Assembly (NCBI GenBank): GCA_964036295.1
Contig: OZ038462.1
Location: forward strand, 8,687,767-8,751,766
Reading direction: 5' to 3'
Source of the DNA: Plumapathes pennacea
Taxonomy: Eukaryota; Cnidaria; Anthozoa; Antipatharia; Myriopathidae
DNA: 64,000 bases
The position numbers and the translations under genes were made by a program. Below the pieces are notes generated by a model. That model searched no databases and had not been told where the DNA came from. It saw nothing but the letters and a program-made list of their open reading frames with translations. Of this stretch, positions 1-64,000 are shown piece by piece. The stretch's first letter is position 1. Each line of letters opens with the position of its first letter.

Positions 1-36
1 GCTTAAATTTGGCTCTTTTGCTCGAAAGGTGTGATG

Positions 37-309
37 CATGAGGAGCACCCATCGGAGCTGTTCCACAAAATATGTGTTCCGCACTGCAACCTGTCCTGGC
101 TGGCATGAGATCTATCTGCTTTTTTGCCGGCTGAGGAAAAAAATAAATCGGACTGATGGGAGAAAGATAGCCCTTTTCAATCTCGCATGGGAACAAGCAA
201 GACTGCAATCGAGGATACATTTTTGTTTGAAATGCTGACATTTTCTCACAAAGTGGTAGACCATCAAGTTGCTGGCTGGGAGATTTTATGGGGCCGCTCT
301 GCTGGGAAA
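37..309. other. Non-satellite insertion inside the first monomer
   Basis: The monomer text runs to GTGTGATG at 29-36 and resumes with ATTAGTGCATGAC near 309. The ~270 bp between them do not match the monomer. No inverted termini or convincing target duplication are visible, so it may be an insertion or a retained ancestral segment. The 66-codon ORF that starts here is not supported as a gene. Confidence 0.6.
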
Positions 310-1979
310 TAATTAGTGCATGACTTGCTCTAATTTGCTCTAATTTCTCACGAAGCGCGGGCTAAAAGTTTACAAAAACTATGCCAAAGCCGTCGGCATA
401 GTCCCAGCAACGTTTCCTGAAAGTTTCATGGAATTCTGAGATGGTCGAAAAATGACCGGATTTTGACAAAATACTAAGGCTATAGCGCAGGGTTTTTTCT
501 CAAAAAATGAAAACTCTTGAAACTTTCAGGAAACCTTCCTTGGATTATAACAAGACCTTTTGCAATATATTAGCTTTATCTATTTTCATCAAATGGCGAG
601 ATATAGCAGCTTAAATTTGGCTCCTTTGCTCGAAAGGTGTGATGTTTTAATTAGTGCATGATTTGCTCTAATTTTCTCTAATTTCGCACGACGCGTTGGC
701 TATACTTTATAAAAACTATGCAAAAACCGTCGGCATAGCCCCAGCAACGCTTCCTGAAAGTTTCATCCGATTCTGAGAAGGTCGAAAAATGACCTGATTT
801 TAACAAAATACTAAGGCTATAGCACAGGGTTTTTTGTCAAAACTTCAAAACTCTTGAAACTTTAAGTAAACCTTCCTTACATTATAAGAAGACCTTTTGT
901 AATACATTTGCTTTATCTATTTTCATCCGTTGGCGAGATATTGCAGCTTGAATTTGGCTCCTTTTCTCGAAAGGTGTGATGTTTTAATTAGTGCATGACT
1001 TGCTCTAATTTCCTCTAATTTCTTTCGACGCGTGGGCTAAAAGTTTGGAAAAACTATGCAAAAACCGTCGGCATAGTCCAAGCAACGTTTCCTGAAACTT
1101 TCATGCGATTCTGAGATGGTCGAAAAGTGACCGGATTTTGACAAAATACTAAAGCTAATTGAAAACTCTTGAAACTTTCAGGAAACCTTCCCTGGATTAT
1201 AACAAGGCTTTTTGCAATACATTTCCTTTATCTATCTTCATCCGTTGCCGAGATATAGCAGCTTAACTCGAAAGGTGTAATGAATTAATTAGTGCATGAT
1301 TTGCTCTAATTTGCTGTAATTTCTCACCACGCGCGCGCTAAAAGTTTACAAAAACTATGCGAACTTTGTCGGCATACTCCCAGGAACATTTCCTGAAAGT
1401 TTCATGTGATCCTGAGATGGTCAAAAAATGTTGGAATTTTGACAAAATGCTAAGGCTATAGCAGGCTGGAACGTTTCCTGAAAGTTTCATGCGATTCTGA
1501 GATGGTCGAAAAATGTTGGAATTTTGACAAAATACTAAGGCTATAGGACAGGGTTTTTTCTCAAAAATTGAAAACTCTTGAAACTTTCAGGAAACCTTCC
1601 TTGCACTATAACAAGACTTTTTGCAATACATTTGCTTTATCTATCTTCATCCGTTGCCGAGATATAGCAGCTGAATTAATTAGTGTATGATTTGCTGTAA
1701 TTTCCTGTAATTTCTCACGACGCGCGCGCTAAAAGTTTACAAAAACTATGCAATCTTTGTCGGCATAGTCCCAGGAACGTTTCCTGAAAGTTTCATGCTA
1801 TTCTGAGATGGTCGAAAAATGTTGGAATTTTGACAAAATACTTTGGCTATAGCACAGGGTTTATTCTCAAAAATTGAAAACTCTTGAAACTTTCAGGAAT
1901 CCTTTCTTGGACTATAACAAGACTTTTTGCAATACATTTCCTTTATCTATCTTCATCCGTTGCCGAGATATAGCAGCTT

Positions 1980-4900
1980 AATTCGAAAGGTGTGATGAAT
2001 TAATTAGTGCATGATTTGCTCTAATTAGCTGTAATTTCTCACGACGCGCTCGCTAAAAGTTTACAAAAACTATGCAAACTTCGTCGGCATAGTCCCAGGA
2101 ACGTTTCCTGAATGTTTCATGCGATTCTGAGATGGTCGAAAAATGTTGGAATTTTGACAAAATACTAAGGCTATAGCACAGGGTTTTTTATCAAAAATTT
2201 AAACCTCTTGAAACTTTCTGGAAAACTTCCTTGGACTATAAGAAGTCTTTTTGCAATACATTTGCTTTATCTATCTTCATCCGTTGCCGAGATATAGCAG
2301 GTTATCTCGAAAGGTGTGATGAATTAATTAGTGCATGATTTGCTGTAATTTGCTGTAATTTCTCACGACACGCGCGCCAAAGGTTTACAAAAACTATGCA
2401 ATCTTTGTCAACATAGTCCAAGGGAATTTTTCTGAAAGTTTCATGCGATTCTGAGCTGGTCGGAAAATGTTGGAATTTTGAAAAAATACTAAGGCTATAG
2501 CACAGGGTTTTTTATCAAAAATTGAAACCTCTTGAAACTTTCAGGAATCCTTCCTTGGACTATAACAAGACTTTTTGCAATACATTTGCTTTATCTATCT
2601 TCATCCGTTGCCGAGATATAGCAGCTTAACTGGAAAGGTGTGATGAATTAATTAGTGCATGATTTGCTGTAATTTGCTGTAATTTCTCACGACGCGCGCG
2701 CTAAAAGTTTACAAAAACTATGCAATCTTTGTCGGCATAGCCCCAGGAACGTTTCCTGAATGTTTCATGCGATTCTGAGATGGTCGAAAAATGTTGGAAT
2801 TTTGACAAAATACTTTGGCTATAGCAAAGGGTTTTTTCTTAAAAATTGAAAACTCTTAAAACTTTCAGCAAAACTTCCTTGGACTATAAGAAGTCTTTTT
2901 GCAATACATTTGCTTTATCTATCTTCATCCGTTGCCGAGATATAGCAGCTTAACTCGAACGGTGTGATGAATTAATTAGTGCATGATTTGCTGTAATTTG
3001 CTGTAATTTCTCACGACGCGCGCGCTAAAGGTTTACAAAAACTATGCAATCTTTGTCGACATAGTCCCAGGAATATTTCTGAAAGTTTTATGCGATACTG
3101 AGATGGTCGAAAAATGTTGGAATGTTGACAAAATACTAAGGCACTAAGGCACAGGGTTTTTTCTCAAAAATTGAAAACTCTTGAAACTTTCAGGAATCTT
3201 TCCTTGGACTATAACAAGAGTTTTTGCAATACATTTGCTTTATCTATCTTCATCCGTTGCCGAGATATAGCAGCTTAACTCGAAAGGTGTGATGAATTAA
3301 TTAGTGCATGATTTGCTGTAATTTGCTGTAATTTCTCACGACGCGCGGGCTAAAAGTTTACAAAAACTATGCAATCTTCGTCGGCATATTCTCAGGAACG
3401 TTTCCTGAAAGTTTCATGCGATTCTGAGATGGTCGAAAAATGTTGGAATGTTGACAAAATATTAAGGCTATAGCACAGGGTTTTTTCTCAAAAATTGAAA
3501 ACTTTTGAAACTTGCAGGAATCCTTCCTTGGACTATAACAAGACTTTTTGCAATACATTTGCTTTATCTATCTTCATCCGTTGCCGAGATATAGCAACTT
3601 AACTCGAAAGGTGTGATGAATTAATTAGTGCATGATTTGCTGTAATTTGCTGTAATTTCTCACGACGCTCGCGCTAAAAGTTTACAAAAACTATGCAATC
3701 TTCGTCGGCATATTCTCAGGAACGTTTCCTGAAAGTTTCATGCGATTCTGAGATGGTCGAAAAATGTTGGAATTTTGACAAAATTCTAAGGCTATAGTAC
3801 AGGGTTTTTTCTCAAAAATTGAAAACTTTTGAAACTTGCAGGAATCCTTCCTTGGACTATAACAAGACTTTTTACAATACATTTGCTTTATCTATCTTCA
3901 TCCGTTGCCGAGATATAGCAGCTTAACTCCAACGGTGTGATGAATTAATTAATGCATGATTTGCTGTAATTTGCTGTAATTTCTCACGACGCGCGCGCTA
4001 AAAGTTTACAAAAACTATGCAAACTTTGTCGGCATAATCCAAGGAACGTTTCCTGAAAGTTTCATGCGATTCTGAGAGGGTCGAAAAATGTTGGAATGTT
4101 GACAAAATACTAAGGCTATAGCACAGGGTTTTTTCTCAAAAATTGAAAACTCTTGAAACTTTCAGGAAACCTTCCTTGGACTATAAGAAGTCTTTTTGCA
4201 ATACATTTGCTTTATCTATCTTCATCCGTTGCCGAGATATAGCAGCTTAATTCGAAAGGTGTGATGAATTAATTAGTGCATGATTTGCTCTAATTAGCTG
4301 TAATTTCTCACGACGCGCTCGCTAAAAGTTTACAAAAACTATGCAAACTTCGTCGGCATAGTCCCAGGAACGTTTCCTGAATGTTTCATGCGATTCTGAG
4401 ATGGTCGAAAAATGTTGGAATTTTGGCAAAATACTAAGGCTATAGCACAGGGTTTTTTATCAAAAATTTAAACCTCTTGAAACTTTCAGGAAAACTTCCT
4501 TGGACTATAAGAAGTCTTTTTGCAATACATTTGCTTTATCTATCTTCATCCGTTGCCGAGATATAGCAGCTTAACTCGAAAGGTGTGATGAATTAATTAG
4601 TGCATGATTTGCTGTAATTTGCTGTAATTTCTCACGACACGCGCGCCAAAGGTTTACAAAAACTATGCAATCTTTGTCAACATAGTCCAAGGGAATTTTT
4701 CTGAAAGTTTCATGCGATTCTGAGATGGTCGGAAAATGTTGGAATTTTGAAAAAATACTAAGGCCATAGCACAGGGTTTTTTCTCAAAAATTGAAACCTC
4801 TTGAAACTTTCAGGAATCCTTCCTTGGACTATAACAAGACTTTTTGCAATACATTTGCTTTATCTATCTTCATCCGTTGCCGAGATATAGCAGCTTAACT

Positions 4901-7900
4901 GGAAAGGTGTGATGAATTAATTAGTGCATGATTTGCTGTAATTTGCTGTAATTTCTCACGACGCGCGCGCTAAAAGTTTACAAAAACTATGCAATCTTTG
5001 TCGGCATAGCCCCAGGAACGTTTCCTGAATGTTTCATGCGTTTCTGAGATGGTCGAAAAATGTTGGAATTTTGACAAAATACTTTGGCTATAGCAAAGGG
5101 TTTTTTCTTAAAAATTGAAAACTCTTAAAACTTTCAGCAAAACTTCCTTGGACTATAAGAAGTCTTTTTGCAATACATTTGCTTTATCTATCTTCATCCG
5201 TTGCCGAGATATAGCAGCTCAACTCGAACGGTGTAATGAATTAATTAGTGCATGATTTGCTGTAATTTGCTGTAATTTCTCACGACGCGCGCGCTAAAGG
5301 TTTACAAAAACTATGCAATCTTTGTCGACATAGTCCCAGGAATATTTCTGAAAGTTTTATGCGATACTGAGATGGTCGAAAAATTTTGGAATGTTGACAA
5401 AATACTAAGGCTATAGCACAGGGTTTTTTCTCAAAAATTGAAAACTCTTGAAACTTGCAGGAATCCTTCCTTGGACTATAACAAGACTTTTTGCAATACA
5501 TTTGCTTTATCTATCTTCATCCGTTGCCGAGATATAGCAGCTTAACTCGAAAGGTGTGATGAATTAATTAGTGCATGATTTGCTGTAATTTGCTGTAATT
5601 TCTCACGACGCGCGCGCTAAAAGTTTACAAAAATTATGCAATCTTCGTCGGCATATTCTCAGGAACGTTTCCTGAAAGTTTCATGCGATTCTGAGATGGT
5701 CGAAAAATGTTGGAATTTTGACAAAATACAAAGGCTATAGCACAGGGTTTTTTCTCAAAAATTGAAAACTTTTGAAACTTGCAGGAATCCTTCCTTGGAC
5801 TATAACAAGACTTTTTGCAATACATTTGCTTTATCTATCTTCATCCGTTGCCGAGATATAGCAGCTTAATTCGAAAAGTGTGATGAATTAATTAGTGCAT
5901 GATTTGCTCTAATTAGCTGTAATTTCTCACGACGCGCTCGCTAAAAGTTTACAAAAACTATGCAAACTTCGTCGGCATAGTCCCAGGAACGTTTCCTGAA
6001 TGTTTCATGCGATTCTGAGATGGTCGAAAAATGTTGGAATTTTGGCAAAATACTAAGGCTATAGCAAAGGGTTTTTTATCAAAAATTTAAACCTCTTGAA
6101 ACTTTCAGGAAAACTTCCTTGGACTATAAGAAGTCTTTTTGCAATACATTTGCTTTATCTATCTTCATCCGTTGCCGAGATATAGCAGCTCAACTCGAAC
6201 GGTGTGATGAAATAATTAGTGCATGATTTGCTGTAATTTGCTGTAATTTCTCACGACGCGCGCGCTAAAGGTTTACAAAAACTATGCAATCTTTGTCAAC
6301 ATAGTCCCAGGAATATTTCTGAAAGTTTTATGCGATACTGAGATGGTCGAAAAATGTTGGAATGTTTACAAAATACTAAGGCTATAGCACAGGGTTTTTT
6401 CTCAAAAATTGAAAACTTTTGAAACTTGCAGGAATCCTTCCTTGGACTATAACAAGACTTTTTGCAATACATTTGCTTTATCTATCTTCATCCGTTGCCG
6501 AGATATAGCAGCTTAACTCGAAAGGTGTGATGAATTAATTAGTGCATGATTTGCTGTAATTTGCTGTAATTTCTCACGACGCGCGCGCTAAAAGTTTACA
6601 AAAACTATGCAATCTTCGTCGGCATATTCTCAGGAACGTTTCCTGAAAGTTTCATGCGATTTTGAGATGGTCGAAAAATGTTGGAATTTTGACAAAATAC
6701 AAAGGCTATAGCACAGGGTTTTTTCTCAAAAATTGAAAACTTTTGAAACTTGCAGGAATCCTTCCTTGGACTATAACAAGACTTTTTGCAATACATTTGC
6801 TTTATCTATCTTCATCCGTTGCCGAGATATAGCAGCTTAATTCGAAAAGTGTGATGAATTAATTAGTGCATGATTTGCTCTAATTAGCTGTAATTTCTCA
6901 CGACGCGCGCGCTAAAAGTTTACAAAAACTATGCAAACTTCGTCGGCATAGTCCCAGGAACGTTTCCTGAATGTTTCATGCGATTCTGAGATGGTCGAAA
7001 AATGTTGGAATTTTGGCAAAATACTATGGCTATAGCACAGGGTTTTTTATCAAAAATTTAAACCTCTTGAAACTTTCAGGAAAACTTCCTTGGACTATAA
7101 GAAGTCTTTTTGCAATACATTTGCTTTATCTATCTTCATCCGTTGCCGAGATATAGCAGCTTAACTCGAAAGGTGTGATGAATTAATTAGTGCATGATTT
7201 GCTGTAATTTGCTGTAATTTCTCACGACACGCGCGCCAAAGGTTTACAAAAACTATGCAATCTTTGTCAACATAGTCCAAGGGAATTTTTCTGAAAGTTT
7301 CATGCGATTCTGAGATGGTCGGAAAATGTTGGAATTTTGAAAAAATACTAAGGCTATAGCACAGGGTTTTTTCTCAAAAATTGAAACCTCTTGAAACTTT
7401 CAGGAATCCTTCCTTAGACTATAACAAGACTTTTTGCAATACATTTGCTTTATCTATCTTCATCCGTTGCCGAGATATAGCAGCTTAACTGGAAAGGTGT
7501 GATGAATTAATTAGTGCATGATTTGCTCTAATTTGCTGTAATTTCTCACGACGCGCGCGCTAAAAGTTTACAAAAACTATGCAATCTTTGTCGGCATAGC
7601 CCCAGGAACGTTTCCTGAATGTTTCATGCGATTCTGAGATGGTCGAAAAATGTTGGAATTTTGACAAAATACTTTGGCTATAGCAAAGGGTTTTTTCTTA
7701 AAAATTGAAAACTCTTAAAACTTTCAGCAAAACTTCCTTGGACTATAAGAAGTCTTTTTGCAATACATTTGCTTTATCTATCTTCATCCGTTGCCGAGAT
7801 ATAGCAGCTTAACTCGAACGGTGTGATGAATTAATTAGTGCATGATTTGCTGTAATTTGCTGTAATTTCTCACGACGCGCGCGCTAAAGGTTTACAAAAA

Positions 7901-8450
7901 CTATGCAATCTTTGTCGACATAGTCCCAGGAATATTTCTGAAAGTTTTATGCGATTCTGAGATGGTAGAAAAATGTTGGAATGTTGACAAAATACTAAGG
8001 CTATAGCACAGGGTTTTTTCTCAAAAATTGAAAACTTTTGAAACTTGCAGGAATCCTTCCTTGGACTATAACAAGACTTTTTGCAATACATTTGCTTTAT
8101 CTATCTTCATCCGTTGCCGAGATATAGCAGCTTAACTCGAAAGGTGTGGTGAATTAATTAGTGCATGATTTGCTGTAATTTGCTGTAATTTCTCACGACG
8201 CGCGCGCTAAAAGTTTACAAAAACTATGCAAACTTTGTCGGCATAATCCAAGGAACGTGTCTTGAAAGTTTCATGCGATTCTGAGATGGTCGAAAAATGT
8301 TGGAATTTTGACAAAATACTAAGGCTATAGCACAGGGTTTTTTCTCAAAAATTGAAAACTCTTGAAACTTTCAGAAATCCTTTCTTGGACTATAACAAGT
8401 CTTTTTGCAATACATTTGCTTTATCTATCTTCATCTGTTGCCGAGATATA
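1980..8450. repeat. Satellite domain I: higher-order repeat built from variants A-E
   Basis: Distinct monomer variants recur in order. Variant A (CTCTAATTAGCTGTAATT, later TCAAAAATTTAAACC) starts near 1980, 4248, 5870 and 6838. Variant B (CACGCGCGCCAAAGG) follows near 2363, 4632 and 7222. Variant C (TACTTTGGCTATAGCAAAGG) lies near 2810, 5080 and 7670. Variant D (GTCCCAGGAATATTTCTG) follows C. The distances between A copies are about 7, 5 and 3 monomers, so the higher-order unit has been shortened and extended by unequal exchange. Confidence 0.8.
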
Positions 8451-11400
8451 GCAGCTTAACTCGAAAGATGTGATGAATTAATTAGTGCATGATTTGCTGT
8501 AATTTGCTGTAATTTCTCACGACGCGCGGGCTAAAAGTTTACAAAAACTATGCAATCTTTGTCGGCATAGTTCCAGGAACGTTTCCTGAAAGTTTCATGC
8601 GATTCTGAGATGGTCGAAAAATGTTGGAATTTTGACAAAATACTAAGGTTATAGCACAGGGTTTTTTCTCAAAAATTGAAAACTCTTGAAACTTTCAGGA
8701 AACCTTCCTTGGACTATAACAAGACTTTTTGCAATACATTTGCTTATCTATCTTCATGCGTTGCCGACATATAGCAGCTTAACTGGAAAGGTGTGATGAA
8801 TTAATTAGTGCATGATTTGCTGTAATTTGCTGTAATTTCTCACGACGCGCGGGCTAAAAGTTTACAAAAATTATCCAATCTTTGTCGGCATAGTCCCAGG
8901 AACGTTTCCTGAAAGTTTCATGCGATTCTGAGATGGTCGAAAAATGTTGGAATTTTGACAAAATACTAAGGCTATAGCACAGGGTTTTTTCTTAAAAATT
9001 GAAAACTCTTGAAACTTTCAGGAAACCTTCCTTGGACTATAAGAAGTCTTTTTGCAATACATTTGCTTTATCTATCTTTATCCGTTGCCGACATATAGCA
9101 GCTTAACTCGAAAGATGTGATGAATTAATTAGTGCATGATTTGCTCTAATTTGCTGTAATTTCTCACGACGCGCGCGCTAAAAGTTTACAAAAACTATGC
9201 AATCTTTGTCGGCATAGCCCCAGGAACGTTTCCTGAAAGTTTCATGCGATTCTGAGATGGTCGAAAAATGTTGGAATTTTGACAAAATACTTTGGCTATA
9301 GCACAGGGTTTTTTCTCAAAAATTGAAAATTCTTCAAACTTTCAGGAAACCTTCCTTGGACTATAACAAGACTTTTTGCAATACATTTGCTTAATTTATT
9401 TTCATGCGTTGCCGACATATAGCAGCTTAACTGGAAAGGTGTGATGAATTAATTAGTGCATGATTTGCTGTAATTTGCTGTAATTTCTCACGACGCGCGC
9501 GCTAAAAGTTTACAAATAATTATCCAGTCTTTGTCGGCATAGTCCCAGGAACGTTTCCTGAAAGTTTCATGCGATTCTGAGAGGGTCGAAAAGTGTTGGA
9601 ATGTTGACAAAATACTAAGGCTATAGCACAGACTTTTTTCTCAAAAATTGAAAACTCTTGAAACTTTCAGGAAACCTTCCTTGGACTATAACAAGTCTTT
9701 TTGCAATACACTTGCTTTATTTATCTTCATCCGTTGCCGACATATAGCAGCTTAACTCGAAAGATGTGATGAATTATTAGTGCATGATTTGCTGTAATTT
9801 GCTGTAATTTCTCACGACGCGCGGGCTAAAAGTTTACAAAAACTATGCAATCTTTGTCGGCATAGTCCCAGGAACGTTTCCTGAAAGTTTCATGCGATTC
9901 TGAGATGGTCGAAAAATGTTGGAATTTTGACAAAATACACAATGCACAGGGTTTTTTCTCAAAAATTGAAAACTCTTGAAACTTTCAGGAATCCTTCCTT
10001 GGACTATAATAAGACTATTTGCAATACATTTACTTTATCTATCTTCATCCGTTGCCGAGATATAGCAGCTTAACTCGAAAGGTGTGATGAATTAATTAGT
10101 GCAAGATTTGCTCTAATTTGCTGTAATTTCTCACGTCGCGCGCTAAAAGTTTACAAACATTATCCAATCTTTGTCGGCATGGTCCCAGGAACGTTTCCTG
10201 AAAGTTTCATGCGATTCTGAGAGGGTCGAAAAATGTTGGAATGTTGACAAAATACTAAGGCTATAGCACAGGGTTTTTTCTCAAAAATTGAAAACTCTTG
10301 AAACTTTCAGGAAACCTTCCTTGGACTATAAGAAGTCTTTTTGCAATACATTTGCTTTATCTATCTTCATCCGTTGCCGACATATAGCAGCTTAACTCGA
10401 AAGATGTGATGAATTAATTAGTGCATGATTTACTCTAATTTGCTGTAATTTCTCACGACGCGCGCGCTAAAAGTTTACAAAAACTATGCAATCTTTGTCG
10501 GCATAGCCCCAGGAACGTTTCCTGAAAGTTTCATGCGATTCTGAGATGGTCGAAAAATGTTGGAATTTTGACAAAATACTTTGGCTATAGCACAGGGTTT
10601 TTTCTCAAAATTTGAAAATTCTTCAAACTTTCAGGAAACCTTCCTTGGACTATAAAAAGACTTTTTGCAATACATTTGCTTTATCTATCTTCATGCGTTG
10701 CCGACATATAGCAGCTTAACTCGAAAGGTGTGATGAATTAATTAGTGCATGATTTGCTCTAATTTGCTGTAATTTCTCACGACGCGCGCGCTAAAAGTTT
10801 ACAAAAATTATCCAATCTTTGTCGGAATAGTCCCAGGAACGTTTCCTGAAAGTTTCATGCGATTCTGAGATGGTCGAAAAATGTTGGAATTTTGACAAAA
10901 TACTAAGGCTATAGCACAGAGTTTTTTCTCAAAAATTGAAAACTCTCGAAACTTTCAGGAAACCTTCCTTGGACTATAACAAGTCTTTTTGCAATACATT
11001 TGCTTTATCTATCTTTATCCGTTGCCGACATATAGCAGCTTAACTCGAAAGATGTGATGAATTATTAGTGCATGATTTGCTCTAATTTGCTGTAATTTCT
11101 CACGACGCGCGCGCTAAAAGTTTACAAAAACTATGCAATCTTTGTCGGCATAGTCCCAGGAACGTTTCCTGAAAGTTTCATGCGATTCTGAGATGGTCGA
11201 AAAATGTTGGAATTTTGACAAAATACACAATGCACAGGGTTTTTTCTCAAAAATTGAAAACTCTTGAAACTTTCAGAAATCCTTCCTTGGACTATAACAA
11301 GACTATTTGCAATACATTTACTTTATCTATCTTCATCCGTTGCCGAGATATAGCAGCTTAACTCGAAAGGTGTGATGAATTAATTAGTGCAAGATTTGCT

Positions 11401-14330
11401 CTAATTTGCTGTAATTTCTCACGTCGCGCGCTAAAAGTTTACAAAAATTATCCAATCTTTGTCGGCATAGTCCCAGGAACGTTTCCTGAAAGTTTCATGC
11501 GATTCTGAGATGGTCGAAAAATGTTGGAATGTTGACAAACTTTTAAGGCTATAGCACAGGGTTTTTTCTCAAAAATTGAAAACTCTTGAAACTTTCAGAA
11601 ATCCTTTCTTGGACTATAACAAGTCTTTTTGCAATACATTTGCTTTATCTATCTTCATCCGTTGCCGAGATATAGCAGCTTAACTCGAAAGATGTGATGA
11701 ATTAATTAGTGCATGATTTGCTCTAATTTGCTGTAATTTCTCACGACACGCGCGCTAAAAGTTTACAAAAGTTATCCAATCTTTGTCGGAATAGTCCCTG
11801 GAACGTTTCCTGAAAGTTTCATGCGATTCTGAGATGGTCGAAAAATGTTGGAATTTTGACAAAATACTAAGGCTATAGCACAGGGTTTTTTGTCAAAAAT
11901 TGAAAACTCTTCAAACTTTCAGGAAACCTTCCTTGGACTATAACAAGTCTTTTTGCAATACATTTGCTTTATCTATCTTCATCTGTTGCCGACATATAGC
12001 AGCTTAACTCGAAAGATGTGATGAATTAATTAGTGCATGATTTGCTGTAATTTGCTGTAATTTCTCACGACGCGCGCGCTAAAAGTTTACAAAAACTATG
12101 CAATCTTTGTCGGCATAGCCCCAGGAACGTTTCCTGAATGTTTCATGCGATTCTGAGATGGTCGAAAAATGTTGGAATGTTGACAACATACTAAGGCTAT
12201 AGCACAGGGTTTTTTCTCAAAAATTGAAAATTCTTCAAACTTTCAGGAAACCTTCCTTGGACTATAACAAGACTTTTTGCAATACATTTGCTTTATCTAT
12301 CTTCATCCGTTGCCGACATATAGCAGCTTAACTGGAAAGGTGTGATGAATTAATTAGTGCATGATTTGCTGTAATTTGCTGTAATTTCTCACGACGCGCG
12401 GGCTAAAAGTTTACAAAAATTATCCAATCTTTGTCGGCATAGTCCCAGGAACGTTTCCTGAATGTTTCATGCGATTCTGAGATGGTCGAAAAATGTTGGA
12501 ATGTTGACAAAATACTAAGGCTATAGCACAGGGTTTTTTCTCAAAAATTGAAAACTCTTGAAACTTTCAGGAAACCTTCCTTGGACTATAACAAGTCTTT
12601 TTGCAATACATTTGCTTTATCTATCTTCATCCGTTGCCGACATATAGCAGCTTAACTCGAAAGATGTGATGAATTAATTAGTGCATGATTTGCTGTAATT
12701 TGCTGTAATTTCTCACGACGCGCGCGCTAAAAGTTTACAAAAACTACGCAATCTTTGTCGGCATAGTCCCAGGAACGTTTCCTGAAAGTTTCATGCGATT
12801 CTGAGATGGTCGGAAAATGTTGGAATTTTGACAAAATACACAATGCACAGGGTTTTTTCTCAAAAATTGAAAACTCTTGAAACTTTCAGGAATCCTTCCT
12901 TGGACTATAACAAGACTTTTTGCAATACATTTACTTTATCTATCTTCATCCGTTGCCGAGATATAGCAGCTTAACTCGAAAGATGTGATGAATTAATTAG
13001 TGCATGATTTGCTGTAATTTGCTGTAATTTCTCACGACGCGCGCGCTAAAAGTTTACAAAAACTATGCAATCTTTGTCGGCATAGCCCCAGGAACGTTTC
13101 CTGAAAGTTTCATGCGATTCTGAGATGGTCGAAAAATGTTGGAATTTTGACAAAATACTTTGGCTATAGCACATGGTTTTTTCTCAAAAATTGAAAATTC
13201 TTCAAACTTTCAGGAAACCTTCCTTGGACTATAACAAGACTTTTTGCAATACATTTGCTTTATCTATCTTCATGCGTTGCCGACATATAGCAGCTTAACT
13301 CGAAAGGTGTGATGAATTAATTAGTGCATGATTTGCTGTAATTTGCTGTAATTTCTCACGACGCGCGGGCTAAAAGTTTACAAAAATTATCCAATCTTTG
13401 TCGGCATAGTCCCAGGAACGTTTCCTGAATGTTTCATGCGATTCTGAGATGGTCGAAAAATGTTGGAATTTTGACAAAATACTAAGGCTATAGCACAGAG
13501 TTTTTTCTCAAAAATTGAAAACTCTTGAAACTTTTAGGAAACCTTCCTTGGACTATAAGAAGTCTTTTTGCAATACATTTGCTTTATCTATCTTCATCCG
13601 TTGCCGACATATAGCAGCTTAACTCGAAAGATGTGATGAATTATTAGTGCATGATTTGCTGTAATTTGCTGTAATTTCTCACGACGCGCGCGCTAAAAGT
13701 TTACAAAAACTATGCAATCTTTGTCGGCATAGTCCCAGGAACGTTTCCTGAAAGTTTCATGCGATTCTGAGATGGTCGAAAAATGTTGGAATGTTGACAA
13801 AATACTAAGGCTATAGCACAGAGTTTTTTCTCAAAAATTGAAAACTCTTGAAACTTTCAGGAAACCTTCCTTGGACTATAAGAAGTCTTTTTGCAATACA
13901 TTTGCTTTATCTATCTTCATCCGTTGCCGACATATAGCAGCTTAACTCGAAAGATGTGATGAATTATTAGTGCATGATTTGCTGTAATTTGTTGTAATTT
14001 CTCACGACGCGCGCGCTAAAAGTTTACAAAAACTATGCAATCTTTGTCGGCATAGTCCCAGGAACGTTTCCTGAAAGTTTCATGCGATTCTGAGATGGTC
14101 GAAAAATGTTGGAATTTTGACAAAATACACAATGCACAGGGTTTTTTCTCAAAAATTGAAAACTCTTGAAACTTTCAGGAATCCTTCCTTGGACTATAAC
14201 AAGACTATTTGCAATACATTTACTTTATCTATCTTCATCCGTTGCCGAGATATAGCAGCTTAACTCGAAAGGTGTGATGAATTAATTAGTGCATGATTTG
14301 CTCTAATTTGCTGTAATTTCTCACGACGCG
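8451..14330. repeat. Satellite domain II: a second higher-order pattern
   Basis: From about 8450 onward monomers carry GCCGACATATAGCAG instead of GCCGAGATATAGCAG in many copies. A deletion variant, AAATACACAATGCACAGGG, replaces the usual AAATACTAAGGCTATAGCACAGGG near 9933, 11221, 12834 and 14123, at spacings of about 4, 5 and 4 monomers. This variant is absent from domain I, so the two halves were homogenised separately. Confidence 0.8.
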
Positions 14331-14536
14331 CGCGCTAAAAGTTTACAAAAACTATGCAAACTTCGTCGGCAGAGTCCCAGGAACGTTTCCTGAAAGTTTC
14401 ATGCGATTCTGAGATGGTCGAAAAATGACCGGATTTTAACAAAACTCTAAGGCTATAGCACAGGGTTTTTTGTCAAAAATTAAAAACCCTTGAAACTTTC
14501 AGGAAACCTTTCTTGGATTATAAGAAGACTCTTTGC

Positions 14537-15550
14537 TAGCGCCTGCGGCGAGCTTAAAAGTGGAGGTTTTTTTTTTGTTTTGCTTTTTCTGGTTCGATAA
14601 TTAGCACACGGTGATTGGTTCGTATTATCACGTGATATACGATGACGTAATTGATTATACAACTCGAGATGTGGCCAGTGAAATGTTCGTTACTTGTGTG
14701 TAAAAGGTAACTGCATTCAATCGAAACTCAACACCGTTTGGCTCTGTGAAACATGCACGAGTAAACTGGATTTTAGAGAACGATTTTGGCTTGCGTTCTT
14801 TAGTTCACTGCGGAAGCTTTGAGAATAGCCGTAGACAAATGTTTGATGGTTACCGCTGTGGGATTGTAAATATCTTTGTCGCCGCTAAATATTTAGTCCC
14901 AACGAAACTTTCTGTGGCGACACGAAATACTTCTGGAAAGATAACAGGCCGAAAGCGGAAATCAAAGCTACGATGAGCTTTAGCCGTAAAACAATGGCGA
15001 TTTATACTTTGTACTGTACATGACATATGCTGCCTCATAAAATGCTTCTGCTTATCGTTCTTTGCCTGTTGAAATGTTTCTTTCTTTCCATCATGTAGCC
15101 TTTGTTTCGCAATGGTCACTGTTTACTAGAAATGAACAATACACCGAAATAGATCAAAACGTTGAGTTTGTAGTCACAAAATGGACTGCAGAGCACACTG
15201 TGAACAAAACCGCAATAATATTGTAAACATGTCTCGTGTTACATTCTTCCCTTTCAATTTTATATTTGTTACAGAGCACGAATACTCGAAAGCCTGATAG
15301 AAGAAACGCATTCAGTTAAAGTGTCTATAAAGTGAAATTAGCGCTTGCTACTTTTTTTTATTTAAATTGAAGAATGGTGCATTTGCAATAGCCTGAACAA
15401 ATTTGAAAAGATTTCGTTGAATAGTTTTTGAGTTACAGCGCTTCGAAATCCAGGACAAAAATCGCAAAAATGGAGAAATCGAGCGCTCGGTCAGCCGTGG
15501 TGTCACATGACCTTGTGACGAATGCAGATGGACGCAAATCGAGTCTAGAA
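14537..15550. other. Unique sequence after the satellite, no gene recognised
   Basis: AT-rich sequence without tandem structure. Overlapping short ORFs lie on both strands at 14746-15119, with no domain, good splice context or codon signal that I can support. It may contain the upstream part of the THAP remnant that follows. Confidence 0.5.
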
Positions 15551-15900
15551 ATGGCGGCAGAAGTCAAGAAGAGGAGGGAAAGTACTGCGTTTGTGGTCGT
15601 CCAGATGGACACAGCTTTATGTAGTCGGTACACACACCCGGTATTTACATGCACAAGTTTCCAAGCGAAGCCACGATGCCGGAATAGCGTAATTTTTGGA
15701 CAAAAATTGTGCGAAAGCACTGTCAAAACTTTACTCCAACGAGCTACTCGGTCATCTGTTCAGCGCGCTTTGACCCTTCCTGCTATTCCTTCAATATACC
15801 AACGCATTTAAAACCAAAATCAACGTACCTAAATCCTGGTTCAGTCCCAACCTTGGATACAAATCGTGTATTACAACAATCGCCGTGAATATTTTGTCGT
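15551..15900 (+). pseudogene. THAP-domain gene remnant with in-frame stops
   Basis: An ATG at 15551 begins MAAEVKKRREST. After a one-base shift near 15583 the other frame reads YCVCGRPDGHSFM, a stop at 15622, then SVHTPGIYMHKFPSEATMPE, a second stop, then RNFWTKIVRKHCQN and VICSARFDPSCYS. This matches the THAP zinc-finger layout: CxxC near the start, a central FP followed by a W in an alpha-helical stretch, and CxxH near the end. The final zinc-ligand His is Arg here (CSAR for CSAH). Two stops, a frameshift and a lost ligand make it non-functional. THAP domains are DNA-binding modules shared with P-element-type transposases and many cnidarian genes; which parent this came from cannot be told. 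Confidence 0.6.
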
Positions 15901-16661
15901 TTTGATGCTACTGTGATGATGGCCAAGTAGAATTATAGTGAAGATTGAAGTGCTCTCGCTTTCTGAAGCCTGCTAAAGTAGAAAATACCCGGCCAGAGGC
16001 CATGCTTTCCAAATTAAACAACTACAGTCATTTGTATATTGTTGTCGATGAGTGGCCGAGTTTGTTCGCTCAACACAATCGGACCTCGTATTATTTAGTG
16101 ACTTGATTTCTTTTTTCTGTCAAAGATTTTAAATTCGTCAAACGCGGTTTGAAAAGTTGCTGTGTTCAAAATTGAATCCTTGCCAAAACTCACACATTCC
16201 GAGACTTCGAAAGCGTATAAACAAGCGACTCTCGCTTTGACAGTTCTAAATTTGTTACACTCGAAGAAGCGTAAAAAAACCATACACATATGTGGTTGGC
16301 TGGAGTAATCGCGCGGGCTTTTCTTGAAATTCATAAAAAATTTCGGTGTTGAAGATCGACTTTACTGACTGGGCAAAACTGATCGAGTCACGATTCTAGT
16401 TGCGCTTTTCTTGGTTTGAAAGTCTTGGGAGTATTATGTAGTTGCGTGTAGAAGTTGTCTCAGTCAGCGAATTTTGGAGTTCAGCTAGTGTCCACGAAAA
16501 CTTGCAGACTGCACGTTGTCTGAACTAAACCAGACTTCCGTGCGACAAATAATTTTTTTAGCGGATTAATCGTGGCCTCTGATTAGAAATAAGTGTTCGA
16601 AGTCCGAACTGTCAAAATCGATTGTGCACAAAAAGATATGTCACGCATTACTTAGCTTTTC
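15901..16661. other. Intergenic, no feature recognised
   Basis: AT-rich sequence with scattered short ORFs only. I see no repeat, exon or regulatory pattern that I can support. Confidence 0.5.
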
Positions 16662-16862
16662 TTGCCGGTTGACCCTGCCGCTCCTGAGCTCAAAATGCAG
16701 AGTCGCTCAACTTTTAAGAAGCAAGTGTATGAGTGTTGTAATGATAATTTTAATGAGATTTCATTTGAGCAAAATATCAAAAGCCAAGTTCTCTATACTG
16801 TGTGGTATTTTTCTGGTGAGAAACTGGAAGTCTCTCTTGGGAGTTCTGCTCTTGTCCCAACT
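16662..16862 (+). repeat. Dispersed ~200-bp MITE copy (family CACTCCCAA)
   Basis: Aligns by eye to the copies at 20576-20786 and 51087-51291. Shared blocks include AAAAGCCAAGTTCTC and TTTCTGGTGAGAAACTG. The best copies have inverted termini of the form AACCCTTTCACTCCCAA and TTGGGAGTGAAAGGGTT. This copy has lost clear ends, and the two short ORFs running through it are not coding. Confidence 0.65.
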
Positions 16863-18324
16863 TTCCATTTAGTATGTTCTGGTCTTGACGCAACTCACGC
16901 CGCGAGCTCACTGGCAACGCCAGTCTAGTTTTGAGACTAAAAAGAATTTGCTATAGCCTTACCATTTCTTTTTTCGCAAAATGGCCATTTTTGACTCAAT
17001 CTCAAAATCGACTACAGTCTAGGCCTAATATCAGAATCACATGAAACTTTGAGAAAACGTTCCCGGGAGTATAAAATTGAAATGGAAGTTCGATCCTTTA
17101 TAGACGGGTAAATATGAGCAAATCATCGACTAGTACCGTCATCCCACGTTTCAAACAACGTAGCCCAAATACGTTGCGCGTCGCTTTCTTTATATATCGA
17201 CGTGAAGAAAAAAAATCGTTATACTGGGAGAGGCAAAAGGTATACCCTGTTGAGCGGCACATCCCTGTATAGCCGATATATGGGGGTGCCCGTCCCCCCC
17301 TCTCCGGGCTTCTATTACCTACCAGTTATAGGGAGTAAATGTCAAGCACGTCAACACGCGCGGCTATTACCTGCCAGTCCTTATTTGAATACGTACCGCA
17401 GTAGGCCTAGCTTGAAATCCGAACTTTTCACGAGCCAAACCCAATACAAGTTAGATTAAACAATGGCTCTTACCCATCTATATCGAATTCAGCTAAAGAA
17501 AAGCTCGACGCTCGACCTGGGATTTACTTGCACCCAAACAAAGGTTTCAATAATCAAATAAATTAACTAGGGCCGTGTTAAAACATATTCATGCATACAG
17601 AGGCTGGAGAGAAGCTTCGTTCAAAAAGGCCGAGGGACTTTTATAAAACTGGAAAAAATTGAAAGGTTACCCTCTTTTGCGTTGAAGAGATTTAATGTTT
17701 CCAAGGAAGACGAAACTCAGAAGACGGCTATGGGATGCAGTGAGTCGCGTTGAAGTACGACAGATACCGAGCAACCTAAAGTGACACGCACCGTACAGGG
17801 AAATACGTTAAAACAACCTCCAGTAACAGAGTGTACTAAACAACCTGAAGTAAAGTTGACAACTTGCAAGTAATGTACGAGTCAATTCCAACTGCTTACC
17901 TCGGCCATTTGACTCCAAGTTTGCTCCGCATAGCCGGGCATTGGACGCGAAAGGAGCCCCGCCCCGTGGGGCATTTGACCGTCGGGAAAATGTTGGGAAG
18001 CGGCTGCAAGTGTTATAGCTTAAAATTGGAATATCTTCCCTTAGTTTTGGAAGCGAATAAATTGGTGAATTGGTACAGAAGTAAGAGAGGCGCTTATCTG
18101 TTGACCCCATGAGGTCCCCAAATTTGTTTGATGAGTTCAGCTCACCTCCTAGAAGTTCAATCGCCAAATTATCTCCAAGCTTCCCCAAGTTGTTTGTTTT
18201 TCAGAAATGCACTATAAGAAATCTACAAAGACCCCAACAACAACCCGCGCCCCTGCCCCCAACGATGACTTCCTTGCGTTCTACCGAGTATCTTTTATTT
18301 TAGCATTAACACAGTTTCAGTCGA

Positions 18325-18372
18325 GGTCTTCGTTTTGTAGAAATGCACTACGCAATCTACAAAACGAAGACC
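18325..18372. repeat. Perfect 16-bp foldback (hairpin) motif
   Basis: GGTCTTCGTTTTGTAG at 18325-18340 is followed after 16 bp by its exact reverse complement at 18357-18372. The loop contains AAATGCACTA, which also appears near 18205. A related imperfect foldback lies at 18931-18984, and a single arm (TCTACGTTTTGTAGG) lies near 18449. Confidence 0.85.
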
Positions 18373-18504
18373 AAACACGCACCCACGACAGCTTAGCACC
18401 AAACCGAGATTATCCTTATTTTAGTGGTTTACGCCATTTCAATGGGGTCTACGTTTTGTAGGTTAAGTAGTAACCCCCCCCCCCCCACGGGGGGAAACTC
18501 CCAT

Positions 18505-18515
18505 GTAAAACAAAC

Positions 18516-18546
<31 letters not shown>

Positions 18547-18583
18547 ACAAAAACAAAAACAAACAAAACAAAAACAAAAACAG
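18505..18583. repeat. (AAAAC)n microsatellite
   Basis: A run of AAAAC/AAAC units just after a poly(C) tract. Low-complexity sequence; the ORFs through it on both strands are artefacts. Confidence 0.9.
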
Positions 18584-18930
18584 GCGCGGATGCTCGTCGG
18601 GAATTTTCGTTTTGACCACTGGCTCGAGCTTATTTTGAACCCTAAAAGGTACCAAACTAATAATTATCTGACATTTAAATTGCCTTCATATAATTATGTG
18701 ACAGTAGACATGACAGTACACTGATAACAGCTTTCTCTGGTGGTGTAAAAGTCCATTCGACGGACACCCGGTTCCTAAACGGGGTACTGCGTCACAAAAA
18801 TGTCAGCGTTTAATCTTGAGCACCCGAAGTGGTACCAAAACCCATGAGTTTGACCCTTAAAAGGTATGACGAGCATCCCTGCTCTTTTTATGTGGGAGGC
18901 CCTCCTCTCTTCTCCGGCAGTAGTACATTT

Positions 18931-18984
18931 CTACAAAATGAAGATGGTCCTAGGTTTTCTGGGTCTTACGTCTTCGTTTTGTAG
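18931..18984. repeat. Second foldback of the CTACAAAACGAAGA family
   Basis: CTACAAAATGAAGA at 18931-18944 pairs with TCTTCGTTTTGTAG at 18971-18984 with one mismatch. The arm is the same as in the perfect foldback 600 bp to the left, so this is a dispersed family and not a chance palindrome. Confidence 0.75.
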
Positions 18985-19507
18985 TCATCCTGTCCCTAGT
19001 GGCATTAGTGACAATGGGCCTTTATTGCCGGAGCAAATCAGACACCAAAACCATCAGGAGGTAACTCAGGAAAAAAGCGCAAATTTCAAACCCAAAAAAG
19101 ACCGTCGCACCTCCCCGTCGCTAATATACCTGAGTACCCCCCCCCCCCCCCCCAAGGGCCAATAGCACAGTCTCTTGCACATACAGATAACTGCTCTTCT
19201 AAACAAGATGTCAATCCTTCTGATTGTTGAAAGGTTGTGTTGAAACAGAGTAATTATATTTTCGTGTTTAGTTTTACGTCTTCTTAAATACCCCCCCCCC
19301 CAAAAAAAACAAACAAACAAACAAAAAACAAAACAAAAAACAAAAAAAAAATAATAATATAATAAAATAAAATAAAGCAAACTATACCGACCATTTTATA
19401 CTACAGTTATGTGTTAATAAACACAAGACACTGAGCAGTAGTTCTATACTACACTCGAAGAAATGTATGTACTGTCTTTGGTTGGATACTTTTAGTGCAT
19501 TCTGTTG

Positions 19508-22500
19508 TCACAGTTCCTCTCGGGGTTTGTTCTGCTCAGGTGGAGCAATGTGCGGTTCAACTTGATCCTCAATCAGATCCTCAATCTTAGCTACTTCATT
19601 CTCCAACACCGTGCGAACCTGTGATACAGAATATAAAATTAGGGGGATTCTACTTCTCGTGTTCAATACGGATCAATGGAAACGAATCGGCGAATTTCTT
19701 GAAGATGTACATTTGTTCATATACAGTCAAGCCACTCTGTAGAAAAATATTACCTTTAAAAGAAAAGAGGAAATCGAAGAAAAGTGAAAGGCCGTCAGAC
19801 ACTGAACGGGTCTTGCTTCTCGGATGTCAAATTTCTTTATTCTTTTCCTTCACCAGAAATGTATCATACATTAAAAACAACTTGGCTTTTGGTAACTCGC
19901 TCAGATGAAAGCTGATTAAACTATCAATTCTCCCTGCGTTACTCATACAGTTTCTTCTTATAAGGTTGAGAGAATCTGAATTTGAGCATGGGAGTGACAG
20001 GGTCAAAATACATGTACTTCTGAAGGTACCTAATGTATATGTACCTTTTCTGCACCGTCATCTTTCAGGCTCTTAAGATCCGCAAATGAAAACTGCCCAT
20101 CTTTATCTTTGTCCAGAGCACCAAACATCTGAAGTGGAGCAAAAAAGTTAGAGGCCCGGTGGGGTTGGTGGTCGGCACTTCCTATGATCAACTATGGGCT
20201 GCGCATTTCACAGAGGCTCTAAAACTCGTCCCTCGACTGAGAAGTTCGTAAATTTCATGTTCATGAGCGAGTTGCATACGGTTATTCTGGACGTTTTCCT
20301 GTCCATAAAAAAGGCAGTTTTTACTACAGGTGTGTGAAAGGGGTCACCATTTCGACTCTAGAATGGTACATGAAAGGATAAGGGGTTGAAAGCCCTGTGC
20401 CCCGTGTAAAAACCTCATAATACTCACATTCGTAATTGCCTCTCTGAATTCTTCAGTCCATACAAACTTTTGTCCATACATGATTGGTAAGGAAGGCGCC
20501 TGCAAAGGAAAATAACATGACATCAATGTTGATGATATTATAAAGTCTGCAAAGTACTACCAGTGGCCACAGCCTTGACCCTTTCACTTCCAAGTTCATA
20601 CTTGCACATTCTCCCAACCATTCAAGAGGAAAACGTAGGAGTGACATCGTGTGAGAATTGATAACTCAATCAGCTGTCATCTGAGAAAAAGATCAAAACC
20701 CAACTTCTCCACACTGTATGCTATTATCTCTAGTGAGAAACGCAAGGAGAAAATTGAAGTTGATCACTCCTGGGAGTGAAAGGTTTTAACACATTAGGCC
20801 ACGTGCACGGTGTTGGTGTACATTTCTAGTCACGCGAAGTCGATTGCGTCTACCGCACCGAGGATTGTACCAAAGACAGCGAAATTTTTCTTGAATAACA
20901 CTAATAAGTTGTTCATTCGTTCAGAGTTAAAACATAACCACATATTTCTCAGTTTCTCAAGAACGAACCAAAAATGTCCTCAAAAAGTAGTCTTCGAGTC
21001 ATCTCCCGCACGAAAAGCGGATTTATTCGCTTTGAATGTCAAATATCTCAAGATGAGCTTAACCGGCAAAAAGTTCATTGAGTTAAGATTATTTTTATAC
21101 ATAAATGGCTGCTAAAGGTTCTTTCTTGGCCGAGAACAGGGTATTAGAGTGATTGAGGACACATGTCCAATCGTGTCGGTTTCGAAACTTCGTTCAAATA
21201 AAAACTTCGCGCGTTCGTTCTGCTTAACGCTCACCTGGGATAATGAAGTCACAAATCGACGGTTCATCTCTTAGACTTTGCAAATAACTTCATTGTTTGG
21301 CTGGCCGTGTAAATTTTCGAAAGGTATATGTCGTGTTTCGAAATAAAGACAGAAAAGTCCAAGAGCATCTCACGAGACATCCGATGGTATCGTGTATCAG
21401 GTGTTATTTGGGCTATTTATGGATTGTCTATCGTGCATCAGGTATCAGGCATCAGACATCGTCTATCAGGTATAAAATCGGCTTTCCGGCACCAGGTATG
21501 GTGTCAGGCACCGGGCATATCAGCCATGGTGTATCAGGCATCAGATTATATTCAAACAGTTCATAACTTGGTAACATGTTTACATTCAACAATTTTTCGC
21601 AAGTGATTCAAAACTGAAATGTACACAGAACACAAAGAAATGATACTGCAAAGCCGTGTTACCTTATGAATACACTAAATCATAGAACTGGAGAGTTTAG
21701 GAAAGTTTTTGCATTGAGAATCCTTATCATGTTCCGTAGTATTTGTGACCCGACTTCGAATGTTCCAAAACAAATTAATTGGGACGCATTTCTAGCACTT
21801 CTAATGCTTTTGAGATATGTCTTGCGAGACAAACAAAACGTTGCTGAGCGGATCCTGTGTTACCCTGGTCCCAGAGGTTTTCTAATTCCCTAATGGCGCC
21901 AGCTCCATCTTGAGGGCCCTTTGCATGGGAGATCACTTAGTAATTTCGGATTGTGAAATATCCAAAATCAGTGCCCGAATAAGTGACGTCTCCCATACAA
22001 TGACGACTCTTGTACTGCGCTGAGCAGCCATGGGTAAATTCGTGCATGAACTGTGTGTTGTAACTAATGCTTTTCAGGTGGGGACGGCATGGTGGTCATG
22101 TTTGCAATCGGGCGAAATGACGAAAATGTGTTCGGTGATAAGTGTTGGATCATCAGGCGTGCTCTCCACTCCATCAGTTTCAATCATGGCGTGTCTGTGT
22201 AGCACAGTTACATTATTGTATAGATGCTTGTGTTTGTGAGAAATACAAAGAGTGGACTTGGTTTTGGTATGAGCACGAATAATTTTCTGAATAATCGTGA
22301 ATACAACATACTTGGCCTTGAGGTAGGTTGTCCAGGAGTCGCCCAAGCTGTTCGTTTTGCCAGCTGGCACGGAATCGGTGCCCTGCGAAGTTTTGGAGCA
22401 GGGATTTCAGATACTGAAACAGCTCACCAGGTAATGTTTCCATCGTCACCAGCTGTAGTTTTCTTTTTTCTTGTCCTCCGGCCAGGTGCATGCTAACGTA

Positions 22501-25500
22501 CTGGAATCGCTGCCACTTGACTTGTTGCGAACTTGGGGAAGTGTCCAACTCCTCTTCGAGAAAGGCCAGTTTCTCTACCCCACAGGACTCACAAGATCTC
22601 ATCAAGCAGTCTTTGCGATGGTACTTTCTTGGACCCTTCGGACAGTGAGTGTCGTCCAGCATGTCAGAAAGGTGTTCATACACTTTGTAGCCGCCGCAGA
22701 TGTTTCCGTTGAGAGAAGCTGCCTTCTAAAATCCATACAGGCCCTAAAAATAATGCGCATTTCGACATGCAGTTTACAGCAACAAGAATTTCTGTCTTGA
22801 GCTCTTGGTGGAAAAACAAAAAAATGGTTTACATTTCTCAAACGTTCTTTGTCCCATTTTGATGTTCGGATACTTTATCCGGAATTCTTGAAAGGCCTCT
22901 GTTTGGGTAACTTCCAGTATCTGCTTCTCGTGTGTCACATACAACTTTGGTCCTATTCGCTTCCGAACTCCGGCGTCCTTTTTGTTGCCTGTTCGTCGGG
23001 AGACGTCCGGACTGGCCCAAAAGTCATGAGCAAGTTTTCGGTCATCCGCGGATATGGCATCTGAACGGGTTCGCCTTTCAGTGTATGTCCAGCAATGCTT
23101 TTCACCACGGAGGACACGGGTTCGGTGTTTGAAGCCTTTGGACAATCGATGTCGATTGATGTTCAACTTCTTCGCCACTTTGCTCTTAAAACTGGCTTTT
23201 GTGACAGCTTCACCAGAGAGTAACGACACACCAACGTTCACCGCAGCCCTGGCGTCGTTTGACCGAGGGAGAAAGAAAAATCAAGTGGTCCAAATGCACT
23301 GAAAGCATAAACACATACATTCGGCAAAGAAAAATGAAATAAAGAAAGTTTGAGCGTTCAGCTGTGATTGTTTGCTCAAAAAAAAAAAAAAAAAAAAAAA
23401 AAAAAACACGAGTCGAAAGGTCTGGAAAGTCTCAATGTCAGTGAACATGCCAAAGAAACCGCATCCTGAAAAACGCACTGAGCAGGCCACGCGAGATTTT
23501 TTCTTCTTCTTCTTCTTCTTTTTTTGTCATATTGCACTGAGTCTCCAAGATACAAACAGAGAATCAACATAAAGAAGAAAATAGTTGCATAGCCAGAAAA
23601 TTGCCGCTAAGACTGTGTCTTGAACTGAAAGTCTCCGTCGGCTTGACTGTATAAATTCTATATCCGCCAGACGTGTTAGCGCGAAGCTGACGGCGCGTAT
23701 TTATAACATTACGTGGCACTCCATGCATCATCAGGCTCTTTTAGTTTTCAAACACCTTTACCGGAAGGGAGAGTTTGTCGAGCACACCAACATGAAAGCA
23801 GTCATTTACGTACGTTGCCTGCATGTATTATCACCGGACACTTCACTGACATGCGGATGGCACACACAACCGCTTCTGCACGGCAGCAATAAAAAAAGAT
23901 ATTGGGCGTACTTTTCCGGTAAGTTAATCACATAGAACTTTGTAGAGTCCTGCATTCCCCTAAGGAGAATGAACACGATGATTGTACCCAAGTAGGGCTG
24001 CTTTCAATTAAAAAGTAGTCCGGTTAGAACGTGTCATCCGACAGACACTCTTCTTTGATCATCAAATTCAGTTCTCTACAAGGTACAATCCTGGCGCAAC
24101 ACAGGTACCGGTTGATTGCTGAGAGATGCACGTTTCTATTCTGAAATGCCCGAAAGACAATACACGATGCAAAATCTCTAATAACTAAAGCACGTCAATG
24201 TACATGAAATCCCTGATACCTGATGTACGATGCCTGATACACGATATATGAAATCCCCGATGCCTGACATACCCGATGCGCGATACGTGAAATCCCTGAT
24301 ACAGGATGCCTGATAGACAATTATGCCGACGATGTTACGCGATTGTACACCAACACTGTGCACATAGCCATTACAGGGGCCCTCTTAACCACAGTCCTTT
24401 GCGCGCTAAAATCCTTGGTTCCGCCATTTTTGGGGCCCCCAAAGGTCAAAAGATGAATAGGAATCCACTTCTGTCTAACTTGTTTGAGGAGAAGATTATT
24501 TTCTTTTGATCTAAAAGTGCTACTAGACGATTTTTCTTTCATAATTATGTTCTTTCGTGTTGGGAACCAAATCAGCCTTGGAATTTCCAGATGTAAACAA
24601 AAACATTGAAAAGGCTGAGGGGGCAGCCTTTAAAATAGCTCTTGTGTACAGGGGCTGTGCATCCTTGATCTGATTTCTGAGGTACAATTATTTTGTTGGT
24701 TTGTTTGTTTAGAATAAATGAAGACTTTAACTGCCATGCTTGACTGCATTCAAATCAACTTCAAAACAAAAAATTAAAAACAATCAAGAACTCCCAACAA
24801 ACAACATGATTGAGCACTTGTAGCCCGGCCTATACTACTATACTCATTGGGACCATTTGCTTGAGTACAGTATAGTGATCATTCAACAGATGTTTTCTAG
24901 GTTGAGTCATATTCGTCCCTGGTGTACTAAAAAGTTTGAATGTATGACCACTGAGCGATGTAGTGAGAATATTAAATAGTTTTATCAGCTTTCATCTAAG
25001 CAAGGTGCCAGAAGCCAAATTTGTCACACTGTATGATATACTTTATATGATGAGAAACTGAACAAGAAAGTTGAAAAGAGAAAGGAAAAAGTTGATCTTT
25101 TAGTTTATATGTTCTCACCTCTCTAAGTTTCTTCTCAAAGGCAGTGTAAACTAGCTTGTCCTCTTTTGATAGAAGTGTTCCAAAATGGTCCCTGTAATGA
25201 AGTGTGAAAACAGTCAAAGGAGAAGGCATATTTTGCAATCACTTTCATTCTAATGGTCCATTTTATCCACCCCATACAGCTAAACCTGTATTAATCAGAC
25301 AGCTGTCGGCATCCCAAAAATCTTGAAAATTTAGGCAATGGGTGCTAATTCAAGGGGACACTAACTTGAAGTGGGGGAGTGCTTATGTAATTTTTCCCAA
25401 ATCATGGCCAGTTGGTCATTTATTTTTGTAATGTGTAACAAATGCCCACGAACAACAACACAGAGTAAGCAGTATTAATAGCAACCACTTCCTAATTATT

Positions 25501-28500
25501 TTTGTTTAGTTAGCATGGTGTTAATTTACCGTTTGTATAGGTAATCACATGATTTCGAGTGCAATTTGGAATAAATTAACAGGAGTAAATTTTTCAAAGA
25601 CGACAAAATTGCACGAGCGCCGCGCAAGTGCAATTTGTGGTCTTTGAAAAATTTACGAGTGCTTATATTTATTCCAAAATTGCATGAGAAATCATGTGAT
25701 TACTTGTTAATAACATGCATACAATAATTTACGGCGTGCAATTTTTTTTTTCAATTTCGTAACAATTCACAATTGTCTCAAGAACTTTGTTTTCTCGAAA
25801 CAGAATCAGAATCGTCCTGAGCCAATGAAAACGCTTTCTGTTTTGTTTGGCTTTGCCGCAAATACACGCGCCAACTATCGGCAATCTTCAATTTCAAATT
25901 TCTGCACTGTTAATTTCACATTTCTGCACTCTTAATTACACATTTTTGCACTGTTTGGGATAAATTGACGTGCACTCAGCCAATCAGAATGTATAAATTA
26001 TTGTATGCATGTTATTAGTGCAAAAACAACAAAGCAGAGGGAGAGGGGAAGGGCAGCATTTATTTCAAATTTTGGCTGGGAGGAGGGGTGCTTTTGATGG
26101 GGGGGGGGCATCTATTTGAGGCCATTTATTTGAAGATTTATGGTATGTATAATGTTGCATCCTCCCTAAAAACCATTGTACTCCATTACTGTACTTACAA
26201 AATATCTCTGCTTTCACCCTCTCCCCCTTGAGCTGGGAACTTGAAATTTTCCAAAGACTGATTAGGATCCATGTTGCATTTCTGTGGCACAAAGTCTGCC
26301 TTGTGAGTCCACCAAACATTGACTGCAATGTTTCTATCATAGGAACGGACCTGGTGAAACCTGAAAAGTATAACACTCCAATTAATTAATCTTACATACT
26401 GTATCAATCGATACCTATGTGATAAATAGCAACAGCAATGTGCTAATAAGTACAGTGGAACTCTGCCTTACGGTCACCCCATTTATTACGGCCACCTCAT
26501 TATTACAGCCACTAGTTTTTGTCCCACGGAACAAATGCCCAGTCATTTTCTTATCTGAAAACCCTGTTAATACGGCCAGATCTTTATGTCCTGATGGTGG
26601 CCATATGGGTCATTCCACAGTATTTGGTAATGTTACGGAGGGGAAAATCAGAGCATTTCAAGGCCTCAAAATTTGACAAATTCCACGACAGCCAAATAAA
26701 ATGCATACGGTATCATAGAGATTTGGGGATGCTACAACTTGAATATGTTTTAAACTACAGGGTGTTTATGCTGGCAGCACTAAGGGGTGAAATTTGCCTG
26801 TTACAGAGGGGAATCAGAGAATTGGCATTTTTCACTAGTTTGTTTTTGCTCTCAAATTTCTCTGAGTTTGCAGCATGGATTGAAACAAGAGTATGCTCTG
26901 ATTATTTGACAGTGCATATGCTATTAATTGATTGCGATAAAAAAATTGAATTGTTTGCCATTATTCAGTAAGTGCATCTTTTTTGTAAGGATGTTCCGTT
27001 ACGGAGGGGAAGTTACGGAGGGGAACTTTTTGTCCACATCAAGTTAGCATATATATTTTTATTTAAGAATATGTTTTTAGTTTAGAATGTATATACTGGT
27101 ATATGTTGTCAGTTCAGAATACTTGTCTTCAGTTTAGAATCTATGTTATCAACGTGGACAAGCTATTTATCATTTATAATAGAAATATGAAGTGTTTGTA
27201 ATATTGTCCATATGGACGCCCCATAACCTTGCCCTCCATAACAATTTCCCCTCCGTAACAAAATTTTCCCCTCCGTAACAAATTTCAAATTGCAATATTT
27301 TGATCAATAAACTTTGTCCAGTTTTACTGGTTATCTCATCTGAACACTTCCACTTCAAATTGGAACTTCACAAAGTATGACATGCCAGGCCACATTACAC
27401 TAGGAATAAAATAAACTTTTCCAACTAAATTTGTTACAGAGGGGAAAATGGTACTTTAGCTGCATTCTGGATTTTTGCTGAAAAGTTTTTGCTGGATTCC
27501 ATTCACTTTTTTATAATGTTAGTATGAAGTACTTTATGTCTTTACCACCTTGGTTTCTATTTCTCCTAAAATGCCTCCTATAGAATATAAAACTTATTTC
27601 CCCTCCGTAACGGCATTTTTTTTAGTTATGCATATAATTAATGATAATTTATGCATGATGTCACATGGTGATTAAATTTTTGGGCCCGCCCGACTCAAAT
27701 TTAACTCTTCTACTTCTCAAATATGTCAGTTTTGTCTTCTTGCTGTTTACTTTTTCCTACTCATATTTTTGTCCAAAACACTGCGGAATGACCCATATCT
27801 TAACTGGGTTCCACTGTACAATGTATATTTTTGCAATCAATGAAAAAAGAAGTGGCTTCTGTTTTTCCAATTATTTTTTTTTGGGGGGGGGGGGGGGGGA
27901 GGGGGTTACACTTTGTTATGCCCTGTGAGAACTGCACCAATTGTTTCCAAGAAATAATACAGTATCTTAAGCTATATATCATAAATAACCATCAGTATCA
28001 ATCTTTACTCTCAATTCTATCTTAACAAAACACATTCCATTTCCAGTCCAAAACTCGATTAAATATTATTTACGCTTGTCCAACATTTCTACTTGAACTA
28101 CATGGTATTTACTTACCACTTGTATGGGATGAACAAGCAATCTCCTGGGTGCATGGTGACATTGTAGTATTCAACATCTTTCAGCCCAGGGTACTTGATC
28201 ATATCAACTCTGGAAATAAAATAGAAAATTATATAAATATAAATGTTTTATTACATTATTATATTGTTATTTTATTTAATACTAAATATAAATATTTAGT
28301 TTACAAAAAGGATTGTTTTAGAGTAAAAAATGTTGAATTAAATCACTTTTGACTCCACATTTTTGTTTTCTCAAATGAAATGACTCAAATAAACAAAAGA
28401 GAATTATATTATAAAATAGATGAAGTGCCTCAAATAAAAAATATCTCTTCCACATTTCTGTCTTCTCAATTAAATTTTGGCTATATAATAAGTTGATTCT

Positions 28501-30998
28501 CCCCCCCCCCCCCCCCCCCAAAAAAAAAGCCATCAGACTTCTGCAGTTTTGAGCTCCCTTTTAGACAGTGAATACAGAACAAGTAACAAACAGAAATATT
28601 AATATTGACAAACATGTGATGAGTTTTGACGAGCCTCAAACTTAGGTATTGCGAGCATGTAATATTGGTTTATAGTACTTCAGCTTAGCTAAAGGCAGTT
28701 TTACACTTGACCACAGTGTAAACCTTTCGTTGTCATTCAATCTCTAATCATGAGTGTGACTAACATTACAATTAGGTAAGTATCTAATCATATAGTTACA
28801 ATTTACCTGTCAACATCCACACCAGAGTATCCTCCAACACGAAAGTCAATTGGTACCTGATTTACAGCAGGAATAAAACAATAATATTATGTTAGTTGGG
28901 TGCTGATCTGTTTCAAGCTTTGTATCAAAAATGCTTTCAATTGCCAAACATAAATTTGGTGAATTGCAAAAATGTGCAGGACATTATGAGAATATTATGC
29001 TTTGACCTCCCACTGAATATAATTAAATATAATTAATATAATTTATTTATTTGTTTAAATAATTGACAATGTTTACATGTATGCACAATGTACTGTTGAG
29101 TAGAGTTAAAATGTTTGCAATCCTCAAGTTTAATTTGGACAGAAGAAGGTAGAGGGATCAATACTTTGAAAAACAAAATAATGACCAATTATTATTGGTA
29201 CTCAAACCAGCTTACACTGATCACAGGGTTTGTACAGCTTTTCAAATAAAAATTCAAGGACTTTTCAAAGACTTATCAAGGCCATTATTAAGCAACATTA
29301 TTTCAAAGACTAAAATTCATGCCCATTGGCCTCTGGAGTAAAAACAATGTTTAGAAGATTTTCAGTTTTCTGCTCCTTCGCAACTGTCACATCTGAACAG
29401 TTAATTTCCACTCACAATTCTTTGAAATACATTTGACGTGGCGACTTCTTAATTAGTTAAAAAGTCAATTTGGTACTGTAGGGTTGATTCAGTTCTTATG
29501 GCTGATTTGTTATACAGAAATTCGTGAACTTTTCAAAAATCTCTGTCTTTTATTTAGTATTTTTGCACCTTACCTTATCCTTATATTTCCTGTAATCAAT
29601 AAACAGCAATTCTTTAACACCACTAAAGAGACAGTTGATGTTGTCTACATCATCATTGTGCAAGACAGATTTTGTTCCACCACTGCTGAACCACATCACC
29701 TGAAAAAACAAAGTAAAACATTCCCAAGTTCACAAATAAAAATTCTCCCAATAAAAGATCAGCTTTCATCTAAGTCAGCTATCTAAATATTCTCTAACTG
29801 ACATCACTTATTATTTTCCTGGATAGTGGGAAGAAATGGGTCATTTTTCCATGAATTAACAGAATTATGACCCACTATTTGATCCCCCCCCCCCCCCCCC
29901 CCCATGGTGGATAAGATTCCAACAGCAACAAATTATCAAAAATAGCAACAGATTTTTTTCTGAAGGGGCTGAACTCAAATTCTCAAATCTCAACAGGTAA
30001 TTTTTTTGAAATTATCAAATATATCATTTATCAAAATATATTGTAGAATATTTTTCCAATCAGCGCTTTTTTCGGATTTCGACAAGCCTAATTCACAGAT
30101 GTTTCAAAATTTGTCCTCCATGGAGGGGGGGTGGGGGGTTTGGAAAATTAATGGAATGACCCAATATATGCATAATACACATGCAACAATATTCAATCTG
30201 TAAATTAAACTTACTGTGTCAACCAGTTCAACACCTTCACACAAAAGAGGAGCAGGTAAAAGAACATCCTCCCTGAAGCAAAATAAAAACAAGTGTTCAA
30301 ATGTTCCCAATTCACAAGTCGAACTTATATGGAGGTGGGTTAGGGAATCCCACCCCCACCCTCACAAGATATCCTTTTGTCATAACCATTACCTTTGTTG
30401 TGACTAGCTGAAAGAAAACACCGAAAATTTAACGCTGAAGACTTGTTGTCACAAACTTGTGTCTACTGTAGCTGAAACAGTGTTTTAGAGCACTAAGTAC
30501 CGTGTTCAAAAGGATGAATAAAATACGACAAAACAATTAATAAATAATTATACAAAGTATAACTTACATGAGAAATGAAGGAACCGAATCGACCATGTAG
30601 ATGTCTTCTTGCTCGTAGTTTTGAACGAACTCTCGAAAGGACATGTCCTGAGAAGGAAATGTTCGGTTTTCTTTCTTCCTCTTTTCCGCTACGATTTGTA
30701 AATTTGCAGCTTCCTCGTGGGCGAGGAAATATTCGTCGCTCCATTTGGCAAACGCCGGCGATAGCTTCGCTCCTCCTCTGAAAAGGACTGGTTTCAATTG
30801 AGAAGCATAGTTCTGGAAGAATTCTTGAGGCGATGGAAAAGCGTCCAGGACTTCAAGTGAATGTTTTTGATTTCTCGCTCCGAGCGGCTCTAAATGACCT
30901 GGCGGAAATGTGTCTACACAGGCGTAAATATTGAAGAGCAAAAGTGTTGAAGCGGTAAATAACGCGGATTTGGACGATAGAAGACTTGTACAACGCAT
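19508..30998 (-). CDS. ER-lumen JmjC-domain oxygenase with EF-hand and REEL tail, 10 exons
   Basis: Spliced gene of 1260 coding bases (419 aa). Exons: 30998-30568, 30272-30215, 29699-29574, 28856-28807, 28209-28117, 26360-26199, 25191-25119, 20499-20428, 20128-20045, 19618-19508. All junctions are GT/AG and in phase. The first Met was chosen at 30998 because MRCTSLLSSK followed by a hydrophobic run gives a signal peptide; the frame is also open 73 codons further upstream. Residues ~45-260 are a JmjC (cupin-8) fold. The iron ligands appear to be H177 and D179 (LHNDDVDN) and H255, followed by NIAVNVWW. An EF-hand loop lies at 361-372 (DKDKDGQFSFAD), and the protein ends in REEL, a KDEL-type retrieval signal. 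The inferred role is Fe(II)/2-oxoglutarate hydroxylation of a secretory-pathway target, possibly calcium-tuned. The substrate is unknown, and I do not recognise a named orthologue. Confidence 0.88.
19838..20005 (-). repeat. Dispersed ~200-bp MITE copy (family CACTCCCAA)
   Basis: Reverse-orientation, partial copy in the last intron of the JmjC gene. Shared blocks: TCACCAGAAATGTATCATAC, AACTTGGCTTTTGG and GAGCATGGGAGTGACAGGGT. Confidence 0.7.
20576..20786 (+). mobile_element. Near-complete copy of the CACTCCCAA MITE family
   Basis: The ends ACCCTTTCACTTCCAA and TGGGAGTGAAAGGT are inverted repeats of each other. The interior matches the other copies (GTGAGAATTGATAACTCAATCAGC; AGTGAGAAACGCAAGGAG). 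It lies in intron 7 of the JmjC gene. Confidence 0.75.
21390..21560 (+). repeat. Degenerate ~10-bp minisatellite (TATCAGGCA type)
   Basis: Irregular tandem copies of GTATCAGGCATCAG-like units. The same motif occurs in reverse orientation at 24190-24335, so the two tracts bracket the broken transposon-like gene as an inverted pair. Confidence 0.7.
22074..23241 (-). pseudogene. Decayed transposon-like gene (uncharacterised family)
   Basis: Three overlapping minus-strand frames read as one frameshifted protein. The first (from 23241) contains VAKKLNINRHRLSKG and DVSRRTGNKKDAGVRKRIG. The second and third contain CLMRSCESCGVEKL, NLPQGQVCCIHDYSENYSC, VTVLHRHAMIETDG and DPTLITEHIFVISPDCKHDHH, where the reading stops. 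The acidic HDYSENY segment could be the start of a nuclease core, but that is a guess. The C-terminal part is missing. It sits in intron 7 of the JmjC gene on the same strand, between inverted minisatellites that may mark the old element ends. I do not recognise the superfamily; a domesticated host gene is the alternative. Confidence 0.55.
23300..24189. other. Intron sequence with homopolymer tracts
   Basis: Holds a poly(A) run near 23379-23406 and a CTT/T-rich run near 23500-23525, otherwise nothing recognisable. It is part of intron 7 of the JmjC gene. Confidence 0.6.
24190..24335 (-). repeat. Degenerate minisatellite, inverted partner of 21390-21560
   Basis: Copies of CCTGATGTACGATGCCTGATAC-type units, the reverse complement of the TATCAGGCA motif. 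The outer edges also share GATTGTCTATC-like text in inverted orientation. Confidence 0.65.
24955..25110 (+). repeat. Partial CACTCCCAA MITE copy
   Basis: Shares GAAGCCAAATTTGTCACACTGTATGATATAC-like text and GATGAGAAACTG with the other copies. It abuts exon 7 of the JmjC gene, about 10 bp beyond the donor site. Confidence 0.65.
25541..26014. mobile_element. MITE with two nested palindromes
   Basis: A 15-bp perfect inverted repeat GTAATCACATGATTT (25541-25555) and AAATCATGTGATTAC (25689-25703) encloses an almost fully palindromic 160-bp arm. A second, 21-bp perfect inverted repeat occupies 25711-25731 and 25994-26014 (TAACATGCATACAATAATTT and its complement). No ORF. It lies in intron 6 of the JmjC gene. 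Confidence 0.8.
26451..27818. mobile_element. Non-autonomous TIR element with GTTACGGAGGGGAA motifs
   Basis: The ends TACAGTGGAAC (26451-26461) and GTTCCACTGTA (27808-27818) are perfect 11-bp inverted repeats. Just inside the left end is a CGGTCACC/ACGGCCAC-rich stretch. The interior carries GTTACGGAGGGGAA or close variants five times on one strand and three times on the other. The 150-codon ORF inside has no transposase signature and is not called. The same termini define a 169-bp element at 42358-42526. Located in intron 5 of the JmjC gene. Confidence 0.8.
27819..30000. other. JmjC introns with poly(G)/poly(C) tracts
   Basis: Outside the exons this AT-rich sequence carries long G or C homopolymers near 27884-27906, 28501-28519 and 29883-29903. 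No further exon or element is recognised. Confidence 0.6.
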
Positions 30999-32361
30999 TT
31001 TTAGGCTTAAGCGATCCTCTGTCGATAACAGGGCGAAAGAAGACGATCGGATAGTCTGATTACCCGCCTGTCGCGAAGATTTATAGATACTCTCGACACT
31101 CTTCACAAACGCGGTCACGCAGCACACCTCGCAGCCTCGTTTGCAATTTTCGCTAAGCTGTGTTACTTCCTGTTTCAGCGTCAGCAAAAGCTGAAACCAT
31201 GAAGGAACTACGTACAAATAAGCTGTGCTGAAAGGTTTGCTAGGGTGTAGCTTTCTACCCGAAGTTGTTTAATTGTCTTTTTGCCTTTGAAAATCTGCAC
31301 AATTTAAATGTTGCAACAAGCTGTCAATGTTGGAGCAGGTGGATATTGGTGGCGTTTTATTCAATAAAAGAGCGGGCCGACACTGGTTAAGCTTTCCAGA
31401 TTACAGATAATATTCAAAGATACAAAAAGAAACAACTTTGATTCCCTTCGTCAAAACAACGAACGCCCAAAGAAATGGCGAATGGTTCAAGCACTTTTGA
31501 AGTGACTCTACGTTTTAAGCCTTAGCAGCTGAAACCGCGTCGAGTTCACTGACTTCAATGACATGATTGCGACAATATAAAGCAGTGTTTTCTCAGCCCG
31601 CCAACCACACTTTGCCTAACGAACCAACTGTTTTAAGTGTTTCACGAATACTCTAAGGAAACAAACTTTATATCTTAAAACTGAGTAAATAATTTAAACA
31701 ACCCACACTTCCCACGAAAGGCCAAACAAGTGCAGAACAGTTATGCACGGTTATTATGTACACGCAATAGAAGTCCTTTTGAAAATGTTTTAAGACACTG
31801 AAACCCAAACGATATTTAATTTTTAATGACAAACAGTTTTATATTAACACAGCCGGCCCTGTGTTTCACGAATTTTTTATCAAACAAACTCAAATTAACC
31901 AACAAATGTATATGCTTGTCCCGTATGTGCATTATTTGACTAGCTGAATCCTCGTAAAATATGGGAATATGCTTGGCCCGTATTTGTATTCATTCATTGT
32001 ATTCAAAGTATGGGAATATGCTTTAGCGACTGTTTTTTAACAATTTATATACAATATCTAAATGTGAGTAAGAAAAAACAATAATTATTAATTTTTTGGC
32101 ATTGGAACATCATAACTCATTCTTATTTGGTGGTTTCTCTTTTTTTTTTTTCTTTCACTGAACTTTTTTGTAAGTTGACTGCACGCATGTTACTAAATTT
32201 TAACAGTTGTTTCTTTTAAATTCAAAATATAATTTTGTGTGGTTTGTAATTTGAGGGTCATAGGTCATTAGTGTTTTACACGAGTCAGTGCTCCAACCTT
32301 CTTTCTTTTACAAACGGATAACTTCGCTCAATGAATAAACAGAAACCTCTGACTAATGAAA

Positions 32362-32395
<34 letters not shown>

Positions 32396-33222
32396 AGAAG
32401 AAGAGGTTCTAATGGTTTATTTGAGAAGAGAACAACACTGGCTTGTGTTTACTCAGTCTCTGGTAGATCAATCGCCTTTTCGTGAGCCGAACAGTATAAA
32501 ATAATTGCGAAACTACTAAAAGATCAACGCTTAATCAACAATTCAGTGACATGACCAGTCAGGAAGTTTCGGGAAGGTTTGCAGTCTCCAATGAGTTCAG
32601 TTTAGACTGAAACTTGGGTGGGGGATAATTTCGCTGATGGCCTCAAACCCTGTTCAACAAACAAATTTGTAAATTTCATTACCCTGTCTAAGCCAAGTGG
32701 TTGAATTTGCACGACTGTCCAAAAAAAAAAAAAAAAAAAAATTCGTCGGCGTAGCAATGACAGCACAACTTTTAGTGACAGGAAAGAACGCAATTCATCG
32801 AACAGAGCGTTGAATTTCTCTTCTAGCTACGGAGGCAATAGGCGCCTTGTACCTTACGCGAGACTCCAGGCCTCGAAGCGACAACATTAAGAAAAGACGA
32901 CCCTGTTCGAGACGTTAAAAGTGTACACTGTATACCTTCTTTAAGACAGAAGCCCCTTAAAACTATACCACCCTTTTCAGCGGGAACGTCCCTATATAAG
33001 AAATATACGGGAGTATCACCCACCCCCACCCCCTCCCTCCCAGGGATGACGACTGGTTCAAGCACAAGTGAAAAGGCGATTGCTCAGTGATGAAGCCAGA
33101 TAAAAAGGAATCACTAGCAATAAGATGGGTTTAGGCACTGCGCATGCGTAAGCAAGATTGAACGCTCGCCACTCCCTAAACCTCGTGTTCAGGCCCTTCA
33201 TCGCACTTGTCTATTTTTATCT
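30999..33222. other. Upstream region of the JmjC gene; no gene recognised
   Basis: Contains poly(A)/T tracts at 32367-32392 and 32718-32740. Promoter elements for the minus-strand JmjC gene must lie near 31000-31300, but I see no clear TATA box. Short ORFs are not supported. Confidence 0.5.
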
Positions 33223-33445
33223 GTGGATCCAGAGTTGTATGTGAAGGAACGGAGCACTCACAAATCAGCAAAAAGCTGCCAGGTTTTAATCCATAGGGTT
33301 ACCTTGGCTGACGTTCCTAGTTCCCAGGCACTTAGCAAAGCTCTTAAGGAAAGAGCCTGGGAACGAGGATGTGAGTCTATCACGTGTTGCGGAGGAAGAA
33401 GAAAAGACTTTTGACCGTTGAGCTAATATCTGCAATCTCGAGAAG
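33223..33445 (+). other. Possible 5' untranslated exon of the caspase-like gene
   Basis: A strong donor, GAGAAG|GTAAGAAAT, lies at 33445/33446. Pyrimidine-rich acceptors (GCTTGTAG at 34018 and ATTTGTAG at 34051) lie just before the caspase-like frame. Whether this is a real exon is inference only. The 63-codon ORF here is weak. GTTCCCAGGC and GCCTGGGAAC form a small hairpin at about 33319-33364. Confidence 0.3.
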
Positions 33446-34001
33446 GTAAGAAATCTCTAAGAAGGTTTATAAAGACATCATCAAGTTAAGTAAATACTTG
33501 TGTAAGTTCCTAAACGCAAACGACAACGTTCTCAGTACATAAAAAGAAAGAAGAGTAGAGTACGTGAACATTTCCGAAGGACCGTTGTGTGCTGTAAGCA
33601 CATGAACGAAAGTGAAAGAGCGTGAAAACACTAACTGATGTTTCACTCAAGAAGTCACCGTGATTTTGCGCTGTGTAAAGTTATGTAGTTTAGCGGCTCG
33701 GCTAGCAATCGCTCATCGAACAATTCATTTCCAAGATTAGTTCACTCTAACTATTTGGATTTTAATAAACTAAGAACTAAGGATAATATATAACAAGCGC
33801 CTCGTGAGTCCACAACATTTTGACCGTGTGATGACGTAAATCGTGGTAAATAAGAGTCCACACCACGGCAAACCAGTGGACATTTAGTAAATACCGAATG
33901 TCCCTTGTTTTCTAAACCATTTCTCTAGTTGTGCTATCGCCATGCATGGCTCACTGAGTGTGATCGGATTTGATTACTGAGCTGCTGACGGTGTGTATAT
34001 T

Positions 34002-34652
34002 ATGCGCGTTGCTTGTAGGCTGACTGTTCCATTTCTCGTTGAAATTTGTAGTGCAATCTTTCCTTTGGTGATGCTCTATGAAACACGTGACAGACGATTA
34101 TTGATCCTTGTTTGGGTAGGCATCCACAACAATGGTCTTGAGGAACTCGAAGGTGTAGACACAGAAAACCTGCATAAACTCGTACGTCTCCACCACGACC
34201 ACCGGCTAGAAGTAAAAGTTGAGAAAAATCTCCATGTCGAGATTGCAGAACAACAGTTGAAAATATTTTTGAATCACCCAGCGAGTGAAAAGTTCATTTA
34301 CTATGTGGGCCACGGAACTGAGGAAGGGCGTCTTGTATTTAGAGGCGGTAACCTGCGCCTCCATGCAGTTCGTCTTCCGAGAAATCGATACCAGAGTCTT
34401 GACTTGTTTCTCTTCATGTGCTATCAGCATAAAGCCTTTGCAAAATTGAGGAGAACTGCAATTTATCAAGGCAGGTTCGTGGCTGTTGAAAACCGCGTGC
34501 GGTGCACTCAGGACAAAAAAGACCAAATGAATGATGTCATACTTAACTACCAGCTTCAGATTTGCAGGCCTGTTATGACACAGATATCAAGTGGAAACGC
34601 CGAGTATGGACACCTCGCTCTTGCCGAGATGCTCGAAAAGCTAACTGTATGA
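34002..34652 (+). CDS. Caspase-fold-like protein, probable terminal exon
   Basis: Open frame of about 216 codons from ATG 34002. The recognisable region starts at RRLLILVWVGIHNN, so the true start could be the ATG at 34071 or an upstream exon. Features fit a clan CD (caspase/metacaspase) fold: a hydrophobic first strand, VDTENLHKLVR as the first helix, then KFIYYVGHGTEEGRLVF with a candidate catalytic His in GHG, then LDLFLFMCYQHKAF with a candidate catalytic Cys after a hydrophobic strand. The classic QACxG of caspases is absent. A cysteine protease or protease-like role is inferred from layout only. A 28-bp piece that encodes exactly the YYVGHGTE loop is copied at 44283-44310. No prodomain is visible. 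An unrelated alpha/beta fold remains possible. Confidence 0.5.
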   Translation: MRVACRLTVPFLVEICSAIFPLVMLYETRDRRLLILVWVGIHNNGLEELEGVDTENLHKLVRLHHDHRLEVKVEKNLHVEIAEQQLKIFLNHPASEKFIYYVGHGTEEGRLVFRGGNLRLHAVRLPRNRYQSLDLFLFMCYQHKAFAKLRRTAIYQGRFVAVENRVRCTQDKKDQMNDVILNYQLQICRPVMTQISSGNAEYGHLALAEMLEKLTV

Positions 34653-35217
34653 AAATATCACAAAAAAGAAAAAAAAGTAGCATTCTTTCCTGGATCCTGA
34701 AAAGCAGTCTGCAGAATTTAGCATTCATGTGATAGCATATGAGAACAAAAAATTAACTGCACAAAAAAGTAGCATTCTCTAGATTCCTAATAGTATCCAC
34801 TATTATCTTGTATAATCAAATTAGCACTTATGTACTAATAGCCTATTTAACCTAGAACTATGTGGACTGATTTATATTAACCATTCCTTTAATGTATGTG
34901 TGCATGTATATAATAACATGTTTCTTTGTTAATTGATTAATTAATTAATTGCGATCCTTCCCAATGCACCACAATCCTCTCATTTGTAATTTTCCACTTA
35001 AGCCTCTGGCTTTGGCTATACCATTGTAATATCAATATGTTTGTTGAACTATATGAATCACAATAGAGGCATGTATGTATATTTTCCTCTATTAAACGGC
35101 CAGCTTGATTTACCGTGGCATAATTTTTATTGCAAGGGAACTGAAACTACAACATGAGCTAAATTAGAGACTGTAGGACAGTTGTTGTCAACGTTTTATT
35201 CAATACATGTCACTTGA
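34653..35217. other. 3' flank of the caspase-like ORF
   Basis: AT-rich sequence. The segment 34324-35217 is missing from the derived copy at 44283-44878, where 28 bp of the ORF are joined directly to the next block. Confidence 0.5.
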
Positions 35218-35785
35218 AACCTCACTCAGGTAATCAAATTCAAAGTGTGATCAAACGAAGCTGGACCCCACCCGTGGTCCATTGTTGTTATCTCCTGGCA
35301 GCGACCTCTTTTAAGCGGCCATGGCAGCTTAATAGAGGTTTGACTGTATTTTTAGGTCATGGGTCACGTGATCTTTTGATTGGGATCACTCAGACCATTT
35401 TTTGATGATTTAGTGATTCCAGTTATGTTAATACTGAGAATAGCAGTCAATGATTTTGCAAGAAATCATGCTTATACGTGGAAGAGTATACAAATCATCG
35501 GATCATTTCTTAATACATACTTTGTTCAATTAGTTTACAGTTAATAGTTCCTGATGCAGATTTGCTTATGATCTGATGCTGTATAAATTATGTTCTTTGC
35601 ATATTAAACCATCGTAGAAGAATCTTTTTAGTGATATTACGTGTATAGTTGTACTACTACCAAGCTAAGGCACACCTTTCTTTCATCGCGGTGGTGCCCA
35701 GGGGGCGAAGGCGTTGGTCATCTGCGCAAATCAGTTTCTAACACTTCCCGCTTCCCACTGGGGCGCACAAATCACACAAATCCTA
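35218..35785 (+). repeat. 568-bp block duplicated at 44312-44878 (source copy)
   Basis: Nearly identical, in the same orientation, to 44312-44878. It includes the GACCTCTTTTAAGCGGCCAT and TAATAGAGGTTTGACTGTA motifs of a known style of metazoan MITE end. This copy continues leftward into the caspase-like gene and rightward into a TM1 fragment of a GPCR. Confidence 0.9.
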
Positions 35786-35935
35786 CCACAATAGCGTTTC
35801 CGATGATTATTGCGATAAATTCGACAGTGAATGCCACAGCATACGCGATGCCTTCAGAGCGAGAAAGGAGGCTTAATGAGTGTCTTGGTTCGTTCACTTT
35901 GGTTTCGTTCTTTATAGTTACTGTTCATTTTCACC
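35786..35935 (-). pseudogene. GPCR fragment: N-terminus and TM1 only
   Basis: The minus strand reads NETKVNEPRHSLSLLSRSEG, then IAYAVAFTVEFIAIIIGNAIV, and the similarity ends at the boundary with the duplicated block. It parallels the intact receptor at 36667-37725 (SRSEAITYVVL..IIGNSIV). It lacks everything after the TM1 Asn motif, which is the very part that the broken receptor at 43452-44282 begins with. Confidence 0.75.
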
Positions 35936-36059
35936 TGAAACAGAAAGTGACTAATCTTACGCCAAACAAGATTTCATTATCAGACTAAAATGGTAATAGG
36001 TAAGTCTTGCATACACTGTAGTATACGCTTGCGCCATTTTACGATTAAAGCCTGGATTT

Positions 36060-36410
36060 CAAATTCGACAAATTTAAGCTACTAATACTGATTACTTACT
36101 CTGATCTGAAAATATCGAAATACGCTTCGGGTCACTTAGGCGCGTTTGAGAGCTAACCTTCTTTGTCATGCTACACGCCTATATATGACATTTTGATTGC
36201 AAATCCCACGGCACGTCCTTGATAAATTTTCGCGACTTGGCTTCCCAGAAACCTTAGTCGCAGGGCAGGTCCCCGTTCTAAGCGACCCTCGAGCCAACAA
36301 TTTCAAGCTGCGAATACTGAAAGAATTTGTCTGATCTGAAAATAAATTATCGAAATACGCCTCTCTTGTGATGGTGGTCAACAGGTGAAACAAACGGCGC
36401 TATTTCTCAC
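36060..36410 (-). repeat. Decayed tandem copies of receptor-flanking sequence
   Basis: TCTGATCTGAAAATATCGAAATACG near 36100, a second version near 36330, and GTCAACAGGTGAAACAAACGGC near 36378 recur at 38040-38160 next to another TM1 fragment. This indicates old tandem duplication of receptor units. Confidence 0.7.
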
Positions 36411-36495
36411 TCAGGCCAGTTCTTCTACCGACTGAGAGACTCATGTGTTTGGGTTGGTGGAGGGGAAAAAGGGGAGACTGTTTTGAAACACACAC

Positions 36496-36514
36496 TTTAT
36501 TGATGAGCTTTATT
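36496..36514 (-). terminator. Candidate poly(A) signals for the intact GPCR
   Basis: TTTATT at 36496-36501 and 36509-36514 reads AATAAA on the minus strand, about 155-170 nt after the receptor stop codon. Motif position only. Confidence 0.4.
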
Positions 36515-36666
36515 TTAACCTTATTACATAAATCACTCTGTAAAATTCAGTATAGTATAGGTAAACCAATTAATCCCTTCGACTGACTTTGGTTTGACAA
36601 CTTGCATGATTACTGGGCTTGACGGTTCATTACCTCTGTCCTGGTGTTTATTAAGATCGCCTACTC

Positions 36667-37725
36667 TTAATTACAATGAACATTTGCCGCAATATTGAGT
36701 TCTGGATCTTTCGCAATCACTACACTTGCCCGGGCATTTATTACTTCTGCCCTGTTCCTCATCTCTATCGCTGGCACGTGTATCTTGTTTCTTTGTCTGC
36801 AGAGAAGACGCAACGCAGCTCGACGCAGCTGCGGTATTTTGACCGCGTAAATTATGGGATTTAACATGGAATTGGCCAACATGAGAAGGTGTGCAGAATA
36901 TTTAATGTGAAAGCATCTGTGACACGACCAATCATTGGTGTTGATCCCGTGGTGAACATCGATAGCGGCAGATAAGACTCTGCCAGTCACAATTGTCATC
37001 ACTGAGACCGCTGTGACGAGGAACAAAGACTTCGTCAGCTTACGATCCCGTGCAGTGTTGACGTTATGTTGGTGCTGCCTGAAAAACTTAAGCTTGATCC
37101 AAATGCTGACGTAACTGATGACAATCATCAGAGATAATAAACAATCAGTAGTCAGCCGAATATAATAAAACGCACGTTGTGAGATTTTGCTATATACCAT
37201 TGCTATACGTGCCCATTTCGCGAATATTGGCAAAGCGGTCCAACTGAGCCAGATCATCACGCGATAAATTCTTGCTGTGAGCACGTGGTGCTTCAGCGGC
37301 CATAGAGTGGCGTACATTCTTTCTAGTGAAATCATTGTCAAGTTGATAAACGAGACGTACAGGAAAAATTCGATAATTATATACATCCATTGATGCATCC
37401 ATTGACTTGGAAACTCGGACATCAGGTCGGTCATCGTTGCACTGACGTCATGCACCATAAATGGCCCTACAATGGCTCCAATGAGAAGATCGGCGACTGC
37501 CAGGTTGACACAGAACCAATAACATTTCTTCTTTCTTAATTGTCTTGCTCTTACAGTCGCAGCTAAGACGATCGAGTTTCCGATGATTGCAACGAGCGAT
37601 TCGAGAATTATAAGTACGACATACGTAATGGCCTCAGAGCGAGAAAAAAGCATTGTGTTGTTTCCTCCAGTTAGGTTTATGTTCACTTCCACTAATGGTG
37701 GGAAATCTGAAACAGAAGACTGCAT
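36667..37725 (-). CDS. Intronless class A (rhodopsin-like) GPCR, orphan
   Basis: Intact 352-aa frame with seven hydrophobic helices at about 33-57, 70-91, 112-133, 152-170, 190-211, 232-255 and 278-296. Hallmarks: GN in TM1 (N50), LAVAD in TM2 (D79), W159 in TM4 and NPIIY in TM7 (289-293). The DRY motif is ERM (135-137). The usual CWxP of TM6 and the conserved Cys at the top of TM3 are missing. The N-terminus has NLT and NNT glycosylation sequons. It belongs to the large lineage-specific class A families seen in cnidarians; the ligand is unknown. Related broken copies lie at 35786, 38160 and 43452 on the same strand. ATG 37725 is the first Met of the frame and gives a normal-length extracellular tail. 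Confidence 0.92.
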   Translation of the reverse strand: MQSSVSDFPPLVEVNINLTGGNNTMLFSRSEAITYVVLIILESLVAIIGNSIVLAATVRARQLRKKKCYWFCVNLAVADLLIGAIVGPFMVHDVSATMTDLMSEFPSQWMHQWMYIIIEFFLYVSFINLTMISLERMYATLWPLKHHVLTARIYRVMIWLSWTALPIFAKWARIAMVYSKISQRAFYYIRLTTDCLLSLMIVISYVSIWIKLKFFRQHQHNVNTARDRKLTKSLFLVTAVSVMTIVTGRVLSAAIDVHHGINTNDWSCHRCFHIKYSAHLLMLANSMLNPIIYAVKIPQLRRAALRLLCRQRNKIHVPAIEMRNRAEVINARASVVIAKDPELNIAANVHCN

Positions 37726-38039
37726 GAATGATGCTTATGGTATAGATATTATAACAGGGTGGGTTTAACACGTAACTACAACAGCAAAACAAGATACGTG
37801 TTGCAGAAAAATAGCCTGTGCGAGTACTGAATTATTAGAGTCTAATGAATTTACTGCCAAAAGGTGATGTAGAAGTATCCCGGTTTTTGTAAGCAGTCTA
37901 TTTCCGAACTGAGAATTTTTGTATTGTAATCAGCGCATAGGATATCACGATTAACAGGCATTCGAGGAAATGCTCAAACTGCCGACTAACTTACTTTGTT
38001 TCTTCAAATTTTCTGTTGACAGTGTGTTGAGTTAAAGTC

Positions 38040-38160
38040 TGGATTTCAAATTCAACAAATTCAAGCGCTAATACTGAATACTTTCTCTGATCGTAAAATA
38101 TCGAAACACGTTTTCCTTGTGATCGTAGTCAACAGGTGAAACAAACGGCACCATTTCTCA
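38040..38160 (-). repeat. Receptor-flanking repeat, second copy
   Basis: Matches 36060-36410 (ATCGTAAAATATCGAAACACG; GTCAACAGGTGAAACAAACGGC; CCATTTCTCAC). It is directly joined to the TM1 fragment on its right. Confidence 0.7.
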
Positions 38161-38291
38161 CAAACAGTTTCGTGACAATTGCGTTTCCAATGATTATGGC
38201 GAGAAATTCGAAGATAATTGCCACGATATACAATGGCCTCAGAGCGAGTAAAGCTATTCAATGGAAACAGTCTTGTGTCATTTACAGCCAA
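38160..38291 (-). pseudogene. GPCR fragment: N-terminus and TM1, frameshifted
   Basis: ATG at 38291 gives MAVNDTRLFPLNSFTRSEAI. A frameshift follows, after which another frame reads IVAIIFEFLAIIIGNAIV. The similarity ends at the same residues as in the fragment at 35786. No further helices follow. Confidence 0.7.
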
Positions 38292-39269
38292 TGCGAACGT
38301 TTATGGTTGCAGGAGGTCTCTGCCAGCTGAAGCGGAAGATGAAGTGTTTCATTATTTGGTTGTCGATAACACCAAATTCAGAGAAACATTTTTGGAGATA
38401 GATTTACTTTCTAAATTGTATTCCGACTAATGTTTGTAGAAAATGATAACTTTGCTGGTCCCTTATGCTGTGCTGTGTTCACTGTTTTAGTGGGGGAGAA
38501 AGAAGATAAGAAATAGGCGGTCGTCCCCTGTCACCTGACTTAAATAGATTTTTGACTCGGTGATGTATTCCACATTGAAGTCAAGAGATATTTCAGCATC
38601 AATCAGCATAGCGGATCAGTTAATGCTTCTGCGCAGCCCCACAGTTCTACCGGGTTTCGATGAATTTCCGGTATTGAATGAGTAATGTACTTAAAATATT
38701 AACAGGGAGGCAAAGAAGAGCAACAAAGAAAGATGGAAGGAACAAACATGCCATATTATATCATGATAACTTTTCCTGGACAGGTGCAAACTAAATGCAT
38801 TCAGTAATGTTTAAATTTCGACTAAAGATTCGTCGAGTGTTAAAGGATCCTTACGGCATGGTCAATTTCGTTGGATTTTTAGCTCTAAATCTATGTTGAT
38901 GTCAGTTTGATTTGAATGATAGTCATGAGATTAAAGTAGTGACAGGCACCGAGCACTCTCACTAGAGATCAAATGATCTGAAATGAAACTGTGGCGGTCA
39001 AGCAAAAGATAACGAACAACGTCCTCATGAGAGACTGATGTTTGTGACTAATCTGGACAAAGTTCGTGTTCAAGGTATACTGATATTTCAAGCGGTTGTA
39101 AGAGCTAATGCCTTCATTTTGTCGAGGAAACACGTGTAAGTCTGCACAAAGTGTTGTTTTATGTGGAAACATCTCGTGCTGTATGGGAAAACCTAGCGGT
39201 TCTATTGCCGACCAAAACACCAGAAGCGTAACAAGCAAGGCGACAAAAAAAGAAAATGGCATCAAAGGT

Positions 39270-39415
39270 TCATTTACCTGTGTAGATTTACTCGTCGAAG
39301 TTAAATCCCTCCACCTCTCCTTAGGTAAAGGTCTTGATATCTCTCCGGACGATGATGCACATAAACGGCACGGTCGAGTTCAATTTGATTACGTTAGATA
39401 ACACTAAACACCTGC
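39270..39415 (-). repeat. Duplicated ~145-bp block, copy 1
   Basis: Shares with 41450-41605 the texts AGTTAAATCC, CCACCTCT, GGACGATGATGC, AAACGG, CAGTCGAGTTC-like and ATAACACCAAACAC-like. On the minus strand both copies keep a short shared reading (LNSTVPF..IIV.RD), so they may be remnants of a coding segment. The parent is not recognised. Confidence 0.6.
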
Positions 39416-41449
39416 ATCCAGTTCAGAACTTAAAGAAAGGTTATGAAAGTTTAACTTCATGATTGTCCCAAGCAGATTCGACGAACCAATTTCATTCTTC
39501 GAACCTTTTTTTTTTCTTAGTAGATGCAGCATTTTACCTTTAGTTTTTGTGTTCTGCAGTTTGAGCGATTGTGCTTTTTCAAGTCAAACGGCAAGTCAAG
39601 GTGTTTAGTTGAAAATTGTTGTTTGGTCCTCAATCATATTAGGGAGCTTAAGCAAACTAGGACGGTGACAACAACGCGAGGAATTAGGAAAAAAGTGTCT
39701 CCGTATTCCCTTGATTCTTAATTTGCTCAAATGTTTTCCGTTTTTGCCGAGGTTCTATTGCTGTCATCATTTCCTACTAAGAAGAATGACTGTGGTAATT
39801 TCTCAAAATGTCGTCCACGGTCCTGACAACAGCCTAAAAAAGAAGCTTTTGGAGTCGCACGCGAGAGCACGACGACCCGAGATCATGTCAATTTCACATA
39901 TTTACGTGCGCCTTTTGTCTTCTGCAATGAGTTTTATTGTTTCCGACGTTGCCGTCGTCCTCTCCCTCTCCCGTTCTGGTGGTCGTTCATCGACGTTGGC
40001 ATAAAAAGATAAAAAAAAACAAAAAAACAGACGATTACTAGTGGAGCGTGTCGCAAATAGTAAATTCATGCGAATCTTATTTATAAAAGCACAGATGTTC
40101 TGACAGCCACAATACACCAACATCTTCGGCAGAGGTAATGTGCACCGAGTGTTTTAAAATTAAGTAACGACGAAACTTTTTGCCGATCTGTTCTTCATTT
40201 TTATCATAAGGAGACGTTCTTTAGTCAATTTTGTGTTTTCTGAAGTATTTTTGAGCAATTTCACCAAATGTGTTTTAGTTCCTCAAATTTGCATTTTTGT
40301 GGAGTATGCAATCAAGGACAAGACGTCAAACTAACCTCGACAACTAGAGCAGTAAACAAGAAAAGTTAATATTTACCACATTTTGTAAAACGGTGCAGAC
40401 TAAAGTATCTGGTTAGTTATAGTGAGCAGAGCGCTTGGAAACCAACAATCAAATTGCCGCAACTATAATATTGAAATATTTTTGTTTATACCCTGCAGCT
40501 TGTACAGCAGAAGTTGCAAGGATATTCATAAAACAAAATTCGTTTTATTTCAAGCGCGTTTTTCTTTTACAAAAAAACATCGGAGAATGGGGTTGTTTTA
40601 GGTTAAAATCTTGCCTCTTACCTTTTCTCAAGTTTGTTTTGAAGCTGGAAGTTCCCTTTGGTCCTCCGTGCAGAATATGTGGTTATTTAACACTGCTGAT
40701 TACTTCTTTAACGTTGCCTCCAAATGAGCTTGACAATACCGATCAAATACGTAGGGTTTTTATTCATCTCATTGGTCTAACCCTCTGTTTTATTAAGTGC
40801 ATTATTTGTTAACTGATCGCCCTTGCACCTGGTACAGCAGAAACCTGCTGTACAGATTCTGAACTTGAATCGATAAATAAAGTCTCGGGTTTTTCCATTT
40901 CATATAAATTAAACTCCTTACTTTATTTTTGTTTGTTATTTTAGCAGCTCCTATTGGTTTTATTGAATAATATGGTGCGTTTTTATTGCTCACCATTTTA
41001 ATACTGCATAAAATATTTATTTTGCATAATGTTTTATTAAACGCTTGTGTTTCAGCCATTTGTCAAATATCTTCATTGAGTATTTTAGCAGTTGTTTTCT
41101 TGACAATTTGGTATATTTGGTAGAAAAACAAAACTTTTCCGCGTCAACCTCCTGACTATAATTCATAACAAAGCCTTTAATAATACGCTATATGTACCGA
41201 TTGTTGACCTCCGTCATCATGACTAAGTTAAAACAACAAGTACACCTTCTTATTCATTCTGTCGTTTTTTCCTGGTTGCATAGAAGCCGTTTGTATGAAT
41301 ACTCCTTTTTATTAATTAATTTTTTTTCCTGCAAGAACATTGAATTAACTGGAATATATATTCCGATATTACACCATTACCTAACGCTTAAAAACTGTAG
41401 TTGTCTTAGAAAAATTCATTGCAAAATGCATTTACCATTTACCAAAATT

Positions 41450-41605
41450 TCCATTTACCTTTATGGATTTATGCGTCAAAGTTAAATCCTTCCACCTCTT
41501 TTTCTTAATTATCGATAGTATCTCTCTGGACGATGATGCGGGTAAACGGAACAGTCGAGTTCGATTTATTTCGTTTGGATAACACCAAACACTTGCATGT
41601 ACTAA
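41450..41605 (-). repeat. Duplicated ~145-bp block, copy 2
   Basis: Partner of 39270-39415, 2.18 kb away in the same orientation and about 80% similar by eye. It carries small indels. Confidence 0.6.
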
Positions 41606-41981
41606 TGGAAATTAGCGCAGGTTTATTTGTTCACTGAGAGTTGTCTTGATGTGTTTTAGCTCCGGCACAGGAGCAATTAGAGCCTGACAAGGACTCAGTT
41701 TGAATTGAGTGGGCTTGTTCAACAAGCTGCTCGGTTGACGAAGTTTTAATTGAGTGATCTTGTTTGTCTTTATGACAGAATATTTATTGCCGCTCGCTTG
41801 ACAGGCTCTGCTTATAGTATTAACATAAACGTTCGGAAATGTTTCTTTTGTATGAAAGAGAGATGACACTCAAATGTTTACTTTCATTTTTTATTTTGAT
41901 TTTTCTAAATGTATGGGATGGGATGAAGTTAGAAATGATTGTTTATTTGGCCTATGTATTATTTCTATGAAAATAAAGAGG

Positions 41982-42330
41982 TTATTACACGGGAAGGAGT
42001 GCAATACGGCGAAGTATTTTTACGAGTCGGTTCTATTTTTTCGAGCCTGCTTCAGGCGAGAAAAAGTAAAACTGACGAGTAAAAATACAGCCGTATTGCA
42101 CGACTTTTCGTGTAATAAATTGTTTATTACACGACAAACGAAGCAGGGCAAACATTCTCGCCGCGCGCAAAATGGAACAAAAAAATGACGCGTTCGTAAA
42201 CTTTGCTTGCGAAAACTGATCACGTAAGCTAATAAACCAGTTGACCTGGTTCTGACGAGTGCAATACGCTCCCATCTTTGCACTCGTTTTGGCCCGTATT
42301 TGCACTCGAAAATGTGAAGTCGTGTAATAA
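41982..42330. mobile_element. MITE with TTATTACACG termini, copy 1
   Basis: Begins TTATTACACG and ends CGTGTAATAA, a perfect 10-bp inverted repeat. An internal palindrome CGTGTAATAAATTGTTTATTACACG sits in the middle. GTGCAATACG and GCACTCG motifs repeat in both orientations. No transposase. Confidence 0.85.
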
Positions 42331-42357
42331 TTTCTATTTACTAAAGTCATTTCTCTG

Positions 42358-42526
42358 TACAGTGGAACTTTGGGACACCTCCAATAAGGGAACACCTCTT
42401 TTAAGGGGACACTTGTCCTTGTCCCGAAAAAAAAAAAAAGCGCTTACCTCCATTCAAGGGACACCTCCATCCAGGGGACACTTTTCTCTGTCCCGAGGGT
42501 GTCCCCTTAATGGAGGTTCCACTGTA
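42358..42526. mobile_element. 169-bp MITE with TACAGTGGAAC termini
   Basis: Ends TACAGTGGAAC (42358-42368) and GTTCCACTGTA (42516-42526), identical to the 1.37-kb element at 26451-27818. The interior has repeated GGGACACCT and GTCCC motifs. It lies between the two TTATTACACG elements. Confidence 0.85.
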
Positions 42527-42590
42527 GTTTAAAAAACATACTCATTTTGTTGGCCTCAAGACCAAACTAACCTTTGTCGATAAAAAGAGG

Positions 42591-42952
42591 TTATTACACG
42601 GGAAGGAGTGCAATACGGCGGAGTATTTTTACGAGTCGGTTTTATTTTTTCGAGCCTGCTTCAGGCGAAAAAGATAGAGAGAAAAAATATAACTGACGAG
42701 TAAAAATACAGCCGTATTGCACGACTTTTCGTGTAATAAATTGTTTATTATACGACAAACGAAGCAGGGCAAACGTTCTCGCCGCGCGCAAAATGGAACA
42801 AAAAAATGACGCGTTCGTAAACTTTGTTTGCGAAAATTGATCACGTAAGCTAATAAACCAGTTGATCTGGTTCCTGACGAGTGCAATACGCTCCCATATT
42901 TGCACTCGTTTTGGCCCGTATTTGCACTCGAAAATGTGAAGTCGTGTAATAA
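42591..42952. mobile_element. MITE with TTATTACACG termini, copy 2
   Basis: Same element as 41982-42330 in the same orientation, with a short extra AAAGATAGAGAG insertion and few substitutions. Confidence 0.85.
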
Positions 42953-43451
42953 AAGCTGTTATTATTTATATTCCTAAAGTCTATTGTCACCGTCGCTTGA
43001 AACAAGTTGACTAAAACGTGACCTCATCTTTTTACCACAGTACCTAAAGTTGTCACGGAGGAGTCACGTGACCCTTGCATGTCAGGGGACACCGGCGCAT
43101 TAGGAACATGAGAAAGGCGACTAAAGTTTCACGCGTAGCAAGTCATTAGAGTCCTACTTCATTTGTTTGAACATTTAAGATAAATTTTCAGGAACTCTCT
43201 CACGGAATCTCCGATGGTAAAGGAAAAGAGCCTTGGAGCAAATGTCAAACGAAACGCCGAGAATTTACATAATTTCTTATACGATTTCTGTACAGTTCAT
43301 TTTGTTGTAACATGGCAAAAAATAACTTTTTCAGTAATTGGATTTTCTTTTTTGTTTATGTTAGTATTAACAGAATAAAGGCATGCGTGCCGCAAGAAAT
43401 TTAGTTTGCTGCAAGATTGTTTGAAGCAAAGAAATCCAATCGCTGCTATGT

Positions 43452-44282
43452 CTAATGATTCACCGCCTCCGCTCTGTTCCTCATTTCTATCGTTCGCACT
43501 CGTCTCTCAACTGAAATTCCAAAGAAAAGACGCGAGACATCTCGCCGAAACTGCGGCCTTCTGAACGAGTAAACGATGGGATTCAATAGGGAAGTTGCGA
43601 AAATTAAAAAGGCTGCGAACACCAGAACGCGGTTGCGTCGTTTCTCGACAAAGTTTGTTTCAGAGGACGAAAGAATACAGCTACAGATAAAACTGTGCCG
43701 GGAAGAGTGGTCACTACAGAAGCTGCTGTGACAATGAAGCAAGACACCGTCAGCTTACGATCCCGTGCAGTGGCCACGTGGTGCTGGAGAGGTGTGTAGA
43801 ACCTGAACTTGACCCAAATGCTAGCGTAACTGACGACAATTATCAGGAGAAGAAAACAGACGGAAAACAGCCAGACGTAGTCGAACGCAGCGAGCGAAAT
43901 CCTACCGTAGCGCTCTGCCGCACTGACAACGGGCAAGTAGAATATCGATGTGAACCTAGTGAGCCCGATCATCACGTGCTATTTTCTTGCTCCAAGCACG
44001 CGGTGTTTCCAGGGCAACAGAGTGGCGTACATCCTTTCCAATGAAGTTACCGCTAAGTTTATTAGCGAGGCATAGGACGAAAACAGGAAGACGGTGTCTA
44101 CTGCTACAAGAATGATGAGCGATTCTGTGTAATCCCACAGGTCGCACTTTTCGGCCAGATAATACAACCAGAATGGCCCTCCAATGGATCCGACGAGTAA
44201 GTCAGCGATTGCCAAGTTGATGAGAAGCCAATGGGATTTCCGTTGCCTGAGCTGTCTACCCTTTGCAAAGACCGCAATTACA
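43452..44282 (-). pseudogene. Class A GPCR pseudogene lacking TM1
   Basis: Read from 44282 down: IVIAVFAKGRQLRQRKSHW, then TM2 (LAIADLLVGSIGG), TM3 and LERMYATLLPWKH, then a stop at about 43976. The frame continues with TM4-TM5 and ATARDRKL, shows a frameshift near 43670, and then continues with FAAFLIFATSLLNPIVYSF and a tail ending IEMRNRAEAVNH. The ATARDRKL and EMRNRAE segments match the intact receptor at 36667-37725, so it is a paralogue. The N-terminus and TM1 are absent because the duplicated block 44283-44878 begins exactly there. One stop, one frameshift and the truncation make it non-functional. Confidence 0.9.
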
Positions 44283-44878
44283 ATTTACTATGTGGGCCAC
44301 GGAACTGAGGTAACCTCACTCAGGTAATCAAATTCAAAGCGTGATCAAACGAAGCTGGACCCCACCCGTGGTCCATTGTTATCTCCTGGCAGCCACCTCT
44401 TTTAAGCGGCCATGGCAGCTTAATAGAGGTTTGACTGTATTTTTAGGTCATGGGTCACGTGATCTTTTGATTGGGATCACTCAGACCATTTTTTGATGAT
44501 TTAGTGATTCCAGTTATGTTAATACTGAGAATAGCAGTCAATGATTTTGCAAGAAATCATGCTTATACGTGGAAGAGTATACAAATCATCGGATCATTTC
44601 TTAATACATACTTTGTTCAATTAGTTTACAGTTAATAGTTCCTGATGCAGATTTGCTTATGATCTGATGCTGTATAAATTATGTTCTTTGCATTATTAAA
44701 CCATCGTAGAAGAATCTTTTTAGTGATATTACGTGTATAGTTGTACTACTACCAAGCTAAGTCACACCTTTCTTTCATCGCGGCGGTGCCCAGGGGGCGA
44801 AGGCGTTGGTCATCTGCGCAAATCAGTTTCTAACACTTCCCACTTCCCACTGGGGCGCACAAATCACGCAAATTCTAT
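44283..44878 (+). repeat. Derived copy of caspase-gene 3' region (28 bp + 567 bp)
   Basis: 44283-44310 equals 34296-34323 (part of the caspase-like ORF). 44312-44878 equals 35218-35785. The 894 bp between them in the source are missing here, with one extra T at the joint and no splice signals, so this is a deletion and not a retrocopy. Confidence 0.9.
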
Positions 44879-45003
44879 TTCTTTCTTTCCGTATATTTCT
44901 CTGCTGGTTTTTGTGAAGCAATACAACTTTTGTTAGCTGTTATCTGTTCGGGGGTACGGCTGACATCGGTAAGCATTTACATAGCCGAGGTCGAAGACAA
45001 ACG

Positions 45004-45560
45004 CTATAACAGGTTTGACTGGTCGCTTTCACTGTTAATCCTATTGAGTTCAGCCCGGCCAGGGTCTCCCAATAGTTTCAACATAGACTTGTAGGCAGAT
45101 CTGGGCAAAAAACGACAGAATTTAGAAAGAAGGACAGAGAAATAACAGAAATTAAAGAGAACAGAAGAAAGGAGAAAGGAATAAATGATGTTGCTCAAAT
45201 GTTGCAGAAGGTGGTTCGATGAGACATGATGTTGTGCACATTTAAACAGATTTTCGGCAAGTCTAGAACAAGCCATGGCTCCAGATTGAATTGCTTCAAG
45301 AGACTGAAGTTGCGACTATCGATTACCAAAGAACGTAGTCATGACGACGACCTACGTCAAGCTGCGTAACCTCCCTCCTGCTATCTACTTCACGCACTAT
45401 GTGGGGTGGTACCGCCCTGTTCATACCTGAGTTGCGTGTCGGCGCCAACACCTCTCTTCTGTTCGCTTTGCATGATGGCCTGCCTAGCTGCGGGGATCAG
45501 TGAACACAGCAGCTCTGCGTCAAACACGGCCAGGGTCTCAAATGTTTTGAACACCAGACC

Positions 45561-45613
<53 letters not shown>

Positions 45614-48600
45614 AAAGAAAAAAAGAAAAGGGATTCAACACAGACGCGCAGGACCAACCTGAGTATCAGGCCTTCTTTTGTAGATAAGGCAAACGATAAC
45701 TTGGGTAAGGCCCGTTTACACAGGCGATTTTTGTGCGATTCCAAACCGCACGTAGTGGCGATTTCATGGCGATTTGTCGCCGAGAAATCGCCTCTATTTC
45801 GAACTTGCTCGAATTTAGATGCGATTTATCGGCGATTTAGCGAGTAAAAGCTGCCTTAGCGTATCCCCCAAGGGTGGTTTGTTCCGAAAACCATGGCGGA
45901 TGAAGAGGCCAATTCAAAGTAAACCTTTCCCTGCAAGCTGAACTGCTGGCTGAGAGTAGTGAAAAAAATGTGAATATTGAAGAAGAGGAATTTCTCATAC
46001 GCCACTGCAGAGAGAAAGAACCCACGGCTTAATCCAAATTTCTCGCTGCCTTCGAAGTTTTCTTTGGCGGCGAACAAGACCACAGCAAGCAGTGCTTAAA
46101 TTTCACTCTTCTTTCGCTCGACCTACCATGTCTATGTACAAAAGTAATTGTTCTTCATAATAGCGCCATGCATTGTGCATACTGCAAAATCGCAACCAAA
46201 TCGCTACTATAAATCACAATAAAATCGCCGGTAGTTTACACGCGCGATTCGGAAATCGCGTGAAAATCGCCGCTGAAATCGCATCAAAAATCGCCTGTGT
46301 AAACGGGCCTGTAGAGCAACAGGAAAAAGAATCTAATTTGACGCAAGCTGACGTCAAATAGACCATTCTCTCAAGGTTTTGCGCGCGCAATCGAGAACTT
46401 GGGAAAAACAACAAGAAAAAGAATCCAATTTGACGAAAGCTGACGTCAAAGAGACCATTCTCTCAAGGTTTTGCGCGCGCAATCGATAACTTGGGAAAAA
46501 CAACAAGAAAATGAATCCAATTTGACGCAAGCTGACGTCAAAGAGACCATTCTCTCAAGGTTTTGCGCGCAATCGATAACTTGGGAAAAACAACAAGAAA
46601 ATGAATCCAATTTGACGCAAGCTGACGTCAAAGAGACCATTCTCTCAAGGTTGCGCGCGCGCAAACGGTAACTTGGGAAAACAACAAGAAAAAGAACCCA
46701 ATTTGACGCAAGCTGACGTCAAAGAGACCATTCTCTCAAGGTTTTTGCGCGCGCAATCGATAACTTGGGAAAAACAACAAGAAAATGAATCCAATTTGAC
46801 GAAAGCTGACGTCAAAGAGACCATTCTCTCAAGGTTGCGCGCGCGCAAACGGTAACTTGGGAAAACAACAAGAAAATGAATCCAATTTGACGCAAGCTGA
46901 CGTCAAAGAGACCATTCTCTCAAGGTTTTGCGCGCGCAATCGAGAACCTGGGAAAAACAACAAGAAAATGAATCCAATTTGACGAAAGCTGACGTCAAAG
47001 AGACCATTCTCTCAAGGTTGCGCGCGCGCAAACGGTAACTTGGGAAAACAACAAGAAAAAGAACCCAATTTGACGAAAGCTGACGTCAAAGAGACCATTC
47101 TCTCAAGGTTTTTGCGCGCGCAATCGATAACTTGGGAAAAACAACAAGAAAATGAATCCAATTTGACGCAAGCTGACGTCAAAGAGACCATTTTCTCAAG
47201 GTTTCGCGCGCGCAAACGGTAACTTGGGAAAAACAACAAGAAAATGAATCCAATTTGACGCAAGCTGGCGTCAAACAGACCATTGTCTCAAGGTTTCGCG
47301 CACCCAATCGATAACTTGGGAAAAACAACAAGAAAATGAATCCAATTTGAAGCAAACTGACGTCAAATAGACCATTCTCTCAAGGTTTCGCGCGCGCAAT
47401 CGATAACTTGAGGAAAACAACAAGAAAAAGAATCTAATTAAACGCAAGCTGACGTCAAATAGAGCATGCACGCTTCCAAGCTTGACTGGCCACAACCTTC
47501 AACTCAAGATAGTTGATGCTGAGAGCGCAGCATGAAGCATTAGCATTGAGGCCAAAGACAGTCCGCCGTGAAAGAAAGCTAATAGTTGATAGTAAAAATG
47601 GTGGAGGTAAAAATGGTAAAGGGTGCGCGCATCAAACTTTGATGCGTGGGCAACCCTGAGAAAATGGTCTATTGACGCGCGTGTGTGTTAAAGAATACAG
47701 CACGCGTTAGCGTGCTAAGTTGAGCTATAGAAGCACGCGGGAATTTGAAGAACACGATAAAAGTGTGGAGAAGCAAGACGCCCTTTTATAAGACAAGGCA
47801 AGCGATAATTTTGCAAAAACAAGAAAAAGATTCGATTTGACGCAAGTTGACGTCAAATACACGCGCGCGTGCTGTGTTGAGTTACAGTGCACGCGGAATT
47901 GGTCAGCGTTCGCCAATCAGAACGTGCGTACTATCAACTCTATCTTAGAACGAGTTATAATGCACGCGCAAAATCGTTATCGTTTAACACAGATCCACTT
48001 CGCAGCCACCCGTTTACTAGGCTCAGTCCCCGCGATCACCGACGGCTGGGGACTGAGCCTACCCGTTTACACAAATAGCAAAAATCATTATTAGCTACCG
48101 CGCATGACTTTGAGTGGTTTATGCACATGCGTGAGAAGAACATTCTCATGATAATCAAATGGACACTTCACCTGGAGCTGCTGCAGATTACTGAACAGGA
48201 AGTCTCTCAAGTTTGGCAGCAGAATCTCTCTGAGGAACGAAACAAACGATGCTACATGAAGGAAGGACGACAAATTAACACCTGTGATCCCTTTTGGGAT
48301 TAATGTTTTCAGATGGGGCGGAAGATTATTGAGTGTGCCCCCTACCCTGGTTCCAGAGGTTCCTCGCTTGTCAGTGAAGAGCGGTGAAGGCTAGGCAGAG
48401 AGCGGCAAGGTTGCGCGCGCGCAAACGGTAACTTGACGAACGGTGGCGAGGGAACCTCTGGGCGCGCGTGGTAGCAACCTCACTTCCATGCGAGTTCGAT
48501 CTCCATTGTGTTTGTCAAACATTAACCAATCAGCGACAAAGTTCAGCTGAACTCATGGAAGTAAGGTTGCTACCTCGCGCGACCGTCACCGTTCTTGCCG

Positions 48601-50484
48601 GAAAACTCTTGAAGGAGTATCATAAGGACTCTAGAACCAGGGTAGGCCACCCCCAATCACTCCCCAGAAAAAGAAAACTTACAAAGTTTCATTTCAAAAT
48701 TCTGGTTCAGGAGAAATGTGTAGGAATACTAATAACTTCGGAATTTTACCAGGTGTATATGAAAGGGTCACTGTTTTTTACCTTAGGATCGCGTTTAAAT
48801 GAAACCCTTGTGGGAAATTTTGAGTACCCTTACCCCCGGGGGACACAAATTGTCTCAAATTTCTCACCTCGTGTTCATCTCCGGTGTGTTTCGGCAGGCT
48901 CCGAGCATCATTCGTAGAATTTCCATGGCTGGTAGGAAAAATCGTAGTTTTATCGTTAGCAACCGACTAAACTGATTAGTCACATAGGGCGATCTTTTTA
49001 ACAAAGTTTGGACCGCGGTAAAGAAAGTCCTGATCTAAACAAGGTCCAAACAGTACGTACCACGGCGGTAACGTGGTATTTATAGACCGACGTCGATCCA
49101 TGTTCTAAAAATACAATTGATCCTTTGGCAAACCCTGGTTTACAGACTCTGCCTGACTTTCAATTTAGCGATAAACCAGGTCTAAGTTAAGTTTTGTTTA
49201 AAATATCGGCCCATAAGGTTTGAACCTCTATTTTGTGAAATGTTCAGTATATCGCTTACCAGGCTTTCTGATGTTCGCGGGCTCGTTTTCTGGAGCGTAC
49301 GTGTTGCATGCGATGAGACAGCCAATCACCGGCTTCAACAGAACAGGCGTGTTCCTAGAAAATAGAGCAAACCGAGGCAAGATGTGTTTTGGAAAAAGGA
49401 AAACTAGGGAAGCGTAATCCAAGAAACGAAAAACTCAGGCAAGATCTGCGTATTCCTGGAAAACAGGATAACCCTAGAGCACTACAGGATGCGTATTTCA
49501 AGAAATCCGAAGGATATGTATTCCTGGAAACGGACAAACTAAAGCCTAAAAAATGCGTGTTTCAGGAAAAGAAAGACACAAGCTTCTAAAAAAAAAAACA
49601 AAAAACAAAAAACAAAACAAAGAAACGCCATAAAAAAAGTGGCGAGTTACTGGAAAAAAGGCGAGAAGCGTGTTCTTAGAAAACCGAAAACTCTGGGACA
49701 AGTGCAGACGCTCAGACGCTCCTCACCTGGCTAATTCTTTTTGAGATGATGTTTTCTTAAACAGCTGTTCTATAAAATACAGGGTCTGTTGAGAAAACAT
49801 GAAACATTATTGGGGCTATTCCAACATACCAGGGTTCCCACTCATCAGGAAACAGCTCTGATTTTCCCTGACCTTTCACTGGCCAAAAGGATTGAAAACG
49901 ATGACTATCCATTTCATTTTCTCTTCTGATTCTGTCCATTTCTGCACACTTTGCCTGGGATTTCGATCGCAGTGCATTTGACTGCATTATTTTTAATGGT
50001 AACTTTTCGTGGTAATTGCAATACTCATATTCTTGCCAAAAACAAAATCCTTTAGCCCCTTTAGAAACCTGAATTAAAATCTCCTGGATTCAGCAGAAGT
50101 TTAGAAATTCCCTGACTTGAACAAAAAAATGACCTCGAAACCCTGGGACCCTGATACAGTGCACACCATGAAATGCCGGTTATTAGCCTTGGATTTGTGA
50201 GGCTTCAAACCGCGTATAACCGCAATTTTTCGGAGCCAGACTTTCTTGGTCTTACCGGTGTGATTTTCGGCGGAGGCTGGGGGAAAGTTAGATGCGAGTC
50301 GCGTATAATTTCCAATACAAACTGACGGAAGTCACTAAAAAACAAAAGATTGACTTCATGAGATAATGATAATGATAATAATAATAACAGCAAAACGGCG
50401 TTTGTTTAGTTTTTGAGTTATGGTCTTGTGATTGGTACTGTAATTTTCTGGATCTAGCTTTACTACTGTCAATCAAAAAACTGC

Positions 50485-50521
<37 letters not shown>

Positions 50522-53500
50522 GCAATGTATGTGTACCTGGCTTCTGGAGAGGGGTCCGTCGTAAGTGAATCGTTCAAAACGATCTGGATGAAGATAGAAT
50601 ATACAACCAAGTCATAAGGCAGGAGAGAAGGGGAGGGGAGGGGAGGGCGGGGGGAGGGGGAAGGGTGTTGATTCTTTAACTGCTAAACATGAATCTGACT
50701 CAAGCTAGAAAATACTTCCAACTTCTGAAGTGTCAAATAAGACATTAAGGTGATGAACGTTGTTATTTACCAGGAATGGGTTTTTGGGCGACGCAGTGCA
50801 GGATTGTGCCGCGGCTTGACATTCCTGAAAAAATGAAAATGAACCAAAGTCTTTAATAACATCAACTTTTGCGAAGATTTTATAGCTGTGTCGTGTCAGT
50901 TTTTAACTATTGGCAACTGACTCTTGGCCGACACAGCTGTGAAACGACTTATCTTTTGTGAATTATTGATTGGCAATCGCTTGAGACAGCTGGGTCGTGA
51001 CGTCATCACTAAAGTGACGTCATCACTATCACGGTTTGTTCCGACGGAAGGCTCGACACGTCAGCTTACACCAGTTTCACGGACTTAACCCTTTCACTCC
51101 CAAAAGTGACCAACTTCTATTTTCTCCTTCAGTTTCTCACCAGAAATATATCATACAGAAAGGAGAACTTGGCTTTTTGTGCCTTTTTCAGATGAAAACT
51201 GATTAAATCAACAATTCTCACTACATCGCTCATACAGTTCCTCCTTAAAAGGTTGGAGAATCTGCATTTTGAGCTTGGGAGTGAGAAGGTTAAGCTTCTC
51301 CACATTAACCTTAGATTGACACGTTATACGTTTTATCGCTGAGCATTTTGCATGCCACTGTATCCCTTAGCGAGCAAACTAGCCTTAGTACCCACCCCTC
51401 CCCCTTTTCTCCTCCCGCACAGCTCACCTGGTTGAAGGCGTGAAAATAACAGCTGAACACTTGCCGAATTTTGCGCCGAACAAAATCATCTCTCTTGAAG
51501 TCGAGGTTCGCAAGGCCCTGAAGAAACTGTGAAGATGCAACAAAAGGCAATACACAGTCAATCACAATCCAACACGACTGAGAAAACGAGATCAGCTTGT
51601 CAGGGCTTTGAAATATTTCTCTACTAGCCAAGGTAGGTAAAACAAGTATGGTAAGTAATAAGAATATTCACTGTTTCCTCGTTTTCATGTTGCAAAAATT
51701 TAAGTGTGGAGACCCCTGTGAGTAGTTCTTTTAATATGGGGAACACAAGAAGTGAAACACAAGAAATAACAGCACACAGGTAACAAGATAAGTCAAGTAT
51801 TCTTTTATTTTTACATTTTCAACTCAAACCCCAGATTGGGGAGCCTGTGGCCAACGGAGCAACGCTTCCAAGAGAGGTGTGCAAAATAAGCGAGAGTTAG
51901 TAAGCGCCACCATGTGCTTTTACGAAGCACATTTACAAAATTAGCACAAACGATAAAACTATGAACCAAAAAATTATAAAGCATATCGATATCAACGATC
52001 GAAACATGGTTTCTTGTCTGCTCCAAGTTTCGCGATGTTCGTTTGGTCCGGGACTGCTTGGCGGAATAACAATGAGTTGGACGTCGTCGCTTGAGGCACA
52101 GCAGGAATCTATTGAATTCAACAATCCTGTAGCTGGAATCTGGTCGCTGGCGAAGCAAGAAAAGAAGAAATAGAGTTAAATACAGGTGTGCGACTTTTGG
52201 AATATGAAATGAGTTAATACTTACATGGCTCCAGGCCAATCAAGTGTAGAAGTCCCGCTAATCCCACAACATGAAGGTACTTCAATACTTCTTGCCCGCT
52301 CTATCGGGGCCGTCGCATGTTCATCTACATTCATGCACACGCATGCAGCGAAGCAGCGGTTTCTTTCAATCATCGCCCCTCTGGAATGGCCCCGAAATGA
52401 ATTCGCCGCCCTTATATAGTGTTTTGCGAGTCAAACCAGTTTGAAACTAGTTTAACATCCCACGTGGGGTGCAAAGCGCGCGAAAAAGAAACGTGTCCAA
52501 TTGTGATTGGTTGTTGTGTGAATGGCTGATGCAATCGTTTGTGATTCGTTTTTCCGAGAGTAAGGAAAAATCCCGGGTACTGGGAAAATGTAACCAGTTT
52601 AAGCCAGTTTAACATCCCATGTGGGGTGAAAAGCGCGCGAAAAAGAGACGTCCAATTGTGATTGGTTGTTGTGTGAATGGCTGATGCAATCGTTTGTGAT
52701 TCGTTTTTCCGAGAGTAAGGAAAAATCCCGGGTACTGGGGAAAATGTAACCAGTTTAAGCCAGTTTAACATCCCACGTGGGGTGAAAAGTGCGCGAAAAA
52801 GAAACGTGTCCAATTGTGATTGGTTGTTGTGTGAATGGCTGATGCAATCGTTTGTGATTCGTTTTTCCGAGAGTAAGGAAAAATCCCGGGTACTGGGAAA
52901 ATGTAACCAGTTTAAGCCAGTTTAACATCCCACGTGGGGTGAAAAGCGCGCGAAAAAGAGACGTCCAATTGTGATTGGTTGTTGTGTGAATGGCTGATGC
53001 AATCGTTTGTGATTCGTTTTTCCGAGAGTAAGGAAAAATCCCGGGTACTGGGGAAAATGTAACCAGTTTAAGCCAGTTTAACATCCCACGTGGGGTGAAA
53101 AGCGCGCGAAAAAGAGACGTGTCCAATTGTGATTGGTTGTTGTGTGAATGGCTGATGCAATCGTTTGTAATTCGTTTTTCCGAGAGTAAGGAAAAATCCC
53201 GGGTACTGGGAAAATGTAACCAGTTTAAGCCAGTTTAACATCCCACGTGGGGTGAAAAGCGCGCGAAAAAGAGACGTCCAATTGTGATTGGTTGTTGTGT
53301 GAATGGCTGATGCAATCGTTTGTGATTTATTTTCCCGAGAGTAAGGAAAAATCCCGGGTACTAGGAAAATGTACTTTTACGGAATACGCCAATATTTACT
53401 GGAGGATAGTGTTTTTACGGACGCCGAAGCAAAACGCACTGTGCATGCGCGGCCGAACAACTTCCCGCTAAAATGTGCGACTGGGCATCCCACTCAAAGC

Positions 53501-56500
53501 CTTTGTTATTATCTAAAGTTAAACTTCCGTTGGGGTTTTTACTTAAGGACCAAAAACTCACAATCTGTAGTTTATTAGTAGTGGTAATCATTGGTGCGCG
53601 ACTTTAATTAACAATGAATAGTGGGAATAATGTTTGAAAACTCAAACTAAATAGCACGAGTGGGCAGGAAGTGTTATTTGTGGAACTTTCAAACATTACG
53701 AGCACTATTAATCGTTAATTGAATGAGAACACCAATGTTTATTGGTGAATTATACACAAGGTGAAGGAAGCCATTCCAAAGCAAAACCAACAGTCAATCA
53801 ATGTCAAACGCGCGACTTTTTATTGGATGCTGAACTAACTTCACACCGTGGAAATTTGCATAATGCAAAACTCAAGTCAACGAGGATCACTGTCTTGAAT
53901 AGCCTTCAATGAAAGACTGAGTTTACCCAGAGCTTTGCTATGGAACACGTTATGGATGAAGGTCACCGAACAGCGAAACCATAACGGCATAACTGGCTGC
54001 CGACAATTACCAAAGGGAAGAGAAATCCGGGTTACGGCAAGTCTATACAGTTTATACTTAGCGAAGATTAGAAAATGTTGAAAGTGTTGATGTTCAGTGA
54101 AAAAATTGCTTTCGTATCGTGAAACCTTCTACCCTGCGAGCAGAACCTCCTTCATAAAGTTCTGCAGAGACGCTCGGCATACTTACGAACAGGCGAGCGG
54201 CTACACTTTCACAAAGAAGCCCTTTAGTAGAAGAAACTGGATCGAAACTGGAAAAATCAACTTTGGAGGTTTTAACACTGATCACGACCTGTCGATGATC
54301 TCTTGAAATTTCAGACTCTTCCCGCTGCGGATGGCTTGGCACTTTGCTGATCTCCAAACATTAGTTGATTTCGGGCTCGTATATTTCCACTTTAATTTAA
54401 CGTTTCCGCTCCTCCCCGAATTTCTTACAGCATTTTCAGCACTCAGAGTCGATTTCCTGCGTTTGAATTCTCCAAATTAAACTCTACGGCTGTTTTGTTT
54501 ATGTTTTGGGAATCTCTCGCTCTTGGCCATCATTTTTTCTCGATGCAAAAGTGAAGCTTGCGACTTGCTTGCGTGATACCAAGTGTGCGATCAGAATTTA
54601 GTATTTTTGCATCTATATTAATATTTTTAATCTTTTAGCCTTGGATTTGTGAGGCTTCAAACCGCGTATAACCGCAATTTTTCGGAGCCAGACTTTCTTG
54701 GTCTTACCGGTGTGAGTTTCGGCGGAGGCTGGGGGAAAGTTAGATGCGAGTCGCGTATAATTTCCAATACAAACTGACGGAAGTCACTAAAAAACAAAAG
54801 ATTGACTTCATGAGATAATGATAATGATAATAATAATAACAGCAAAACGGCGTTTGTTTAGTTTTTGAGTTATGGTCTTGTGATTGGTAATGTAATTTTC
54901 TGGATCTAGCTTTACGATTGTCAATAACCGCTGGGGACCCCTGTGAGTAGTTCTTTTACTATTGGGAACACAAGAAGTGAAACACAAGAAATAACAGCAC
55001 ACAGGTAACAAGATAAGTCAAGTATTCTTTTATTTTTACATTTTCAACTCAAACCCCAGATTGGGGAGCCTGTGGCCAACGGAGCAACGCTTCCAAGAGA
55101 GGTGTGCAAAATAAGCGAGAGTTAGTAAGCGCCACCATGTGCTTTTACGAAGCACATTTACAAAATTAGCACAAACGATAAAACTATGAACCAAAAAATT
55201 ATAAAGCATATCGATATCAACGATCGAAACAGGGTTTCTTGTCTGCTCCTAGTTTCGCGATGTTCGTTTGGTCCGGGACTGCTTGGCGGAATAACAATGA
55301 GTTGGACGTCGTCGCTTGAGGCACAGCAGGAATCGATTGAATTCAACAATCCTGTAGCTGGAATCTGGTCGCTGGCGAAGCAAGAGAAGAAGAAATAGAG
55401 TTAAATACAGGTGTGCAACTTTTGGAATATGAAATGAGTTAATACTTACATGGCTCCCTGCCAATCAAGTGTAGAAGTTCCGCTAATCCCACAACATGAA
55501 GGTACTCCAATACTTCTTGCCCGCTCTATCGGGGCCGTCGCATGTTCATCTACATTCATGCACACGCATGCAGCGAAGCAGCGGATGTTTTCGCTCATCG
55601 CCCCTCTGGAATGGCCCCGAAATGAATTCGCCGCCCTTATATAGTGTTTTGCGAGTCAAACCAGTTTGAAACCAGTTTAACATCCCACGTGGGGTGAAAA
55701 GCGCGCGAAAAAGAGACGTGTCCAAATGTGATTGGTTGTTGTATGAATGGCTGATGCAATCGTTTGTGATTCGTTTTTCCGAGAGTAAGGAAAAATCCCG
55801 GGTACTGGGAAAATGTAACCAGTTTAAGCCAGTTTAACATCCCACGTGGGGTGAAAAGCGCGCGAAAAAGAGACGTGTCCAATTGTGATTGGTTGTTGTG
55901 TGAATGGCTGATGCAATCGTTTGTGATTCGTTTTCCCGAGAGTAAGGAAAAATCCCGGGTACTGGGAAAATGTACTTTTACGGAATACGCCAATATTTAC
56001 TGGAGGATAGTGTTTTTACGGACGCCGAAGCAAAACGCACTGTGCATGCGCGGCCGAACAACTTCCCGCTAAAATGTGCGACTGGGCATCCCACTCAAAG
56101 CCTTTGTTATTATCTAAAGTTAAACTTCCGTTGGGGTTTTTACTTAAGGACCAAAAACTCACAATTTGTAGTTTATTAGTAGTGGTAATCATTGGTGTGC
56201 GACTTTAATTAACAATGAATAGTGGGAATAATGTTTGAAAACTCAAACTAAATAGCACGAGTGGGCAGGAAGTGTTTTTTGTGGAACTTTCAAACATTAC
56301 GAGCACTATTAATCGTTAATTGAATGAGAACACCAATGTTTATTGGTGAATTATACACAAGGTGAAGGAAGCCATTCCAAAGCAAAACCAACAGTCAATC
56401 AATGTCAAACGCGCGACTTTTTATTGGATGCTGAACTAACTTCACACCGTGGAAATTTGCATAATGCAAAACTCAAGTCAACGAGGATCACTGTCTTGAA

Positions 56501-59500
56501 TAGCCTTCAATGAAAGACTGAGTTTACCCAGAGCTTTGCTATGGAACACGTTATGGATGAAGGTCACCGAACAGCGAAACCATAACGGCATAACTGGCTG
56601 CCGACAATTACCAAAGGGAAGAGAAATCCGGGTTACGGCAAGTCTATACAGTTTATACTTAGCGAAGATTAGAAAATGTTGAAAGTGCTGATGTTCAGTG
56701 AAAAAATTGCTTTCGTATCGTGAAACCTTCTACCCTGCGAGCAGAACCTCCTTCATAAAGTTCTGCAGAGACGCTCGGCATACTTACGAACAGGCGAGCG
56801 GCTATACTTTCACAAAGAAGCCCTTTAGTAGAAGAAACTGGATCGAAACTGGAAAAATCAACTTTGGAGGTTTTAACACTGATCACGACCTGTCGATGAT
56901 CTCTTGAAATTTCAGACTCTTCCCGCTGCGGATGGCTTGGCACTTTGCTGATCTCCGAACATTAGTTGATTTCGGGCTCGTATATTTCCACTTTAATTTA
57001 ACATTTCCGCTCCTCCGCGAATTTCTTACAGGCATTTTCAGCATTTACGTCCATGTTTTAGAGTCAATTTCCTGCGTTTGAATTCTCCAAATTAAACTCT
57101 ACGGCTGTTTTGTTTATGTTTTGGGAATCTCTCGCTCTTGGCCATCATTTTTTCTCGATGCAAAAGTGAAGCTTGCGACTTGCTTGCGTGATACCAAGTG
57201 TGCGATCAGAATTTAGTATTTTTGCATCTATATTAATATTTTTAAATCTCTGACCTTTTGCACCACCTACTTTGGTGCTTGCACCAAACACAACGCTCTC
57301 TTCCTTTCATCTTCTCTTGTTTGAACATTTGATGACTTCATTTCTTTGTGAGTGATGACTGCATAGGATTGTGGGTCATAAGACCTGTTGCCCTTACCTG
57401 GTGCAGGTAGCGTTTGGAGCACTGCGCAGCCGCGGGAGCCACCGGTTTTTTGCTGTTGGGCAGCGGCAAGATAAGCCTGTCCAGCAGGCGAGGCAACAAG
57501 CAGTGTGGCTGAGTCTAAATACAAACAAACAAATAAACAAGTAAGAAATTACACAAGCAAAAAAACAAATAAACAAATACTGTAAATGAAAAACAAACAA
57601 ATTCATTAAATACAAACAAACAAACAAGTAAGCAAAAGCTCTTGGATACAAAGACTTAGGCCCGGGTCAAACGTCGATCTCAGCAAGCGTCGAACTGAAT
57701 TCAACAATTAAGCGCATTGTAAGTTCGACGTTTGTCCCAAGTAAGATCGATTGATTGAGTTTGATCGACTCAGTCGATCTGAGGCCCGGGTTAAACGTCG
57801 ATCTTAGCATGCGTCGAACTTAATGCAAATTAGCTCCAACAATGGATTTTGTTCATTTGCATTGAGTTCGACGCATGGTAAGGCCGACGTTTAACCCGGA
57901 CCGTATTCACATTGTTGAGAATCCTATGTCCATTTTAGCATGATAAAGATGTGACGAGATCGCCAATATACCAACCTTGCTGTAGATGAGTCTGTAACAA
58001 TGCTTCATCAGAGCACCGGCTGTGTGATACACCAACCTGATAAACAACAACAAGTACGATACAAACGAAGAGAAAAAACAAAACATGAAAAGAAGCAACA
58101 AAGCACAGAAAAACCCAACATAGAAGAATACCTCACAATACAACAAGACTCAGTACATAGTATTGTACAACACAGCGCGAACACAGTACTGCACAACAGA
58201 ACAATTGCAGTACATTAAATAACAATACATTTCGTTTGCTGAGTCCGTGCTGTATGTGTCCGTGTTGTATGAGTCCGTGCTGTATGTGTCCGTGCTGTAT
58301 GTGTCCGTGCTGTATGTGTCCGTGCTGTATGAGTCCGTGCTGTATGTGTCCGTGCTGTATGTGTCCGTGCTGTATGAGTCCGTGCTGTATGTGTCCGTGC
58401 TGTATGTGTCCGTGCTGTATGTGTCCGTGCTGTATGTGTCCGTGCTGTATGAGTCCGTGCTGTATGTGTCCGTGCTGTATGTGTCCGTGCTGTATGTGTC
58501 CGTGCTGTATGTGTCCGTGCTGTATGTGTCCGTGCTGTATGTGTCCGTGCTGTATGTGCCCGTGCTGTATGTGTCCGTGCTGTATGAGTCCGTGCTGTAT
58601 GTGTCCGTGCTGTATGTGTCCGTGCTGTATGTGCCCGTGCTGTATGTATCCGTGCTGTATGAGTCCGTGCTGTATGTGTCCGTGCTGTATGAGTCCGTGC
58701 TGTATGTGTCCGTGCTGTATGTGTCCGTGCTGTATGTGTCCGTGCTGTATGTGTCCGTGCTGTATGAGTCCGTGCTGTATGTGTCCGTGCAGGTTAGGAG
58801 AATCAGGACCGAGAGGCAATTCTCCATTCTCCAATCTCCATTATCTTAAAACTATTTTCGTTTTAGTCCCTCAGTAAGAACTTTGTAGTTGATAGCTTGC
58901 TGAAATAAAACCTGATTGATATCAAAATTCTCATTCCATCACTCACACATTTCGTATTTTATGGTTGGGAGAATTTGTATTTTGAGCTTGTGAGTGAAAG
59001 GGTTAGTAAATACTTGTAGAGCACAGAGCAGCACAGTGGAACACAACTCATCACAATACAATACACAACACAGCGTATCACAATACAGTACATTGTCACA
59101 GCACAGCACAGCACAGCACAGTTAACAATTATTCGCCGAAGTGGAGGTGAATAGCGGTGGATATTTACCGAGCCGTTTCGGCGAGGTAAATATCCACCGC
59201 TATTCACCGACACTGAGGCGAATAATTGTTTTAGCATATACCACACAAGTTTAATAGCCAACTCCCAAATAGCTATTTTATTTCCGACAAAAGTTGGCAA
59301 AAATTGGGTTCGCGCGCCATTTTGTTTTACCGGAAGCAGCCGGGAGGTGAATAGTACTTGATATTCCGAGATTGAGGAGCCAATCAGAGCGCGCGAAAAG
59401 CACTATTCACTTGTGTGTTATATACCAAAACATAATATCACATTACAGTATAGCACAGGGAGTCCCAATGCAGTGCAGCAAAAAGCAGCACAGTGATATT

Positions 59501-60919
59501 TCGGCACAAGGCAGACCCTCATTATAATGAGCTGCAAATGTGGAGTTTACCTGAGCACGTCTGCTGGACCAGCGGCATTCAGCACGGGCTCAATATGCTT
59601 AATGACGTCACCGAGGTAGCCGAGCGCCTTTTCCCTGAACTGAATTATTTCGACAAATTTGTTCTGAAAATAAGTCGTAGAGGGTAAGTACTTTACTATA
59701 GATTAGAATCACATCCGGATAGTGACTCATTTACGCTAAAAGTTATACTTGCATGCAAAAACAAACAAACAAACAAACAAACAAAACAAAACAAAATGCT
59801 CAAATTCATGTTTATAAGAAAGTTTCGCACAAAGCCTAGTTTTAAAGCAGAGGCAACAGGCCTTGAAAATGGCCTATAATGCAATTTTTCGGACGGACAA
59901 TATGTAATAATTGCGATACATAAGCCACACTTGTTATTTAACATATCGGACCCACAACTATGAACGAGGTATACCGTAGAAAAACAACAAAGCTGACGCT
60001 ACAGTTAACTTACTAAAGAGCTGTGACGTCGTCCCAAGGCCGTGATAAACAGCTGAAGAGCAGTCTCGCTACTCAACTCTCGTGAATTAAAACCAGGCTG
60101 CAGATAAACGAGCGAAACAGTCAACAAAGACGAGACAGAGGAATTATAGAGAATTCAATATTAACAAAAAATGGTAGAGATTTTTCGCGCATTTTCCACA
60201 AAATTGGATAAAGAGCGGAAAACTGTCGGAAATCCGGTGGCGAGATGGCGCGCAGCCGTGTTGGACGTTCGTTGCAAGAACAATGAAAAACGCAGGAAAT
60301 GGTGCACGTTGATTGCAAATAAAGGGCGGAAAAGTGTGGCGCGCTTTGCATATCCAATGGTTGGAAAACCGCAGTCGAGATCAAAACTAAATGACAACCA
60401 ACACACAAGGAACACGTACTGTGTGAAAATTCGCGTAACGATACAAAAAGCACTTGTTAACACATTTAAAATTGACAACTTCATAAAAATAATTAAGACT
60501 GTACAAGAATAGAGCTGACCTGGTCTTTGATTAGCGATGCCATCTCCTGGAGTTTGCACACAGATCTGTAGAAAACAAAATTAGTGAGTTGTATCCACTG
60601 TCACACATAAAAACGCGTGTTTTCGCGGACGAGAATGCAAGCACACGCGTAAGTGCGTGAAAGTGCATTGTACCTGGTAAATTCTGATAGAGCATCTGAA
60701 GTTGGTGGTAGTTGAAGTAGGCACCGAAACCACGTGCGCAATACAGCACTTTGCGCTTTCTCAGCCTTCAAGACTTCAATAGCTTTGGGACAGGGCAAGA
60801 TGTGGCAGAGAAGTCTGCAGCAGTAACTAGAAACAAATAATAATAATCACTTCCAACATTAGTTTTATGACCTTTTTAAAAATCTTAAAAATCTTATGAA
60901 CTTCCAAGACTACTACAGG

Positions 60920-60952
<33 letters not shown>

Positions 60953-63900
60953 CAATCATCAACACCATCATCATCATATTTATCATGATCATGATCACGA
61001 TCACGATCATCACCACTATCACCATCATCGCTCATCATCATCATCATCATCGTTATTGTCTACATCATCATCATCAAGATCATCACCATCATCACCATCT
61101 TCATCATCGCCATCTTCATTCATCACCAACTGCCATCATTATTGCGGTCAGCGTCATCATCATCGTTATCATTGTTGTCGTCATAATCGCCTACCTTCTT
61201 CAGCACTCAACAAATACAACATTGTCATTATTATCATCATTATCATCATTGTCATCATTATCGTCGTCCTCATCGTTACTATCGTCATAATCGCCTACAT
61301 TCTACTTCAGCACTCAACAATAACAATAACAACAACAACAACAGATGCATCTTCTCACACCTGGCTGGTATCTCATCTTGACAGGCAAACTCTTGAAACA
61401 AACTAATAAAAGTCTCCAATGAACCAGCGTCCACTCCCTCAGGATGTCTGTAAAACAGAACAAAACTCGGTAAAGTGGACAAAAGCACCAATCATTTCAC
61501 TGGCAGTGATTCTTATACACTGAATTCAAAGCAGACTCCAAGTAGAGAGCGCATCGTTTCCGTTAGTAGGTTTACCTGTCAAGAGCCATAAAGAGAAAAC
61601 CGGCTACTGTATCAGCGAGGTGGACTGGACACGACTGAACTAACTGATAATCTGACATCAGTTTCCTTATATGGGGAAAAACGTGACTCCACAGAGCAAC
61701 GCGGGAATCTGAATTCAAAAAAACAAAATTCAACGATTTAAGAAAAAGATAATCGAGACTTCAAAAGTGACAGAATTTCTCTTCAATGCCAAGGATAACT
61801 TATGACGTCACACGGTCATACAAATAACTTATGGCGTCACAACCACGTGACAAAGTCCAAAAAGGCGACGCACGGGAAAGTCAGTCCATAAATGACAGCA
61901 AGTTTACAGTATACGAGAAACAATAACACAAGAACAGATAAAAGTAGTCTCTAACCTTCTGTATCAGTTTGGTTCCCACGTCCCGAGTCAGACCTAACAC
62001 ACAGCGAGACGAAATTTACCATGATCAGGAGTTTAATGCCAGCAAAACGTGCCTTCAACCACCAAGTGATCCAAGGCAAACTTCTCCTTTCGATATCAGT
62101 TTTAAGTGTGGAGAAAATGGCATGCAATTTCGTGCTTAGGTTCAAGTTTTGTTCAGAGCAAGTTGGGAAAATTAGGTGATCTCTTGCTTTGGTTCCAGCT
62201 GATAAGACTCTTGATTCTCCTAACATTACTCTTCAGAGCATGTTGGGAGGATTATCTTGCTTAGGCTCAAGTTAATCAGACTCACAATTCTCCTAATATT
62301 ATTCATACATTATATTCAGAGCAGGTTGGGAGAATTAGGGGATTCAAGCTGGTTAAACTATCAATTCTCGGCTCATATATTTGTTAAAGGCAAGTTGGAA
62401 GAATTACGGTTTAGATCTCGACCCACCTGACTGTAGTCAGTATCGACTGAAGGAACGTCAAGAGATGACGCAGTTCATTGTCACGACAGGATGAGAATAA
62501 AAACTGGAAACCATCGCCTGAAAAATGTACAAAAAAACTGTTGTCATAAACAACTGAAGAGAATATGAACTGTACGAGGAAGAACAGAAGACAAACGAGA
62601 AAACTAGGGAAGGAAAGAAAAAAGGAGGATTTCTGATGAGAGGTGTTCAAACACGTCTTGTGTACTGTTCAGGTACAGAGTGATCAGCTACCACGTGTTC
62701 CCTTCCCTTCCCTCCCCCCTTACCCAGTAGCTTCGCTTCAGACAGGTTTTGTTTGTTCCTGTGTTCAAACACGTCTTGTGTACTGTTCAAGTAGAGTGAT
62801 CAGCTGCCTCGTGTTCCCTTCCCTCCCCTCCCTCCCTCCTTACCCAGTAGCTTCGCTTCAGAAAGGTTTTGTTTGTTCCTGTGTTCAAACACGTCTTGTG
62901 TACTGTTCAAGTACAGAGTGATCAGCTGCCACGTGTTCCTCTGATGGACTTTGTCCCGCGACGAACCTTCGTTGAACTCTCTGCAGCATAAACACAGTGA
63001 AACGTTAGCAAATCAAGGAAAAAAAGGAAACGGAACGCTAAATAGCGTAGCGCACTTTATCGTAGCAGATCGAAACCTCGTGCAATCCCGAACGCAAAGT
63101 GTTAGAGTAACGTAAGCCAAAATGACTGAATAAACAATTGCCAATAGACGTACGTTACGCAGCACATCAGTTTTAGAATTGCCGAAAGTAATCGCGTGAT
63201 TGCTTTAGTTTTGCGTTTGCAACGCTTCGTGTATTGGTCCCAACAATTTTAACAGAACAAGAGCAAAACCCGATTGCGATGTGCTCACGCAAGCAAGCAA
63301 TTGGCGATGGCGTGTTCTCGTTCTGCTGATTGGTCTCTCTTACAAAGTAAAATTACTTTGACTTCTGGTTGGTCGAGAATGTTTTATTACTTTTGATAGG
63401 AACAACCGCACTGGCTGTCTCCGTATACTTTTGTCTGAAAAATGTGGATTTAGAGAAACCACAGAAAGTAGTCTAAAGTAGTTTGTCGTACCTTGCTAGA
63501 GCTGTGAATATTTGTGCTAGTTTTTCGACAAGGAAACCAAAGTCTGACTTCTTCTCTTTATAAATTAGCATCAGTGAAAACATTCCTGTAAAGAAAAATA
63601 CGAAGTGGTTCAATCAATTGCACGCGTGTTTCTGCTTCATATTGTGCACTAAAAACAATACAAGTTTTCATTTCGGTCCATACCTTTCAAAATGGACGAC
63701 CTCTTGTTTGGCTGGGCATTCTTGTAATCCACCAAATCGAGGAAGGAGCACATTTTATTTGCCTGCCACGAAACAACGCAATAATATGATGGATAGCATG
63801 TTACATATTTCGAGAATCAAAGCAAGAAATATTCTACTATTCAGCTTTAAATTTACCTGACGTAGAATCGATTTTAACAATAACATTTTTGACACTGCAG

Positions 63901-64000
63901 AAGACAAACACTGACTAACCACGTCCTCCAGGTCCGCGACACCAGACAGCGTGAGGAACAAACTGATGAAATGGTGTAACCCCGTGTCGCTCAGCTCCTG
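45004..64000 (-). CDS. MMS22L: MMS22L-like protein, C-terminal half (19 exons in window)
   Basis: Exons, 5' to 3': 64000-63857 (open to the right), 63762-63684, 63585-63492, 62980-62844, 62517-62427, 62086-61956 (acceptor could be 3 or 6 bases later), 61708-61576, 61447-61361, 60826-60674, 60565-60520, 59663-59551, 58036-57976, 57514-57398, 51526-51428, 50824-50771, 50583-50537, 50334-50256, 45560-45427, 45100-45004. All are GT/AG and join in one frame, giving 631 residues and a stop. Typical segments: NTWQLITLYLNSTQDVF, SHVFPHIRKLMSDYQ, TWFRCLLQLPP, FREKALGYLGDVIKHIEP, FLQGLANLDFKRDDFVRRKI and RGVGADTQLRSAYKSML. The all-helical repeat character, the size and the conserved tail fit MMS22L (human ~1240 aa), which with TONSL promotes RAD51 loading at stalled forks. 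The identification is from memory of the family, without a search. Introns carry many repeats and a nested gene pair. Confidence 0.75.
45563..45630 (-). repeat. ~50-nt homopolymer directly before an MMS22L acceptor
   Basis: A run of about 49 A on the plus strand, then AGAAAAG-type sequence. On the minus strand it is an unbroken T tract ending in TTTAG at 45561, so it forms the polypyrimidine tract of the penultimate MMS22L coding exon. Confidence 0.8.
45709..46309. mobile_element. 601-bp MITE with 24-bp perfect inverted termini
   Basis: GGCCCGTTTACACAGGCGAT.. at 45709-45732 is the exact reverse complement of 46286-46309. GCGATTT/AAATCGC motifs repeat inside. A decayed frame in the middle (NIEEEEFLIRHC) hints at a once coding interior, but several stops interrupt it. 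Located in an MMS22L intron. Confidence 0.85.
46310..47465. repeat. ~92-bp minisatellite, 13 units, each with a CRE-type site
   Basis: Unit landmarks: AACTTGGGAAAAACAACAAG, AATCCAATTTGACGCAAGC, TGACGTCA, GACCATTCTCTCAAGG and a CG-rich GCGCGCGCAA. TGACGTCA is intact in 12 of 13 units (46349, 46441, 46533, 46623, 46714, 46807, 46899, 46990, 47081, 47174, 47359, 47450). It is GGCGTCA in the unit near 47266. A diverged unit occurs near 47838. It lies in the long intron before the penultimate MMS22L exon. Confidence 0.92.
48019..48060. repeat. 42-bp hairpin flanked by 10-bp direct repeats
   Basis: AGGCTCAGTCCCC (48019-48031) pairs perfectly with GGGGACTGAGCCT (48048-48060). ACCCGTTTAC lies directly outside on both sides as a direct repeat, as expected of a target-site duplication around a very small insertion. 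Confidence 0.7.
48341..48647. mobile_element. Putative MITE with CCTACCCTGGTTCC termini
   Basis: CCTACCCTGGTTCCAGAG near 48341 faces CTCTAGAACCAGGGTAGG near 48629 with one mismatch. GGTTCCTCGC and GCGAGGGAACC form a further inner pair. No coding content. Confidence 0.55.
51087..51291. mobile_element. Complete CACTCCCAA MITE
   Basis: AACCCTTTCACTCCCAAA at the left and GAGCTTGGGAGTGAGAAGGTT at the right are inverted relative to each other. The interior matches 16662-16862 in reverse. Located in an MMS22L intron. Confidence 0.8.
51804..51809 (-). terminator. Poly(A) signal of nested small gene, copy 1
   Basis: AATAAA on the minus strand, 124 nt after the stop codon. The second gene copy has the same site at the same spacing (55029-55034). 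Confidence 0.6.
51933..52373 (-). CDS. Nested two-exon gene, tail-anchored 120-aa protein, copy 1
   Basis: Exon 1 is 52373-52225 and exon 2 is 52146-51933. The 78-bp intron has GCCAT|GTAAGT and TTCGCCAG|C borders, and the split codon reads ATC, keeping frame. Start is the first ATG, 39 bp below a TATATAA box. The protein begins MIERNRCFAACVCMN, is rich in Ser/Pro/Cys (SCCASSDD; VIPPSSPGPNEHRE), and ends with a hydrophobic stretch at 101-120 (SICFIIFWFIVLSF..) directly at the stop. It should therefore be a C-terminal tail-anchored membrane protein with almost no lumenal tail. It has no signal peptide. The family is not recognised. It lies inside an MMS22L intron on the same strand. No frameshift or stop interrupts it, and the gene has its own promoter-like and poly(A) sequences. 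Function unknown. Confidence 0.65.
52412..52418 (-). promoter_or_regulatory. TATA box of nested small gene, copy 1
   Basis: TATATAA on the minus strand, followed by GGGCGGCGAATTC, 39 bp before the ATG. The same motif occurs in the second copy. Confidence 0.65.
52440..53370. repeat. 157-bp tandem repeat upstream of small gene 1, 6 units
   Basis: CCCACGTGGGGT recurs at 156-157 bp steps (about 52459, 52616 as CCATGTGGGG, 52772, 52929, 53085, 53242). Each unit also has GTGATTGG (CCAAT box on the gene strand), GCGCGCGAAAAA (E2F-like TTTCGCGC on the gene strand) and TTCCGAGAGTAAGGAAAAATC. Units alternate between ACGTGTCC and ACGTCC, suggesting growth by dimers. Gene copy 2 has only two units. It ends about 20 bp upstream of the TATA box. 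Confidence 0.88.
53371..54630. other. Rest of duplicated block, upstream of small gene 1
   Basis: Contains an imperfect palindromic segment (about 53585-53745, CACCAATG-type ends) and overlapping ORFs at 54094-54357 (minus) and 54097-54306 (plus). Both are kept in the duplicate at 56695-56943, but the copies are too similar for this to count as evidence of coding. No gene called. Confidence 0.5.
54708..54786 (-). pseudogene. Duplicate MMS22L exon stranded in an upstream intron
   Basis: Copy of exon 50334-50256 with acceptor and donor intact and one replacement (KITP to KLTP). It lies between the MMS22L exons at 57398 and 51526. The upstream exon ends in phase 0 while this exon needs phase 2, so splicing to it would give TGA as the first codon. 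It is thus a decoy or poison exon if used at all. Confidence 0.8.
55029..55034 (-). terminator. Poly(A) signal of nested small gene, copy 2
   Basis: AATAAA on the minus strand, 124 nt after the stop codon, equivalent to 51804-51809. Confidence 0.6.
55158..55598 (-). CDS. Nested two-exon gene, tail-anchored 120-aa protein, copy 2
   Basis: Exon 1 is 55598-55450 and exon 2 is 55371-55158, with the same 78-bp intron and split ATC codon as copy 1. The protein begins MSENIRCFAACVCMN and keeps the same Cys/Ser/Pro body and the hydrophobic tail at 101-120. Against copy 1 I count replacements at residues 2, 4, 5, 31 (E to G), 47 (P to Q), 91 (W to R) and 97 (M to L), and only two silent codon changes. 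The frame, splice sites, TATA box and poly(A) signal are all intact. It lies in the same MMS22L intron, 3.2 kb from copy 1. Function unknown; if only one copy is active, the other is a very recent pseudogene without a visible lesion. Confidence 0.62.
55637..55643 (-). promoter_or_regulatory. TATA box of nested small gene, copy 2
   Basis: TATATAA on the minus strand, 39 bp before the ATG, as in copy 1. Confidence 0.65.
55665..55975. repeat. 157-bp tandem repeat upstream of small gene 2, 2 units
   Basis: Two units with CCCACGTGGGGT near 55686 and 55844, with the same CCAAT and E2F-like motifs as in copy 1. Confidence 0.88.
57660..57902. mobile_element. MITE with GGCCCGGGTTAAACGTCGA termini
   Basis: GGCCCGGGTCAAACGTCGATC at 57660, GGCCCGGGTTAAACGTCGATC at 57783, and the inverted end GACGTTTAACCCGGACC near 57885. 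This reads as two adjacent or nested copies with TCGACG-rich interiors. Located in an MMS22L intron. Confidence 0.75.
58237..58795. repeat. 15-bp minisatellite, about 37 copies
   Basis: Tandem GTCCGTGCTGTATGT / GTCCGTGCTGTATGA units. Because 15 is a multiple of 3 and the unit lacks stops in several frames, long pentapeptide-repeat ORFs appear on both strands; they are artefacts. It lies in the MMS22L intron between exons 59551 and 58036. Confidence 0.97.
58841..59005 (-). repeat. Partial CACTCCCAA MITE copy
   Basis: The right end GTATTTTGAGCTTGTGAGTG AAAGGGTT matches the family terminus. The interior AAAATTCTCATTCCATCACTC is diverged. Confidence 0.65.
59125..59430. mobile_element. Palindromic MITE
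   Basis: 59146-59169 and 59185-59208 form a 24-bp perfect inverted repeat with a 15-nt loop. ACAATTATTCGCC and GGCGAATAATTGT extend the arm to 59125 and 59229. Beyond it, CATATACCACACAAGT (59235) faces ACTTGTGTGTTATATA (59409), which suggests a larger element. Confidence 0.75.
60920..61340. repeat. (ATC)n / (ATCATC, AAC) microsatellite region
   Basis: Imperfect CAT/ATC triplet tract with a short (AAC)n end, in the MMS22L intron between exons 61361 and 60826. The His/Ile/Ser-rich ORFs through it are artefacts. Confidence 0.92.
62642..62880 (-). repeat. Two partial copies of an MMS22L exon and its donor site
   Basis: Units of about 119 bp at 62642-62760 and 62761-62880 repeat the 3' part of exon 62980-62844 plus the start of its intron (GTGTTCAAACACGTCTTGTG; CCAGTAGCTTCGCTTCAGA). 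The rightmost unit is continuous with the real exon. One copy has a 2-bp loss (AGTAGAGTG for AGTACAGAGTG). Several identical donor sites (GGTAAGG) therefore lie in a row. Confidence 0.85.

Follow-up and report, generated by a model that had tools for sequence, protein, structure and literature searches.

Tandem copies of a candidate nested gene with a putative tail-anchored product in an MMS22L intron of Plumapathes pennacea

Tail-anchored proteins such as phospholamban and the small regulins have one C-terminal helix and almost nothing after it. Recent tandem duplicates (PMC10236652) and orphan small membrane proteins (PMC7005711) have each been described before, and for orphan or de novo genes encoding small membrane proteins a 'TM-first' model has been put forward in yeast, with fitness data (Vakirlis 2020, PMC7005711). 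Here we describe a locus of the antipatharian Plumapathes pennacea that may combine these features. Our reading, to which we give a probability of about one half, is that it holds a young, lineage-restricted nested gene with a putative tail-anchored product, lying in host orientation in an intron of MMS22L and recently duplicated as part of a unit of ∼4.4 kb.

Anatomy of the copies and their setting in MMS22L

Two near-identical candidate gene models (copies A and B) were read from the minus strand of the window, i.e. the whole stretch of 64,000 nucleotides of contig OZ038462.1 that was analysed, with equal spacing of their parts. An initial annotation had proposed two complete-looking copies, each with a TATA box, an ATG, a 78-bp GT/AG intron, a stop codon and an AATAAA signal, and we could locate all of these parts, at the same spacing, in both. 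The common layout is a TATA box (TATATAAG), an Inr-like CCATTCC (its A 31 bp past the TATA box), an ATG 14 bp beyond this A, a first coding part of 149 bp, a 78-bp intron that splits the same codon in both copies (borders AT/GTAAGT...CGCCAG/C), a second coding part of 214 bp including the TAA, and AATAAA ∼123 bp past the stop, followed by a GT-rich stretch. The parts and the flanking MMS22L exons are as follows (window positions).

52411-52418, minus strand: copy A TATA box, TATATAAG (motif reading)
52387, minus strand: A of the copy A Inr-like CCATTCC (motif reading)
52225-52373, minus strand: copy A exon 1 coding part, ATG at 52373 (sequence reading)
52147-52224, minus strand: copy A 78-bp intron, GTAAGT...CGCCAG (sequence reading)
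51933-52146, minus strand: copy A exon 2 coding part, stop TAA at 51935-51933, hydrophobic tail (frame, hydropathy, predicted helix)
51804-51809, minus strand: copy A AATAAA, then a GT-rich stretch (motif reading)
55636-55643, minus strand: copy B TATA box, Inr A at 55612 (motif reading)
55450-55598, minus strand: copy B exon 1 coding part, ATG at 55598 (sequence reading)
55372-55449, minus strand: copy B 78-bp intron (sequence reading)
55158-55371, minus strand: copy B exon 2 coding part, stop TAA at 55160-55158 (frame reading)
55029-55034, minus strand: copy B AATAAA (motif reading)
57398-57514, minus strand: MMS22L exon on the 5' side of the host intron (Pfam PF14911 positions 109-147, E 0.12 alone)
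51428-51526, minus strand: MMS22L exon on the 3' side of the host intron (PF14911 positions 149-179, E 0.03 alone)

On the opposite strand a 70-aa frame is also open in both copies, with Fickett scores (0.92 and 0.96) above those of the sense frames; a search for relatives of this antisense frame, a possible alternative to the sense frame, found none.

The flanking exons match consecutive positions of PF14911, the MMS22L C-terminal model, which places both copies in one MMS22L intron, in the orientation of the host, as had been proposed. The start of the exon at 51428-51526 could also lie elsewhere, up to 51623. The joined peptide of the candidate exons, these two included, matched PF14911 with E 4.5e-22, and the model also matched a minus-strand exon at 45426-45557 (E 1.4e-5). 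The MMS22L N-terminal model gave six minus-strand matches from 62414 outward, the best of which (E 1.5e-4, above the cut-off) is located outside the window, while those in the window or at its edge are weak (E 0.01-0.16). Judged by titles and the beginnings of abstracts, the papers listed for MMS22L and coral held no treatment of MMS22L in corals, and among those listed in a further search none bore on the present locus.

Both copies lie within larger repeated units, as follows (no strand assigned).

50183-54630: tandem duplication unit 1, carrying copy A and the MMS22L exon (window self-BLAST, junction reading)
54635-57245: tandem duplication unit 2, carrying copy B (window self-BLAST, junction reading)
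52434-53373: about six tandem 157-bp units directly upstream of the copy A TATA box (repeat analysis)
55659-55974: two tandem 157-bp units directly upstream of the copy B TATA box (repeat analysis)
53572-54562: ∼1-kb interspersed repeat with inverted ends of ∼170 bp and an equivalent in unit 2 (genome search)

Judged from their adjacency, their common orientation and a high identity that extends beyond the gene, copies A and B can be classed as a recent tandem duplicate. The duplicated unit measures ∼4.4 kb and the two units abut within 4 bp, with clean junctions. Self-BLAST aligned them at 97.4-98.6% identity over blocks of 1587, 1044 and 291 bp, and differences in the aligned blocks number 4/291, 17/734 and 11/1257 bases, i.e. 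a divergence of 0.9-2.3%. Unit 2 has no equivalent of 50474-51706 (1.2 kb), six other bases standing in its place; as this segment holds the MMS22L exon at 51428-51526, it is presumably ancestral and would have been deleted from unit 2. The ∼1-kb interspersed repeat is present in both units and therefore predates the duplication. A genome search for it gave 377 first-look candidates, and the 40 that were scored were all long matches (∼760-1275 bp), two of them at the present locus and 38 elsewhere at 80-83% identity.

By the genome search used, the 157-bp array was found at no site besides copies A and B. Seven of its eight units contain inverted CCAAT pairs, seven contain CCACGTGG and two contain an ISRE-like GAAANNGAAA. 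The repeats thus hold sites of the CCAAT and CACGTG types; the ISRE-like motif is not distinctive, because it has 37 matches in 200 kb of background.

We also considered the copies as a mobile element and as an RNA gene. The former was rejected because the gene DNA and the 157-bp array were found only at the two copies and, for an LTR pair in particular, because nothing that could be an internal region separates the two abutting units; the interspersed elements that the units contain are separate. The latter was rejected because a search with Rfam over 49000-58500 left 50546-57786 free of matches up to E 0.5. The top Rfam match was that of a miRNA model to an inverted repeat at 57787-57898 (E 8e-10, 59 bits against a gathering score of 130).

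The predicted product and the search for relatives

The conceptual product of either copy has 120 residues and ends in a hydrophobic helix. As a tail anchor we counted a single hydrophobic helix within ∼30 residues of the C-terminus with none earlier. In copy A, residues 101-119 have a mean Kyte-Doolittle value of 3.05, and no 19-residue stretch starting before residue 90 exceeds 1.6. AlphaFold, applied to the 69 residues of exon 2 only, predicted a confident C-terminal helix, with pLDDT ∼96 over the last 19 residues and 53-69 before them. Hydropathy and predicted helix agree with the earlier description of a 120-residue product with a single hydrophobic segment at its C-terminus, and by its sequence the conceptual protein is predicted to be tail-anchored. 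Tails of this hydropathy are rare, values of at least 3.0 being found at the end of 2 of 2469 background frames and values of at least 2.0 at the end of 35.

Searching the genome with the gene DNA gave no further copy besides A and B; two weak matches that were considered as paralogues (E 0.16 and 4.6), each with stops, were taken as chance. No Pfam family matched the product above its cut-off, and weaker matches at E 0.04-0.07 (hepadnavirus surface antigen, lipid-transfer) were discounted, as they lie far below their cut-offs. The copy A product had no sequence match in the PDB at E up to 10, and 5.8 billion predicted proteins contained no relative. Among viral contigs, searched with the exon 2 part only, 13 stretches matched a pattern and none encoded a relative. 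The suggestion that the product belongs to no known family thus stood up in Pfam, the PDB and the predicted proteins, and we provisionally regard the candidate gene as an orphan, i.e. as apparently lineage-restricted.

Divergence, coding signal and chance expectation

The coding parts of A and B differ at 12 of 363 positions in nine codons, seven of them replaced (10 nt) and two silent (2 nt). The replaced codons (2, 4, 5, 31, 47, 91 and 97) all precede the hydrophobic segment (residues 98-120), and this direct count agrees with the roughly seven replacements and two silent changes, mostly outside the tail, that had been counted by eye. The further suggestion that this pattern is unusual and could mean fast divergence did not hold, as the silent count fits neutral drift and the changes are too few to reject neutrality. 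With Nei-Gojobori sites of S 80.2 and N 279.8 and pathway-averaged changes of 3.5 silent and 8.5 replacement, the ratio is 0.70 on 12 changes, which is indistinguishable from 1; ∼2.7 of 12 changes are expected to be silent under neutrality, and the direct codon count gave 2 and the pathway-averaged count 3.5. With copies this similar, neutrality, purifying selection and positive selection cannot be told apart, and the 12 changes gave no support for either kind of selection. Within the 734-bp block, coding (12/363) and non-coding (5/371) positions show no clear difference (Fisher P 0.09). Exon 1 is richer in changes (9/149 compared with 8/585 bp in the rest of the block, P 0.003). Five of these changes fall in a 10-bp stretch that directly follows the ATG and another two are adjacent to each other; being clustered, the changes are not independent and look like a few multi-base events.

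Coding statistics spoke against the gene model or were indecisive. Codon scores were -0.086 (A) and -0.066 (B), compared with medians of 0.065 for coding and -0.066 for background sequence, on a training set of 16 long frames of unproven identity. The score of copy A was equalled or exceeded by 60% of 575 background frames, and 1 of 57 coding windows was as low. The T-rich tail (-0.467) accounts for the deficit; the remainder of exon 2 (+0.033) and exon 1 (-0.029) fall between the background and coding medians. Fickett values of 0.76 (A) and 0.88 (B) are indecisive: 41% and 20% of 837 background frames, respectively, score at least as high. Neither coding statistics nor purifying selection marks either copy as protein-coding.

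We used a genome sample of 264 kb (the window and 20 sampled stretches of 10 kb) and simulated DNA to estimate how often such a model arises by chance, counting A and B as one event rather than two. The sample contains 260 TATA-plus-first-ATG models, among which only copies A and B reach 80 aa and the next reaches 74 aa. Length alone is little proof: under the same splice rules a frame of at least 120 aa opens at 2.4% of the 1696 ATGs sampled from these 264 kb, which include real exons. In 867 Mb of order-3 simulated DNA there were 1427 TATA models of at least 120 aa, 83 of them spliced. AATAAA followed within 300 bp in 300 of the models of this length; adding a hydrophobic C-terminus (mean at least 2.0) left 4 and adding an Inr left none, with criteria that were fixed after the feature had been seen and with TATA boxes sparser in the simulated (722456 in 867 Mb) than in the real DNA (328 in 0.264 Mb). 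In 4 Mb of order-1 simulated DNA, 3 of 697 TATA models reached 120 aa, none with AATAAA.

These numbers bear most directly on the explanation that the duplicated intronic DNA encodes nothing, i.e. that TATA box, splice sites, AATAAA and frame are coincidental and were copied by the duplication. The model would be expected only ∼0.0003 times per 64 kb, or ∼0.0005 times at the real TATA density and less often with the Inr, and the donor, acceptor, TATA, Inr and poly(A) signals are all strong and correctly ordered. We consider a chance frame rather unlikely. However, one or two models with TATA box, 120 aa, AATAAA and hydrophobic tail would be expected by chance in a 290-Mb genome (from the 4 in 867 Mb), and the two copies are a single event. 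The non-coding-like codon usage, the indecisive Fickett values, the neutral-like divergence and the failure to find homologues in predicted proteins, in viral contigs or elsewhere in the genome also speak for a chance frame.

Somewhat less probable still, though like the chance frame a serious alternative, is a real transcription unit, e.g. a long non-coding RNA or a regulator of MMS22L processing, in which the 120-aa frame is incidental. This would reconcile the good promoter, splice and poly(A) anatomy with the poor coding statistics, and the same-strand position in the MMS22L intron would permit transcriptional interference, but in both copies the first ATG past the predicted start site leads, through the splice, into the entire 120-aa frame, whereas the other 258 TATA-anchored models in the sample have at most 74 aa.

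A divergence of 0.9-2.3% is possible between alleles of an outbred invertebrate, and that of the units could thus be allelic. That two alleles were assembled in tandem, false duplication being a documented assembly error (PMC9516828 and PMC7203741), is nevertheless very improbable, as unit 2 lacks the MMS22L exon that a normal allele should have and no more than 4 bp separate the units, whose junctions are clean.

Proposed mechanism and comparison with known systems

If the locus is a young nested gene, as we favor, RNA polymerase II would initiate at the TATA/Inr pair, aided by the 157-bp repeats, and a pre-mRNA of ∼0.6 kb would lose the 78-bp intron and end past the AATAAA. The predicted product would be inserted post-translationally via its C-terminal helix, leaving the N-terminus in the cytosol. 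Of the two promoters, that of copy A, with its six upstream units, is predicted to be the stronger. After the duplication the spare MMS22L exon would have been deleted from unit 2, and the copies would have drifted nearly neutrally. The stretch encoding the tail is 54% T, and the T-rich tail and non-coding-like codon usage together suggest a recent origin from non-coding DNA of the kind envisaged in the 'TM-first' model. A much bolder version, which we regard as a long shot, is that a newborn family of tail-anchored microproteins has been caught just after its duplication, with repeat number (six versus two) and bursts of N-terminal replacement diverging the expression and function of its members; given the motifs in the repeats, induction under stress or in an immune response would then be conceivable.

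If expressed, the locus would be a small natural test case for the copying and divergence of a young membrane-protein gene: the near-identical copies lie within a DNA-repair gene, and their immediate upstream flanks differ mainly in how many enhancer-like repeats they contain. If not expressed, it would be a useful caution that a complete-looking model in both halves of a duplicate is one observation rather than two, and that a few replacements do not amount to evidence of selection.

The predicted product resembles phospholamban and the small regulins in having one C-terminal helix with almost no residues beyond it; it differs in that the copy A product had no PDB sequence match at E up to 10 and in that the part before the helix (exon 2 only) is predicted at low confidence. 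With the 'TM-first' orphan genes (PMC7005711) the locus shares a short frame for which no relatives were found, a T-rich hydrophobic segment and non-coding-like codons, although that work concerns yeast and includes fitness data whereas the present locus is known from sequence alone. It shares tandem copies with the recent duplicates of coral genomes (PMC10236652), and differs from them in that an exon of the host gene appears to have been copied along and then lost.

Repeat arrays upstream of the TATA boxes

The two near-identical candidate genes, copies A and B, each have a 157-bp repeat array directly upstream of the TATA box:

52434-53373, six units, upstream of copy A
55659-55974, two units, upstream of copy B

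Inverted CCAAT pairs were present in seven of the eight units, with none in 200 kb of background and three in the rest of the window. CCACGTGG was likewise found in 7/8 units (two occurrences in the 200 kb background, one in the rest of the window).

The MMS22L exon and the antisense frame

Self-comparison and the Pfam exon match revealed that the duplicated segment took in an MMS22L exon, and that unit 2, the duplicate unit carrying copy B, has no equivalent of 50474-51706; six filler bases stand in its place. This loss looks like an end-joining deletion. A repeat of ∼210 bp at 51082-51294 lies close to the exon, with 2446 first-look candidates genome-wide, 40 of which were scored.

A 70-aa antisense frame on the plus strand is open in both copies (51961-52173 in A, 55186-55398 in B), and in both its Fickett score is higher than that of the 120-aa sense frame. 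A search for relatives of this antisense frame found none.

Other repeats

A minisatellite at 58240-58790, built of 15-bp units, has several open frames, on both strands. An interspersed repeat was also present:

53572-54562, ∼1 kb, inverted ends of ∼170 bp

It had 377 candidate matches, of which 40 were scored; 38 of these were long matches located elsewhere and 80-83% identical. This repeat looks like a non-autonomous DNA transposon. The inverted repeat at 57783-57902 (48-nt arms) matched several miRNA models, all below their own gathering scores, and is probably a small inverted-repeat element.
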